Shown: positions 1-64,000 of the stretch, piece after piece
Position numbering within the stretch: position 1 is the first letter of the stretch
How the letters are laid out: each line of letters starts with the position of its first letter
DNA from: Sipunculus nudus
Taxonomy: Eukaryota > Annelida > Sipuncula > Golfingiida > Sipunculidae
DNA length: 64,000 nucleotides
Direction of reading: 5' to 3'
NCBI GenBank assembly: GCA_026874595.1
Contig: CM049316.1
Span: 71,019,176-71,083,175 of the forward strand
Program-made: the position numbers and the translations under genes
Notes under the pieces: generated by a model
What the model saw: only the letters and a program-made list of their open reading frames with translations
Told to the model about the DNA's origin: nothing
Database searches by the model: none

Positions 1-3000
1 TTTGTATGGAGATGATATAAGATTAGGGTGTTTTGTATGGAGATGATATAAGATTAGGGTGTTTTGTATGGAGATGATATATGATTAATATGTTTTGTAT
101 GGAGATGATATATGATTAGTGTGTTTTGTATGGAGATGATATAAGATTAGGGTGTTTTGTATTGAGAGGATATAAGATTAGGGTGTTTTGTATGGAGATG
201 ATATAAGATTAGTATGTTTTGTATGGAGATGATATATGATTAGTATGTTTTGTATGGAGATGATATATGATTAGTATGTTTTGTATGGAGATGATATATG
301 ATTAGTATGTTTTGTATGGAGATGATATATGTTTAGTATGTTTTGTATGGAGATGATATATGATTAGTATGTTTTGTATGGAGATGATATATGAATAGTA
401 TGTTTGGTATGGAGATGATATATGATTAGTATGTTTTGTATGGAGATGATATATGATTAGTATATTTGTATGGAGATGATATATGATTAGTATGTTTTGT
501 ATGGAGATGATATATGATTAGTATGTTTTGTATGGAGATGATATATGATTAGTATGTTTGTATGGAGATGATATATGATTAGTGTGTTTTGTATGGAGAT
601 GATATACGATTATTATGTTTTGTATGGAGATGATATAAGATTAGGGTGTTTTGTATGGAGATGATATAAGATTAGGGTGTTTTGTATGGAGATGATATAA
701 GATTAGGGTGTTTTGTATGGAGATGATATAAGATTAGGGTGTTTTGTATGGAGATGATATAAGATTAGGGTGTTTTGTATGGAGATGATATATGATTAGG
801 GTGTTTTGTATGGAGATGATATAAGATTAGGGTGTTTTGTATGGAGATGATATAAGATTAGGGTGTTTTGTATGGAGATGATATATGATTAGTGTGTTTT
901 GTATGGAGATGATATATGATTAGGGTGTTTTGTATGGAGATGATATAAGATTAGGGTGTTTTGTATGGAGATGATATAAGATTAGGGTGTTTTGTATGGA
1001 GATGATATATGATTAGTGTGTTTTGTATAGAGATGATATAAGATTAGGGTGTTTTGTATGGAGATGATATAAGATTAGTGTGTTTTGTATGGAGATGATA
1101 TATGATTAGTATGTTTTGTATGGAGATGATATATGATTAGTATGTTTTGTATGGAGATGATATATGATTAGTATGTTTTGTATGGAGATGATATAAGATT
1201 AGGATGTTTTGTATAGAGATGATATAAGATTAGGGTGTTTTGTATGGAGATGATATAAGATTAGTGTGTTTTGTATGGAGATGATATATGATTAGTATGT
1301 TTTGTATGGAGATGATATATGATTAGTATGTTTTGTATGGAGATGATATATGATTAGTATGTTTTGTATGGAGATGATATATGATTAGGGTGTTTTGTAT
1401 GGAGATGATATATGATTAGTATGTTTTGTATGGAGATGATATAAGATTAGGGTGTTTTGTATGGAGATGATATAAGATTAGTGTGTTTTGTATGGAGATG
1501 ATATATGATTAGTATGTTTTGTATGGAGATGATATATGATTAGTATGTTTTGTATGGAGATGATATATGATTAGTATGTTTTGTATGGAGATGATATATG
1601 ATTAGTATGTTTTGTATGGAGATGATATAAGATTAGGGTGTTTTGTATGGATATGATATATGATTAGTATGTTTTGTATAGAGATGATATAAGATTAGTA
1701 TGTTTTGTATGGAGATGATATAAGATTAGGGTGTTTTGTATGGAGATGATATAAGATTAGGGTGTTTTGTATGGAGATGATATAAGATTAGGGTGTTTTG
1801 TATGGAGATGATATATGATTAGTGTGTTTGTATGGAGATGATATATGATTAGTGTGTTTTGTATGGAGATGATATAAGATTAGGGTGTTTTGTATGGAGA
1901 TGATATAAGATTAGGGTGTTTTGTATGGAGATGATATAAGATTAGGGTGTTTTGTATGGAGATGATATATGATTAATATGTTTTGTATGGAGATGATATA
2001 TGATTAGTATGTTTTGTATGGAAATGATATATGATTAGTATGTTTTGTATGGAGATGATATAAGATTAGTGTGTTTTGTATGGAGATGATATAAGATTAG
2101 TGTGTTTTGTATAGAGATGATATAAGATTAGTGTGTTTTGTATGGAGATGATATAAGATTAGTGTGTTTTGTATGGAGATGATATAAGATTAGGGTGTTT
2201 TGTATGGAGATGATATACGATTAGTATGTTTTGTATGGAGATGATATAAGATTAGGGTGTTTTGTATGGAGATGATATAAGATTAGGGTGTTTTGTATGG
2301 AGATGATATATGATTAGTGTGTTTTGTATGGAGATGATATAAGATTAGGGTGTTTTGTATGGAGATGATAAAAGATTAGTATGTTTTGTATGGAGATGAT
2401 ATATGATTAGTATGTTTTGTATGGAGATGATATAAGATTAGGATGTTTTGTATAGAGATGATATAAGATTAGGGTGTTTTGTATGGAGATGATATAAGAT
2501 TAGTGTGTTTTGTATGGAGATGATATATGATTAGTATGTTTTGTATGGAGATGATATATGATTAGTATGTTTTGTATGGAGATGATATATGATTAGTATG
2601 TTTTGTATGGAGATGATATATGATTAGGGTGTTTTGTATGGAGATGATATATGATTAGTATGTTTTGTATGGAGATGATATAAGATTAGGGTGTTTTGTA
2701 TGGAGATGATATAAGATTAGTGTGTTTTGTATGGAGATGATATATGATTAGTATGTTTTGTATGGAGATGATATATGATTAGTATGTTTTGTATGGAGAT
2801 GATATATGATTAGTATGTTTTGTATGGAGATGATATATGATTAGTATGTTTTGTATGGAGATGATATAAGATTAGGGTGTTTTGTATGGATATGATATAT
2901 GATTAGTATGTTTTGTATAGAGATGATATAAGATTAGTATGTTTTGTATGGAGATGATATAAGATTAGGGTGTTTTGTATGGAGATGATATAAGATTAGG

Positions 3001-6000
3001 GTGTTTTGTATGGAGATGATATAAGATTAGGGTGTTTTGTATGGAGATGATATATGATTAGTGTGTTTGTATGGAGATGATATATGATTAGTGTGTTTTG
3101 TATGGAGATGATATAAGATTAGGGTGTTTTGTATGGAGATGATATAAGATTAGGGTGTTTTGTATGGAGATGATATAAGATTAGGGTGTTTTGTATGGAG
3201 ATGATATATGATTAATATGTTTTGTATGGAGATGATATATGATTAGTGTGTTTTGTATGGAGATGATATAAGATTAGGGTGTTTTGTATTGAGAGGATAT
3301 AAGATTAGGGTGTTTTGTATGGAGATGATATAAGATTAGTATGTTTTGTATGGAGATGATATATGATTAGTATGTTTTGTATGGAGATGATATATGATTA
3401 GTATGTTTTGTATGGAGATGATATATGATTAGTATGTTTTGTATGGAGATGATATATGTTTAGTATGTTTTGTATGGAGATGATATATGATTAGTATGTT
3501 TTGTATGGAGATGATATATGAATAGTATGTTTTGTATGGAGATGATATATGATTAGTATGTTTTGTATGGAGATGATATATGATTAGTATATTTGTATGG
3601 AGATGATATATGATTAGTATGTTTTGTATGGAGATGATATATGATTAGTATGTTTTGTATGGAGATGATATATGATTAGTATGTTTGTATGGAGATGATA
3701 TATGATTAGTGTGTTTTGTATGGAGATGATATACGATTATTATGTTTTGTATGGAGATGATATAAGATTAGGGTGTTTTGTATGGAGATGATATAAGATT
3801 AGGGTGTTTTGTATGGAGATGATATAAGATTAGGGTGTTTTGTATGGAGATGATATAAGATTAGGGTGTTTTGTATGGAGATGATATAAGATTAGGGTGT
3901 TTTGTATGGAGATGATATATGATTAGGGTGTTTTGTATGGAGATGATATAAGATTAGGGTGTTTTGTATGGAGATGATATAAGATTAGGGTGTTTTGTAT
4001 GGAGATGATATATGATTAGTGTGTTTTGTATGGAGATGATATATGATTAGGGTGTTTTGTATGGAGATGATATAAGATTAGGGTGTTTTGTATGGAGATG
4101 ATATAAGATTAGGGTGTTTTGTATGGAGATGATATATGATTAGTGTGTTTTGTATAGAGATGATATAAGATTAGGGTGTTTTGTATGGAGATGATATAAG
4201 ATTAGTGTGTTTTGTATGGAGATGATATATGATTAGTATGTTTTGTATGGAGATGATATATGATTAGTATGTTTTGTATGGAGATGATATATGATTAGTA
4301 TGTTTTGTATGGAGATGATATAAGATTAGGATGTTTTGTATAGAGATGATATAAGATTAGGGTGTTTTGTATGGAGATGATATAAGATTAGTGTGTTTTG
4401 TATGGAGATGATATATGATTAGTATGTTTTGTATGGAGATGATATATGATTAGTATGTTTTGTATGGAGATGATATATGATTAGTATGTTTTGTATCGAG
4501 ATGATATATGATTAGGGTGTTTTGTATGGAGATGATATATGATTAGTATGTTTTGTATGGAGATGATATAAGATTAGGGTGTTTTGTATGGAGATGATAT
4601 AAGATTAGTGTGTTTTGTATGGAGATGATATATGATTAGTATGTTTTGTATGGAGATGATATATGATTAGTATGTTTTGTATGGAGATGATATATGATTA
4701 GTATGTTTTGTATGGAGATGATATAAGATTAGGGTGTTTTGTATGGATATGATATATGATTAGTATGTTTTGTATAGAGATGATATAAGATTAGTATGTT
4801 TTGTATGGAGATGATATAAGATTAGGGTGTTTTGTATGGAGATGATATAAGATTAGGGTGTTTTGTATGGAGATGATATAAGATTAGGGTGTTTTGTATG
4901 GAGATGATATATGATTAGTGTGTTTGTATGGAGATGATATATGATTAGTGTGTTTTGTATGGAGATGATATAAGATTAGGGTGTTTTGTATGGAGATGAT
5001 ATAAGATTAGGGTGTTTTGTATGGAGATGATATAAGATTAGGGTGTTTTGTATGGAGATGATATATGATTAATATGTTTTGTATGGAGATGATATATGAT
5101 TAGTGTGTTTTGTATGGAGATGATATAAGATTAGGGTGTTTTGTATTGAGAGGATATAAGATTAGGGTGTTTTGTATGGAGATGATATAAGATTAGTATG
5201 TTTTGTATGGAGATGATATATGATTAGTATGTTTTGTATGGAGATGATATATGATTAGTATGTTTTGTATGGAGATGATATATGATTAGTATGTTTTGTA
5301 TGGAGATGATATATGTTTAGTATGTTTTGTATGGAGATGATATATGATTAGTATGTTTTGTATGGAGATGATATATGAATAGTATGTTTTGTATGGAGAT
5401 GATATATGATTAGTATGTTTTGTATGGAGATGATATATGATTAGTATATTTGTATGGAGATGATATATGATTAGTATGTTTTGTATGGAGATGATATATG
5501 ATTAGTATGTTTTGTATGGAGATGATATATGATTAGTATGTTTGTATGGAGATGATATATGATTAGTGTGTTTTGTATGGAGATGATATACGATTATTAT
5601 GTTTTGTATGGAGATGATATAAGATTAGGGTGTTTTGTATGGAGATGATATAAGATTAGGGTGTTTTGTATGGAGATGATATAAGATTAGGGTGTTTTGT
5701 ATGGAGATGATATAAGATTAGGGTGTTTTGTATGGAGATGATATAAGATTAGGGTGTTTTGTATGGAGATGATATATGATTAGGGTGTTTTGTATGGAGA
5801 TGATATAAGATTAGGGTGTTTTGTATGGAGATGATATAAGATTAGGGTGTTTTGTATGGAGATGATATATGATTAGTGTGTTTTGTATGGAGATGATATA
5901 TGATTAGGGTGTTTTGTATGGAGATGATATAAGATTAGGGTGTTTTGTATGGAGATGATATAAGATTAGGGTGTTTTGTATGGAGATGATATATGATTAG

Positions 6001-7862
6001 TGTGTTTTGTATGGAGATGATATATGATTAGTATGTTTTGTATGGAGATGATATATGATTAGTATGTTTGTATGGAGATGATATATGATTAGTATGTTTT
6101 GTATGGAGATGATATACGATTAGTATGTTTTGTATGGAGATGATATAAGATTAGGGTGTTTTGTATGGAGATGATATAAGATTAGTGTGTTTTGTATGGA
6201 GATGATATATGATTAGTATGTTTTGTATGGAGATGATATAAGATTAGTGTGTTTTGTATGGAGATGATGTAAGATTAGGGTGTTTTGTATGGAGATGATA
6301 TAAGATTAGGGTGTTTTTTATGGAGATGATATAAGATTAGGGTGTTTTGTATGGAGATGATATAAGATTAGGGTGTTTTGTATGGAGATGATATATGATT
6401 AGTATGTTTTGTATGGAGATGATATATGATTAGTATTTTTTGTATGGAGATGATATATGATTAGTATGTTTGTATGGAGATGATATATGATTAGTATGTT
6501 TTGTATGGAGATGATATAAGATTAGGGTGTTTTGTATGGAGATGATATAAGATTAGGGTGTTTTGTATGGAGATGATATATGATTAGTATGTTTTGTATG
6601 GAGATGATATATGATTAGTATGTTTTGTATGGAGATGATATATGATTAGTATGTTTTGTATGGAGATGATATATGATTAGTATGTTTTGTATGGAGATGA
6701 TATATGATTAGTATGTTTGTATGGAGATGATATATGATTAGTATGTTTTGTATGGAGATGATATACGATTAGTATGTTTGTATGGAGATGATATAAGATT
6801 AGGGTGTTTTGTATGGAGATGATATAAGATTAGTGTGTTTTGTATGGAGATGATATATGATTAGTATGTTTTGTATGGAGATGATATAAGATTAGTGTGT
6901 TTTGTATGGAGATGATATAAGATTAGGGTGTTTTGTATGGAGATGATATAAGATTAGGGTGTTTTGTATGGAGATGATATAAGATTAGTGTGTTTTGTAT
7001 GGAGATGATATAAGATTAGTGTGTTTTGTATGGAGATGATATAAGATTAGGGTGTTTTGTATGGAGATGATATAAGATTAGGGTGTTTTGTATGGAGATG
7101 ATATAAGATTAGGGTGTTTTGTATGGAGATGATATATGATTAGTGTGTTTTGTATGGAGATGATATAAGATTAGGGTGTTTTGTATGGAGATGATATAAG
7201 ATTAGGGTGTTTTGTATGGAGATGATATAAGATTAGGGTGTTTTGTATGGAGATGATATAAGATTAGGGTGTTTTGTATGGAGATGATATATGATTAGGG
7301 TGTTTTGTATGGAGATGATATAAGATTAGGGTGTTTTGTATGGAGATGATATAAGATTAGGGTGTTTTGTATGGAGATGATATATGATTGGGGTGTTTTG
7401 TATGGAGATGATATATGATTAGTATGTTTTGTATGGAGATGATATATGTTTAGTATGTTTTGTATGGAGATGATATATGATTAGTATGTTTTGTATGGAG
7501 ATGATATATGAATAGTATGTTTTGTATGGAGATGATATATGATTAGTTTGTTTTGTATGGAGATGATATAAGATTAGGGTGTTTTGTATGGAGATGATAT
7601 ATGATTAGTGTGTTTTGTATGGAGATGATATATGATTAGTGTGTTTTGTATGGAGATGATATAAGATTAGGGTGTTTTGTATGGAGATGATATAAGATTA
7701 GGGTGTTTTGTATGGAGATGATATAAGATTAGGGTGTTTTGTATGGAGATGATATATGATCAGTGTGTTTTGTGTGAGGACAATATAAGATTAGTGTGTT
7801 TTGTATGGAGATGATATATGATAAGTGTGTTTTGTGTGAAGACAATATAAGATTAGTGTGTT
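1..7862. repeat. 31-bp minisatellite array, about 250 units
   Basis: A head-to-tail array of a 31-bp unit (for example positions 31-61) runs from the window edge to just before the first visible exon, so its left end is not seen. Occasional 30-bp units lack one T of the TTTT run. Units differ mainly in the stretch after GATATA: AAGATTAGGGTG, TGATTAGTATG, TGATTAGTGTG and AAGATTAGTGTG forms are mixed. The plus strand has almost no C; the rare exceptions are variants such as TACGAT and TATCGAG. The period is not a multiple of three and stops occur in every frame, so it is not coding. The last units, from about 7761, are divergent (GTGTGAGGACAATATAAG-type). The array lies in the intron upstream of the RELCH exon at 7879. 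Confidence 0.98.
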
Positions 7863-7878
7863 TTTATGACTGTTACAG

Positions 7879-7969
7879 ACAGATGATCCTGACTGGCTGT
7901 GAAGCGTTTGCTCAGCATGTTGGACCTACCAGGGTGGAGTCAGAGCTGCTTCCTCAGTGCTGGGAACAG
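7879..7969 (+). CDS. RELCH: RELCH exon 1 of window
   Basis: The acceptor TGTTACAG precedes 7879 and the donor GTTAGT follows 7969. One leading base completes a codon, then 30 codons read through GCEAFAQHVGPTRVESELL and PQCWEQ, the HEAT segment that begins the conserved C-terminal half. A second AG four bases downstream (start 7883) is possible and would leave the frame at ATG, but 7879 keeps one more codon. The acceptor lies directly beyond the minisatellite. Confidence 0.92.
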
Positions 7970-10900
7970 GTTAGTGATGAGCTCACCAGCCTGGGGCATG
8001 AGGTCTAGTGGAAGCACAATCACAAAGTAGATTGATAAATATTATTATCCTGACAACACTCTGAGCTGACAGCAATGGCTGATTTTAAGAAAACATGTCA
8101 TGGCTCAAGTCTCATAGTACCAAATCCTGCCACCAGATGTCAGTACCAGCTGTATCTGTGTTCTGCCAGACCGTTGTATTAACGGACCCAAAAAATCAGA
8201 AACATCTTCACTGCAGAACTGTGTTCAGAGTAAAAATAAAACGTGCCTCAGATTTCAGAAGTGAATAACGATGGTGATATAAATAAAATAAAAAGAGATA
8301 TGGAGTAATAAGTAAAATTCTATCACTTCTTTTCAACTGATAAGGTCATTTGAACCTTTAGGTGTACATAAACACACAAAATGTTCACAGCAACTTCTTA
8401 AGTGCTTGTTGAATTAACTATGAAGTCCTGTTCAGTTGTTTGATGGCCTTATCATTTACTGATTCATAATTTAGTGATATACATTTATTTTATTCTTTTA
8501 TTTCTTTACAGATAAATCACAAATATCCAGAAAGAAGACTGCTGGTGGCTGAGGCGTGTGGAACTTTGTCACCATATTTGCCAGTATGATATTTTATATT
8601 TGCTCCCTTTAATTCCATTAATTCAGGTTCATATCCTTAAAATAGAACTTGTGGTTGAAAAATGTTTAGTTCATAGTGTACAGACTGATACAATCAATTT
8701 TTGGTACATTGTCATCAACTTAGGTCTAAGTTACCATTAAGGAAAACTTGAAGACCATTAAGGAGGACTTTAATGGACATCAAAAATTCAGGAGGACTTA
8801 ATAGACCTATCCATGAACTCTGTGACCTTTATCGCATATTCATTCAATGAATAATCATGAGCAGAGCAGTTGAGAGCAACCAATCAAGTTACCGTTGGCA
8901 ATGTAAACAATCAGTCACCTGACAAACGCTAAATTTACATATATTTTGGTGATTCTCCCAAACAGAACACAGGTAGTCTTTACCAGTACTGGTGGTGGCA
9001 TGTTTTCAGGGATATTTGTTTATACATAGGAGACAGTATAAAAAATTCTAGGCTTAAGTTTGCAGGGGCCATTCCGGTGACTACTGAGTGAATAATTAAA
9101 ATGTCTTACCTGGCATGTATGGGATAAATAATCTAAAATGTGGCAAGACACTTCACAGAGACTGCTACATATTTATCAATGGTGAACAGAGATATAGCAT
9201 TACCATCTGATGACATCTGTCAATGTGACATCATACGTCATCAACCTTTGTGACATCAAGATTGTCTTGTAAATAACTCTCACAGCCATGGGCTTAGGAG
9301 TGTTTTTTAGGGCTCATTATCATAATTAGGTTAAAAGGGTGTAGCATATGGGCTATAGTGGTTAGGTCAATTGTCATACTAGACATATTATAACTTTTCC
9401 CCTTTTTACATGATACTAAACTTAGTTTAAAATTTTATTTAAAAAAGACATAGATGCTATCAGGATTTGTTCCATGTATTCTTGGCTCCATTAACTGTAT
9501 ATTGTCTGTTTGATTTTTAGAACGAGATCCGCAGTTCCTTGGTGCTGTCCATGTTGAAACAGATGCTGTATGATGATCGTGATCAGGAGGTTCGGGAGTC
9601 TGTGGTACGGAGTCTGGGGCTACTGATCGGCTTCATCGATGACCCAGATAAATACCATCAGGTGAGATGAGGCATTACTGTGGTTTGTTAGACATTTCTT
9701 GGCCAGTCATTATCATTACATAATTAAAATGAAAATGATTATAACAACAGTAATAGTAATTATTATAATAATAACAAGGGTAAAATATATACCCCCACCA
9801 CCTGGCAGGGGTGTAATGATTAACAAGAAATAGTCAGAGCTGACCACAAACAACTCCTGCTAGATTCTCTTGAAACTGTGTACATACAGTCCTTGTTCAA
9901 CATTGTTATCACCTGCAGACAAAGCCAAGGTGATACACAGTATACAATACTGTCAAGAATGTACTAAAGGTACATCCACAAGAGAAAATTTTAAGTTATA
10001 TTATATAAATTTGTATAATTTCTTAAATGGAGGTGATTACTTTCACCAAAAAATTTAAACAATTTGAATTTGTTGTTTTGTTAACAGGGTGCAGAGTTGC
10101 TGCAGACAGCCCTTGAGGACAGCTCTGACAAGGTGGTTGCTATAGCTAAGCAGATCCTACTACCCTCGTTTGCGATGTGGGCTCTGGAGCTTGACAAGCT
10201 GGAGTCTGGCCTGGTACAGACGTACCTGAAGAGCTTATCAAGTCAAGTCCAGGTGAGAATGTCATTAAAGTCCTCCTTAACTGAAGTTAGAAGATAAATG
10301 GCAGTAGTATTTGATAAGACACATGTTAATTTAATGCCCGCTGTCTGTGACATTGTTTAATCCATGGGTCGCCGTGCAAATCCAACTATACCAGAGAGAA
10401 TGTATGCAAACTCTTTTGAAAATCTTTGAGTTGTGGTTACAAGTTTAGCTCGCTCTGGTGGAGACCTTGGTTTCAGTTTTCTGACATGTCTGTAAGAGTG
10501 GGATGTATTTTCCAAGGTCAGTGGTTTTCTCCAGGTCCTTGAGTGACCTCCACCTGTACAGACTACTGAACATCAAATTCTGAGCCACGGAAAGTGCCTT
10601 CCCAGAGTTATTATAACTATTTGTAAAAAGGGGTAGGACGTAGCCTAGTGGTTAAGGCATTGGACTTCAGAGCTGCAGGTCCCCAGTTCGAACTGCCCTG
10701 GTGCCTCAATGGCACAATGGTGAAATCACGTTATAGAACCTCAGAGGTTTGCTGTATTGTCTTTACGACAGATTATGACTACTGGATTATTCCTAACCCC
10801 TGGCATTTAAAACCTGAAATCCAGAAGGCTTAATAATAACATATCATTCTTATCATATGGATACCTTCATCCTCATACAGTAGACAGTGCCACCAACAGG

Positions 10901-13900
10901 CCATGGACCAATCCTTAAAAAACTATTTGAAAAAATTGTGTAAAGTAAATAAATATAAAATTTTAAAACTGCTTCAGCCTTTAAGGAACATTGGTTAAGT
11001 ATCTATAGGTGCAGCTCTGAGTTAATAATTAACATTAAACAGTAAATTTGGTATTGCTCATTTCTTTATGGACTTTAAACTATAAAATCATGTAAATCTT
11101 GTAATTGAAAGATAAAGTGATGTAAAGTAGCCTTGTGATTTAATTATTTGCATTTTTCTCCTCTTTTTCCAAAAAATTCTTGCACATTTTACTCAATTAA
11201 TGACCTAACCATTCATGTTAAATAAGCCATTTTGAAAGGAACAAAGCTATATGTTTTTGTCAGCTGAGAATCATGACCTGCGGGTCACTTTTTATGTTTA
11301 TTGTTTTCAGAGAGCAAAAACATACCAAAACAGTCATGGGAGTGAAACGTTGCCACTTGACAAAAATAAATTCATCGCCACGCTGAACATTATACTGGAG
11401 CTGGTTCCGATGCTGTTCGCGTCAGTGCTGCAGACTGGGCCGTACATAGACAAGCTCGACACAGTCACTGAAGTACACACTGTAGAAGGTATACAAGACT
11501 GGCAGTTAATATTCTACCTTTTTCTAAGAATAAGTATGATGTTTGCCTAATAAGCACCCGTGGTGCTTCAGTTCTTGAGTATGTGATGTTTCCAATACCT
11601 GAAGAACAGTCCAATAGTTTTGACTTTAAAGTTTGTCAAATCACATTGGCTTCTATGGTCTAGGGGAAGATTAAGGGTTTGAATCTCAGCTAAGAAGGTG
11701 AGATTTTTCACGCTTGGCACCCACCCAGGATGAGTGCTTTGCAGGCTTAATAGGAAAGCCATGCCCCACAGCTGTGTTTCACTCAAACAAGTGCACCTCT
11801 CAGGGGTTCCTTGATGGTATGATCCAGCAAAGGGGAAGATGGCACACCCAGGTGAAGTAGTCACTGGGCCTAGTTAACACCAGGATTTAAAATAAGAGGA
11901 AGTGTGTTCTGCTGCTGTGTCATATTGTCTAAAACCCAATTGGAATTCTGGAGATAAACATGCTTATTGTATCCGCCAAAACGAAGTTTTGCGGATACTA
12001 TGTTTTTGACCGGGTTCCACCGCCGCCGCCGCGTTCGTTTCCGGAGAACTCCTCTGAGACTACTGGACAGATTTTTCCGAAACTTACACAAATTATCGGG
12101 TCACATGTAAACTGGTGCCTAACCAAGTGACCTTGACCTCTGACCTTTCGTCTCTGCCCAGCGTCCGTTTGTGCGTCTGATTCCACACATAAACCCACAT
12201 ATCTTGGGAACTGTTTGACCGATCCGGAAAAAAATTTTACACAAATGTAGCCCTGGGATAGCTTTATAACATACACAACAAAAGGTGGCGCCACCTGCAA
12301 CCATGTTTGCACAGTGTCCATCTGTTCATCTGCCTGGGGTTAAAATCACTCATATCTCTGCAGTGGTTTGACTAATTCACCTAAAATTCGGCATGCATAT
12401 ACATCCTAGATAGCTTTCTCGATTTTTTGACAGGTGGCGCCACCTACATTCACGTTAACGCTCCACACATAAACCCATATATCTCGGGAACCGTTTGACC
12501 GATCCGGAAAAAATTTTTACACAAATGTAGCCCTGAGATAGCTTTATAACATACACAACAAAAGGTGGCGCCACCTGCAACCGTGTTTGCACAGTGTCCA
12601 TCTGTTCATCTGCCTGGGGTTAAAATCACTCATATCTCTGCAGTTGTTTGACTAATTCACCTAAAATTTGGCATGCATATACATCCTAGATAGCTTTCTC
12701 GATTTTATGACAGGTGGAGCCACCTACATTCACGTTAACGCTCCACACATAAACCCATATATCTCGGGAACCGTTTGACCGATCCGGAAAATTTTTTTTA
12801 CACAAATGTAGCCCTGAGATAGCTTTATAACATACACAACAAAAGGTGGCGCCACCTGCAACCATGTTTGCACAGTGTCCATTTGTTCATCTGCCTGGGT
12901 TTAATATCACTCATATCTCTGCAGTGGTTTGACTAATTCACCTAAAAATCGGCATGCATATACATCCTAGATAGCTTTCTTGATTTTATGACAGGTGGCG
13001 CCACCTACATTCATGTTAACGCTCCACACATAAACCCATATATCTCGGGAACCATTTGACCAATCAGGAAAAAAAATTTACACAAATGTAGCCCTTGGAT
13101 AGCTTTATAACATGAACAAAAATGGTGGCGCCACCTGCAGCCATTTTTACACAGCGTCCATCTGTTTGTCTGCTGTGGGATAAAATCACTCATATCTCTG
13201 CTTTTCCACATGAAATTTTGCATGTGTATATATCTTAGATAGTTTCTCGTTCAAATAACAGGTGGCGCCACCTACAATCATGTTTATGTGGCCGAGATCC
13301 ATTCTAATATTTAACACATGTAACTATATCCCCTTGCCATTCAATCCATGCCTCACTTCACCCGTCCTTCTCTGATTTTGGCGGATACCAGTAGTCGCTT
13401 GTAGACTACCCGTATTCTAGTTCCAGCTAGCATTATAAAACGATGGGTGGTTACCTCCAACAAAAGAAAATGCAAAAAGAGTTGATCAAATGCCTGACCT
13501 GAATCTCATTGCCATCCCAGTGATGGCATGCCAGATTATTGGCTTCTGTTGCTCAGTGGTAGAGCACAGGACTCAAAGCCGGGAGGTCGTTAATTCTAAT
13601 CTCAGCCAAGGCGGTGAGATTTTCACCGTTAGCCCCCACCCAGGGTGAGGGCTCTGCAGGCTCAATGGGAAGGCTGTGCCCCACAGCCGTGTATCACTCA
13701 CAAATGAGTGCATCTTTAGGGGGTCCTTGGGTGTTACGACCCAGTGTTATCCCCATGAATGATAACACACCCAGGACCCACATAATATCATAATATGATA
13801 TGAAGAGAGTGCTACTGCCCTGTCACTTAGTCCCAAACCGAAATGGAACTCTGCAGATGTACATACTTAGATTAAGAATTAGATAAGAGAGCATAAGAAA

Positions 13901-16900
13901 ATGGAGGCAGTAACCTCCACCAAAAAAATCTTAAAAATAAAAAAAAGATCCAGCATGAAACAACATCAGGCTCTAATCTTGTGTTCATTGTTTTCAATTG
14001 GATTGGTATGATGATTTATTACTGAAAGAAATGGCCCCACTGCATTACAAAGAATGAGCAGGTTGTCAGGCACCACCAAATTACCGGTATGACAGGGTGC
14101 TTATTAGGGCAAGGGTGTTTATTAAGTTAAAGAAGGATTCTCTAGTTTATTAAATTAGCTGTACCCATCACATGCATGTTTTTTTCATCTTATTTAGTTC
14201 ATATCCTCAAGAAAACCTTGTATCCAAAATATAAGTCATAACATTTCAACTTGAACACTGTTGTCATAACCTGGTGTGGCTACTGGATAAGTGGCTTTAG
14301 TGTAATACGTCATCATTTTCAATGGCTATTTCATCATTTTCAAGTTCGTTTGCATTAGCCATGAGGCAGCTGATCTCAAGGTGCTGCTACATGTGAAAAC
14401 AACAGATTACTTGTGTCTGACTCGCAGACATACCACACCTGTGCTTTATTTGGCCAGTTGTGTATCTACAGCCCAAAGCGTTTGGGCAAAGGGATTATTT
14501 CTTAGATCTCAAGCATTTCGTGACAGCTTCATATGTTAGTAAATCTTTACCCAACTAGATTTATCTTCTTTAAATATTGTTATTTCTTTTTTAAACCTGG
14601 TCAGTTCTTTTTAAGATTATACAAACCCACTCAAACACACTTTGGTAAAAAGGATGATGGCCTTTCAAATTTAAAAATTTTATGAGTAAATTTTCCCTTG
14701 TATGTGATGAACCTTTGCAGATTTATATCAGGAATGTCATAGAAATCCTTACAACTCAAAGTAAATATGGAACATGTCTTTGTGACCTTAGAGAATCAAG
14801 TTCTCTCTGTCTCAGTTTCATCAAATGAGGCTGTGGTAGTTTGGCAGTAAAAGGTATAAATTATACAGTGAGATGGAAAGTAACCTTAAAAGGGATTAGA
14901 ACTTTTATGTTAAGGACTGCACATAAAACCATATTAGAGCTATCAAGAAATATTATTCTATTTTTACAATTTCTGGTAGCTAAGTGGCAGATTATATATC
15001 ATAATATTTTGCCAATTCAGCTGAAGGTGGGGATGAAATATTACTTTACTGGTAACAGAGTTTAAAATTCACAGAGGTTAGAATCTGTTAACTTCACTCA
15101 AGATCTGTACCTTGAGAATGGGAGCATGTTTAACACAGCTGCAATGAAATTGGATTACCTTTAACTGTCTGAACTTTAAACTATGTATGTTGGATCCTGT
15201 CGCTGGAGATTCCTTAAAGGTTAGTAAAATTCTCAACTCAGGGACTTACATTGTATGTAGCTGTAGCTTCTTACAGTACCACAGGATCATCATCAGGATC
15301 AGCAGACTGGTGTGTTTGACAATCCTTGATCCCTTTGGTTTTGTGACGATACCTGAGTAGTTGTGAAGCACACCAGTCTGCTGAAGATGATTGTGTTATA
15401 CGGGCAAAAAGTACAGCTACGTACATTGTTAATCCTGGAGTTGAGAATTTTACTAACATTAACAGCTGAACTTTATCATTCAATAGATTTATATTGATAT
15501 TTATGTTGTATTGATAGAAGTGTTCTTGTATTTTCAGCTCTCCTCAGGTTCCCCCCAGTGACATCAGAACTAACAGACTTAGCAGTCATCTTGGGCAGCC
15601 AGACCAAGCTGGACAAGTTGGTCCACCTCTACGAGTCCCACATAGCTCAACCTAACTACCCGACCTGGGAAAACTATATCTGGGTATCAGATACACTGTA
15701 AGATAGGGTTTCTTTCAATTTAAATTCAGTCATGCTGAACAGTAATGATGGGTGGTTGTTCATTATCCTTTCAGCTCTCTAGCTTTCAGCAGGCCACACA
15801 TTGTAAGCACTAGCATATTACCATTTCTTGCATGGTGCATTTATTTTCTGATAGGTGGTGCTGTGGAAGCCCTTTTGGGAAATTATGTCAAATTTCTCAG
15901 GATTTGATAGGAAATACTCCCCTTGGGACACATTTGGCATTGTCCTCAGCGAATCAAGACTGAAAAGGGGAATTTTTGAGGTTTTGCCACAGAGGAGTTA
16001 CATGTAAAGGGTCGAGTGGCACCACCATCAGTTATAATATAGACTGAACCTATAACAGTCATATTTAACACTGACAGATCCTGATGAAATCTGTTGAGGA
16101 TTTTGAAATTAGGTCACAGTGACCTATATTCTGCAAGCAACTTGATGAAAATAAAAAAAAACACTGTTTTTAGCAAATTTACAATCAGTCTCCTTAATAT
16201 TCAAGGTTGCAGAACAAGTAATTACATTGAATTATAACATTAAATCAACGTCTATGTGCCTCATCTTCATGTAAAATCCCAAAACTGCTTCTTAAAGGGT
16301 TGCACCCATTACTTCTGATTTTCATTTTGTTTCAGTGTTCCGTCCCTGATAGACCTGCTGAACGTGATTGACACGTCGTTGACGTCAGTGTGTCACATGG
16401 CATCCAAGTTTGTGTACACACTCTGTAGGACATTTGGGAGAAGTTTCACACTCCACAAAGTCGCTCCAAAGTTTGAAACTGTTCTCTACATCCCTGAGGA
16501 ACAATTAGGTAAGTTTAAGAATGGAGAGTGTTGGTTTATACAAGTTTTATCTGGTATCCACAACACCATGTATTGAAAGGTGATGTAATCTGAACAGAAG
16601 TTTAAATTGACATTCAGAATTCTTAATAACAACATACAATTCTGAAGAAATGGTTGTGTTTAATATTCTGGTTAAAAATAGTTAAAATACTGATTAGAGA
16701 AGAGTGTTTAGTTAAACGTTTTTGTACGCCTGTCTATGATGGGACGTATTATGATAAACCCCTTTTGTCCGTATGATTGTCTGTCCGTTATAGTGCCTCC
16801 GTGATAACCTACCAAATATCTGATGGATATTCCTGAAACTCATTATTAAAATTAAGCAATACACTTTCTTACCTCTATGAAATTCTTAGCAGAATTCACA

Positions 16901-19900
16901 AATATTTAATGGGGTCATAGGTCACAAGACATAAGATGGGGATAATATACATGTTTGCAATGCTCTTGTTTTCATTTTTATGATGTGGAATGCAGCAGAC
17001 ATTCAGATGAATGTTCCAGAGGTGATGTTTAACCTTGTTTATAATACAGGATGTAAATTACTGGTGTTGATGTAACGTCTTCTTTGTTACAGATTCTCAG
17101 GTGTTGTCAGGTAACACACCTCTCACCAAGTGCACTGCTACAGTCTACGCTGCAGGAGTTCTATGTACCTTTAATAATGTAAGTAACGGTCATTAAAAGG
17201 TACAATATACATTGAGCCTGCTGTATAAATGGTTATGACAAAATGCATACAAGCCAGATTCACAACAACTGTCTGATTGCAATTTCACATGGTAAATTTG
17301 TAATCTGGATTGATTCAGCAATCAGTTTTTGCATTGAAGGATCATTTCAGTGTGCACTGTTTAAAACCGCCCAAACTGGTTTCTTGATAAAGGAAATTTG
17401 ACTTACCGTCATTGAATTTACATTAACATGGAACAGCCAACAATCTCTGGTCACTTGAAAGGCTTCAGCTGGTATGGAAAGTCCAGATGTGCCTTTAAAG
17501 AGGGCTCTTCTTTTTCTCAGTGCATCAGGAAACAGGAAACTGAAAGTCTGGATGTGGCTTATAATAGACCTGCGGATTAAAGTAGAGAATTTACGGTATA
17601 GTGAACTAGGCCAAAAGCAGTCATTATATGTGATCTTGGATTGGTGAAGATCAGGATATTGTGGGTGGACATCCAATATAGAACAATGATCAAGTGGGAT
17701 AACTTGAGAAATAATTGACCAATTTTTTTAATAGTTTGTATGACCTAGCCTTTTATTCTGATTCATTTGTCAGTGAAGATAACCCAAGGATTTGCCTAGT
17801 GGATTATGCTGAACTTATTCACCCATTGATCTTAGACTATCTTGATCCATATCACAAGACTAGTGGTGACCCACACGTACAATCACGTGCTTTTGACTTC
17901 AAGTTGGACAACCATCCTTTTCTTAGTGCTTACCTTTGTATGAGCTTTTATCTTTAATCTAGGTAGTTGTCATGTCTTATGGATCATGTAACATCATTAA
18001 TGCTAGCCTTTATTACAACTTTACTACAAACTTTACAGTTATTTGATTATTGTTCCAAGGAAGCAGGGGACATTTATCTGGGTGTGTCTGTCAGTCCCTC
18101 TGTCTGTCCCTCCATCAGGTTTTCATTTCCGTGTGATTACTTTCCTAAATATTATCTGATTTCATTCAAATTTGGGTCAGTGATTGATCTCATGCATACC
18201 TTGGTTGGCATTGGTTTTGGAGTGTCTGTCTGAAAATTTTTTATCACCTTCTCATAAACAAACATAAATATCCCCTTTTCTTCCCCATTCACAACCAAAA
18301 TTATGGCATATGCAGACATCTTCAGGGGAAATGAAAACTAAAACTTAGCCACTATGACATGTGGAGATATCTTCAGGGGAAAATAAAAACTGAAACATAT
18401 TAAGAAGGCAAGCAACAAGAGGTGGAAGTGGGTGACATAAATTCCACAAATTTGCTTGTTTTACAGGAAGAAGACCAGAAACAGCTGTCTCGGTTTGTCC
18501 AGGACCTATTTTGTACCTTGTCTCTGTGTCACGCTCCTCTAGATAGCCTCAGGTCCACGTTCACTGAACTTTGGTGAGTAATACTTCATTCATAAGAAGT
18601 ATACAAAATGTCATTTTAAAAACAGCTTCACTGATCTTATTGGAAATCATTTAATTCTAAACAAAATATGCAAATAAGATTATATAAAACTGCTTTCACT
18701 TAATTCAGGTGAATTAAGCTTTGCTCTTAAGAATTATACAAATATCTCAGCTCATAAGAGATTTGTTTAATCAATAAAAGGTATTCAGATACTGTCTTCC
18801 CCCAATGATAATCCACTTTTTAAAAAAAAATCTAATTAATACTCCATTGATATACCTTTAATATTTCTTGCAACCCCAGATAATTTATGGTATGCCAAAA
18901 TTTGCATGACCACGCCACTGGTAGACATTGTTTGATACCATTGTTTGTTGGTAGATGGTGCTATATGTGCTAGCACTGAGGACTGTAAGGACCATGGGAC
19001 TTCTTACATCAGGTGTTCTCAGTGCACCCTGCCACTTTTAATTTAAGTTTTATCTGACATAAACAATTCTGGTTTGGCCTTATTGAGCACCTTTCTTAAC
19101 ACTGGAACACTTAAGGAGAATAGAGTATTTGCTATGATTTCAATTGTAACAACTGATAATAATTGTGCTTGATCTAAGAGACTTTGGTAAGTGTTGTTCT
19201 CAAAAGTTCAACTGTTATTCTATAAAGAATTAAAGATCAAATAACTATATCAAATACAATATATGTCATCCAGAATTTTGGCCAGAAACAGGCTGCATAT
19301 TATACACAGGGTAATTGGTTTTTCTACCAAAAGTGTGGCTCTAAAGGTGGGAACAGATTATCTATGGTAGCAGATTATATTTTGGGGAAGATTGTATTTA
19401 ACATACAGATTTAAAGGTATCTTTACTTAACCCTGATTAGTGACACACCATTCATGAATATAAGTAAGTACTTGATTAGACTATGGTCCACAAGCAGAGC
19501 TCATTTCCTCAAAAGTTTGACCAACCTTTTGCAGGTTCTCTGGATAGGGGATGTGGGCACATCTTGGTATTAATTTCTTTACAGAGACACATATGTAGTT
19601 TTTCTGTTATATTTTCAGGTCTTAGGTAGAGAAAAAATTTCCCTAGGGAAAATTGTGTAATTTGGAAGACCACATTTGTAAGAATATATGATGGGAAGAT
19701 TTCAGTGACCTTATCGCCAGGTACTTAATCCATGAGCACCAAAAGTTTCACTCTGACATTTTCTTTGTTGCAGCTCTAATATTGACAATCATGAACTGCT
19801 ACTGACAGTATTATGGGATGGCGTAGTACACACCTCAGCTCAGGTGCGGATGTCAGCAGCAAAAATGTTTGAAGTGAGTAACAAGACTCTGTCTTTCAAC

Positions 19901-22900
19901 AAAAACCACCGTTCATAAGCTGAATATCCTTAGCTTTTAACAACTTACTGCAGAAAGAGTATATGTAGGATAAGTTGATTACAAACTAGGTCAGCTGCAT
20001 TTTATGGCTTCAGGGATAATCACAAGACTGGTTTTTAATCAATTTTGTTTGTGCACCCATATTAATTTGAACACATTTTGTCATGCAGCTAATCAAATTT
20101 GATTCAGAATACTAAAACTAAATATTTAGGGATAAGGTTTATTGAATACCTGTCACAGTCCATCAATCTCTACACCCATATGCTATGAATGCAGAAATGA
20201 TGCCAATGCTTATCTATTGTCTCCACTTATCACCTTTTGCACAAACTGTTGAATTAAAGTGGTCAGCTGCTCTGCAGAATCTTTATTTAAACCAATCAGG
20301 TTAAATATATCTAAAATACATCAATATTGAGCCTTATTTTACCAGTACCCAATGATAATCTCTGCATCCAATTTGATGTGAACAATTTGTAACGACCTGT
20401 CATTCAGACTGTTGTGTGTGTCTATTGATTGGAAGGCTTTGATACCAGCAGCTAATTCAATTTTGTGACATGGCATCATTGTTTTCCCGAAAATCACCCA
20501 GTGTTCAAACCAATTATACTTCCTTACTTTATCCTATGTGTGTGCAATTCATCAGTTGTTTCCAACTGTGGTTTTAGACAATAGTCACAAATTTTGTCAT
20601 TATAATCATTCCCCTAACATTTGTCAACTTATTTAATGAATAGTTCACTATTTCTTATCCAGAGCATCCATAAACATTGTGCATTTGATGCCGGATACCC
20701 TTAGTGTTTCCAAAAATTTATACAACTGTGCATTTTATGTCAGACAATACCCTGGGACACAAAAATATTAATGTCTGCCATCTCCACAAGATGTCAGTAG
20801 CAGTGCTACAATTTGAATGGTTTACAAACATTTCCTTCCCTGTTTAATGTAATTTCATGTAAGCTCCCAATTTCCCATCATCTTATCATATGTTATATTC
20901 AACAACAGGGAAATAATTACTTCTGTTCACAGCAGAAACTTGTATTTCTATCCTTTTTTGACAGAAAAAATGTATATGTGTTAAAATACATATGGTGAAA
21001 TTGTTCATTAAGACAAACATTAATGTGATAAAAATAATACATCATGCTTATAGTTGACACATAAACTATGCACCTTGCTTTCTTGTACAGATCTACAAAT
21101 TTTCATATTTTCTCTTGGCTTTTTTCCTTTACAGTTACATTTTCCTTTTCATATTTACCAAGCATTCCTTTAACTGAGATATAAAAATGATTTTTTTTTC
21201 ATTTACTGTATACATATATTTTATATTTACCTTATATATGAGATGGTAGCTAAATAATCAATATTTAAAGTTATTATTTTCTGTTATTGGAACAAGTAAA
21301 CTGTCCCTTAAGATGTGCAACTCAAGTTTTTTCCAATAAGCTTCAGATGCTGATCCTCAAGTTATTGATGGAGGATACTTGGTTTTTTTCTTATAGTTTT
21401 ATGTAGCCCTTAGACAGCAGTATTTCACATTATTTATCTGATTTATTTCAGCTACTAATCACCCATGTCAGTGAACATCTTGTATCAACCCGAGTGGTCC
21501 CTGCTCTAGTCACACTGGCCAGTGATCCAGAGATGTAAGTCATACAAAAATTAATAATTTGCATTTTTGTGAGTTGATAATATCACCTTAATTGTTGTAC
21601 CCTGCTTCCATGGAATGGGGGACATTGATTTGGATTTGTCTGACTGTCTCTCTGTCATGTTTTCGTTTCCATGCGTTAACTTTCCTAAATATTATCCTAG
21701 TTCATTCAAATTTGGGTCAGTGGTTTCTCTCATGTATACCTTGGTTGAGATTGGTTTTTGTGTGTTTTTCTGAAAATTTTTTATCACCAACCCCAAAACA
21801 AAACAAAATTTCCCCTTTTGTTCCAAATTCACAAAACATATGACATTTAGAGACATCTTCAGGGGACAATGAAAACTTACACACAGCCACTATGACATGT
21901 GGAGACATCTTCAGGGGAAAATAAAAACTAAACCAGATTGACAAGGCAAGCAGGGGACAACAAGAGACGGAAGCAGGGGACATAAAGACCACAAATTTGC
22001 TTGTTTGTGTATAAATGTTTGTGTTTTTTTTATTTCCTCCATACCCAGAGTTGTAAGTCATGAATGACAGTTTGCATCATCATCATTTCATTTAAAATCT
22101 TCAGTTTTGTGATATATTTAGTATGTATGTTAGTCTAGAAGTAAATAATTTTTTTTAAGCTTATATAATTATAGAAAAAGCAGGAATTCATAAAGAAGCA
22201 CAAATTGATTACAACCACAAAGTTAAACACGCCTTGAAATTTCAGGTATATTGAAAATGAAAACATTTTATATCTCTGCAAGTTGGAACATTTTCTTCCT
22301 GGCACTGTAAGTACCTCTGCAAATTGGAACATTTAGTTGCATAGTAAAACACGAGGGGGCCAGAGAGATGACCACAGGATGACCGACAGACAGTACAACT
22401 TAAGCATTACCGTAAAAGTTGTTGTAGAAGTCGCATCTTTATTACAAGACATTAACGGTAGATTCAGAGTGCTTGTGTATTGATCTGTCTGGTTCAAGTG
22501 TTCCACGACCTGTACAGAAGTGATATTCTGTTTATGTCTTCCTGACTCTCAGGATACAAACAAACAAACAAAAGCAGACCAAACATTGTCAGATTTAATA
22601 ACCTAAGATCTAAGAACAAGTGTTTAATATTTTCAGCTCAGTCAGGATAGCCACGGTCCCGGCATTTGGAATGATTATGCAGAGTGTCACGTCCAGGGAG
22701 GTAAGAAATAATTCCTGACAAACTCTGTTATAAAATCAAATTTTTTTCTAAATCACCATGTCATATAAGTTTAAAAGGTACTAATTTGGTCTTAATTCTG
22801 GGTATGTTTATTTTTGTTGAAGGTCATACAGTTGAAATACAGAATAAACTGATAGTAAATAACCATGTTTTTCCAATACCTATTTTTATAGACCAAATAT

Positions 22901-23261
22901 AGTATGAGATTTTTAGGCAATATTAGTACCACCAAGTGGTTTTGGAATTTTCAGTTCATAATTTATTCCATAAATTGTCCAGAATGTATATTTCATGAAA
23001 AATTTTATCCATCAAACAAGTTTGGAATTCACAGCTACTGTTTATTCTGCCAAAAATTGGTTTATGTTTTGATGCTGTAAACTGTGTTAGAATTTTCTGG
23101 TAATATTTATCTGTTTTTCTAGGTGCTTGATAAGGTGCACATGCAGTTCCAGAACTTCACAGATGACCCAATGTATAAGGACCATCATCCCCTACAGGTG
23201 GCGCTGCTGAATACTTTTGCTCGTGTTGGGCCTAATGCTGAACCAAAGTTTCGTGATGACT
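7879..23261 (+). CDS. RELCH: RELCH (KIAA1468) homologue, partial gene, 13 internal exons
   Basis: Joined exons: 7879-7969, 8512-8583, 9521-9661, 10088-10252, 11311-11488, 15538-15697, 16336-16508, 17093-17178, 18467-18573, 19774-19873, 21452-21534, 22637-22700 and 23123-23261. They total 1559 nt, about 519 codons, with no stop and compatible phases throughout. Diagnostic peptides close to the vertebrate protein include ELLPQCWEQ, IDDPDKYHQ, TLCRTFGR, CHAPLDSL, HELLLTVLWDGVVHTSA and ARVGPNAEP. RELCH is a LisH and HEAT-repeat protein of recycling endosomes. It binds RAB11 and OSBP and supports non-vesicular cholesterol transfer to the trans-Golgi network (known for the family, not visible here). 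The window carries the alpha-helical HEAT-repeat part. The LisH and coiled-coil N-terminus and the last roughly 100 or more C-terminal residues are absent. All borders are canonical GT-AG. Identity is secure; exact ends rest on splice signals and homology read by eye. Confidence 0.95.
7970..8511. other. Intron 1, 542 bp, nothing recognised
   Basis: AT-rich intronic sequence ending in a clear pyrimidine tract and TTTACAG. No repeat copy, RNA gene or reading frame with support was seen. Confidence 0.8.
8512..8583 (+). CDS. RELCH: RELCH exon 2 of window
   Basis: Acceptor TTCTTTACAG, donor GTATGA, phase 0 on both sides, 24 codons reading INHKYPERRLLVAEACG then TLSPYLP. This directly continues the previous exon, and the join WEQ-INHKYPERR matches the vertebrate protein. 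It is a HEAT-repeat helix region. Confidence 0.94.
8584..9520. other. Intron 2, 937 bp, nothing recognised
   Basis: Ordinary AT-rich intron sequence. No convincing repeat, RNA gene or conserved coding segment was seen. Confidence 0.75.
9521..9661 (+). CDS. RELCH: RELCH exon 3 of window
   Basis: Acceptor TGATTTTTAG, donor GTGAGA, 47 codons in phase 0. It reads NEIRSSLVLSMLKQML, then VRESVVRSLGLLIGFIDDPD and KYHQ. These are amphipathic HEAT helices; the IDDPDKYHQ end is nearly invariant with vertebrate RELCH. Confidence 0.95.
9662..10087. other. Intron 3, 426 bp
   Basis: AT-rich intron with a short low-complexity run of AAT/AAC triplets at about 9736-9780. Nothing else recognised. Confidence 0.75.
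10088..10252 (+). CDS. RELCH: RELCH exon 4 of window
   Basis: Acceptor TTAACAG, donor GTGAGA, 55 codons in phase 0. It reads GAELLQTALEDSSDKVVAIA, then QILLPSFAMWALELDKLES. A HEAT repeat with the L-x-D-x-S-x-x-V pattern; it matches the vertebrate segment after the DPDKYHQG motif. Confidence 0.94.
10630..10840 (+). mobile_element. tRNA-derived SINE, family A, best copy
   Basis: The 5' part looks like a tRNA promoter: an A box at about 10640-10651 (TAGCCTAGTGG) and a B box at 10686-10694 (GTTCGAACT). It is followed by a 3' domain running from CTCAGAGG to CCAGAAGGCTTAATAA. The 3' domain recurs at about 36350-36515 and 52214-52413. It sits in the intron between RELCH exons 4 and 5. A short reading frame that runs through it has no coding support. 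Confidence 0.85.
10841..11310. other. Rest of intron 4, nothing recognised
   Basis: AT-rich intronic DNA between the SINE and the acceptor TTGTTTTCAG. No further element recognised. The first part of this intron (10253-10629) likewise holds nothing identified. Confidence 0.7.
11311..11488 (+). CDS. RELCH: RELCH exon 5 of window
   Basis: Acceptor TTGTTTTCAG, donor GTATAC. It reads RAKTYQNSHGSETLPLDKNK, then TLNIILELVPMLFASVLQTG and PYIDKL, ending in phase 1. The less conserved N-terminal stretch corresponds to a variable linker between HEAT repeats; the LVPMLFASVLQ part matches vertebrates. Confidence 0.92.
11969..13420 (+). mobile_element. Helitron2/Helentron-like non-autonomous element 1
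   Basis: The left end has GTATCCGCCAAAA (11969-11981), which folds back on TTTTGCGGATAC (11987-11998). Its exact inverse, TTTTGGCGGATAC, lies at 13376-13388, inside the right end. Then come a hairpin GTAGTC/GACTAC (13391-13396 and 13404-13409) and the terminus TATTCTAG, followed by TT. The core is tandem repeats of 280 bp. Asymmetric inverted repeats, a 3' hairpin, CTAG-T and a tandem-repeat core are the hallmarks of Helitron2/Helentron-derived short elements such as the molluscan pearl type (family knowledge). No Rep/helicase coding is present, so it would be mobilised in trans. Ends are uncertain by a few bases. Confidence 0.85.
12183..13275. repeat. 280-bp tandem repeats in Helitron-like element 1
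   Basis: The block CCACACATAAACCC starts at 12183, 12463, 12743 and 13023, exactly 280 bp apart, giving about four copies. Each unit carries the palindrome AGGTGGCGCCACCT up to twice (12283, 12432, 12563, 12844, 12993, 13260; shorter or broken at 12711 and 13123). Minus-strand reading frames here are by-products of the repeats. Confidence 0.95.
13538..13945 (+). mobile_element. tRNA-derived repeat, family B, copy 2
   Basis: About 400 bp. The tRNA-like head has an A box (GCTCAGTGGTAGAGC, from about 13551) and a degenerate B box near 13585-13601. The middle holds short hairpins (CACTCACAAATGAGTG and GTGTTATCC/GATAACAC). The end carries ATGGAGG...ACCTCC and an A-rich tail. It is intact through the site where copy 1 is interrupted. 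The length and hairpins are unusual for a simple SINE; a composite repeat is possible. Confidence 0.85.
14128..14573. mobile_element. Inverted-repeat element M1, copy A (MITE-like)
   Basis: About 445 bp, matching 27039-27472 along its whole length (shared blocks include TTTTCAATGGCTATTTCAT, GTGAAAACAACAGATTACTT and TTTCGTGACAGCTT). The ends are AGAAGGAT and ATCTTCT, short inverted repeats, and in this copy both are flanked by TTAA. No reading frame of note, so non-autonomous. A TTAA target would suggest piggyBac-like mobilisation, but the termini do not resemble classic piggyBac ends. Confidence 0.75.
14574..15219. other. Intron segment, nothing recognised
   Basis: AT-rich intronic sequence between two mobile elements. 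A 74-residue open frame here has no coding features. Confidence 0.7.
15220..15457. mobile_element. Long foldback element near exon 6
   Basis: Perfect 20-bp arms, GTTAGTAAAATTCTCAACTC at 15220-15239 and its inverse at 15438-15457. The pairing continues imperfectly inward over about 100 bp per arm, for example GTATGTAGCTGTA with TACAGCTACGTAC and CAGCAGACTGGTGTG with CACACCAGTCTGCTG. The unpaired centre is about 50 bp. TTAA occurs 2-3 bases outside each arm. It is a foldback-type MITE or a long hairpin, ending 80 bp before the acceptor of exon 6. Confidence 0.85.
15538..15697 (+). CDS. RELCH: RELCH exon 6 of window
   Basis: Acceptor TTGTATTTTCAG, donor GTAAGA, entered in phase 1 and left in phase 2. 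It reads LLRFPPVTSELTDLAVILGS, then LDKLVHLYESHIAQPNYPTW and ENYIWVSD. The W-E-x-x-x-W-V pattern matches the vertebrate WESLLWV segment. The PPV start lies in a poorly conserved linker. Confidence 0.93.
15698..16335. other. Intron 6, repeat-like AGGTGGTGC segment
   Basis: Positions about 15853-16170 have the tone of a degenerate tandem-repeat element (AGGTGGTGCTGTGG and AGTGGCACCACCATC at opposite ends, plus AGGTCACAGTGACC, a palindromic stretch near 16112). No second copy was identified in the window. Confidence 0.4.
16336..16508 (+). CDS. RELCH: RELCH exon 7 of window
   Basis: Acceptor TTTTGTTTCAG, donor GTAAGT, entered in phase 2 and left in phase 1. It reads VPSLIDLLNVIDTSLTSVCH, then FVYTLCRTFGRSFTLHKVAP and KFETVLYIPEEQL. 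The LCRTFG motif is shared with vertebrates. A HEAT-repeat segment. Confidence 0.95.
16509..17092. other. Intron 7 with a degenerate repeat
   Basis: About 16727-16960 resembles the repeat at 25290-25775. It has a GTCTGTCCGTT run, CTGATGGATATTCCTGAAACTC, and then AATATTTAATGGGGTCATAGG with a GGTCA pair (16912-16924). It looks like a single diverged unit of a dispersed family. Confidence 0.55.
17093..17178 (+). CDS. RELCH: RELCH exon 8 of window
   Basis: Acceptor TCTTTGTTACAG, donor GTAAGT, 86 nt, entered in phase 1 and left in phase 0. It reads DSQVLSGNTPLTKCTATVYA, then AGVLCTFNN. It matches the vertebrate NGVLTKATVPIYATGVLTCY segment. Confidence 0.94.
17179..18049. other. Intron 8, 5' part, nothing firm
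   Basis: Two open frames of 109 (minus) and 80 (plus) residues occur, but neither shows codon bias, a domain or a splice context. No repeat was identified before about 18050. Confidence 0.6.
18050..18466 (+). mobile_element. Modular repeat R3, copy a, reaching the exon 9 acceptor
   Basis: About 415 bp. Its blocks are a GTCTGTC-rich start, TTTCCTAAATATTATCTGAT, TTCATTCAAATTTGGGTCAG and ACCTTGGTTGG. Two copies of AGACATCTTCAGGGGAAA-type sequence follow, and the end reads CCACAAATTTGCTTGTTTT. Further copies lie at 21595-22006 and 26709-27630. In this copy the terminal CCACAAATTTGCTTG is followed at once by TTTTACAG, the splice acceptor of the exon at 18467. Confidence 0.9.
18467..18573 (+). CDS. 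RELCH: RELCH exon 9 of window
   Basis: Acceptor TTGTTTTACAG, donor GTGAGT, 107 nt, entered in phase 0 and left in phase 2. It reads EEDQKQLSRFVQDLFCTLSL, then CHAPLDSLRSTFTEL. The APLDSL stretch is nearly identical in vertebrates. Its acceptor region is supplied by a repeat end. Confidence 0.95.
18574..19773. other. Intron 9, 1200 bp, nothing recognised
   Basis: AT-rich intronic DNA with no clear repeat copy, RNA gene or coding segment. Confidence 0.7.
19774..19873 (+). CDS. RELCH: RELCH exon 10 of window
   Basis: Acceptor TTCTTTGTTGCAG, donor GTGAGT, 100 nt, entered in phase 2 and left in phase 0. It reads SNIDNHELLLTVLWDGVVHT then SAQVRMSAAKMFE. This is the best conserved stretch seen, a full HEAT repeat. 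Confidence 0.96.
19874..21451. other. Intron 10, 1578 bp, nothing firm
   Basis: AT-rich. A short imperfect duplication (GTGCATTTGATGCC and GTGCATTTTATGTC, about 20680 and 20728) was seen; no identified mobile element. Confidence 0.65.
21452..21534 (+). CDS. RELCH: RELCH exon 11 of window
   Basis: Acceptor TGATTTATTTCAG, donor GTAAGT, 83 nt, phase 0 in and phase 2 out. It reads LLITHVSEHLVSTRVVPALV, then TLASDPE. It matches the vertebrate RVVPALITLSSDPE segment. Confidence 0.95.
21595..22006 (+). mobile_element. Modular repeat R3, copy b
   Basis: Runs from about CCTGCTTCCATGG to GACCACAAATTTGCTTG, with the same block order as the copy at 18050. Both AGACATCTTCAGGGG modules are present. It lies in the intron between exons 11 and 12. 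The ends are approximate, and no clear target duplication was seen. Confidence 0.9.
22007..22636. other. Rest of intron 11
   Basis: Contains a small duplication (CTCTGCAAGTTGGAACATTT near 22275 and CTCTGCAAATTGGAACATTT near 22315) and a CAAA run at about 22556-22573. Nothing else recognised. Confidence 0.65.
22637..22700 (+). CDS. RELCH: RELCH exon 12 of window
   Basis: Acceptor AATATTTTCAG, donor GTAAGA, 64 nt, phase 2 in and phase 0 out. It reads ISVRIATVPAFGMIMQSVTS then RE, counting the codon shared with the previous exon. It matches the vertebrate ISVRISTIPAFG segment closely. Confidence 0.96.
22701..23122. other. Intron 12, 422 bp, nothing recognised
   Basis: AT-rich, ends in a good pyrimidine tract TGTTTTTCTAG. 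Confidence 0.75.
23123..23261 (+). CDS. RELCH: RELCH exon 13, last exon found
   Basis: Acceptor TGTTTTTCTAG, donor GTGAGT, 139 nt, phase 0 in and phase 1 out. It reads VLDKVHMQFQNFTDDPMYKD, then HHPLQVALLNTFARVGPNAE and PKFRDD. In vertebrates the protein goes on for roughly 100 or more residues; the continuing exon was not found in the remaining 40.7 kb. Confidence 0.95.
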
Positions 23262-25289
23262 GTGAGTACAGCTTATATATTGCGTGTGTCTAAGTGGAAG
23301 TAGTGTGTTTGCCTGAATATATGTGTATTTGTGTGTGTACAGTATCTTTATATTATCTGACTGTTAATTCTATGTTGCGGATATACGAATACAGCATAAC
23401 CTCTTTTTTTATTTCCAATACCATGACCTAATATGATTAGTTATTGTAAGTGTCTTGAATAAAAGACATGCTAATTTCAAGAAAAGGTCAGTTCTGGACA
23501 AATAATACAGATGTAACTGTTGTGAATGCCATGTTATGTGGCAGGGAAAATGATCGACAAAAATTGTCAAGTGACATTTCTTAACTGCATAACACATGGT
23601 GGCTGGGATATAAGAAATAAAGTTTATGGAATGATGGGTTTTAGACATTATTGGGCTGTAGGTAAATTTAGTTAGTTAATAAATGGAAAAAAAGAGGTCA
23701 TGCTGTAATAGTGCATATAAGGTGTAAGTTGAAGAGGAAACCCCTGCTGACAGAAGATGTATGAACTGCACGATGAAAATGATGGAATCTGAGGTAAGTT
23801 TTATTAATAATATAAGTGAGGAGAGGTCAGTATGTCTGTTATGGTAGGTCTCTGCTTACTCAGGGAGCAAGCCAAATCATTAAAAATACAGTAAAACATC
23901 AGTTATGGGTGTGTTATGAAAATGCCTGTCCTCACAAATGTTTGAATGCAAATGAGCATAAGCCTTTTAGCCTATAGGTATGGTTGTTGTGGGCTAGACA
24001 AAATTAACCTCTGTGGTTGTGTTAATGACAGTGACATCAAGTCTAAATGCTCACTATGGAGCTATCAGTCTTGCCTGCAGCTGTAAAGATGTAAAGAATG
24101 TGTTCTAGACATCACCTTTCATAACTTTGATAAGGTCAAATACATTTGTCTGTGATTCTGTGGTTATATTAGTGATCACGTAACTATGGTGATTTAAAGT
24201 GGAGGAGTGTACATTTATTACATCACTAAATTCTACTTGGATACACACAGACACACGGAATGGGGTGAAACCTTTATTTCAGACACATAAAAATGTAATT
24301 GCAGACCTGTACACTTCTCAATAGCTAATTACATACATTTAATTTTGTCTGTGACTTTTTTATATGGATAGCTTGGGAAATGGCTTGTTCATCCTGTAAA
24401 ATTCATCCTGTGAATGATACTTACCAGTAGTGGCTAGTGTGATTTACACCCACTTGATGGAATTGTGGTGAGGTAGAGATGGCAGTGTGGCTAGGTTTGT
24501 CTTAGTGAGCAGATTAAATAATCAGTTGTCAGTCTCAGCTAGCTTGACACCATTTTGTTAAATTATGAATTAACATACAATTGTAGGGTCATCCTAGGCT
24601 GCTAACGTTTAAACACACTGGTATCTCCTTCTGGAGAGCTTGATGAGACTTAAATCACATATGGTAGTCATCTTAAATCTGTCTTGGACTCAACTGTTCC
24701 TAAATAAAGCTTGGACCAAGCTTGATACCATAAACCATAGCTTTCAGTAATCTCCAATTGATCTAGCATGGTCTTGCATGGAGTCAGACCTGCCACCATC
24801 AGAATTGGCTGAACACTGCAGAGCAAATGTTTTTAGCAGTCAGACATGTATTAAGGATGTGCAGTCCTCTGCAATAAATGTAAATTTCCTTCTGTAATTC
24901 AAATACTGTGGTTGTCTTTAATGAATGAATCAGAAATAAGTGAGATATTGTAGAATTTAATTTAAATTAAAAATAAATACAAGTACTGCATTTACTTTGA
25001 TTTTATAGGTTTTGGTGCAATCACGAAAATGAAGCCTTCGCGAAATATTCAAAATTAAGAAATCGCAAAAAAAATTTAAGCCGCACTAATTTTAAGCCAA
25101 CCACAGAATACCTATTTAAAAATTAACAAATATCAAAACTTCATTCACAAACTAACTATTTGTGTTTAGCATGATTGAGTATAAGCTGACTTATGTAGAG
25201 AATATTTTAGTGGTAGATATATGATTTATGGTGACGCTGCATGAATTCCAGATTTAAAGAGTTTTCCTGTGCAAAGCTTCAATCTGGAC
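23262..25289. other. Large intron, first 2 kb
   Basis: No gene. A CGCGAAAT/AATCGCAAAA stretch at about 25020-25075 has the look of an old repeat end. The rest is unassigned AT-rich sequence. Confidence 0.55.
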
Positions 25290-25775
25290 ATAACTTTTAT
25301 ACACCTTTCTTAGATGGGATGTAAAATATGGAATACCCAAGCTCCATCCATCCGTTAACAATGAGTTCACCACAATAACTCAGCAGGGCTTCGATGGATT
25401 TTCCCAAAACTCAAGATCACTACCCATCAATATATTTTCTTACCTGATTTTGATTATAGGAAAAATCCACACATATTTAATGAGGTCAGAGGTCACCAAG
25501 CTACTTTGTGGTGTAACCGCAATAACTTGCAGGAGCTTTGATAGATTAAATAGTATGACATCTCATCTCAGTTTGATCCTTAGAAAAATCCATGCATATT
25601 TAATGAGGTCAGGGGTCACCAGACTTTGATGGTGCTGTTGTGACTTCCCAAAAATCTAATTGATTTTCATAAAACTCATTATAGATTTACCAAGAGAGTT
25701 TCTCACCTGAATTAATATATTCTCTGGCAAAACCCACACATACTTCATGAGGTCAGAGGTCACAATACGTACAAC
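25290..25775. repeat. Degenerate tandem repeat with AGGTCA pairs
   Basis: Three diverged units are marked by ATTTAATGAGGTCAGAGGTCACC-like ends. The paired AGGTCA-type hexamers, one base apart, lie at 25483-25495, 25605-25617 and 25750-25762 (spacings 122 and 145 bp). A related single unit is at 16727-16960. It resembles the internal repeats of Helitron-like elements, but no terminal structures were seen. Confidence 0.75.
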
Positions 25776-25963
25776 AGGAATATTTGGCCCTGATATGGGT
25801 CGTGCTCTTGTTCTCATTCTGTATTCAGAAATTAGTTAAAATATTAAATATCAATTTAAATTCAAATTTTCAGATGCCTCAGCTGGTTAAGATTCTTCAC
25901 CAAGGTAGGGCAACTCTTGCTGCACACATAACCAGGCCCATTCTTAATGTCAAGTGTAATGAG

Positions 25964-26197
25964 CAGGGCTCAACTTTAATGGTTAACTGCTTGCCTGGAG
26001 CAAGTGAAAGTTCCAGAAAATAGTGGGAGGGCAGCTCCAACTTGCCCAACTGGGTAAGTGCCTGAAAAAGGATGTTTGTGTTCTTAAATACAATCAATGA
26101 GTTTTGTAGGGCAAGTAAACTTTCATGTGAGGCAAATAATGCTAGATGTTACTTGCCAGACTGGGCAAGTACTTTCAAAAGTTAATGTAGAGCCCTG
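25964..26197. mobile_element. Short inverted-repeat element, hAT-like ends
   Basis: The left end CAGGGCTCAACTTTAATG and right end TTAATGTAGAGCCCTG are imperfect inverted repeats 234 bp apart. The centre has several CTTGCC/GGCAAG palindromic pieces. CAGGG-type termini are typical of hAT elements; the expected 8-bp target duplication is not evident. Confidence 0.65.
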
Positions 26198-26708
26198 TTG
26201 AGCATACTGTTACCCTTGTGATTGGCTTTTTGATTTACACAGCCTTGTGCATTGAGCCAGCTCAGAGGACCAGTACTGGTGGGTCCCTAAGGTCACTTGA
26301 TCCAGATATTTAAAGCCATCAAGGGATACTTAACCTTGAGTTAACACTGTCCCTGGACACTGGAAATGTTTATTGTACCAGTGAGAACATGTTGTATTGA
26401 AAAAAGCAATGGAAACTGGGACTGAAGAAGCTGGCAACATTGAAATCTGATGTTCCTTTGGGTATCCCAAGGAGGTTTATGGTTAAGTGGAGATTTTATC
26501 AACAGAGAAGTCAGACTTTTTAAAGGAGAGGATTTTTAAATCATTCAGTGTATGTACAGATCTTTTGTTGCTGCTGTGGTTGTATAAGGCCAGCATGGGA
26601 ATTGACACAGTTCTGGATAAGGCAGATTTTACAGAATGGCCAACTGGGATTCTGATTTTCATCCAGTTCAGGGCCATTGTACTAAGACGATATAGGTTTT
26701 TTTTAGTT

Positions 26709-27630
26709 ATTGTCTCCCACTTCTGCAGAATGGGGGGAATTTTGATTTGGGTTTGTCTCTCTGTCCCTCTGTCTGTCTTTCTGACAGTCAGGTACATTTC
26801 CGTGTGATAACTTTCCTAAATATTATCTGATTTTATTCAAATTTTGGGTCAGTGATTGCTCTCACCTATACCTTGGTTGGGATTGGTTTTGGAATGTTTA
26901 TTCGAAAAATAATTCTCTCCAGCTCAAAATAAAATTATCAAATTTTGGTCCAATTTCTCAATGTGTTTCAGTTTTTATGTTCGCCTGCAGACGTCTCCAC
27001 ACATAATGTTGGATTTTTGTCCTATATCTCAATGTGTTTAAAGAAGCATTCTCTAGTTACATAAAAATCAGCTGTGCCCATCACGTGCATGTTTATTTCA
27101 TCGTATTTAGTTCATATCCTATAGTTAACCTTGTATCTTAAATATTAACCATGACATTTCAATCTGAATAATATTTTCATAACCTGGTTTGGCAACAGGA
27201 TAAGTACCAGGTACAATAAGGGGTCATTTTCAATGGCTATTTCATTGTTTTCAAGTGCGTTTGTATGACGCAGTTGAACCCAAGGTGCTGTTGTCGGTGA
27301 AAACAACAGATTACTTGCTTCCGATATACCACACCAGCACATTATTTGGCTAGTTGAGCACCTGGGGCCTAAGGAGGTTGGGCGAAGGAATTATTTCTTA
27401 GATTTCAAGTGTTTCGTGACAGCTTAATTTGTATGTTAGTAAATCTTTACCCAACTAAATTTATCTTCTTTTAGTTTTTATATGTCGCCTGCAGATGTCT
27501 CATAGTGGATCTGTTTAAGTTTTCATGTGCTTTCAACATTTCTCCACGTCATAATTTTGGTTGCTTATCAAGCATGAAAGACAACAAGAGCCCAAAGCAG
27601 GGACATTAATTCCACGAATTTGCTTTTTTT
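26709..27630 (+). mobile_element. Modular repeat R3, copy c, split by element M1
   Basis: It starts with GTCTCCCACTTCTGCAGAATGG and GTCTGTC runs, continues TTTCCTAAATATTATCTGAT and ACCTTGGTTGGGATTGG, and ends GGGACATTAATTCCACGAATTTGC. The central modules (GTTTCAGTTTTTATG with CCTGCAGACGTCTC) appear inverted compared with the AGACATCTTCAGGGGAAAATAAAAACTG modules of the other two copies. M1 copy B interrupts it at 27039-27472. Confidence 0.85.
27039..27472. mobile_element. Inverted-repeat element M1, copy B, inserted in R3
   Basis: Matches 14128-14573 throughout. The ends are AAGAAGCATTC and ATTTATCTTCTT, and the flanks are TTTA on the left and TTAG on the right. The flanking host sequence CTCAATGTGTTT / GTTTTTATATGTCGCCTGCAG is nearly the same as the uninterrupted stretch at about 26961-26993, which gives the empty site. 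Confidence 0.8.
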
Positions 27631-27649
27631 CAATAGTTATTGGGCTCTG

Positions 27650-29518
27650 TTTTCCTCTGGTGTATATATTAGTTCACAAATATGCCAATATCACATATAG
27701 AAGAAAATTTAATTATTCATGATATCTGTAATATCTTTCATAACAGTGCATACATGTTCACATGGTTCTGTCAACTGGAAAATTTTAAAATTTTCATAAA
27801 TTGGCCTCATTGTGACAACTTTACAACTTTATCCTCATATAAAACTTCCTCCTTGAAGTTTTCCATTTTCTGCAGGTAACAAATGCTATTTGGCTGGTGT
27901 ATATGATTTTTGTCTGAATGTAAGTTAGAATAAACTGGTCTGATGTCTCAAACAAACATTTGACTAAAACTGCATGTCCATTTTATCTTAGATTATGCCA
28001 AACATAACAAGAAAAATTAATCAGTGCAGTTTTTTGTCAACCGAAATTTATGTCCCAATGTTAACAGAGCTACCCTAACCATTGATTGCACTGCATCTTG
28101 TTGTCTTGTTGTCATGGTTTTATGACCTCTCATGAATATTAATAGGGCCATGTGACCCTAAGTGATGTATCTACCAGGGACCTCTGCCAGGAGAGTCAAG
28201 TAGAGGTTATTTCTTCAACTGTGTCTCAGTTCCTCTTGTCTGTTTTGTCTGGGTTTTTTTTTTTTTTTTTTTTTTTTTTGCTTTTGCAGAAAGATATAAA
28301 AATGTTTTGTATTGATTTTACTGAAATTTTAGAAATTTTGTGGAGGAGGAAGCCTCACAAGGCAAGGAAGGTTTGAATTTATTATTCAACCAGAAGTATA
28401 TGGAAAACTATTTTGGTACATTTGTTTTGTTAGAATAGCCAGGCACCATTGCTGACATCTAGTGGAAGCATCAGGTATTTAAAAAAAAGTGTTCATTACT
28501 TTTTGTTGGTAATTTCATGTCAGTGGTATTTAAGACTTAAATCCACTTTTGCAAGACTAATAAGACTTGGACCTTTCAGTCCTGGACTATAGCATTGCTT
28601 TAACACAGAGATCAGGACTCAAGAAATAAGAAGTGAATCTCTAGTCCTGCAAAAAATTGTTATCACATAAGGCCTTCCCTTAAAATCTTGAAATGTACAC
28701 ACTATGATAAATGATTTGTGCAAAATATTGATGGACAGTTGTAGACCAATTGCAGTTCTAGACCAATAGGTCTTCAAGATGAATTGTAAGATAACTGTAA
28801 GATAACTTACAGAAATTAATTGCTGAAACATTTTAGAATAGACATTACTATTTGCAATCCGGACAGAGAAAAACCCTGTTTTACAATATGTCATGATTTA
28901 ATAAGCTAATGTTTTTTTCTTGAAATCATTGGATGGTTAGTTGACATGAGACTAAATTTTATGATGTAAGACCACTTTGGATTTTGTATGACACGAAAAC
29001 ACCTTTGTTCATATATGAATGCAGTTCCCTTTCATTTTGTAAGCAGTTCATATATTCAGTTTATGAATTAAAACATTGTTAACTTCAGCAGAGAAAGGCA
29101 CCTTTCCTTTGTTTAATAGTGACCCAGTTTTGAATGTATTTGCCAGGTCGCTATGTTATAAACCTTGCAGGTTTACAGTAAGGTCCTCAGTGGTTGCCTG
29201 TGGACCCTGGGAACAAAACATTATATAAAGAATCACCTATAACAGGTTTGATTTTGACACTGATGCTGAGATATACCACAATGTCACGCAGAGCAAGTAT
29301 GGCCTTGTAGAGGTGTGTCGGGCAGACATTATTTAGTCTGTGAGCTGCTGGTGACCGCAGTGAACTTCGTGAAAGAAATCATCAATGGAGGATCATCTGA
29401 AGTATCGACTAGGATGAATGTGACAAGTGGAGGGGATGTGGGTTATATATTTTCCAAAAGGGATCAAGTTTTTCCTGATTCGGGATGGGACAGACCATGG
29501 TCCTGAGCTATAAAAGAA
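27650..29518. other. Large intron segment with a poly-T tract
   Basis: A run of 26 T lies at 28254-28279. No repeat family or gene was recognised otherwise; a 63-residue frame at 29315 lacks support. Confidence 0.6.
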
Positions 29519-29755
29519 GTCTATTTTGATTTATTAGGATGGTTGCTCCAGGAAAATATACATACTGTATATGTACAGTTGTATATTTTGATTATTTGAT
29601 TACGTGAATCCCCTACACAAATGGATATCTGTTTGGCAAAGGCAGACTTTATTAGAATGGTGTCTCAAGAATACTTATTTAAAATTAGTTGCATATTTTG
29701 ATTATTTGATGGTGTGAATCCCTTAATAGAGAGGATATTTGTTCTGCAAAGATAG
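29519..29755. repeat. Diverged 110-bp tandem duplication
   Basis: TATTTTGATTATTTGAT with GTGAATCCC recurs 110 bp apart (from 29578 and 29688), and the preceding TTTATTAGGATGG / TTTATTAGAATGG stretches also match, giving about two units. Confidence 0.75.
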
Positions 29756-31739
29756 AAAAGCGGTCCTCATACCTCAGTATTTTGCATTTTGGAAAATGTG
29801 TGTTTTGTGAAATGGTTTATAAAGATCTTAACAAAATGAATGCTGACACATAAAATCACAGGTAAATGCCAAGAACACATGAAAAAACACACAATCACAC
29901 ACAGAAATACATAGAAACATTAGGAAATGCTCACAAAAGTAAAAAAGAAACAGCAAATCACTGGTCACAGTAACTTGAGTAAGAACTGTCATAATGAAAA
30001 GTTGTTCTGGATCCTTACATTGATGTGAGGTAAATGTATATAACCACATCTGACTGTAAGTCATGCTGTGCTAAAGTGATAAATCATTGTCTGTTGTCCT
30101 TTCAAAGCTCAAGCAAGCTGTTTGATTCTTACTTATATCCTTATTTACATATACAATGATAGCTGCCATTTTAGACAAATCAGCCTGTCCAGTGAAAAAA
30201 AAAATTACTGGTAGTCATGAGCTTACATAACAGTACTGAGAAACCATTGAATCACAGGATGTGGCTTCTTTATTGTGGTTGAATTGATTGTCTTGAAATT
30301 TGCTCTGCATTTTCAACCTTATCTTAATTTTCTGATCAAGGAAGTGATTTACAGTATTCTTGAAGGCTGTGTGATTGGTTTATAAATTAAAAAAAAATGA
30401 CAATCAATATTTAGCTAAAGTGTTCAGGTTTACTGTATTTGACGCAAATGGTGGAAGGCAAATTGTATTTGCATAAATTTACTATGTCTACAAGTATCCT
30501 GTTAACAAACAACTTATTTTTTATAGTAAAAAATTATGATCTTGTCAATGGCAGGGTATAAACCTGTCAGCCAAAGCTCCTATAGACAGAGCAGCAATGG
30601 TTTGTAACTGTAGATATATCAATAAGTCAATTAGATAGAACCACAAGCTTAGCAGCTTTAGGAGCACTCCTCCATCACAATAAAGCAGGTTTCTATCAGC
30701 TCAGCTTATTGGTAAACCCCTCCGCATGATCATTGAATTTCTGACTGTATGAATACAAGCATGGCTGGCAGAGGTAACTGGATGCAACCAACTTTACGTG
30801 ATATGGGAAATGATACATTAACACAGAGACAGTATTGTTTTAGTTTGGGTTGTAAGTTCACGTTTTCTCTTGTGTTAATTAATCAGTTGTAGATATTATG
30901 GGTTTTTAACCACAATATGAACGCAACATGATGAGGGACCACTGTGATGCATTCCTCGTATTGCTTGTTTCATGAAACAGGAAGGCTTACCAGCATAATT
31001 ATCAGTACTTACTTAGTCGGGTTGTCACGGCTAAGGATCTATGCACTGTTAACAAAATTTCAAAATGTAATAGAGAAAAAAAACTGTTATAAATTATAAA
31101 TGCAATCAGCCTCTGCTACAAGCAGCACTTGTACATTGCAGAGGATTTAGCTGTACACTGCAGAGGATCAACTAGCTTATGGTTGAAAATGTAAAATCAT
31201 GGCAAACATTAACTGCAGAAGCAAGGCTACAAAAAAAACAGGAAGCATTTAACAAAATTGCTGTCTGGAGGGCCAAAACTAACATCCATTTGGGATATAT
31301 GCACTGTCAGCAAATGTTTGAAAAACTGAATCTCTGTGTCAAGGCCAGTACCCAGGTAATGGAAGCAGCCTCTGAAAGAATTTTGAAGTGTTCCCTTGTG
31401 GGAAACCTTGCTGAAAGGGTGCTTTAGAGAAGCCGACAAACCCCGAGCTGAGCTTAGTAAATCACATATTTGGGAGCCCAGTAAAGCTGATCTCATTGTG
31501 AGTTGCAGACGCAGATATTTTCTTAAGTGGCAAAAATTGAAATTAACAGTTTTAGAGTGCATTTGGCCATGGGCAGGACTTGGTCTGATTGTTACATTAT
31601 TGCGAAGGCTCTCCTGTGGCAAACTTAAAGTGTTTGACATATAAGATGACATGTTAATGTTGTGAAACCTGGAAGCACAAGCTGAATCTACAGCCATATA
31701 TTCAAGTACTGGGCTGTTCACCAATAATTATATTATTAT
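29756..31739. other. Large intron segment, no gene
   Basis: The longest open frame in the window (165 residues, minus, 31227-31724) lies here with a partly overlapping plus-strand frame. Neither has recognisable domains. TGCAGAGGAT is repeated at about 31137 and 31159. Otherwise unassigned. Confidence 0.55.
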
Positions 31740-31849
31740 ATAATAACGTGTTCTATATGATAAATTTATTAAATCGATCGAAAATGTTATAATAAATGGT
31801 CACATGTTTATCAGGGGCTATCTTAATCAATTTAGGGCCGGTCAGTACC

Positions 31850-31998
31850 TTATCTGGTAATGTACTGAACTCGGCGGTAGGCTTAATCACGGTGATTCCT
31901 AGAGCAATTTCATGTGAAATCGTTCATCCGAATGATCATTTATCCGAACAAAAAGCTTCTCCCCCGAGTCTTTCAGTTAAACGACGTTCTACTGTATA
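31850..31998 (-). mobile_element. Probable pogo/Tigger-like element end
   Basis: The end GTTAAACGACGTTCTACTGTA, followed by TATA, and the upstream TTATCCGAACA and CATCCGAATGA are typical of pogo/Tigger-type inverted-repeat termini (CAGTAGAAC, CCGAA; family knowledge). The opposite end was not located, so it is a fragment or very diverged. Strand is nominal. Confidence 0.5.
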
Positions 31999-34900
31999 TA
32001 AATATTCACTTGTGTTAGAGGCTGATTTGTTTTTCTTCTCATGAATATTCTTTAAAAAGTGTAACTGTCAAACACAAGTTTTTGTGTCCATGATGATGGC
32101 AGATCACCTTGCCACAAAATACATAGGGGAGGTTGTCATAAATTTAGGTTCTTGTCAAAAAGCTTTTCTTCCCTTATTTCATCCTTAATTAAATATGAAA
32201 TATGAAAAATATCTTAATATTATAAACAGATTACCATTAGAATTATACTGTAAAGGAGATGTAGATAGGATTCATCATTTAGAATCATTAGAGGGGAAGG
32301 AAACCAAGGGACTTAAAGAAATACACCAACCTTTGATGGGCCACTAAAACCCAACCATAGCCATGCTGGGAATCAAACTGGGTTTACAGAGGAGAAATTT
32401 TTATTATCTGTTGGTTTCCAAAGGTTATTCTGCTTTGCAATTTACTAGTGGATGGAATAGGTTGTATAATCATATTTGATGATATGATGATCGAATATTA
32501 TTATAAATGGATTCTTTTATGTACCTTTTAGGTCAAGGTAATGGCTGGGAAGCTGACACTTATTTGCTACACAAGGTTTAGTTTTAATGCTGTTCACTAT
32601 TGCCTCTCTCAGAATTAGAATATTTTATTTGGATAAAATGATATCTCTGGATGTGTGCTACATATCCATAGTTGTGTGTGTTTTTTAATGCAAAATTGAA
32701 ACCAATTCAATTGATTTTTTAAAGAAAAGGTCCAAACATCAAAATAATCAATTAATTGGTACACCATTACAATTAACATGATGGATGTCTCCCTTGAATG
32801 TATGGTTAATTGAAATTAAGTAAATAATATGTTTTGATCAGGATTAATAAAGGATCATCTCTTTTACCTGTAACATTTAAGGTCTGAGAATAAACAATGT
32901 ACATGTCAAAGGCATGTTGGTCAGCCAGACAAGTAAAGATATTATGTACTTTGACCCAAACCATAGCTGATTGGAGGGGAATGCCTTGTGGTCAATATCA
33001 GATCCCACTGTGTCCAGGAGCTCATTGAACCCTGGGGCTGATCCCACTAGCTGTAATTGACTGCACTCAGTGCTGGCAGCTTATCAGGCTTTGCTGTCCC
33101 ATCGCTGTCTCCCTATGGTCCAGCAGGAGTGGTCTGTAAGTTCTCAGGACGAAATACTCATCAGTTGAGAGTAAAGTCCTTAATTTGGCTCACCATGAGT
33201 TTTTTTTTTTATTATTCAAACAAAATGACAAAATTACAAACACAAGTGACAAAATAGACCCCAATGGTCAATTTACACAAAAAGACATACAACTTACGTA
33301 AACAGAAAAAAAACATACAAACCAAAATGGTTGCTGCTGCATATAACCAATTGTCCAAAAAGAGTCCCACAAGGGGAAGCCACTTTGCCTTATGGGTACT
33401 CAGTTTTCCCTTTTCATATGCAAAGTGTCTTTCAAGTCTATGTATGTACTTAACATTTGTTTTGAAAGCACTGAGCCTCAGGCTTGGCATTATACATCTA
33501 CTAACATATATAAAATATTTTGCATAAAGTAAAAAAGAGTTTGCAATCCAGTTATCTGAAGCATGAGTTTTTGTTAAAAAACACGAATCAAACACAGACA
33601 AAGTAGTTAGGGTAATTTTTAAATATTTGTTTTGTCAATACACCACTTGCAATTCTGTTTGGATTGGTACCCTCCTAAAATAATTCAGATGGTTCAGTAA
33701 AAGTCACATTGGATTTTTAAACTCAAAGGTACTTTTGCAATAATATCTGTATTATCTCATGGGGTTAGTTCATTCTGCCAGCAAAAAAACAACACATCAT
33801 TCATTGTCATATTGTTTTCTTCATCCTGATTCATCAGAGATTGCCATCTACAGGCCAAGAATCTAACTGTTGAAAATCATGATCTGCTGCAGCTAGCAAG
33901 AAATTTTATTTGCTAAGAAACCATTATACTTACTTTATGTACTATCTTTTCATAGTACTTATCCATAAATGCCTTACAAAAATTTTTCTTTTAAAAGTAT
34001 GATGTAATCCATCTATTTATTGTCATGTTGTATAATCTTAAGCTACCTTATGTAAATGAACTCTTCACTTATAGGAAGGAGAATTACCAAAAGTAACGAG
34101 ACAAGCTGTTGGAAGAGGTGAAATAAAAGCAGGTGTCATAGAAAAATAATACTTTGAGAAATTGTGGTGGATTTTCCATCTGAAGTGCAATGATGTCCAA
34201 GTGCCTCACTTGCATTTTTGCTCCTCCTGGGAATTAGGTATTCTCAGCTTAATTAGTGGATTGGTACCCACTTAGAAAAAAATGCAGCTGTTAATAAGTG
34301 TCTTTTAACAAGAAACTTTCTTAGTCCCAAGCCGATGGTTGTTCTCTGTTCCATTGAATTTCTTACTCCGTTGGGAGGAAGGCTGTGGAGTCTATTAAGT
34401 GGACAGTCATGTAGGTTGTGTGAAGCCCAAGTATTTAATGTCTTCCTTCGCACATTTAAAGGTGTTTATTAATCAGGACACTATTTAAGAGGCTCCATCA
34501 AGGGCATATGCACCCAAGACATGAATATAACCTATAGTGTTCTGCACTTACAACATGTGAAAGGTCCGTGGGGACATCATATTTGCCTGCCCTAATGGTA
34601 TGAAAGTTGTAAACCAGCTTAATAATGCATAGTCTAAAATGCCTGTTTTGTCCTACAGTTTGTTTTCCCCAAGCACATACTAACTCGTTTTGAAAATGAC
34701 GAAATAGCCTTTCAAAATTTGGAAGTATATGGTCAATGCCAATAATCCTGTCGTATACCCGGTTCTGTTTTCAGCATACAAGTTGCAAAGTAATGACAAA
34801 TATGTCAGATACATGATTTTCTAGTGGAGTTAAATAAAATAAGACACCTTTGATAGGTATGATGAATTCTCATTACAAGTCAAGAATGATCTTTTAATGG

Positions 34901-36349
34901 TTTCATATCCCTCTTGCTTTTGGTCGTAATGCACTGTATTCCGGTAAGTTTCTCAGGTGATTTAGTACCTAATATGACATGAAAGATTTGTTCATATATG
35001 AAATCTGAAGTTTATATTTTCCAATTATCTAGCACATACTTGTGGATGAGTATAATTTATCCATATTTTTTATTCCTTGTTTTTAAATGTTTACATTCAT
35101 CAATTATGAATTAAGTAACTATGTTATCCCTGCCAGCAGGTTGTTCTGACACAGTTTATGAATATTCCAGTATATAAATGGGTGCATAAAGACCAAAGGT
35201 TTATCAGTAGCTCTGATATAATCATTATGATTTGCCAGTGACTTCAAGAGTGAGGTATATATGGTATTGATGGCTCTAACAACAACTGATATAATGAATA
35301 TGATTATAATTGAATCTTATAGAATCAAGATTGTTATCAACATCTCTTACAAAAGTTCACAAACATGACAATAAAGAGCATGTGATATGACACAAAAATA
35401 AAATGCTTTTTTGTTGTCTTCCAGACAGAGAGATACATGATTGCTTTCATTGCTCACCTCAGTGACTGTTGATATCCTGCTGCCCAGACTCATTTTCAGT
35501 GGTCAGGTTACATCCATTCTAGTTTATCCCACTTGCCCACTGCTTGTATGGGCAATCTTTGTAATACATGGCCAACAAGTTTGCAATGCTTTACTTGCTA
35601 AGTGCCATTAAATTTAAGCAGTGGGGCTTTCCTGCAGGTTGATGTTGGACCAGTGTGCAAGCCTTTTCAAAATCAGGTTAAGGCCATCCATTAACCTGCC
35701 TTATTTGTGAAATTTGTAGGATTTCTGACCTACTCGAGGTGCATATTAATGAAGTGCAGGTAATTCCTGCCAAGGAAAGTATTTATTACATCCCTGTGCC
35801 AGATGTATGATCTTGTATATATCTACACTCTGTGCCGATGTAGACAAACTGAAACTGTGTGAACAAGGTGGTTTATTGCACATGTGCCAAAGTTGTCACT
35901 TGCTGGTGTAAACATGTGAAGGTAGACCATCTGATGTCGTTTGAAAACACGTCTCATTTGTCACTAGATGTCCCATTTTTTTTACAAGATTTAAAAATGG
36001 TAAACAGCCATTGTGGTGTCCACCCCACATGTTATCAACAAGTGGATAAAAACAAAATGGACAGCCATTGTATTGGTAGATCTGTGCCTTTTTTTTGCTT
36101 ATTCTCATTAAAGGTTCAAGAGACTACCTTTAATTAATACACATCAAATATCCGAATGGGCCGTTAAAACATAAATCACCCATTTCTTACTTTGGATTAC
36201 AAGCCTGTAAACAGCCATCTCTTAGAGATTAATCCATCAGTCCTCATGACTGACATATAGAGTATATTCAAACTGACACAAGAACAAGGAATCCATAATT
36301 ACTCTCCATATTAACATTAAATATTTATACCATAATAATTTAAAAAAAA
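31999..36349. other. Large intron segment, nothing firm
   Basis: About 4.3 kb of AT-rich DNA. A GGGAATCAAACTGGG stretch at about 32369 resembles an inverted tRNA B box but has no matching A box. A 129-residue minus-strand frame at 33212-33601 has no support. Confidence 0.55.
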
Positions 36350-36515
36350 ATGGATATCATCTCAGCCCTAGTAACCAGTTTGACCTCTGCCACCCTCAAG
36401 GGCAAAGTGTTAAAGCTCAATAAGACCTTGGAGATTTGCTCTAATATCTGAATGACTGGTTACAGTGATTTCTGGATCATTCCTGGCCTTGTGCATGTAA
36501 AAAATCCAATAAAAA
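36350..36515 (+). mobile_element. SINE family A, diverged partial copy
   Basis: The 3' domain (GCTCAATAAGACCTTGGAGATTTGC, GTGATTTCTGGATCATTCCTGG, AAAAATCCAATAAAA) aligns with the SINE at 10630 and the copy at 52214. The tRNA-like head is barely recognisable. Confidence 0.6.
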
Positions 36516-36562
36516 AAGTCCAATCTGGCACATTTCAAGTAGAAAAAAATACTGTCCATACC

Positions 36563-36897
36563 AGGCCAAAAAAAAAGGTATGGTTCTCAGGCACTTTTTT
36601 TCGGAAATCAACATGGGCAGACAATTTTTTTTTTACCTTTTTTGTATGTTTGGATAAAAATGTCATATGATCAGGGAAAGGCATGATAATAACAGAATTT
36701 TTTTTCTAAACAGGTAAAAACACTACAAAGGAAATCTTATCAAAATTGTAATATTTTATCTGCTTGAAAGACAAGTCTGAGGGGCTGGAAGTCAAAACGG
36801 TAAATTTCTATTGAAAATTAAAAAAAAAAGTTTGTTTGGTACGGGGTGTTAAAATTGATGCAGGTGGTGCCTGAGAACCTTACCTTTTTTTCGGCCT
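36563..36897. mobile_element. MITE with about 31-bp inverted ends
   Basis: The left end, from AGGCC plus an A run to GGTATGGTTCTCAGGCAC (36563-36594), is inverted at 36867-36897 (GTGCCTGAGAACCTTACC, then a T run, then CGGCCT) with few mismatches. The element is 335 bp with no coding. Family not recognised; target duplication unclear. Confidence 0.85.
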
Positions 36898-39800
36898 CAC
36901 ATTTCATTCTCCTCTTCTGAGCATCACTTTTATCTATATTTAATAGTCTAAATCCACAAGCATCCTTGAAAGAAGATGAAGAATATCAGGTAATGTGTGA
37001 CTGAATGGTTCGAAGACTAAAATAATATTCTTAATTGAATACAACCTTGAATGTTCTGAACAAAACAGATAAAGATGACATGTTCTTCAGTACCAGTGTC
37101 ATGTTCTCTGAATTTTCTCTTTCCTTCTTTGATATAATTCTTTAACTGGAAAACAGTGTTTCTTTTTTAACTTGATTGTTTCATATCTTGAGTGGCTAAA
37201 ATGTCCACTATTGCTCACAAATGGCAGTACACAATTTTGTTAAGGAAAACTGCAATCAGATTATACAATTTCTGGTGATGGTAGTTTTGATTCATGTGGG
37301 AAAGGTAAAAGAAAGATTAATCTAAATTATACCCACTTTGTTTAAAATGAGTGTCTGCAGCCATAGAGATTCTTTAAAAGGTGATGAAATTTGTAATATT
37401 GAATTTAGTAATTTAAAATTGAGTTTAGAAAAATGCATGAAATAATGAAAAAGACAAATTAGATTTCAAACTGTCATCTCCTTCATCACTGTTCATGTCC
37501 ATCATAAAACAAGGAAGACTTTTTAATCAATATACAGACTCCTATGTCTCACAAAGTTATGAAAATTCCTGTATCCATCAATTGATTAAAATTCAACTTG
37601 TGTTTAAAAGAAGTTCAGCTGTTTATTTTTTGTTGTGAATTCATCCAATTTTTTCTTGTACATGATCCTTTTAGCAAAAGTTTTCAAGTAGGCCGTGTTT
37701 ATAAATTTTATTTAAAATTCCTTAAAAGACATGAAATTTTTATTCACTAAAAGTTCCAATGAGTGCAGATGCATGAAGATGTTTTGATCTCCCACCCAGA
37801 AAGGGAGTCTGAGTTACATACCCCAGCCGGTGTCTGTTTGTCCATCTGTCAGTCTTAATTGCGACTATCTGGCTGCAACAATGGATACAATTAAACTATC
37901 TCAAAAAGTCATTGATAAAGAGCATATATCCCCATACATGCAGCATTGAAGAGGAGAACACAATCAGTATTATAATTGATGGTTGTTGAACTCAACCATT
38001 GTCATGCAACTTCTTTCCTTGCATTGGACTGTCAGGAAAAATGGAATGCATATTTTTTATACTTGGACTGTGAGGAATAATGCAACATGTGTAGAGGGGA
38101 TCATTTCCATATTTTCCCATAATCCATAGAAATTTGACATTATTTCACAAAGGATCTATCCATCCATCAGAACTTGGGCCATGTCAACTCACCTCATGGA
38201 AAACCTGCTCTGCACAAACTATTCCTGCAAATCTGTCCTACTGCAAGAACAGACAATACGCTGGTAATGATAAAATAATTGTTTTTTGTCTGTGTTTGAA
38301 ACTATGACAAATATACAATATTCTTTGATACCAAATGAGGAAATACTGGTAGTAGACAACACAGATAAAACAGAGACATGCACAAAAATGATAGGATTTC
38401 TTATTTATTTATTTTCTGGCAGTCAGTGCCACCATCATTTTCATAAAACAGTTTGGTTTTTGTCGAGGTTGGGGAGGCAGCATGTGATGTTTTTGTATGG
38501 TATGATCTTGGGAAAGCAGGCTTTATTAGTCCACAGATAAATGTTAAGCCATTGTGTGATGCCACTCAGTGTTCCTTTGGCATTGTTGTGCACGTCCCAC
38601 TTCCCACTTGTATCATCTCTTCTGATCCATCCTACACCTTCTTACCTTAATGTTTGTTCACCAGGTACAGTTATCTGCCACCGTGACAACTAATCACCAT
38701 AATATACATTTTCAAGGTGTTCCACAAAACATTTGATTCAAAAGGACGATCCTATTGGACATGTTATAAATAATCTCTATGCAGTGAAATAACATATGGT
38801 AGTATGTCAATATAAATAAACAAGTTCTGTAAAATTAATGTATAGTATTTCACATCTGGAAAAATGTATTATATTATAAGCAAATGTATGCAGTTATGCA
38901 GTATAACCTTGATATGTCAATATTGTTTATCTAAATACTTCTCTCATTCCAAAATTATAAACTTTAACATTTTCCAAAATTAAGTTTGATTATTTACTAA
39001 TTCTCCCTCAGACCTTTAACATATCTTATTGTTCAGAATATTCTTGCGCATTTTTCTTTTTTAACTTTCATTCAATATTAGGGAAAAGGATAAGTCAGGT
39101 AGATTTTCTACATTTGCCTTATATGTGTTTTGCATACATTAAAACCACATGAACAAGGAGGCGTGTTATTGACACTTCCACAAAGTGAGTGAAGAAGCAA
39201 GCACTTAGCCACCAGCAGTACCCCAGTGGGGATTGTTTAACTGTGTGGAGTGCTCCATAACATTCCTGAACAATAAGACAGGGTGTAAATATGGTCCATT
39301 TGGGAGGCTCCTCATTGGCTGAGCCTCATTGAGATTAGTGTATTGTTCCTGCATGGCTGTTCTTTTCTTTTGTTAATAGAACATTGTTATTTAAGTCCTA
39401 TGATTCACTTCTTCCGGGAAAACCAGTATATTGTGTAAAGTTTTAATAATAATCCCCTCAGCATGGCAGCTCAAGCGGGAGTCCGCCACTGCTTAGTCAG
39501 GGCAGAGAGGTCTGAGGTGGTTTGCATATCAAATGAGCATCCTGGGCTGAAGGACAACTGTTAAGTTAGTCCTGGAATTCTGATTAAGAAAGATTGATTT
39601 TTAGCACAGCTGATCTGCATGTGTGCCACACAATCATGTTGATTTAATCAGTCTGTATATAGCCATCCTGAATTGGTCTGATGTTTGTACTTTTCCCAAG
39701 AAGACCTGCTTATATATTACGAATAGTTAAATAAAAGAAAGAAAAATTCAAATGATAAACTCTTTATATATTCTAACATAATAAATTATATCAAGTTTTT

Positions 39801-42781
39801 CCCAAATTGACATTAATACCACTGTTGAAAAAAAAGCATTCCTTGGTGTTTTCTCGCATGGACTGAAGAGTTCATTTGTCTTTTTGTCGAGTTTAGGGCT
39901 CATTTACCAGTGTCAGTGTAGATGATAAAAGAGACCCCAGTTGGTGTCTTCATACTGGTAGGTGCCATTTAGCTGCATAAATCAAGCATTGGCTCAGTCG
40001 GAAGAAAATAAGGGCTGGCTGTTGAAGAGGATTTACATGTTCTTTTTATTGTTTTTTTTTTTTGAGGGGTTGATCATTAAAAAAGCATAAATATTTTCAT
40101 GATAATTTGTAAAATTTACTTATACCCATTCCAACACCCCAGTCCACGTATTTTTTATGATATTTCTTTTAAACTTATTTTGTTTGCTACTACAAAGCAT
40201 TTTTTATCAATCGAGGTAATGTGATAGTTTATGATAATTTAAATCAGTATTAAATAAATATATTTTCCTTGCAGTGCAAGGACAATGGTGACCTGACTAG
40301 AAAGAGCTGCCAAAACTATAGCTAAATTTCCAGTGGCCATTATCTGTTTATTCAAGTTATGTAGGATGGACATATGTGTGACGAAATGAAAGTGTGATGT
40401 ATGGTTGCCATAGTGATGTCATCATGATGAATCAAATGAATATATTTTAAGATCTTCATTTGAGGCGGTCAGTGATATGTCTCAATATACTCTATATATC
40501 TGTGCAGTCATATTTCATTTCAGTTAAATAAATGGAATCCATAAATCGGAGAGTAGTAATTTGCCAACAGATAATTGCCACATATGTCTGACTTGACTCT
40601 GAGCTGAATTAAGGTAAGCTTTTTCGCTTTTTAAAAACATCACAATAAAATAGACAGGCAGAAATGGGTTGTGTAATGGAGTACAGGTAACGTCATCACT
40701 ATCATTTTCTAGGGGGTTGGGTATGCTTTATAACAGTTGCTGTGTATTTTTATCTGTAGGTCACACCATGTCCCTCAAAAGCAGCTAACATTCCCAGAGG
40801 CTTCCTGTTTTTACTATATTCACCCTCAGACATGCTCTTGCAAGCTTAAAATACTTGAAAATCCATTGAAATGGGAAATACATTGAAATACAGTCTTGAA
40901 AATATATTGAAACACACAAATGTCAGATTGAGACATTAATGTTTCTTACAGTTGTGTTTGAAACTTGAAACTAGCCTTAACATTGCTAACAGATATCTAA
41001 GGAATAAAAGCACAACACCTTCTTGGCAGAGGTGTAATGAAGTCCAAAAGTGGGCATCCTGTCAAATAGTACACTGAAATACACTCATATGTATTGAGAT
41101 GTTTTCTTCATATTATTGTTTAAAACTAGCACTTGTAGTTGGATCCTACATACACCCACCAGGATCAGACTCTCATATGTATACATGATGTTAAGCTTGA
41201 TCAACATGGGTTCCCCCGTGAATGGTGGAGCAAGCACTGGCCCTAATAATCTATCAATAGGTATCTTGAATCTGGGGACAAAGAGATCACCCTGTCCCGC
41301 TGTAGAAAAGTAGCCTGTGAATAAAAAACACATATAGTGATCCAGATTATCTCCAAAATTTAACTGGTTATCATGCCATGGGTGTTACACTAACTGACCG
41401 CAAAGTTTCATCAAAATCTGTTCATAACTTTTTTGCTGTCAGTTTCGTCAGACCAACCAACCAATAAAAAAAGGGAACAAATGAATTCAAAAAGTACCTT
41501 AATTAATGTCAAATAATACATCGAAATATGCTAATGTCTTATTTAACTGTTTTATACAAAATATAGTTTAAAATTAAATAGTTATGTAATGTCTGTTGTA
41601 CCAGTTTCTGTTAACTGAACAAAATGAACATTATGTGTTCAAGAAAGATGGAAAACTGAGACACGCTGTCCAAAACACTTGATGAAGCACTTGTATGGTT
41701 GACTGATGGACTGTGAGGGCTGGTTGGATGAGCAAGCCTGCCCCCTCATCAAGGGGAGACAAATGTAGCACTCCAAAATGCACAGACAACCCACCCATCA
41801 AATCCCGATAAAAAGGCTCCTTTATCATTCCATCCCAGCTGTGAATGCGGTGTTTCCTTCCCATGCCACATCATCGTAAATTTCTTTTTCTTTTCTTTCA
41901 GCATCCTCTTGATTTTCTTTTTCTTTTTCAATAGGAAGAATATAATCCATTGTCCTGTCCATGGACAAATTTGTAAAAAAAAATTTCGGGTAAATTTACA
42001 ATTCTGAGCCAGCAAAAAATTTATGACTAGAGGAGTGGTTTTTAATTTGTAGCTCAATCCGAAATGCATTACCCAGCTCTCTTTTTGGTCAGATTACAGT
42101 TCTTGGGCCTGTGCCAGTGTCTGGTGGTTAAAACCAGCAAACTGTGAAATGAAAGGAGATATAGAACAAGTACAGTAAATAACCACTTTAAATTTAAAGG
42201 TGCACATTTAACCTGTGTTAATGAAGATTATCTCTTGAACCTTTTATAAAAATAAACTAAACCACATCAGTTCTACAGTGCACATGCTGACTATTTTGTT
42301 TATATTCATGTTAAAAAGGAAGCCTGCATAAACGCCCAAAATTGTATTAAAAAGGATAGCAGCAGACAAGATTGAAGAAAAAGAGGTTTGCAAATTACAT
42401 TAGATGGTGTTGCTTGACATGCTCTCATTGACAATGTAATTTCCAACTTGGTTAACATGGTTTTACTGTTTGTCAACATGGGCATGTGTACCTTGTTTAC
42501 TAACAGACTGTTGATATACAGGCTAACACATCTGACTTTTCATGGCAGGCCAGAACCACAAAAATACTCCAGGCAGGTGTATAGCTGGCTTTAAGGAGTG
42601 ATATTATTTGGTAAAGTCAGTCTTTGGTATCATAGTATGATAGGGTGAAAAAGATAGATAGAACATAAAAAAAATAATAATTTTATTTTTGTTAACTGTT
42701 AATTTGAAAATTTTTTTTTTCAAACAGTTTTTCTATAATTATACTAGCATGTTACATTTTTTTTCATACACATCTGGTTCT
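36898..42781. other. Large intron segment, about 5.9 kb
   Basis: No gene. At about 37785-37860 a CCAGCCGGTGTCTGTTTGTCCATCTGTC-type stretch looks like a repeat start. At about 41395-41470 a GTTTCATCAAAATCTGTTCATAAC stretch resembles ends of dispersed animal repeats. At about 39120-39560 there is a less AT-rich, non-repetitive island. Confidence 0.5.
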
Positions 42782-42828
42782 TTTTAGCCCTCAGCCCTTA
42801 GGCTGATGGGCTATTGTCGTCACCCAAG

Positions 42829-42850
42829 CTGTCCGTCCGTCCGTCCGTCC
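42829..42850. repeat. GTCC microsatellite
   Basis: About five GTCC units next to the left end of Helitron-like element 2; such runs are common near the starts of these elements. Confidence 0.9.
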
Positions 42851-43665
42851 GGCGTCCGTTAACTTTTACCTTGTGAGCGGGATATCTTGAAAAGGATTCA
42901 CCGTCAGAATTGTATTTCCTCGGTAAAGATGTATATCGACAAAATCTCGGTCAAGTTCGAAGATGGGTGACCTTGACCTATTTTTCTACATTTTAGAGCT
43001 GATTATAGAAAAACACTTAGATGCTCATTAGTCAGTAACCATTTGGTGGATTTTCACAAAACTTACTTTGATTATTGGGACTGATAGTCTGTACCTGCTA
43101 CACTAGTTTGGTTGCGCCACCTACAATTTCTGATTTTTAATTAATTTTTATCGGATTTTTCAACTTTGGGCTTGTGAGCGGGATATCTCTAAAAGGATTC
43201 ACAGTAGGAATATTATTTTTTCGGTGAAGATGTATATTGACAAAATCTCGGTCAAATTCGAAGATGGGTGACCTTGACCTATTTTTCTACGTTTTAGAGC
43301 TGATTATAGAAAAAACATTTAGAAGCTTATTTGTCAGGAACCATTTGGTGGATTTTCCTAATACTTACTATGATCATAGGGACTGATGGTCTGTAACTGC
43401 TGCACGAGTTTGGGGGCGCCATCTACAATTTCTGATTTTTAATGAATTTTTCTTGGATTTTTCAACTTTGTCCTTGTGAGCGGGATATCTCTTAAATGAT
43501 TCACAATAGGAATTTCATTTCTTTGGTGAAGATGTATATGGACAAAATCTCGGTCAAGTTCGAAGATGGGTGGCCTTGACCTACTTTTCAAGGTCACAGA
43601 GCTTATAATAGAATAAAACTTAGAAGCTTATATTTCAGGAAGCATTTGGTGGATTGTTATGAATC
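42850..43665. repeat. About 302-bp tandem repeats in Helitron-like element 2
   Basis: CTTGTGAGCGGGATATCT begins at 42870, 43171 and 43473 (spacings 301 and 302). Units also share GACAAAATCTCGGTCAA and GATGGGTGACCTTGACCTA. Confidence 0.93.
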
Positions 43666-43817
43666 ATGGTACATACCTCTCCATTTTAAATTTATAACTG
43701 AGACATGTACAGGTATACATCCATGTGAGAACAGATATTTAGTACTTGTTACTGTTACCACCTCTAAACACTGTTCTTTTGGCTGAGGGCTTTTGTCAGC
43801 TTCTGCTGATATTCTAG

Positions 43818-45030
43818 TTTTTTCTTCCGATCCTTGCTTGTCTAATACATATTACTTTCATATCACCAAAGCTGTTAAAACAGACTTTATGCATTCTCGT
43901 AACTGATGTGGAAACTATAGTTTAATCTACCAACCCAGCCGCTCCCAGGTATTAGTTGCAGTGGTATATATCTACTGATTGACTACAGCATGTATACAGA
44001 ATGTGCTGATAGCAGGTTGAGCTTCTTGACCTATAGACATTTATTCAGAAAATTTAATAATCTGTCCCATTGATTTCTGAGGGTTTTCATTTGAAATAAA
44101 TCCAATTCCACTGAACATATACATATATACATATAATATATCATAGTTTTGAGTTAATCAAACTCTTATTACTCATGAATGATAGGTGTTTTCATTCCTC
44201 AGCATATCACATTGCTTTGCTATATTGCATGAGCTGATATTATATTTCTGGATTAAACTAAATTACTCCATCTCATCTTTTCCAATAAATAGCTGTGAGC
44301 AGGTGCCTTAAATTAGAAAATAATGCCATTGTATAAAATATAAATGTAAGTATATTTCCTTTAGAATGATTTTATGTACATTTGACATTAAATGGATCAG
44401 TGATTGTTACCACAACACAATATAATATTCATTTATTTATCAGATCGGCCAGAGTTTCATGATGCCCTGCATTCCAACTATATTTCTGTCAATATTTCAG
44501 GGATATAGAATAGGAGATTTTTTCAGATTATAAGTTTTGCAAAAGGACAATTTTGATATATTTTTATTTTCTTTAATTAATACTTTGTATTTCTAGGAGT
44601 TATATTACGATTTGAAAAATATCTTTCCTGTGGCTCACAGAGTTATGAATTAACAGTCATGACTCTTGGAAATCGTAATCATATAATCATGTAAGGACAC
44701 AGTTTCTAATCACATAATGTTAGGATAATGACAAAAAGAAAGATTCACATTCTAACATAACCATAGAAAATTTGACGCATATCATCTACCATTGGGATGC
44801 TCCGAACTCAGATGGGACACTCTAACATTATGGAATGAGTGTCCTTGACTCTTCAGATTTTCTTCTTATTGAATGCCCTGGAAAACTGAAAAATGCATTA
44901 AATTGTACCTCATAAGTATGTTTACAAAAGTGAATAAATCGAGAGCAAAAATAATCATTAAAAAATAGTTATAACACTTAGAACAACAGAAAGATAAAGC
45001 TTTCGTATTCTGAAAACCAAGTGGCCCTTG
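43818..45030. other. Large intron segment, nothing recognised
   Basis: AT-rich DNA with a short ATACATATA-rich patch at about 44117-44145. No gene or element seen. Confidence 0.6.
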
Positions 45031-45031
45031 A

Positions 45032-45049
45032 CCCCCCCCCCCCCCCCCC
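45032..45049. repeat. Run of 18 C
   Basis: An uninterrupted poly-C tract in otherwise AT-rich sequence. The exact length in an assembly is prone to error. Confidence 0.95.
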
Positions 45050-45269
45050 ATGTGACCACCTCTGCTTTCTTTACCAATGTCCATAAACTTAGCCGTAACT
45101 CAAATTTGCCTGTAAATCACATGCTGTAACCTGAGGTTGGCAGATTTGACATATGCATTCTCATCAGTGAGGAATTATTTAAGGGAAGAGATGGTGTCTA
45201 TCTTTGAGATTTTTTATAATTCTTGAAATTTTGAAGTTACTATGGCAAATCACTTACTGTTAACCAGAC

Positions 45270-45450
45270 ATGGGGTATTCGTATTCAGTATTCGAATTCA
45301 TTGTATTTGAATACAGGTATAAATTTTCAGTATTCGTATTCTTATTCAAACACATTTGTAAAAAGTACAAAAGTATTTGTATTCGTATTCAGATACATTG
45401 CAGAAGTATTCACATTCATGAATACTTTTCATGAATACATGCAGTATACA
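45270..45450. repeat. GTATTC/GAATAC-rich repeat
   Basis: Repeated short words GTATTCGTATTC, GTATTTGTATTC, GAATTC and GAATACTTTTCATGAATAC occur in both orientations within 180 bp. It may be the end of an inverted-repeat DNA transposon rich in such words; no second end was found. Confidence 0.6.
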
Positions 45451-48342
45451 TTAATCTTGTTTACCTTTTGTCCTTAATTCCATTTGGAAGAATGTGCCAT
45501 TAGTTCAGTAGTGGTTGATTAGGACCCACTTTACACATATACACTCACAATCTTGTTTACACATTTTGGCATTTTTTACTCATATTAAATTATTATTAAT
45601 TTGTTTATACTTCCATGTGTATGTACATCTCCATCAGTCAGACCCTCTTTACTTCTACATTTATCCTACACCAGTGTTGATCTTTATACATACAATGTCA
45701 ATGAAAGTTTGAAACTGCTTCAGAAACTATATCTGTATCTTTAGAAAATGTTAATTCCCAAGAAAGTCTCATAACTTCAATCAATCCTGCATGTCTCTTC
45801 CTTCCTGTATAAACCATGTACCTCATTAGCTTCACCAGGAAGATCTTGTTTTATCAGCATTGTTTTCTTACTGTAGATCACCAAAACAACTTAAATGAAT
45901 GTTCATACATAAACATTGAAAATCAAGAATGCATCTTATCAGACAAATATGTCTCCTTATCTGCCCTGGCTTCAGCATAATTATCACTCCACAACTAATT
46001 AATGTCAAGTAAGGTGAATCAATTATTACTCTTGGAGCTAAAATTTTCATTGTTTTCATGTTTGATTAGCTTGCTGCATAACTTTCCACTGCTTTTTACT
46101 TTTCTTGAACCATAAAGTGACCAGGAAAGCCACCTTTAACCATCAGTAAAGTGAGCCAAGTAACTCGTTATAGTCTGGGAAATGTATTTTCCATACCCCT
46201 GTGTATAATAAGGTACTTTCTTCATTTTGATACAATTTATGAATTTTTAGACCAGAAATTAAAATGAGTTTCAATTTTTTTGAGAAATTATATTTTGTTC
46301 TTTTGGGATTAATTAAATTTCTACCTTTGCCATTCAACATAATTGTCATAAACAAGAAGGAAAATATGTGACTTATGAAAGTTAGTTGATTTATAAACTC
46401 TTGGAGGATTTTTTTCTGTTCCTTTGTGATTAATTAGGTTTCCATCTATGCGTTTCATGTCCACCCATGCTCTCCATTGCAATTTTCATTGACAAGAAGT
46501 AAAGTATGTTACTTACTGCAAACAGTTTAATTTATTTTAGTCTCTCAGTTGATTAGATTACTGTATCGGTTTTTCCACAATTTTCTTTTTACCATAAATT
46601 AACTTTGGTACTTAGTTACTTCTGGTTTGTCATGCCTATTTATGATGTTACTATAGTTTATCGTTGCAAATAAGATTTCTTTAAATGGGCCTATTCCGAT
46701 ATCTGACATCTATCAAATGAAGATAACCCATTGAACCTTTAATGAAAATAGGCCAGAAAATGCTGTTCCCATCTCATGCAGGCTATTCATTTTGTTAATT
46801 TCCACATGTTTATAACATGTGGGTGGCCTGCCAAAATAAACCAAACACATTCAACATGGGTATCTTGCAGCTATTCAGAGGAATCACAGATTTGCAAAGA
46901 GCATTTTGCAACTAGTGACTTTCATTTCAACTTCTGCAGACATGCAACCAACCAACTCTGAAGTTGCAAAGTTTTTCTGTTTGTTGATATTGGCTGGCAC
47001 ATGTGCCATGTTTACTAACAACTTGCATATAAACAAGCTCATACATCCATCACAGAGGTGTTATAAGAACTTTTTATTAATATGTTCACAGAGTAGGCCA
47101 GAAATCACATACATTCTACAGACTAGGTAGATGAGTAGGTTGCTTGAAGAATTGAAGAACGTCCTTGCCATAGAAGCTTCATTCTAATTCACTCTAATGC
47201 TCTGTAATCCTCAGTGTATCAAAGTTGCGGTTCATGCAACAAAGGAAATAATATACTGGTACATTGGCTCTGTGCAAACTATGAGAAATGGAAAGCTACA
47301 ATTTTAAAGATAAGTAATGGTTCACATTTATCTGGCAATGCCAGGTAAAATCCTCCGTATTGTCCATTGTCTGCGTGAATCACATACAGATTAGCCAGTG
47401 ATCCGAGCCGCTGTAACCACAGGGTGTGTGATTCTTATTCAAGACCTTGAGAACGGAGGTGTGGGTTTCAATTTCGTTGGCTGGCTGGTGACAGATTGAT
47501 GGAAATCACCATTGACACCTTTAAGGTCACGCCACATGGTTCCCTGGGTATGATGACCTTAGTAGCCAACTGTCTGCTGGGATAAAACTTGGACATCTGC
47601 CAATGAAACCTGAAGTTTTGGATAGCTTTTGTGTCCATCAGTCATGTCAGTAGCTTCCCCCCTATTTAAATTTATTGAACACTAGAATATATATATATAG
47701 AGAGAGACCAGATAAAAGCAGTATCCAGCATATAATATGCTCATAAAATTTGACATAGGTGATTTGTGAAAATTGAATTTCATGAAAATTTCCTGCAGGA
47801 TACCATATTTTTGATTTTTATCTACCTGGGATATTATTAACAAGAGCACCATCAAACCTTAAACAACAGGAGACTGTAGTTGTTGTTTCAATTTCAATTC
47901 AAGTGTGAATATTACATGCGGCAGTTTAATTTTCTGCTTGTATCTAGTTTTGGTATTCAGGTAAATCACAAAGCTGTTTTATGACTGGTCTGTTGGTTTC
48001 TTAATACTAGCAAGAAGGCAGGAGATATTGCGTGACATAACGGTGATTTAATTCTCTTCATCTCCCTAAGCGGGTGACTAGCAGCTTCACTCCTGCCAGA
48101 CGACGGAAACTATTGGATTATCTGACATATCAGTCCCTCTGATTACAGCTATGCAATAAGTGTTATATATATATATATTATCTAATGTCTCAGGGGCTTT
48201 TAGTATCTCAGAAACATTGCTGATACATTTATGAAGTTGTGTCACCCTTATCTCACATATCATCTATGGTGGCAATTCCTTATGTTAGGTTAAACTTGGA
48301 TATGAGAGATTTGTCCAAAGATATAAAATTTATATTTTTTTT
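45451..48342. other. Large intron segment with a candidate island
   Basis: Apart from the old duplication at 46240-46520, no gene or element was recognised. Positions about 47330-47600 are less AT-rich and non-repetitive, possibly regulatory. Short AT runs are at 47686-47699 and 48164-48179. Confidence 0.5.
46240..46520. repeat. Old tandem duplication, about 121 bp
   Basis: TTCTTTTGGGATTAATTA (46298) and TTCCTTTGTGATTAATTA (46419) are followed by similar blocks ending AAACAAGAAGGAAAATATGTGACTTA and TGACAAGAAGTAAAGTATGTTACTTA. Strongly diverged. Confidence 0.6.
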
Positions 48343-48471
48343 GCATATATATATATATACTTATCCATTTGTACTGTATATATATATATATATATATGCT
48401 TACTATAATGTATGCATATTATATGTATACTTATGTGTTTGGTACCCATGCATGACTCCTTATGTCTGTTC

Positions 48472-48533
<62 letters not shown>
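48343..48533. repeat. AT dinucleotide repeats
   Basis: Runs at about 48344-48358, 48375-48398 and 48473-48533, the last about 30 units. Isoleucine-tyrosine frames on both strands are by-products. Confidence 0.95.
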
Positions 48534-48540
<7 letters not shown>

Positions 48541-51500
48541 TATTTATTTTATTTATTAGATAAAAATACAAAAATTTAAAACTTAATTATTAAAAAGGTA
48601 GGCGGTTGGTCCACCAACTTTATGCTGGTTCAAGCATTCTGGTCCACACCTCTATTGCTGAAGTAATTATTACAATTAACTTCTGGATTATTACAAGTCT
48701 CATGCCTTGAGACTTAATTCCTGTCAGTAAATACTGAAACTATTTGTCAAATGCAGAGCTCCCCTGATTCCTTCATCTTGTATATTTTCTTGAATAAAAT
48801 GGTCTCCTATGATTTTTCCATATATTCAAGCTGAAATTTATACTAAAATATCCTACTTTTTCCTATATTTTTCATTGCACAATTTTATTTCCAATATAAT
48901 TGTTATTACTGAATATTTATGATTACATAGCAGTATTCTTGAAAACATTCACCTCATTTGTAGATTTTCTCTATTTGGCTGGAAATTCCTATATTGTTTT
49001 GTCTCAGTAGACCTTTTCAAAGAGCATGCACCCCATGTGTTTAAGCTGGGTAAGGTTCTGCAGGGTTTGGGACATCTGACCTCTGCATGTAAACAAACAG
49101 GGGAGACGATTATATCAAGTATTCAGGTGCCTAATATTAATAATTAGGAGGTAGAATGTAATTATATTTTAGCTAGGATACTACATTTCTGTTTTATGAC
49201 AATACATAAAGGAATTCAAATCAGTATTTTTTAACTTACGTAGCATGGATTGTCAGTTATATAATATGTACGTTCAAAACATAGCATTTCAAGATGAACC
49301 CTGTTTCGTTAAGGTTCTCACGGTTGTCAATGACGCTACAAGTTATGTCTTGCAACAGGGCCAAAAATACAACCGCTTATGCCGTGGGCTGCTGTGCACG
49401 TGTTTGCTACCAACCCAGAATCATACATGTCGGCTTTCTCCCAAAGGTGTCACTAGTGAAATGGAAATGAGCTATTGAGTCATCATATAAAATTCCTACC
49501 TATCTTCAGGATCCTGGTGGGAGTCCTGCAATTATCAAATGGACATTTTTATCATCTTTAGGTATAGAGAAAACCTGCAGTCATTTGTCCTAAACTTAAG
49601 AACTCTTTTCCTAAGAAAAGAGAAATTACAATTTTTTCTTTTCCAAAGAAATGAAATTTGTTACATTTTTTTCATTATGAAAAATTATACACCAGTTGTA
49701 TTTTCTTTAATAATCCATTAGGTCTTCCTTATGAAACTTTGAGACTATTGTTTTTGACACAAATGGGGTCTTTAAGTACTTTGAATCATCCAATAAAATG
49801 ATTCTTTTGGTTGTTTTATATATGTGGTTATTCATGTGGTAGGAGGATTATCCCTCCCATGACGGCAATCACAGCAGTTCTTGCCAAGGTAGGATGTCTA
49901 TTTATCTCTACCCCTGAGGAACTTACACTATCATCAACTGAATTGTAACATCGTTTTTTTTTCAGGGAAGTAAAAAGTGATGAATGCACAAGGATTTCTG
50001 TTGTGTGCTTTGTAACGTTTTATATCACTGACATAAACAGCAAATAGGGAGTTCTCAGAAAAAATTGGGTCAATACTTTTCCAGTGTTACAGTGCCAAAG
50101 ATTTATTAAGGGATTGAAGGAGGAAAAGGGCAAGGCTTACAAAGAAAATAGATACGTTATTTTTTTATCAGCCCTACAGTAGTACTTGCTTGTTTTATTC
50201 ATGGTGTAGCATTCACTTTCCACATCGCCTGTCTTCATGTGTCCTGGCATTTATGGCCTCATTGCTCCACCTCCAGACTTTTCCATCTTATTCTTCCTTT
50301 CTTGCTTGAAAGGAGACCCTGCCATCCTATACATCCTTGTTCCTTAACTGACTCACTGCCTCCTTCCTTTTGGTATTTGGACTTACCATGTTTGTCCCTT
50401 TCAGACTGCCATGGAAGGCCTGTCGCATAGTGTTTTTCTCTATCACAATGACATGCCCTGTCCCTTCAGTGGCTGCAACGATTCAAATATGCACTGATAC
50501 ATTGTACTACCAAGTCAAATTTATCTTATCACTATCATCAGAAGTACTTCCAAAAATATTTTATTAAGATCTATTTGACATTATATTTTATCATCCAATT
50601 AAAAGAGACTGTCAACATTAAAACAAAAAATTCAGCTGCATATAAGGTATCTAAGTTAAACATAATAAAACGGCATCAAATTGGCAAATAGTTTAGAAGT
50701 CAATTTTATTTATGGTTTGGAAATAGATTTTATGAGAGTAGGCATATTCAAATTTCTGTATAACAGGATAAAGATCAGCTTTGAATCCAAATAATAATAA
50801 TATATTGATGTATATTTATCGAATCTTGTACCACATTGGGATATTTATCAATAATATGTGTATCAATAAGGTATCATTGCAGCACTAATCCCTCCTGTCT
50901 CCCATCATATCGTTCATGACTGATCTTTTAATGCCTGTAATTTGTTTAATTTAAATCTATAGATATTCGTAATTGTTTTTGGTTATCATATTCTTGTGTG
51001 TCTGCTCATGCTGTTTAAGTGGCATACATATACTTTCCTTTACACTTTTTCAGTTCATTTTCCATGTTTCTTGTGCATATGTTATACTGGAGAGATCCAA
51101 CACCCTGCAAAAGTCATGAATTATAAAATTTAAAAATTCAGTCCTTTAAAAGTCATGATTTTTGGGGATTAAAAAAAATCATGACATTTTATTTGCAGCT
51201 TAACTAAAAATGTCTCTCTTTGGAGCTATCTTTCTGTTGATAAAATAGTAATGATTTAATTAATCACAGCTACCAAGTCAGATTGCACTGAAATATCCAA
51301 AGTCATGGGGGTGGGGGGAAGGTTTGATGATGTTTGTTTTAGGTCAAGAAAAAGTCAGGAAAAGCTTTTGGAAGTATAGTAATCCTGAAAAGAGTTTATA
51401 AATGGACTCTGTATGTTTGTTTATGTTCATTGTCTATTGTCTATTGCCTTAATTAAACTGGTTGATAATTTCAACACAAAATTTATGATGAAATTTAGCC

Positions 51501-52213
51501 TTTGTTTCCTCTAAAGTGCATGGTTAGTTTAGAATTTCACAATTTGTAAAAAAAAAAAAGCTGAAATCTTTCAATTGGTTGTGAGTGTACTTTGGGAAAA
51601 CTTCTTGAACAGGAATAATAACTTCCTTTTTCCTCCATTGGTATTTGCTTGTAGTAATTTAGGTTGAACAGATACAAAAGGGGACTTATAGTGCTTCAAT
51701 ATAATTATTGCCTGCACTTCTGCTGCAGTATTTGAAGTTATTGAAATAGTAAGAAATCTTTAACTCAGCTGTAGAAATAAGGAAACATCATAAATAATTT
51801 GTTTTCTTGACAACTATTAGCCTTTTTTATCAGGATCAGTATAATAATAAAATATCCATGCAACTGTTGTACATGTTCTCCTGTCCCATTCAAATTCTGA
51901 AATATTATACACAGAAAAAGTGTCATTTGCCTACTTCGTGTGAATTTTGTTAGAAATACAAAATATATTATAACTTTCAAAAAGTATTGAATGGAAGCAG
52001 TTGAACTTATTTATGTTAACAGTCATAAAAAATAAAGATACCTAATAGTAGTATTTTTGGTTTGACTTTTCTCATATTTTCCTCTTGTCCCATTTGTGTT
52101 TGGTGTGTCATGGTATTGTTCTTTTCATAATGATCTATCTCCGCGGTCATATAAATTTTCATCTTTAGCAAAAACATATTTTGTTCATATGTGGACATTC
52201 TTCTTGACAATTC
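48534..52213. other. Large intron segment, no gene
   Basis: About 3.7 kb, AT-rich. About 49240-49450 is a less AT-rich island. A short stretch at 49853-49888 is flanked by AG and GTAGGA but does not fit RELCH. Nothing else recognised. Confidence 0.55.
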
Positions 52214-52413
52214 TTCAGTGTTAATCAGTTAAAGAGTTAGGAGTTCACAAGTTACAGTCTCTGGTTTCATTCCTGCTACAAGCTTGCTAGAAAAATAGTT
52301 TAAATTTTGATAGATTCTCAGAGATTCACTCTAATATCTAAATAAGTTATGACTTCTGGGTTACTCTTGTGTCCTATGCAGATAAAACCCAAAATCCAGA
52401 ATACTTAATGATT
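52214..52413 (+). mobile_element. SINE family A, diverged copy
   Basis: A tRNA-like head with a B-box-like GGTTTCATTCC (about 52264) is followed by the family 3' domain: CTCAGAGATTCACTCTAATATC, ATGACTTCTGGGTTACTC and AACCCAAAATCCAGAATACTTAATGA. The domain aligns with the copies at 10630 and 36350. Confidence 0.75.
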
Positions 52414-53071
52414 ACATTTTGCTCTTGTGATGTGGATCTCTTTGTCTTGTCTCCAGCACACTCTCTGGTCTGTCTGGTACTTATAACCTCTAAAAAAGTT
52501 GTAAACTTGATATGTGTATGACAAACATTTGTGATTCATATATTACAAACCTCAAGTAAAAGTAGCCAGGTATATTAAATATGGATTTATTTCAGTCAGT
52601 GTGGTGGTATTTGGTTGATGTCCCACCTGAGGGAAAAATAAAATTTTATGGATCTATGTGGGTGGTCATTTGAGACGTTTGTGACAGGCAAACATGGCAG
52701 CGTGGAGATGTGACATAACAAGCGTAGGTGTGGGGATTCCATACCACAACATGGAATCCATACCTACATGGTTAAACATGCCACAGGGGAAGAAGAGTAA
52801 CGTTAACACTGCAGTGCATGGGAAATTAGGAGCCTGGATAAAAAACCTAATACATTGTAAGGTAATTAATGAACATGGCATTTCACCTGGTCTCCAAATA
52901 AACAAGCAGTCATGTTTGCCGAGGCTGATCAGGTGCCGCGACTATTAATAAACAGTTTATCATTGGATAAATGTTGGGAATCACATGTAACCTCTACAAA
53001 AAGAGTCAGATGTATATCATTGTTTCACCTGTGTCTCTCTTTCGGTTGTGTATTTGTGACAGATATATATA

Positions 53072-53253
53072 CAGTGAAACCTGCCCTAAAGACCATCTAT
53101 CTAATAAGGGCACCTATCTATAAAGACCACCGTTTGGTAAAGCAAAAGCTTTAACATTGTATATAACTGACCTGTCTTATAAGACCACCTGTGAATAAAG
53201 ACCACTTGTGGCCAGTCCCATGGGTGGTCTTACTACACAGGTTTCAGTGCTGT
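53072..53253. mobile_element. Short MITE with CAGTGAAACCTG ends
   Basis: The left end CAGTGAAACCTG (53072-53083) has TA before it, and the right end CAGGTTTCAGTG (53238-53249) is its inverse with one mismatch, followed by CTGTA. The middle repeats AGACCACC-like words. TA-flanked ends of this kind are usual for Tc1/mariner-related MITEs. Confidence 0.8.
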
Positions 53254-55059
53254 ATTCAATATTGTGAAAGCAGTCATGAACCACTCATCAACCATGGGCA
53301 CTGCCAACATTCTTTGTAACCAGATCCTATTAAAAATGTTACCAGGGCCGTGACCAAAATTTGGCATGTACTGTGTAAGAGCAGGTAATATATGACTCTA
53401 AGCTGAGGGAAATGTGTCAGTTCTCCAGCCCAGTTTTTCATTGCATCACAAAGAGATTACTCATGGAAGATATGTACATCTGTTTATTTGCAAGATTTGC
53501 TACCAGCACTGACATCCATTAGAAGAATATGGTATCTTTAAGACAGCTGGTCACCATGCAAGTAATTTAGATCATTATATTTAGGTGATTTGTATAAAAA
53601 AAGATCATAAGGAGGTATGCTCCCTTGAGGGCTTTCTTATCATAATCCAGAACATGTAGGAAGAAAAAATATATGAAATAAATAATTTCTATCTTCTGCT
53701 TGCATCATTGTCAGTGATATATATACCCTGTGAAACCCATTTTTGCATGTATGGATTTAAATTAATTAGTTTAATTAGTTTTGGCAACAGAGTCAGTGTT
53801 AATTTCAATCCCTGCAGTCAGGCTGTAAGGTAATGTTCTTGAGCAGGAGGTTAATGTAATTTTTCTTCTCTGATTCTTTTTATATTTAATAAATAAAAAA
53901 ATGCAAAGTTTTTCCACTCTGTCTCATGTGGTACCTGAAAATGAGACTGATCAATTTATTAGGTTTCAAGTATGAAACATAAAATGGAAGCTAAAGTATA
54001 GATATATCACATCATCAGTAACTCAAAAAATCCTATAATCATCTCCCAGTGAATATGATTAAGTCAAAACTATTTGGAGTGCAGTAATTTTGATTCAGTG
54101 ATTTGATTTTCTTTTTGCAATTTCTCACTGCTTGCTTCTTTTTCCCAAATTACCAATTTGCACATACCTATCTGAATGAAGGTGGTAACTACTTATATTT
54201 TGTATTCACATATTTTCTGGACAGTTCCAACCCTAAATTCATAGCCATTGACTCTTTTTAATATCAATATGACCTTGTGACCTTAAACTTCTCTTGTTTG
54301 TTGTATGTTTACAAGTGCCCCATCAGTATAAATGTGCCGTATTCACCTTTACAAAACAGTTTCAAAGTTAATATAGTATATAGTTTTTATAGTACTCATA
54401 TATCCTTTATGATCAATTTAATAGCATGTCAAGAAAGTGTAATTATCAGTGATTTCATCCCACAAATACCTTTCAGTAAGAAAGAGATATACATATTTGA
54501 AGTGGCATCCATTACAATTCAAATTTGTTTTCCTCACATATCAAACTTGTTTTCTCTAAATTTCCATTAATGAAGATCTTCAATCATCTGGATCTTTCTT
54601 TCTTTTTTGACATTCTACATGATTTGATTATCAATTTAATGTGCTTTTAATCAGATTTCTAAGATGTCATATATGTAAATTTCCCTCATTGTGTTGGGAG
54701 ATTTCCCCATGATATATTGAATCATCCTTGTAGTAATTAACTTTTTATTCTTCCTTTTGCCAAGCTTTTACATTTATGCATGCTTCATTTATAAACATGG
54801 ACACTTTCAGTTCTAAGAAGGATGACTACCAGTATATTATTCATTGTATTACATTTAACAATAGAATTTGTTAACCTGACCCACAATTGTACATATAGGA
54901 TAGATATTACTAACATGTGCATTGTGCAGGTTTCAGTTTTCTTCTTCTGAAAATTTCTTCTTTTGAAGGATTCTTTTCATAATTAATGGGATTACTTTCA
55001 TTCATATTGGGCTTTAGTGATCTGTCTTTGTCCATAAACCAAATTTTGATCAAGCCATC
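53254..55059. other. Large intron segment, nothing firm
   Basis: AT-rich. A single unit resembling the repeat at 55060 (GACATCCATTAGAAGAATATGG) is at about 53510-53535. No gene. Confidence 0.55.
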
Positions 55060-55645
55060 TGTCTGTTTATCTATCACACTCTTTTGTGCATACTATCCCA
55101 AGAAATATTCAAGCATTTGCTTTGAAAATGTTATGGACTGCCAATAGACACCGATGGGAGAGTGGGCTCTATTAAATTTCAGACCCATTGGAAATGCAGT
55201 ATGGCCCCCAGACATATAACCTGGTATTTCTGTCACAAGCATTGCTGTGAAAATTATTACCAAATATTAACACCCGTTAGAGGAATGTACATTATCACTT
55301 TAAGAACAATCAGAAAAAAATACGGAATTCCTTTAAATATGGAATTCTTTCATGTGCATTATCTCAGGAAATGTTTAATTAATTTCTGTGAAAATTTTAC
55401 CAAATATTGACATCCATGAGAGGATATGCACTGTTGAATTTCGAACCCATTGGAAATCCCACATGGCCACCAGGCAGCCATCTTGGAATTACTTTTGGGC
55501 ACATTATTCCAAAATGATCAAGCAATTACAGTGAAAATTTTACCAAATTTCGACTTCTGGGACATGAAATAACAAATTTCAGACCTTTGGAAATCCAGTA
55601 TACTGCCACAAGGCTGCCATTTTGAAGAACTGGGCATTGTTGGGC
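55060..55645. repeat. Degenerate tandem repeat, about 140 bp, four units
   Basis: GTGAAAATTTTACCAAATATTGACATCC-type starts are at about 55119 (poor), 55247, 55388 and 55531. Each is followed by AATTTCAGACCCATTGGAAATCC and a GGCTGCCAT-like block. It resembles cores of Helitron-derived repeats; ends not identified. Confidence 0.75.
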
Positions 55646-58600
55646 CCTAATGAGGGAGGATTAGGGTCCTGGAGCATTTAAACATGGATGAATGTTCTGT
55701 TAAAGTCCAGGCACATATTCCACATAAAAGGTGCTGTATATTACATGTTTATCTGGTTCAAAATTTGAAATGTTTAGTAACTTTAGAGTATACTAGAATG
55801 TAAAAAAAAGCTCATGACATAATTATTTTTAGTCCATAATTTATGATTGAAACAACTTAAAACATATTTTAGTTTTCACATTTAGCCTCTTTTTAATATC
55901 CCATTAAGTTTCCTTTAAATTGCTTCTCACTTCCCAAGGGACTCATTGCAAACTTTTATTGCACTCCCATTTAACATCTTTAAATTTGACAGTTTTCCCC
56001 ATTAACTATTTGGACATTGAGATAATGAGAAGCAAGACTTATTTGGTTCCTTGTAAGCTTGAAATTTAAATAATTGTTTGATATATTTACAGTATGCAGC
56101 CATTCAATTACCATAATTGTCCCAATAATCAACACAACTCATGTTTTTACATTAATTTTTGGCTTTTTCAAAAAAATCTTAATATAATATAGGCTAATGA
56201 AGAACGATGGCCATGAAAATTATATCCTGTATTCGAAGGGAATAAAGATGTTTTCCTGTATCATATTCCTAAAATTACAACAGTTGGTAATTATATAATA
56301 TGTATACTAGATATGATATAGTTGGTGGAGGAATCATGAAACCTATCATCATTATTAGCAAACATTTCTGACTTGTACCATAACTTAAGACTAACTGAGT
56401 GGGATGAAACTTTTAAACCAAAAATAGGACACGCCGGCTTATAATTTAATTAAACTTGTTCATTGCATTCTTTATGAGCATGTTTAGATGATTAAACCCA
56501 AATTACATTAACTCTTGTTCAACGATAATTGGCACGTTTACACTATTTAATATTTTGAGCCAATTGTGTTCTGGCTACACTTGTGGGAAATAAACTGTTA
56601 TCAGCCCCAAATGTTAGCAAGTTAATACGCATAAATACGGTTTGTTAATTAAGCTCATTGGAATTTTGTGCAAACTGCCTTGTCCACAATATCCTACAAG
56701 CCCATCACCCCTCGCAGAAGCCATTATTCTCAATAGAACTCTAATGAATATTGTATATTTTTGGATGGTACTGGAGTCGTAATGTTGTAATTTCATCAGT
56801 CTTGCACATTTCAAAACCTTAAAGTATCAATTAGTGATCATCATCTGTCAAAAAGATGGGAATCGTGCTATATTAAAATATGCTGATCTCAAGTCAGTAT
56901 ACATGCAGTATGAACTAATGTCATTTATAAACCAGAGCAGTGTACATATGACTCTATATGTAATGAACATAGTGATATATATTTCACATCATATGTAATT
57001 AACCTGGCAGATTGCTCACTCTAAGGGCAGGGTAGTGCTCTTTGACAACAAGTTAAATTATAACCATGGTGTTAATATTGTTACATTACTTAACTATAAC
57101 AGTATTGTATCCTGACCTGACAAAACCATTGAGTCTGAATATTAGATCATGCATCTAAAACCTGGTTTGACCAGTTATAGAAGTTAAGCTTGTCCTAGTA
57201 TTCATAATTCTAAGGAAAGATTATTGAATATAATGTATACAAACTGGAAAGCCACAAACCCTAATTTCTGTATTTATTGATATAAGATGCAGCCTTTATG
57301 AACAAGGGAATAAAACCTGAGACAGCACATATATAAGCAAGTACATTAAAGGGACATAATCAGGAGCAATATTATTCCTATTCTTCAACACTATCAGTTC
57401 AGTTTTGCTTTATACAAAAGCTTGCCAGCAAAATCTTTCCAGCACACAGTCTCATTTCCTCTCCTACAATTGTTTAACACCTTGTTATAGCCCTGCGTGT
57501 TGGTAAACAGTCTGTTTAGGATAACAAGGCTGCGTTACCAGAGTCCGATTAAGAGGGGCAACATGCGGTGTTTCAACCAGGGAGAACATCTATTTCATTT
57601 TTTTTAGTAAAGTCAATCAGGGCATCTCCTGATTGGAACGTGTTGTGGCTTTGGGCAGTACATGGCCCGATGCACTGTGTTTATGTTTACACCTGATCAC
57701 GCCCGGTTCAGTTTTTATCACACTCGTTTATAGGAGTAAGCAAACTGTTTCAGGGCAATATTTTGGCAGGTACAGATTAATTTTAAAGGGAAGAAACTAT
57801 TTTTCATGATAACTCAACATGCTATACAGGTGATTAGCCCCCTTTAAGGTATAAGTTTAGTGGATCACATATTCTAAAATCCGGTCTTATCTTCTTTTTT
57901 AGTATCTCCCCAACAGGACCAAGAAAAAAACTTCCATAGATCAGCTGTACTCTGTTTCAATGCTCCTGCATGTCCAAATGTCACATTTTTGTCATATATC
58001 TTTCAAACTTAATTTGTAAGCAACTATAATTATGCTAATTATTAAGATAAGTGGAGATACTTAGCAATATAATGGTTATGTATGATAGTCTTCAATAAAT
58101 ATATTCATTTGACAACCTGGTATGCTTGTCTTTTGTGAACAGCAATCATTGTGTTAATTTTTTTTATCCCTGTGATGTACATGTGGGGCCTTTTGTATGG
58201 TTTATTTTTGGTGGGTAAATTGCATAGTACGCCACTGACAAATATGTCAGGCAATGTCGCCATGGTATCATGTGGGGTAATATTGCCATGGTGTCGTGTG
58301 TACTGCATTTGCCCTTTTGCCGTCAGTTGCAAAATGTCACAATTCAGCAGACTCATAACATATAGACTCATATTTCAATTTCAATTTAAATTCATGATAT
58401 CTAGTTCAGGCTTGGTATTGGATAACTTAACTGTCATGGTTAATTACCATGGTTTCTGGTTCTGCTGTTACAACAAAAAAGGCATGCTTAGATGTATGTT
58501 GAAATTAGATGAAAAAAAAAACGGTTTACTGGTTTACAGGAAATGAGTCTGGTAAAACAAGCAAAACATACAAATAAACAAAAAAATTCTTCTGTATGCT

Positions 58601-61600
58601 CCATACTGGCACCAATGACCAAATTGGTTTGATCAGCTTCTTTGCAGGGAGGACTACTTATTGGCACAGATGATTTCTTAATGAAGTCAAACCATAGTAA
58701 ATAATGCCATTTTAATCAGCATGTGTCTGAGGAACATTTGATTTTTTTTAGCCCCAACCAAATTACCACATCAGAGAATGATACTACAAATTAGATTTTC
58801 TGTGACTTACAGTGTTTCAAGTAATTACCTCTTTGAGTTACGGGGTGTCTTCCAAACATTTTTTAGACCTAATCTGTCTGTGTTTTCCTTTCTTATCCTA
58901 TCCCAGAACTTCTTTACTACCTTTGAGGGGTTTTGCACTTTTTCTTGTTTTGGTAATGTGTTCTCCTAATGGAAACTGTTTCATTTACAAGAGTTAAACA
59001 TGGCCATTTCAGACTTGTTGTGTTGTTCAGTTCTTTCTGTTGGTTCATCATCATTGGAAAATAGCATCATCAGTATACATTTACAGATACCATTGTCAGT
59101 TTATAATATTGCTCGTATAATGGACTCAAACATGCTTTGTTCTCTGTGATATAGAATGTGTGTATAATCCATTGCTGGTCCCTGAACTTACTCGGTTTAG
59201 CAAGATTAGTACTGACAGACTACAAAGTGTTTTCCTTGTTAAAATCAAGTGACTGAATTGATGGGTTGTTTATCCAATAATGAGCATGCATGTATTTATA
59301 TTCCAGTACTTTTTCCAGTTGTATATCATTGAAATAACCTAAACCAAGATATTTGTTCATTCATGGTGGAGGTATGTTCTCCCTCAGTGCTATTTGATGC
59401 CCTTTCACATGTTTGCATTTCAAAATCATCTGGGAAACAGTTTCCAAATTATGTTTGCATTCATTCATCAGTTCAAAATTGTTCATGTCAGTTTCACCAA
59501 AATGTTATGAAACCTTATTGCAGTGGCGGTATCGTTATTGTTATCAATCACATCTACTCAGAGTTTTGCTGGAAAACAGTTGACGGATCTTTGCTGCATC
59601 ACTAAAGGATTGATGAATCTACTTGGTTTCAACAACAAAAAACCAACAGACAGTACATAATTTTTATCCGTCATTATTAATTAATGTGTGTTTAGTGGAT
59701 GAACTTTTCAGAAAATTGCAGTGTTCAACAATTTGGTATTGTATTTGATAGTTAATGTTAATTTAGGTTCAACAGATTCTTGTTTACAGTAAAACTGTTC
59801 TCATGCTATGGCATCTCTTGCTATAAATTTCTTTCCTAAGGGATATGATTAATTTCCAGCTCAAACTAAAATTAATATTGATGGGTAAAAGGGTCATTTT
59901 TATTTTCAAAATATAAGCTTGCTACTTTTTGCTAGAAAATATGAATCTAAAATGATACTTGCAAAGCAACTGTACAGTAATATGTCACGTCTTGACTGCT
60001 ATCACCAGGGGAAGTTCTGCCCAAGGTCTTTGTGACTTATTAATTAGAATATAGGAGAGGGATGGACAGGTATACTAGCCATTAGCCTCTGACGGGGACA
60101 CAACAGGTTTCAGGTTTCTAATGTGTCGCCGGCCCACCAAAGGGCTAACTGGGGTTATAGCATGATACAATCTGTTACTCATAGAAAGGAAATTGAATAA
60201 AAATATTTCGTATGGTTTTAACATACCAGAGTTCACATTATATTGTATGTCGAAAGGCCTGTAATAAAAAATGTCCATTCTGGAAAGCATGAAGTACCTG
60301 TAACATCAACAACTGATTGATTTGTCCAGAGGGAATTGAAGCATTAGCAGCCTGGCCGACATCTTGTATTCAGCTTTCCACCAAAGATAATTAAGCTCTC
60401 TTTCATACATAACTGTAAACTGAATATGTTTTCTGGATGTTTTATTTTGATCATATTAATTTATTAATAATTCCAGTTAAATATAAAATATGATCTTTAA
60501 AAAAAGGCTAAGTTTCTTCCATGTCTTATATGGAGAATTGAGAACATGAGTGCATATGCAAACTGACCTTAAACCCATTTCTTATCTTGAAAATAACCTT
60601 ATTCTTGGATATTACAGTAAATCTTGCTTGCAGATCTTTTTATTCCATTGCATTGTTTTACCATCATATAACTAACTCCCTATTGCATATTCCATGAATA
60701 AATATTGAAGGAAATACTCCATGAGTTGTAGATGTGTCTGCTGCATGATGAAGCACTTCCTTTATTTAGGTCATATTCCTTGATTTTGTGAACCTTATAG
60801 CCCCAATCAATGTATAAATTACCAGGTTTATACATATGATAAGTATATCACTGGCCCAGATCTTGCACAAGTTTTTTTAGCTGCCATACAAGGTCGAATA
60901 GAAAGCAAAGAAAAAAACAACCATAATATTCTTCACAGCATTCCTCACCTTCGGTGACATTGTTCCTTTTATTTTTTGGCAGACACTGGCCATAAAAATG
61001 TTATTACTGATATAATTCATTTTTTTATGACTGCTTATTTTTCCAACCTACCTCTTCACATTACCATATTGGACGTATTAAGCGCCCCTCCCGTAATAAT
61101 CCCCCCTCCCCCCACCAGATTTGGGAGGAGATCACATTAAGAAAATTAAGGGATAAGCCATCCTAAACTCACTTTTCTCCCTAGCCAATATAATTTGGGG
61201 CAACATAATGCTTTCATTTCTCCCCGCCAGGTTGAAAAGTTACTTCTGGTTTATTTTCAATATCTGTCATGCTTTATCATCAAATATAAAAATAATAATA
61301 GCTAGTTGCACACAACAGAATAAGTGATCAAGTGTGTCATAGATTACATTGACTGAATGTGTCTGTGAAGGCCGACCCTGGATTTGGATACAACTTATGT
61401 TTAATCAATTTAAACTGGAACCTGAATTTGAAATGAAAAAAAAAAACAACACGGAGCAAAGGAATCCAAATACGATTTATTTTGCTACAAGGATACACAA
61501 ATCATATTGGGAACATTGTATCAAATGGGTAGTGCAAGTTTCTCAACAAATTACTTACTACAATAAAATCATTTTGAGAAGCAATTTAATACAAATGTCG

Positions 61601-61690
61601 ACCTCAAGCTGAAAGTGAACCATTTTCATAATTTTGATATTTTAATATTGTACCTTTAGTTTATAATAAATAAGGTTACAATTCAGACAA
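55646..61690. other. Large intron segment, about 6 kb, no gene
   Basis: AT-rich. A 131-residue plus-strand frame at 58151-58546 is unsupported. About 57470-57760 is a less AT-rich unique island. About 61070-61110 (GTATTAAGCGCCCCTCCC) looks like a DNA-transposon end without a partner. Confidence 0.5.
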
Positions 61691-62117
61691 GCTTCTTTAC
61701 CTCAGGGGTAGAAAACAGGACTCAAAGCTAGGAGTTCATGAGTTCAAATCTTAGCTGTGGAGTGGTGAGATTTTCACAGTCATCCCAAACCCAGTGTGAG
61801 CACTCTGCAGGTTCAATGGGAAGGCTGTACCCCACACAAAAAGTGTGTCTTTGGGAGGTTCCTTGGTGTAATGACCCACCAACGGGGTTGATTACACACC
61901 CAGTGAGAACCTGCAGATATGTTAAACACTGGGCCTTGAAGACACCAGGATTTAAAATAAAAATTTTAAAATAAAGGAAGCGAGTGCTACCATCCTATCA
62001 TGTTGTCCCTAACCAAAATGGACTCTGCAGATATATACATACTTAGCTTGAGAATTAGATAAGTCAGCATAAAAAAAAATGGAGGTGGTTACCTCCTAAA
62101 AAATTTTTTAAAAATTA
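61691..62117 (+). mobile_element. tRNA-derived repeat, family B, copy 3
   Basis: Aligns with 13538-13945 from the tRNA-like head (B box GAGTTCAAATCTT near 61739) through GGAAGGCTGTACCCCAC, CCAGGATTTAAAATAA and GAGAATTAGATAAG. It ends in the hairpin GGAGGTGGTTACCTCC and an A/T-rich tail. The copy carries ATTTTAAAATAAA twice, perhaps a small internal duplication. Confidence 0.85.
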
Positions 62118-64000
62118 CAATCCAGGTATCTGTTTATGTGTAATCATTCCACGACTGTACCATATCATTACTTATAATTTTTATTTTCTCACTCAAATTA
62201 ATTCATACATATTATAGGCTGTTCATGTTGATTAATTGTAGTTTTTCTGACGAAGATGGAACCAAGTATGAATTGAGTTGGGTAAATCAGTGATAAACCT
62301 ATAGACTGTATACAAAGGTCAGGAGGCTCATAGATCACTCTGCCTGACATTAATGAGTACCATAGTTCAGAGGTTGACTAATCATGGTATCAGTGAAAAC
62401 CAGCAGGATCCAGACGAGCAATTAGCCGTAGCCCACTCAAAGGTTCATTTGCCAATCGAGAAGGAAGTGACCAAAAAAAGCTCATAAGTTTGGTCTAAAC
62501 AGGAAACCCTTGAAGAAAGCCCTTGGCTAATTAAATCTTGTGCCAAGTTTGTTGTGACATATTGCACTGATTTATGTTAACTTTTATTTTCTTCAATATT
62601 AAAAACCCTATGGATCTATAACCATTTTCAGCTGCTGCATCCACAAGAAGTGCTGAATTTTCACCCTTCCTGAAAAAAGTTTAATCATCATAGATTTGCT
62701 GCAATGTAGTGATGCACTGTATATGCATCATAACTGATATTTTAAATCTTTTGAAGTTAACAGGAAGAGATGACTTCTGTTTCAGATTTATCATTTATTA
62801 TTTTTTTGTGGACAAAATTTTGATTGATAACAACTAGATGTAGAACTGTCTTAATTAAATTTTATGAAATAATAAAGATAGGAATTTTATGTCATCTACG
62901 GTTATCTCAGTTAATATGGGAATCTTATCTGTCTTTTCTTATCTTCCTGAGTAACCAAATGTATCATGTTTTATAATCTAGCTGTTAGTGATTTTCTGTC
63001 ACACAAGCGTGGGTTTTCCATGGCAGTCATGTATTGTTAATGTATTGTAGGTTATTATAAGTGACCCATTGTTCATAAAACCAATAATTCTGCATTGAGC
63101 AGATAACAGACTCTTATCATCAGTTTCTTTGTTTTATCCTGCTTTTAAGTGATTAAGTAGCCATTGTTGCGTGTAGAATAAAATGTTCTTATTGAGTATT
63201 TAACTGGATATATAAATTGCAAGTGTATCATGGTTGAGGTCCCAAAACAGCTGATTTCGGCTGGTTTTAGCAGGATTTAAGTTCACTCAACAATATTTTG
63301 TGCTTCAGTTGTGTTGAAACTAAATTTGAGCCAGGGTCACCAGAAGATGTACATATTCTGGGCTAAGTTGTGTATAATTGATCTAGGTAAAAATTCAATA
63401 TAATAAGAGTACACAAATTTTATATGAAATTGTTGCATTAATCATAGGAAAAAAAATCACTCAGTACTGAAAGAGAAATATTATAAATAGAAGCAAGCAT
63501 ACAAAAGGAAACACTGAAAGATTAATCTCAATCAAAGATGAGTCTCCATAATGTCACCTTTTTATTTCTTACAATGACATCACCAGAAATTACCAGAGCA
63601 CTCCACAAGGTTCTGGAACATGTCTGCCTAAGAATCTGCCAGACAGTAGTGTTTACACAGCTGGTGACCTCATGCCAGGCAGATCACTCAAGTCTTTTCT
63701 GGAATTTTCCAAAACAGAAAATATTCAGTTCTGCTCAGGTGTCAATCTCACATCTTTACACATCTCATTCACACTATATATAGCTGTGTTGTAACAGATG
63801 AATGAATGAAAGTTATGACACATTTAATACTCTTTTTTGTTAAATGACAATTCACTGCCATCTCTGAAGATAGAATTTCTCATTGATGACATATTAATCC
63901 AAACTTTTGTCATTGGTAAAATGTCTAAGTACCAAAAACATTCCAAGAAACTGAATCTGACACAACAGTCATTCATGTTTTATCACAGGTTTTACGATTC
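62118..64000. other. Right end of the window, no gene
   Basis: About 62260-62540 is a less AT-rich, non-repetitive island. An 81-residue frame at 63538 has no features. The last bases (TTTATCACAG then GTTTTACG) resemble a splice acceptor, but the reading phase does not suit the RELCH continuation. Confidence 0.5.

Follow-up and report, generated by a model that had tools for sequence, protein, structure and literature searches.

A probable non-autonomous Helentron with a tandem-repeat core in Sipunculus nudus, and a second element of the same plan nearby

The DNA analysed here, referred to as the window, is a stretch of 64,000 nucleotides from the genome of Sipunculus nudus (GenBank assembly GCA_026874595.1, contig CM049316.1). 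Within it lie two short elements of similar construction, of which the second, element 2, is our main subject; its parts are listed in Table 1 together with the position of element 1. Published work is cited by PMC number.

Table 1. Parts of element 2, and location of element 1, in window coordinates
Feature	Position	Strand	Basis or remark
Element 2	42785-43817	+	~1.03 kb
Left-boundary T-run (insertion site)	42781-42785	+	sequence
5' palindrome made of TAGCCCTCAGCC, a CTTA loop and GGCTGATGGGCTA, the latter with one bulged base	42785-42813	+	ssDNA fold
Left end TAGCCCTCAGCC	42785-42796	+	
Loop CTTA (4 nt)	42797-42800	+	
Inverse of left end, GGCTGATGGGCTA	42801-42813	+	one bulged base
5' subTIR AGCCCTCAGCC	42786-42796	+	11-bp exact pair, strict plan scan
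(GTCC)5 microsatellite, left module	42831-42850	+	
Tandem core, 2.6 units of ~302 bp	42861-43655	+	TRF; units 82-87% identical
3' subTIR GGCTGAGGGCT	43781-43791	-	exact inverse of 5' subTIR, 11 bp
3' hairpin TCAGC-ttct-GCTGA	43796-43809	+	5-bp stem, loop TTCT; modest stability
3' terminus TATTCTAG	43810-43817	+	also ends element 1
Right-boundary T-run TTTTTT (insertion site)	43818-43823	+	
Element 1	11967-13420	+	same plan; subTIR GTATCCGCCAAAA, 280-bp core units, TATTCTAG end

Element 2 starts with TTTTTAGCCC, without a 5' TC, and its left end folds back on itself: as single-stranded DNA the 29-nt palindrome has a folding energy of -11.6 kcal/mol (z -4.8), and none of 200 shuffled versions was as stable. 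A gap of 10 bp separates the (GTCC)5 microsatellite from the tandem array, in which TRF recognises 2.6 copies of a 302-bp unit with 87% matches. The first and second units are 87% identical, the second and third 86% and the first and third 82%, the latter two values being taken over 192 bp; there is no sign that the 302-bp unit is itself a dimer (123 of 200 shuffles were as good). Between the array and the inner inverse of the left end, GGCTGAGGGCT, lies unrepeated DNA. The hairpin that follows directly abuts TATTCTAG, and so stands 8 nt from the end; the last four bases of the element, CTAG at 43814-43817, fit the consensus CTRR. From the 3' subTIR to the final G is 26 nt, or 32 nt if the T-run is counted. 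T-runs flank the element on both sides and, in the one copy available, no other flanking duplication is visible by eye.

The weakest part of element 2 is its 3' hairpin, whose strength varies with the piece that is folded. Its z-score is -3.5 in the piece 43788-43820, with none of 200 shuffles as good, but falls to -2.05 (8 of 200 shuffles) in 43770-43830 and to -1.8 (10 of 200) in 43781-43817.

The longest open reading frame overlapping element 2 encodes 68 amino acids. A Pfam scan of 10 of the 15 overlapping frames of at least 35 amino acids returned no family at E values up to 0.1, nor did a scan, at the same limit, of 10 of the 29 frames of at least 90 amino acids in 7900-64000. Rfam gave no matches at gathering thresholds, ARAGORN reported no genes, and no autonomous partner for element 2 was seen. 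As far as the scanned frames show, element 2 has no coding capacity, as is required of a HINE (Helentron-associated interspersed element).

How readily could such an arrangement arise by chance? One explanation is that a short satellite array merely happens to be flanked by inverted repeats, and a loosely defined plan does indeed arise at random: a loose scan returned 12 rows on the + strand and 3 on the - strand of the window (several per element), against 0 to 6 rows in each of 10 controls scanned on one strand. Looser rules thus fail to set the plan apart from chance. A strict definition behaves differently. It comprises an 11-bp exact inner inverse, a 5' inverse with at most one mismatch or one bulge, a hairpin, CTAG and TT; applied to both strands of the window, it recovers only 11967-13420 and 42785-43817, and applied to one strand of each of 300 order-2 Markov sequences of 56.1 kb it recovers nothing. 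With the arms relaxed to 9 bp the same two elements are found in the window, and hits appear in 2 of the 300 controls. Since, in addition, both elements end in the same octamer, we regard a chance association as extremely unlikely. The earlier note had described the plan as left end, short loop, inverted left end, tandem core, inverted left end, hairpin, TATTCTAG and TT; every one of these parts is present, the qualification being that the 5' inverse is imperfect by one bulged base.

The octamer alone carries no such information. It occurs three times in the window where 2.73 occurrences are expected, which is chance level, so only its placement counts. The occurrence outside the two elements, at 47682-47689 on the - strand, was considered as the end of a third element and rejected: it comes after an AT microsatellite, and the strict scan finds no element there. 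A mismatch-tolerant scan with the four CTRR ends, run without controls, gave five end sites besides the two elements, at 48628 and 58404 (+) and at 41126, 25832 and 14555 (-). With AT-rich arms and a single row each, these were not accepted as elements.

The plan of element 2 is that published for HINEs, and the kind of element is therefore already known. HINEs carry 5' and 3' subTIRs of about 11-15 bp, and the subTIR of element 2 is an exact pair of 11 bp; they have a palindromic 5' subTIR or a complementary inverted repeat (IR) nearby, here present with a 4-nt loop and one bulge; and beyond the 3' subTIR, close to the 3' end, they have a palindrome or stem-loop, a position occupied by the modestly stable hairpin of element 2. 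Inner microsatellites or tandem repeats, frequent in HINEs although not obligatory, are represented by both (GTCC)5 and the 302-bp array. We conclude that element 2 is very probably a non-autonomous Helentron, that is, a HINE, with a tandem core, about 1.03 kb long and inserted in a T-run. Several points weigh against this assignment: boundaries and mobility are judged from a single copy, no autonomous partner was seen, the 3' subTIR lies closer to the final G than in the mite HINEs, the hairpin is weak in longer context, the core unit exceeds the averages reported for the oyster HINEs, and the collections searched yielded no relative.

Those oyster elements, the Cg_HINEs of Crassostrea gigas, offer the closest comparison. 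As described (PMC7492417), their subTIRs are 11-12 bp long, with a complementary IR of 7-12 bp at a distance of 1-12 bp; their microsatellites, situated in the left module and 10-500 bp ahead of the array, are mostly of 4-nt units, GTCC in several; the right part consists of the tandem core, in constant orientation, followed by the 3' subTIR and a palindrome; and insertion is into a T-rich target without duplication. Element 2 resembles them in all these modules and, with its T-runs, in a T-rich target, and its microsatellite gap of 10 bp falls within their range. The difference lies in the unit, ~302 bp in element 2 against cluster averages of 140-180 bp, a comparison made by description rather than by sequence (PMC7492417). 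Element 2 likewise resembles HINE-Mo of mites, DINE-1 and Helentrons in its 3' stem-loop, its T-rich target and its inner repeats, some copies of those elements having tandem repeats or microsatellites, and its palindromic subTIR is like those that Thomas et al. report for the mite families (PMC4067079). The mite HINEs differ from it in that their 3' subTIR lies 38-60 bp from the terminus, rather than 26 nt (PMC4067079). By description, element 2 is also like the bivalve pearl family (CvA, CvE, CvG), DTC84 and MgE, which are modular and carry short central satellite-like arrays (PMC7492417, PMC5139131, PMC11136912).

The pearl elements bring in a further interpretation, since modular elements of this type were first described as MITEs (PMC5139131). 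Element 2 might accordingly be of the fold-back or MITE-like type and owe its movement to a cut-and-paste transposase, and it does have an 11-bp inverted repeat pair near its ends. The right-hand repeat is internal, however, and is followed by the hairpin and CTAG; apart from the T's, the one copy shows no visible target duplication; and the asymmetric plan suits HINEs. We consider this origin very unlikely.

A non-autonomous canonical Helitron, with a 5' TC end and inserted between A and T, has somewhat more in its favour, although it too is improbable. The 3' hairpin followed by CTAG is what such an element should have, and oyster elements of mixed features are on record (PMC7992393). Canonical Helitrons, however, are defined by a 5' TC, the lack of terminal inverted repeats and an AT target (PMC4067079, PMC4778049), whereas element 2 begins with TTTTTAGCCC, has subTIRs and is bounded on both sides, in its one copy, by T-runs rather than by A and T. 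The CTAG-ended Helitron-like elements of C. gigas illustrate the overlap: they share with element 2 a hairpin followed by a CTAG 3' end, and 257 of 751 have subTIRs, 33% of these with an IR, but they differ from it in that they have a 5' TC, lie between an A and a T in 86% of cases and have a microsatellite in only one (PMC7992393). The designation 'Helitron-like' in the earlier note is right at the level of the superfamily; the palindromic subTIRs and T-rich target place element 2 more closely with Helentrons and HINEs than with canonical Helitrons.

Having arrived at a HINE as the preferred reading for element 2, what can be said of its relationship to element 1? The subTIRs are unlike (GTATCCGCCAAAA in element 1, AGCCCTCAGCC in element 2), and each inner inverse fits its own left end, which bears out, for these two elements, the proposal that a left end pairs with its own inverse within an element and differs from one element to another. 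This pairing is not new, as a matching subTIR is the published basis of Helentron family names and element-specific changes in subTIR and IR are reported for Cg_HINEs (PMC4067079, PMC7492417). By sequence, the two elements would be assigned to different Helentron families, because the naming rule of Thomas et al. requires an identical subTIR of at least 11 bp (PMC4067079). The hairpins are also unlike, in sequence, in loop (7 nt in element 1, 4 nt in element 2) and in the gap to TATTCTAG (3 and 0 nt respectively). The core units, which had been put at about 300 bp in both, are ~302 bp in element 2 and, by TRF, 280 bp in element 1, where each unit is made up of two diverged halves of ~140 bp (none of 200 shuffles was as good). 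A SINE-like repeat of tRNA-derived look, with two copies recognised by eye, flanks element 1 at 11700-11966 and 13540-13880; the first of these copies seems to have element 1 at its tail, and ARAGORN finds no tRNA.

Two unlike families of one plan thus lie within a 32-kb stretch, a situation known genome-wide in oysters: the 11 Cg_HINE elements include some mutually unrelated in every module, and unrelated families of one plan share that genome as they do here (PMC7492417). Element 2 itself adds a cleanly delimited Helentron-type example with satellite-like tandem repeats, and looks like an ordinary but well-preserved case of protein-less mobile DNA carrying short repeats of this kind.

The view that the two elements have only their last eight bases in common proved wrong. 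Both contain TATTCTAGTT, as well as TTTTGGC where the 3' subTIR begins, and two exact words recur on the same strand in both cores: GTGACCTTGACCT at 12127 in element 1 and at 42967 and 43268 in element 2, and GCGCCACCTACAAT at 13265 and 43114 respectively. These words, of 13 and 14 bp, were picked out post hoc; every exact copy of either in the window falls inside the two elements. The real element 2 has three 13-mer blocks in common with element 1, which amount to two distinct words; one block or more was found in 76 of 2000 order-2 Markov versions of element 2, and two or more in 4, these controls being of a kind that does not mimic tandem structure. When the rest of the window was divided into 167 overlapping pieces, a block was found on the same strand in 3 and on the other strand in 4. 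Alignment of unit against unit was no better than chance (249 of 1000 shuffles as good), whereas alignment of the whole elements on the same strand gave a best local score of 31, reached by 2 of 200 shuffles, against 173 of 200 for the opposite strand. From the unit and whole-element shuffles no overall homology of the cores is shown, and only two short motifs stand out.

It is tempting to ask whether the shared words bind host proteins. The complement of GTGACCTTGACCT, AGGTCAAGGTCAC, reads as what we take to be two adjacent AGGTCA nuclear-receptor half-sites, and GCGCCACCTACAAT belongs, in element 1, to a palindrome, AGGTGGCGCCACCT, that has what we presume to be a CTCF-like core. Read as two adjacent nuclear-receptor half-sites, AGGTCAAGGTCA occurs on the - strand at 12128-12139, 42968-42979 and 43269-43280, the only three occurrences in the 64 kb, all inside the two elements. 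All six copies of the perfect palindrome AGGTGGCGCCACCT in the window lie at 12283-13273, the array region of element 1 being 12182-13284. One could imagine that two HINE families with different ends keep, or repeatedly gain, cores binding host proteins, and so scatter arrays of putative regulatory or insulator-type sites; we think this unlikely. A literature search returned nothing that, judged by title, joins Helitrons in molluscs with CTCF or nuclear receptor binding sites.

A mechanism for element 2 can be suggested by analogy, taking the terminator and the cut at CTAG from Helraiser and the T-rich targeting and subTIR rule from Helentrons. A Rep/helicase(-endonuclease) supplied by an autonomous Helentron at another genomic site would recognise the left end, palindromic subTIR included, and nick there; one strand would be displaced across the tandem core by rolling-circle-like replication; the 3' hairpin would act as a stop signal, with the strand cut at CTAG; and the strand, or a circle, would enter a T-rich site and leave no duplicated target. 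In this scheme satellite-like passenger DNA, here the tandem core, would be spread by such elements. In Helraiser the hairpin is a terminator ahead of CTAG and the left end is essential (PMC4778049), one strand is used and circular intermediates arise (PMC5876387). In C. gigas, 10 autonomous elements were described that the authors could not relate to the Cg_HINEs (PMC7492417).

Generalising from two elements, the earlier note suggested that a common protein may read the terminal bases and the hairpin of both. On that suggestion cutting could be signalled by the shared CTAG, with the subTIR as a docking site particular to each family. Helraiser without its hairpin retains 8.8% of corrected transposition, with a larger share of non-canonical events, and an Arabidopsis Helitron hairpin put in its place, or an altered loop, has an effect like deletion (PMC4778049). 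By analogy, these exchanges would speak against the suggestion and against recognition of the hairpin by shape alone; since the losses equal those of deletion, two families whose hairpins are unlike may depend on separate partners or on a more tolerant kind.

Relatives were also sought in collections of other kinds. In viral contigs, neither of two patterns from the core of element 2 nor one from its left module had a match; GGTGGCGCCACCTACAA matched 4 viral contigs, and the left-module pattern matched 10 bacterial contigs. Comparison of both elements with these 14 loci by blastn gave, among the matches listed (40 for element 1 and 10 for element 2), alignments of 13-28 bases, which, being so short, we take as chance. 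A distant blastn search of element 2 against plasmids and phages gave no match. As viral, bacterial, plasmid and phage collections are not meant for animal genomes, the lack of relatives there says little. In the literature, supplements and Repbase aside, we found no printed record of the ends of the element 2 family, and we make no claim that the family is unpublished; a search for core and end sequences yielded one paper, on Arabidopsis to judge from its title.

Two other repeats in the window deserve mention. At 1-7868 a 31-bp satellite unit is repeated ~254 times; its + strand is nearly devoid of C, with a GC skew of 0.99-1.00 across the first 6 kb. The other, at 48345-48533, is an AT-rich microsatellite block that includes a perfect (TA)30.
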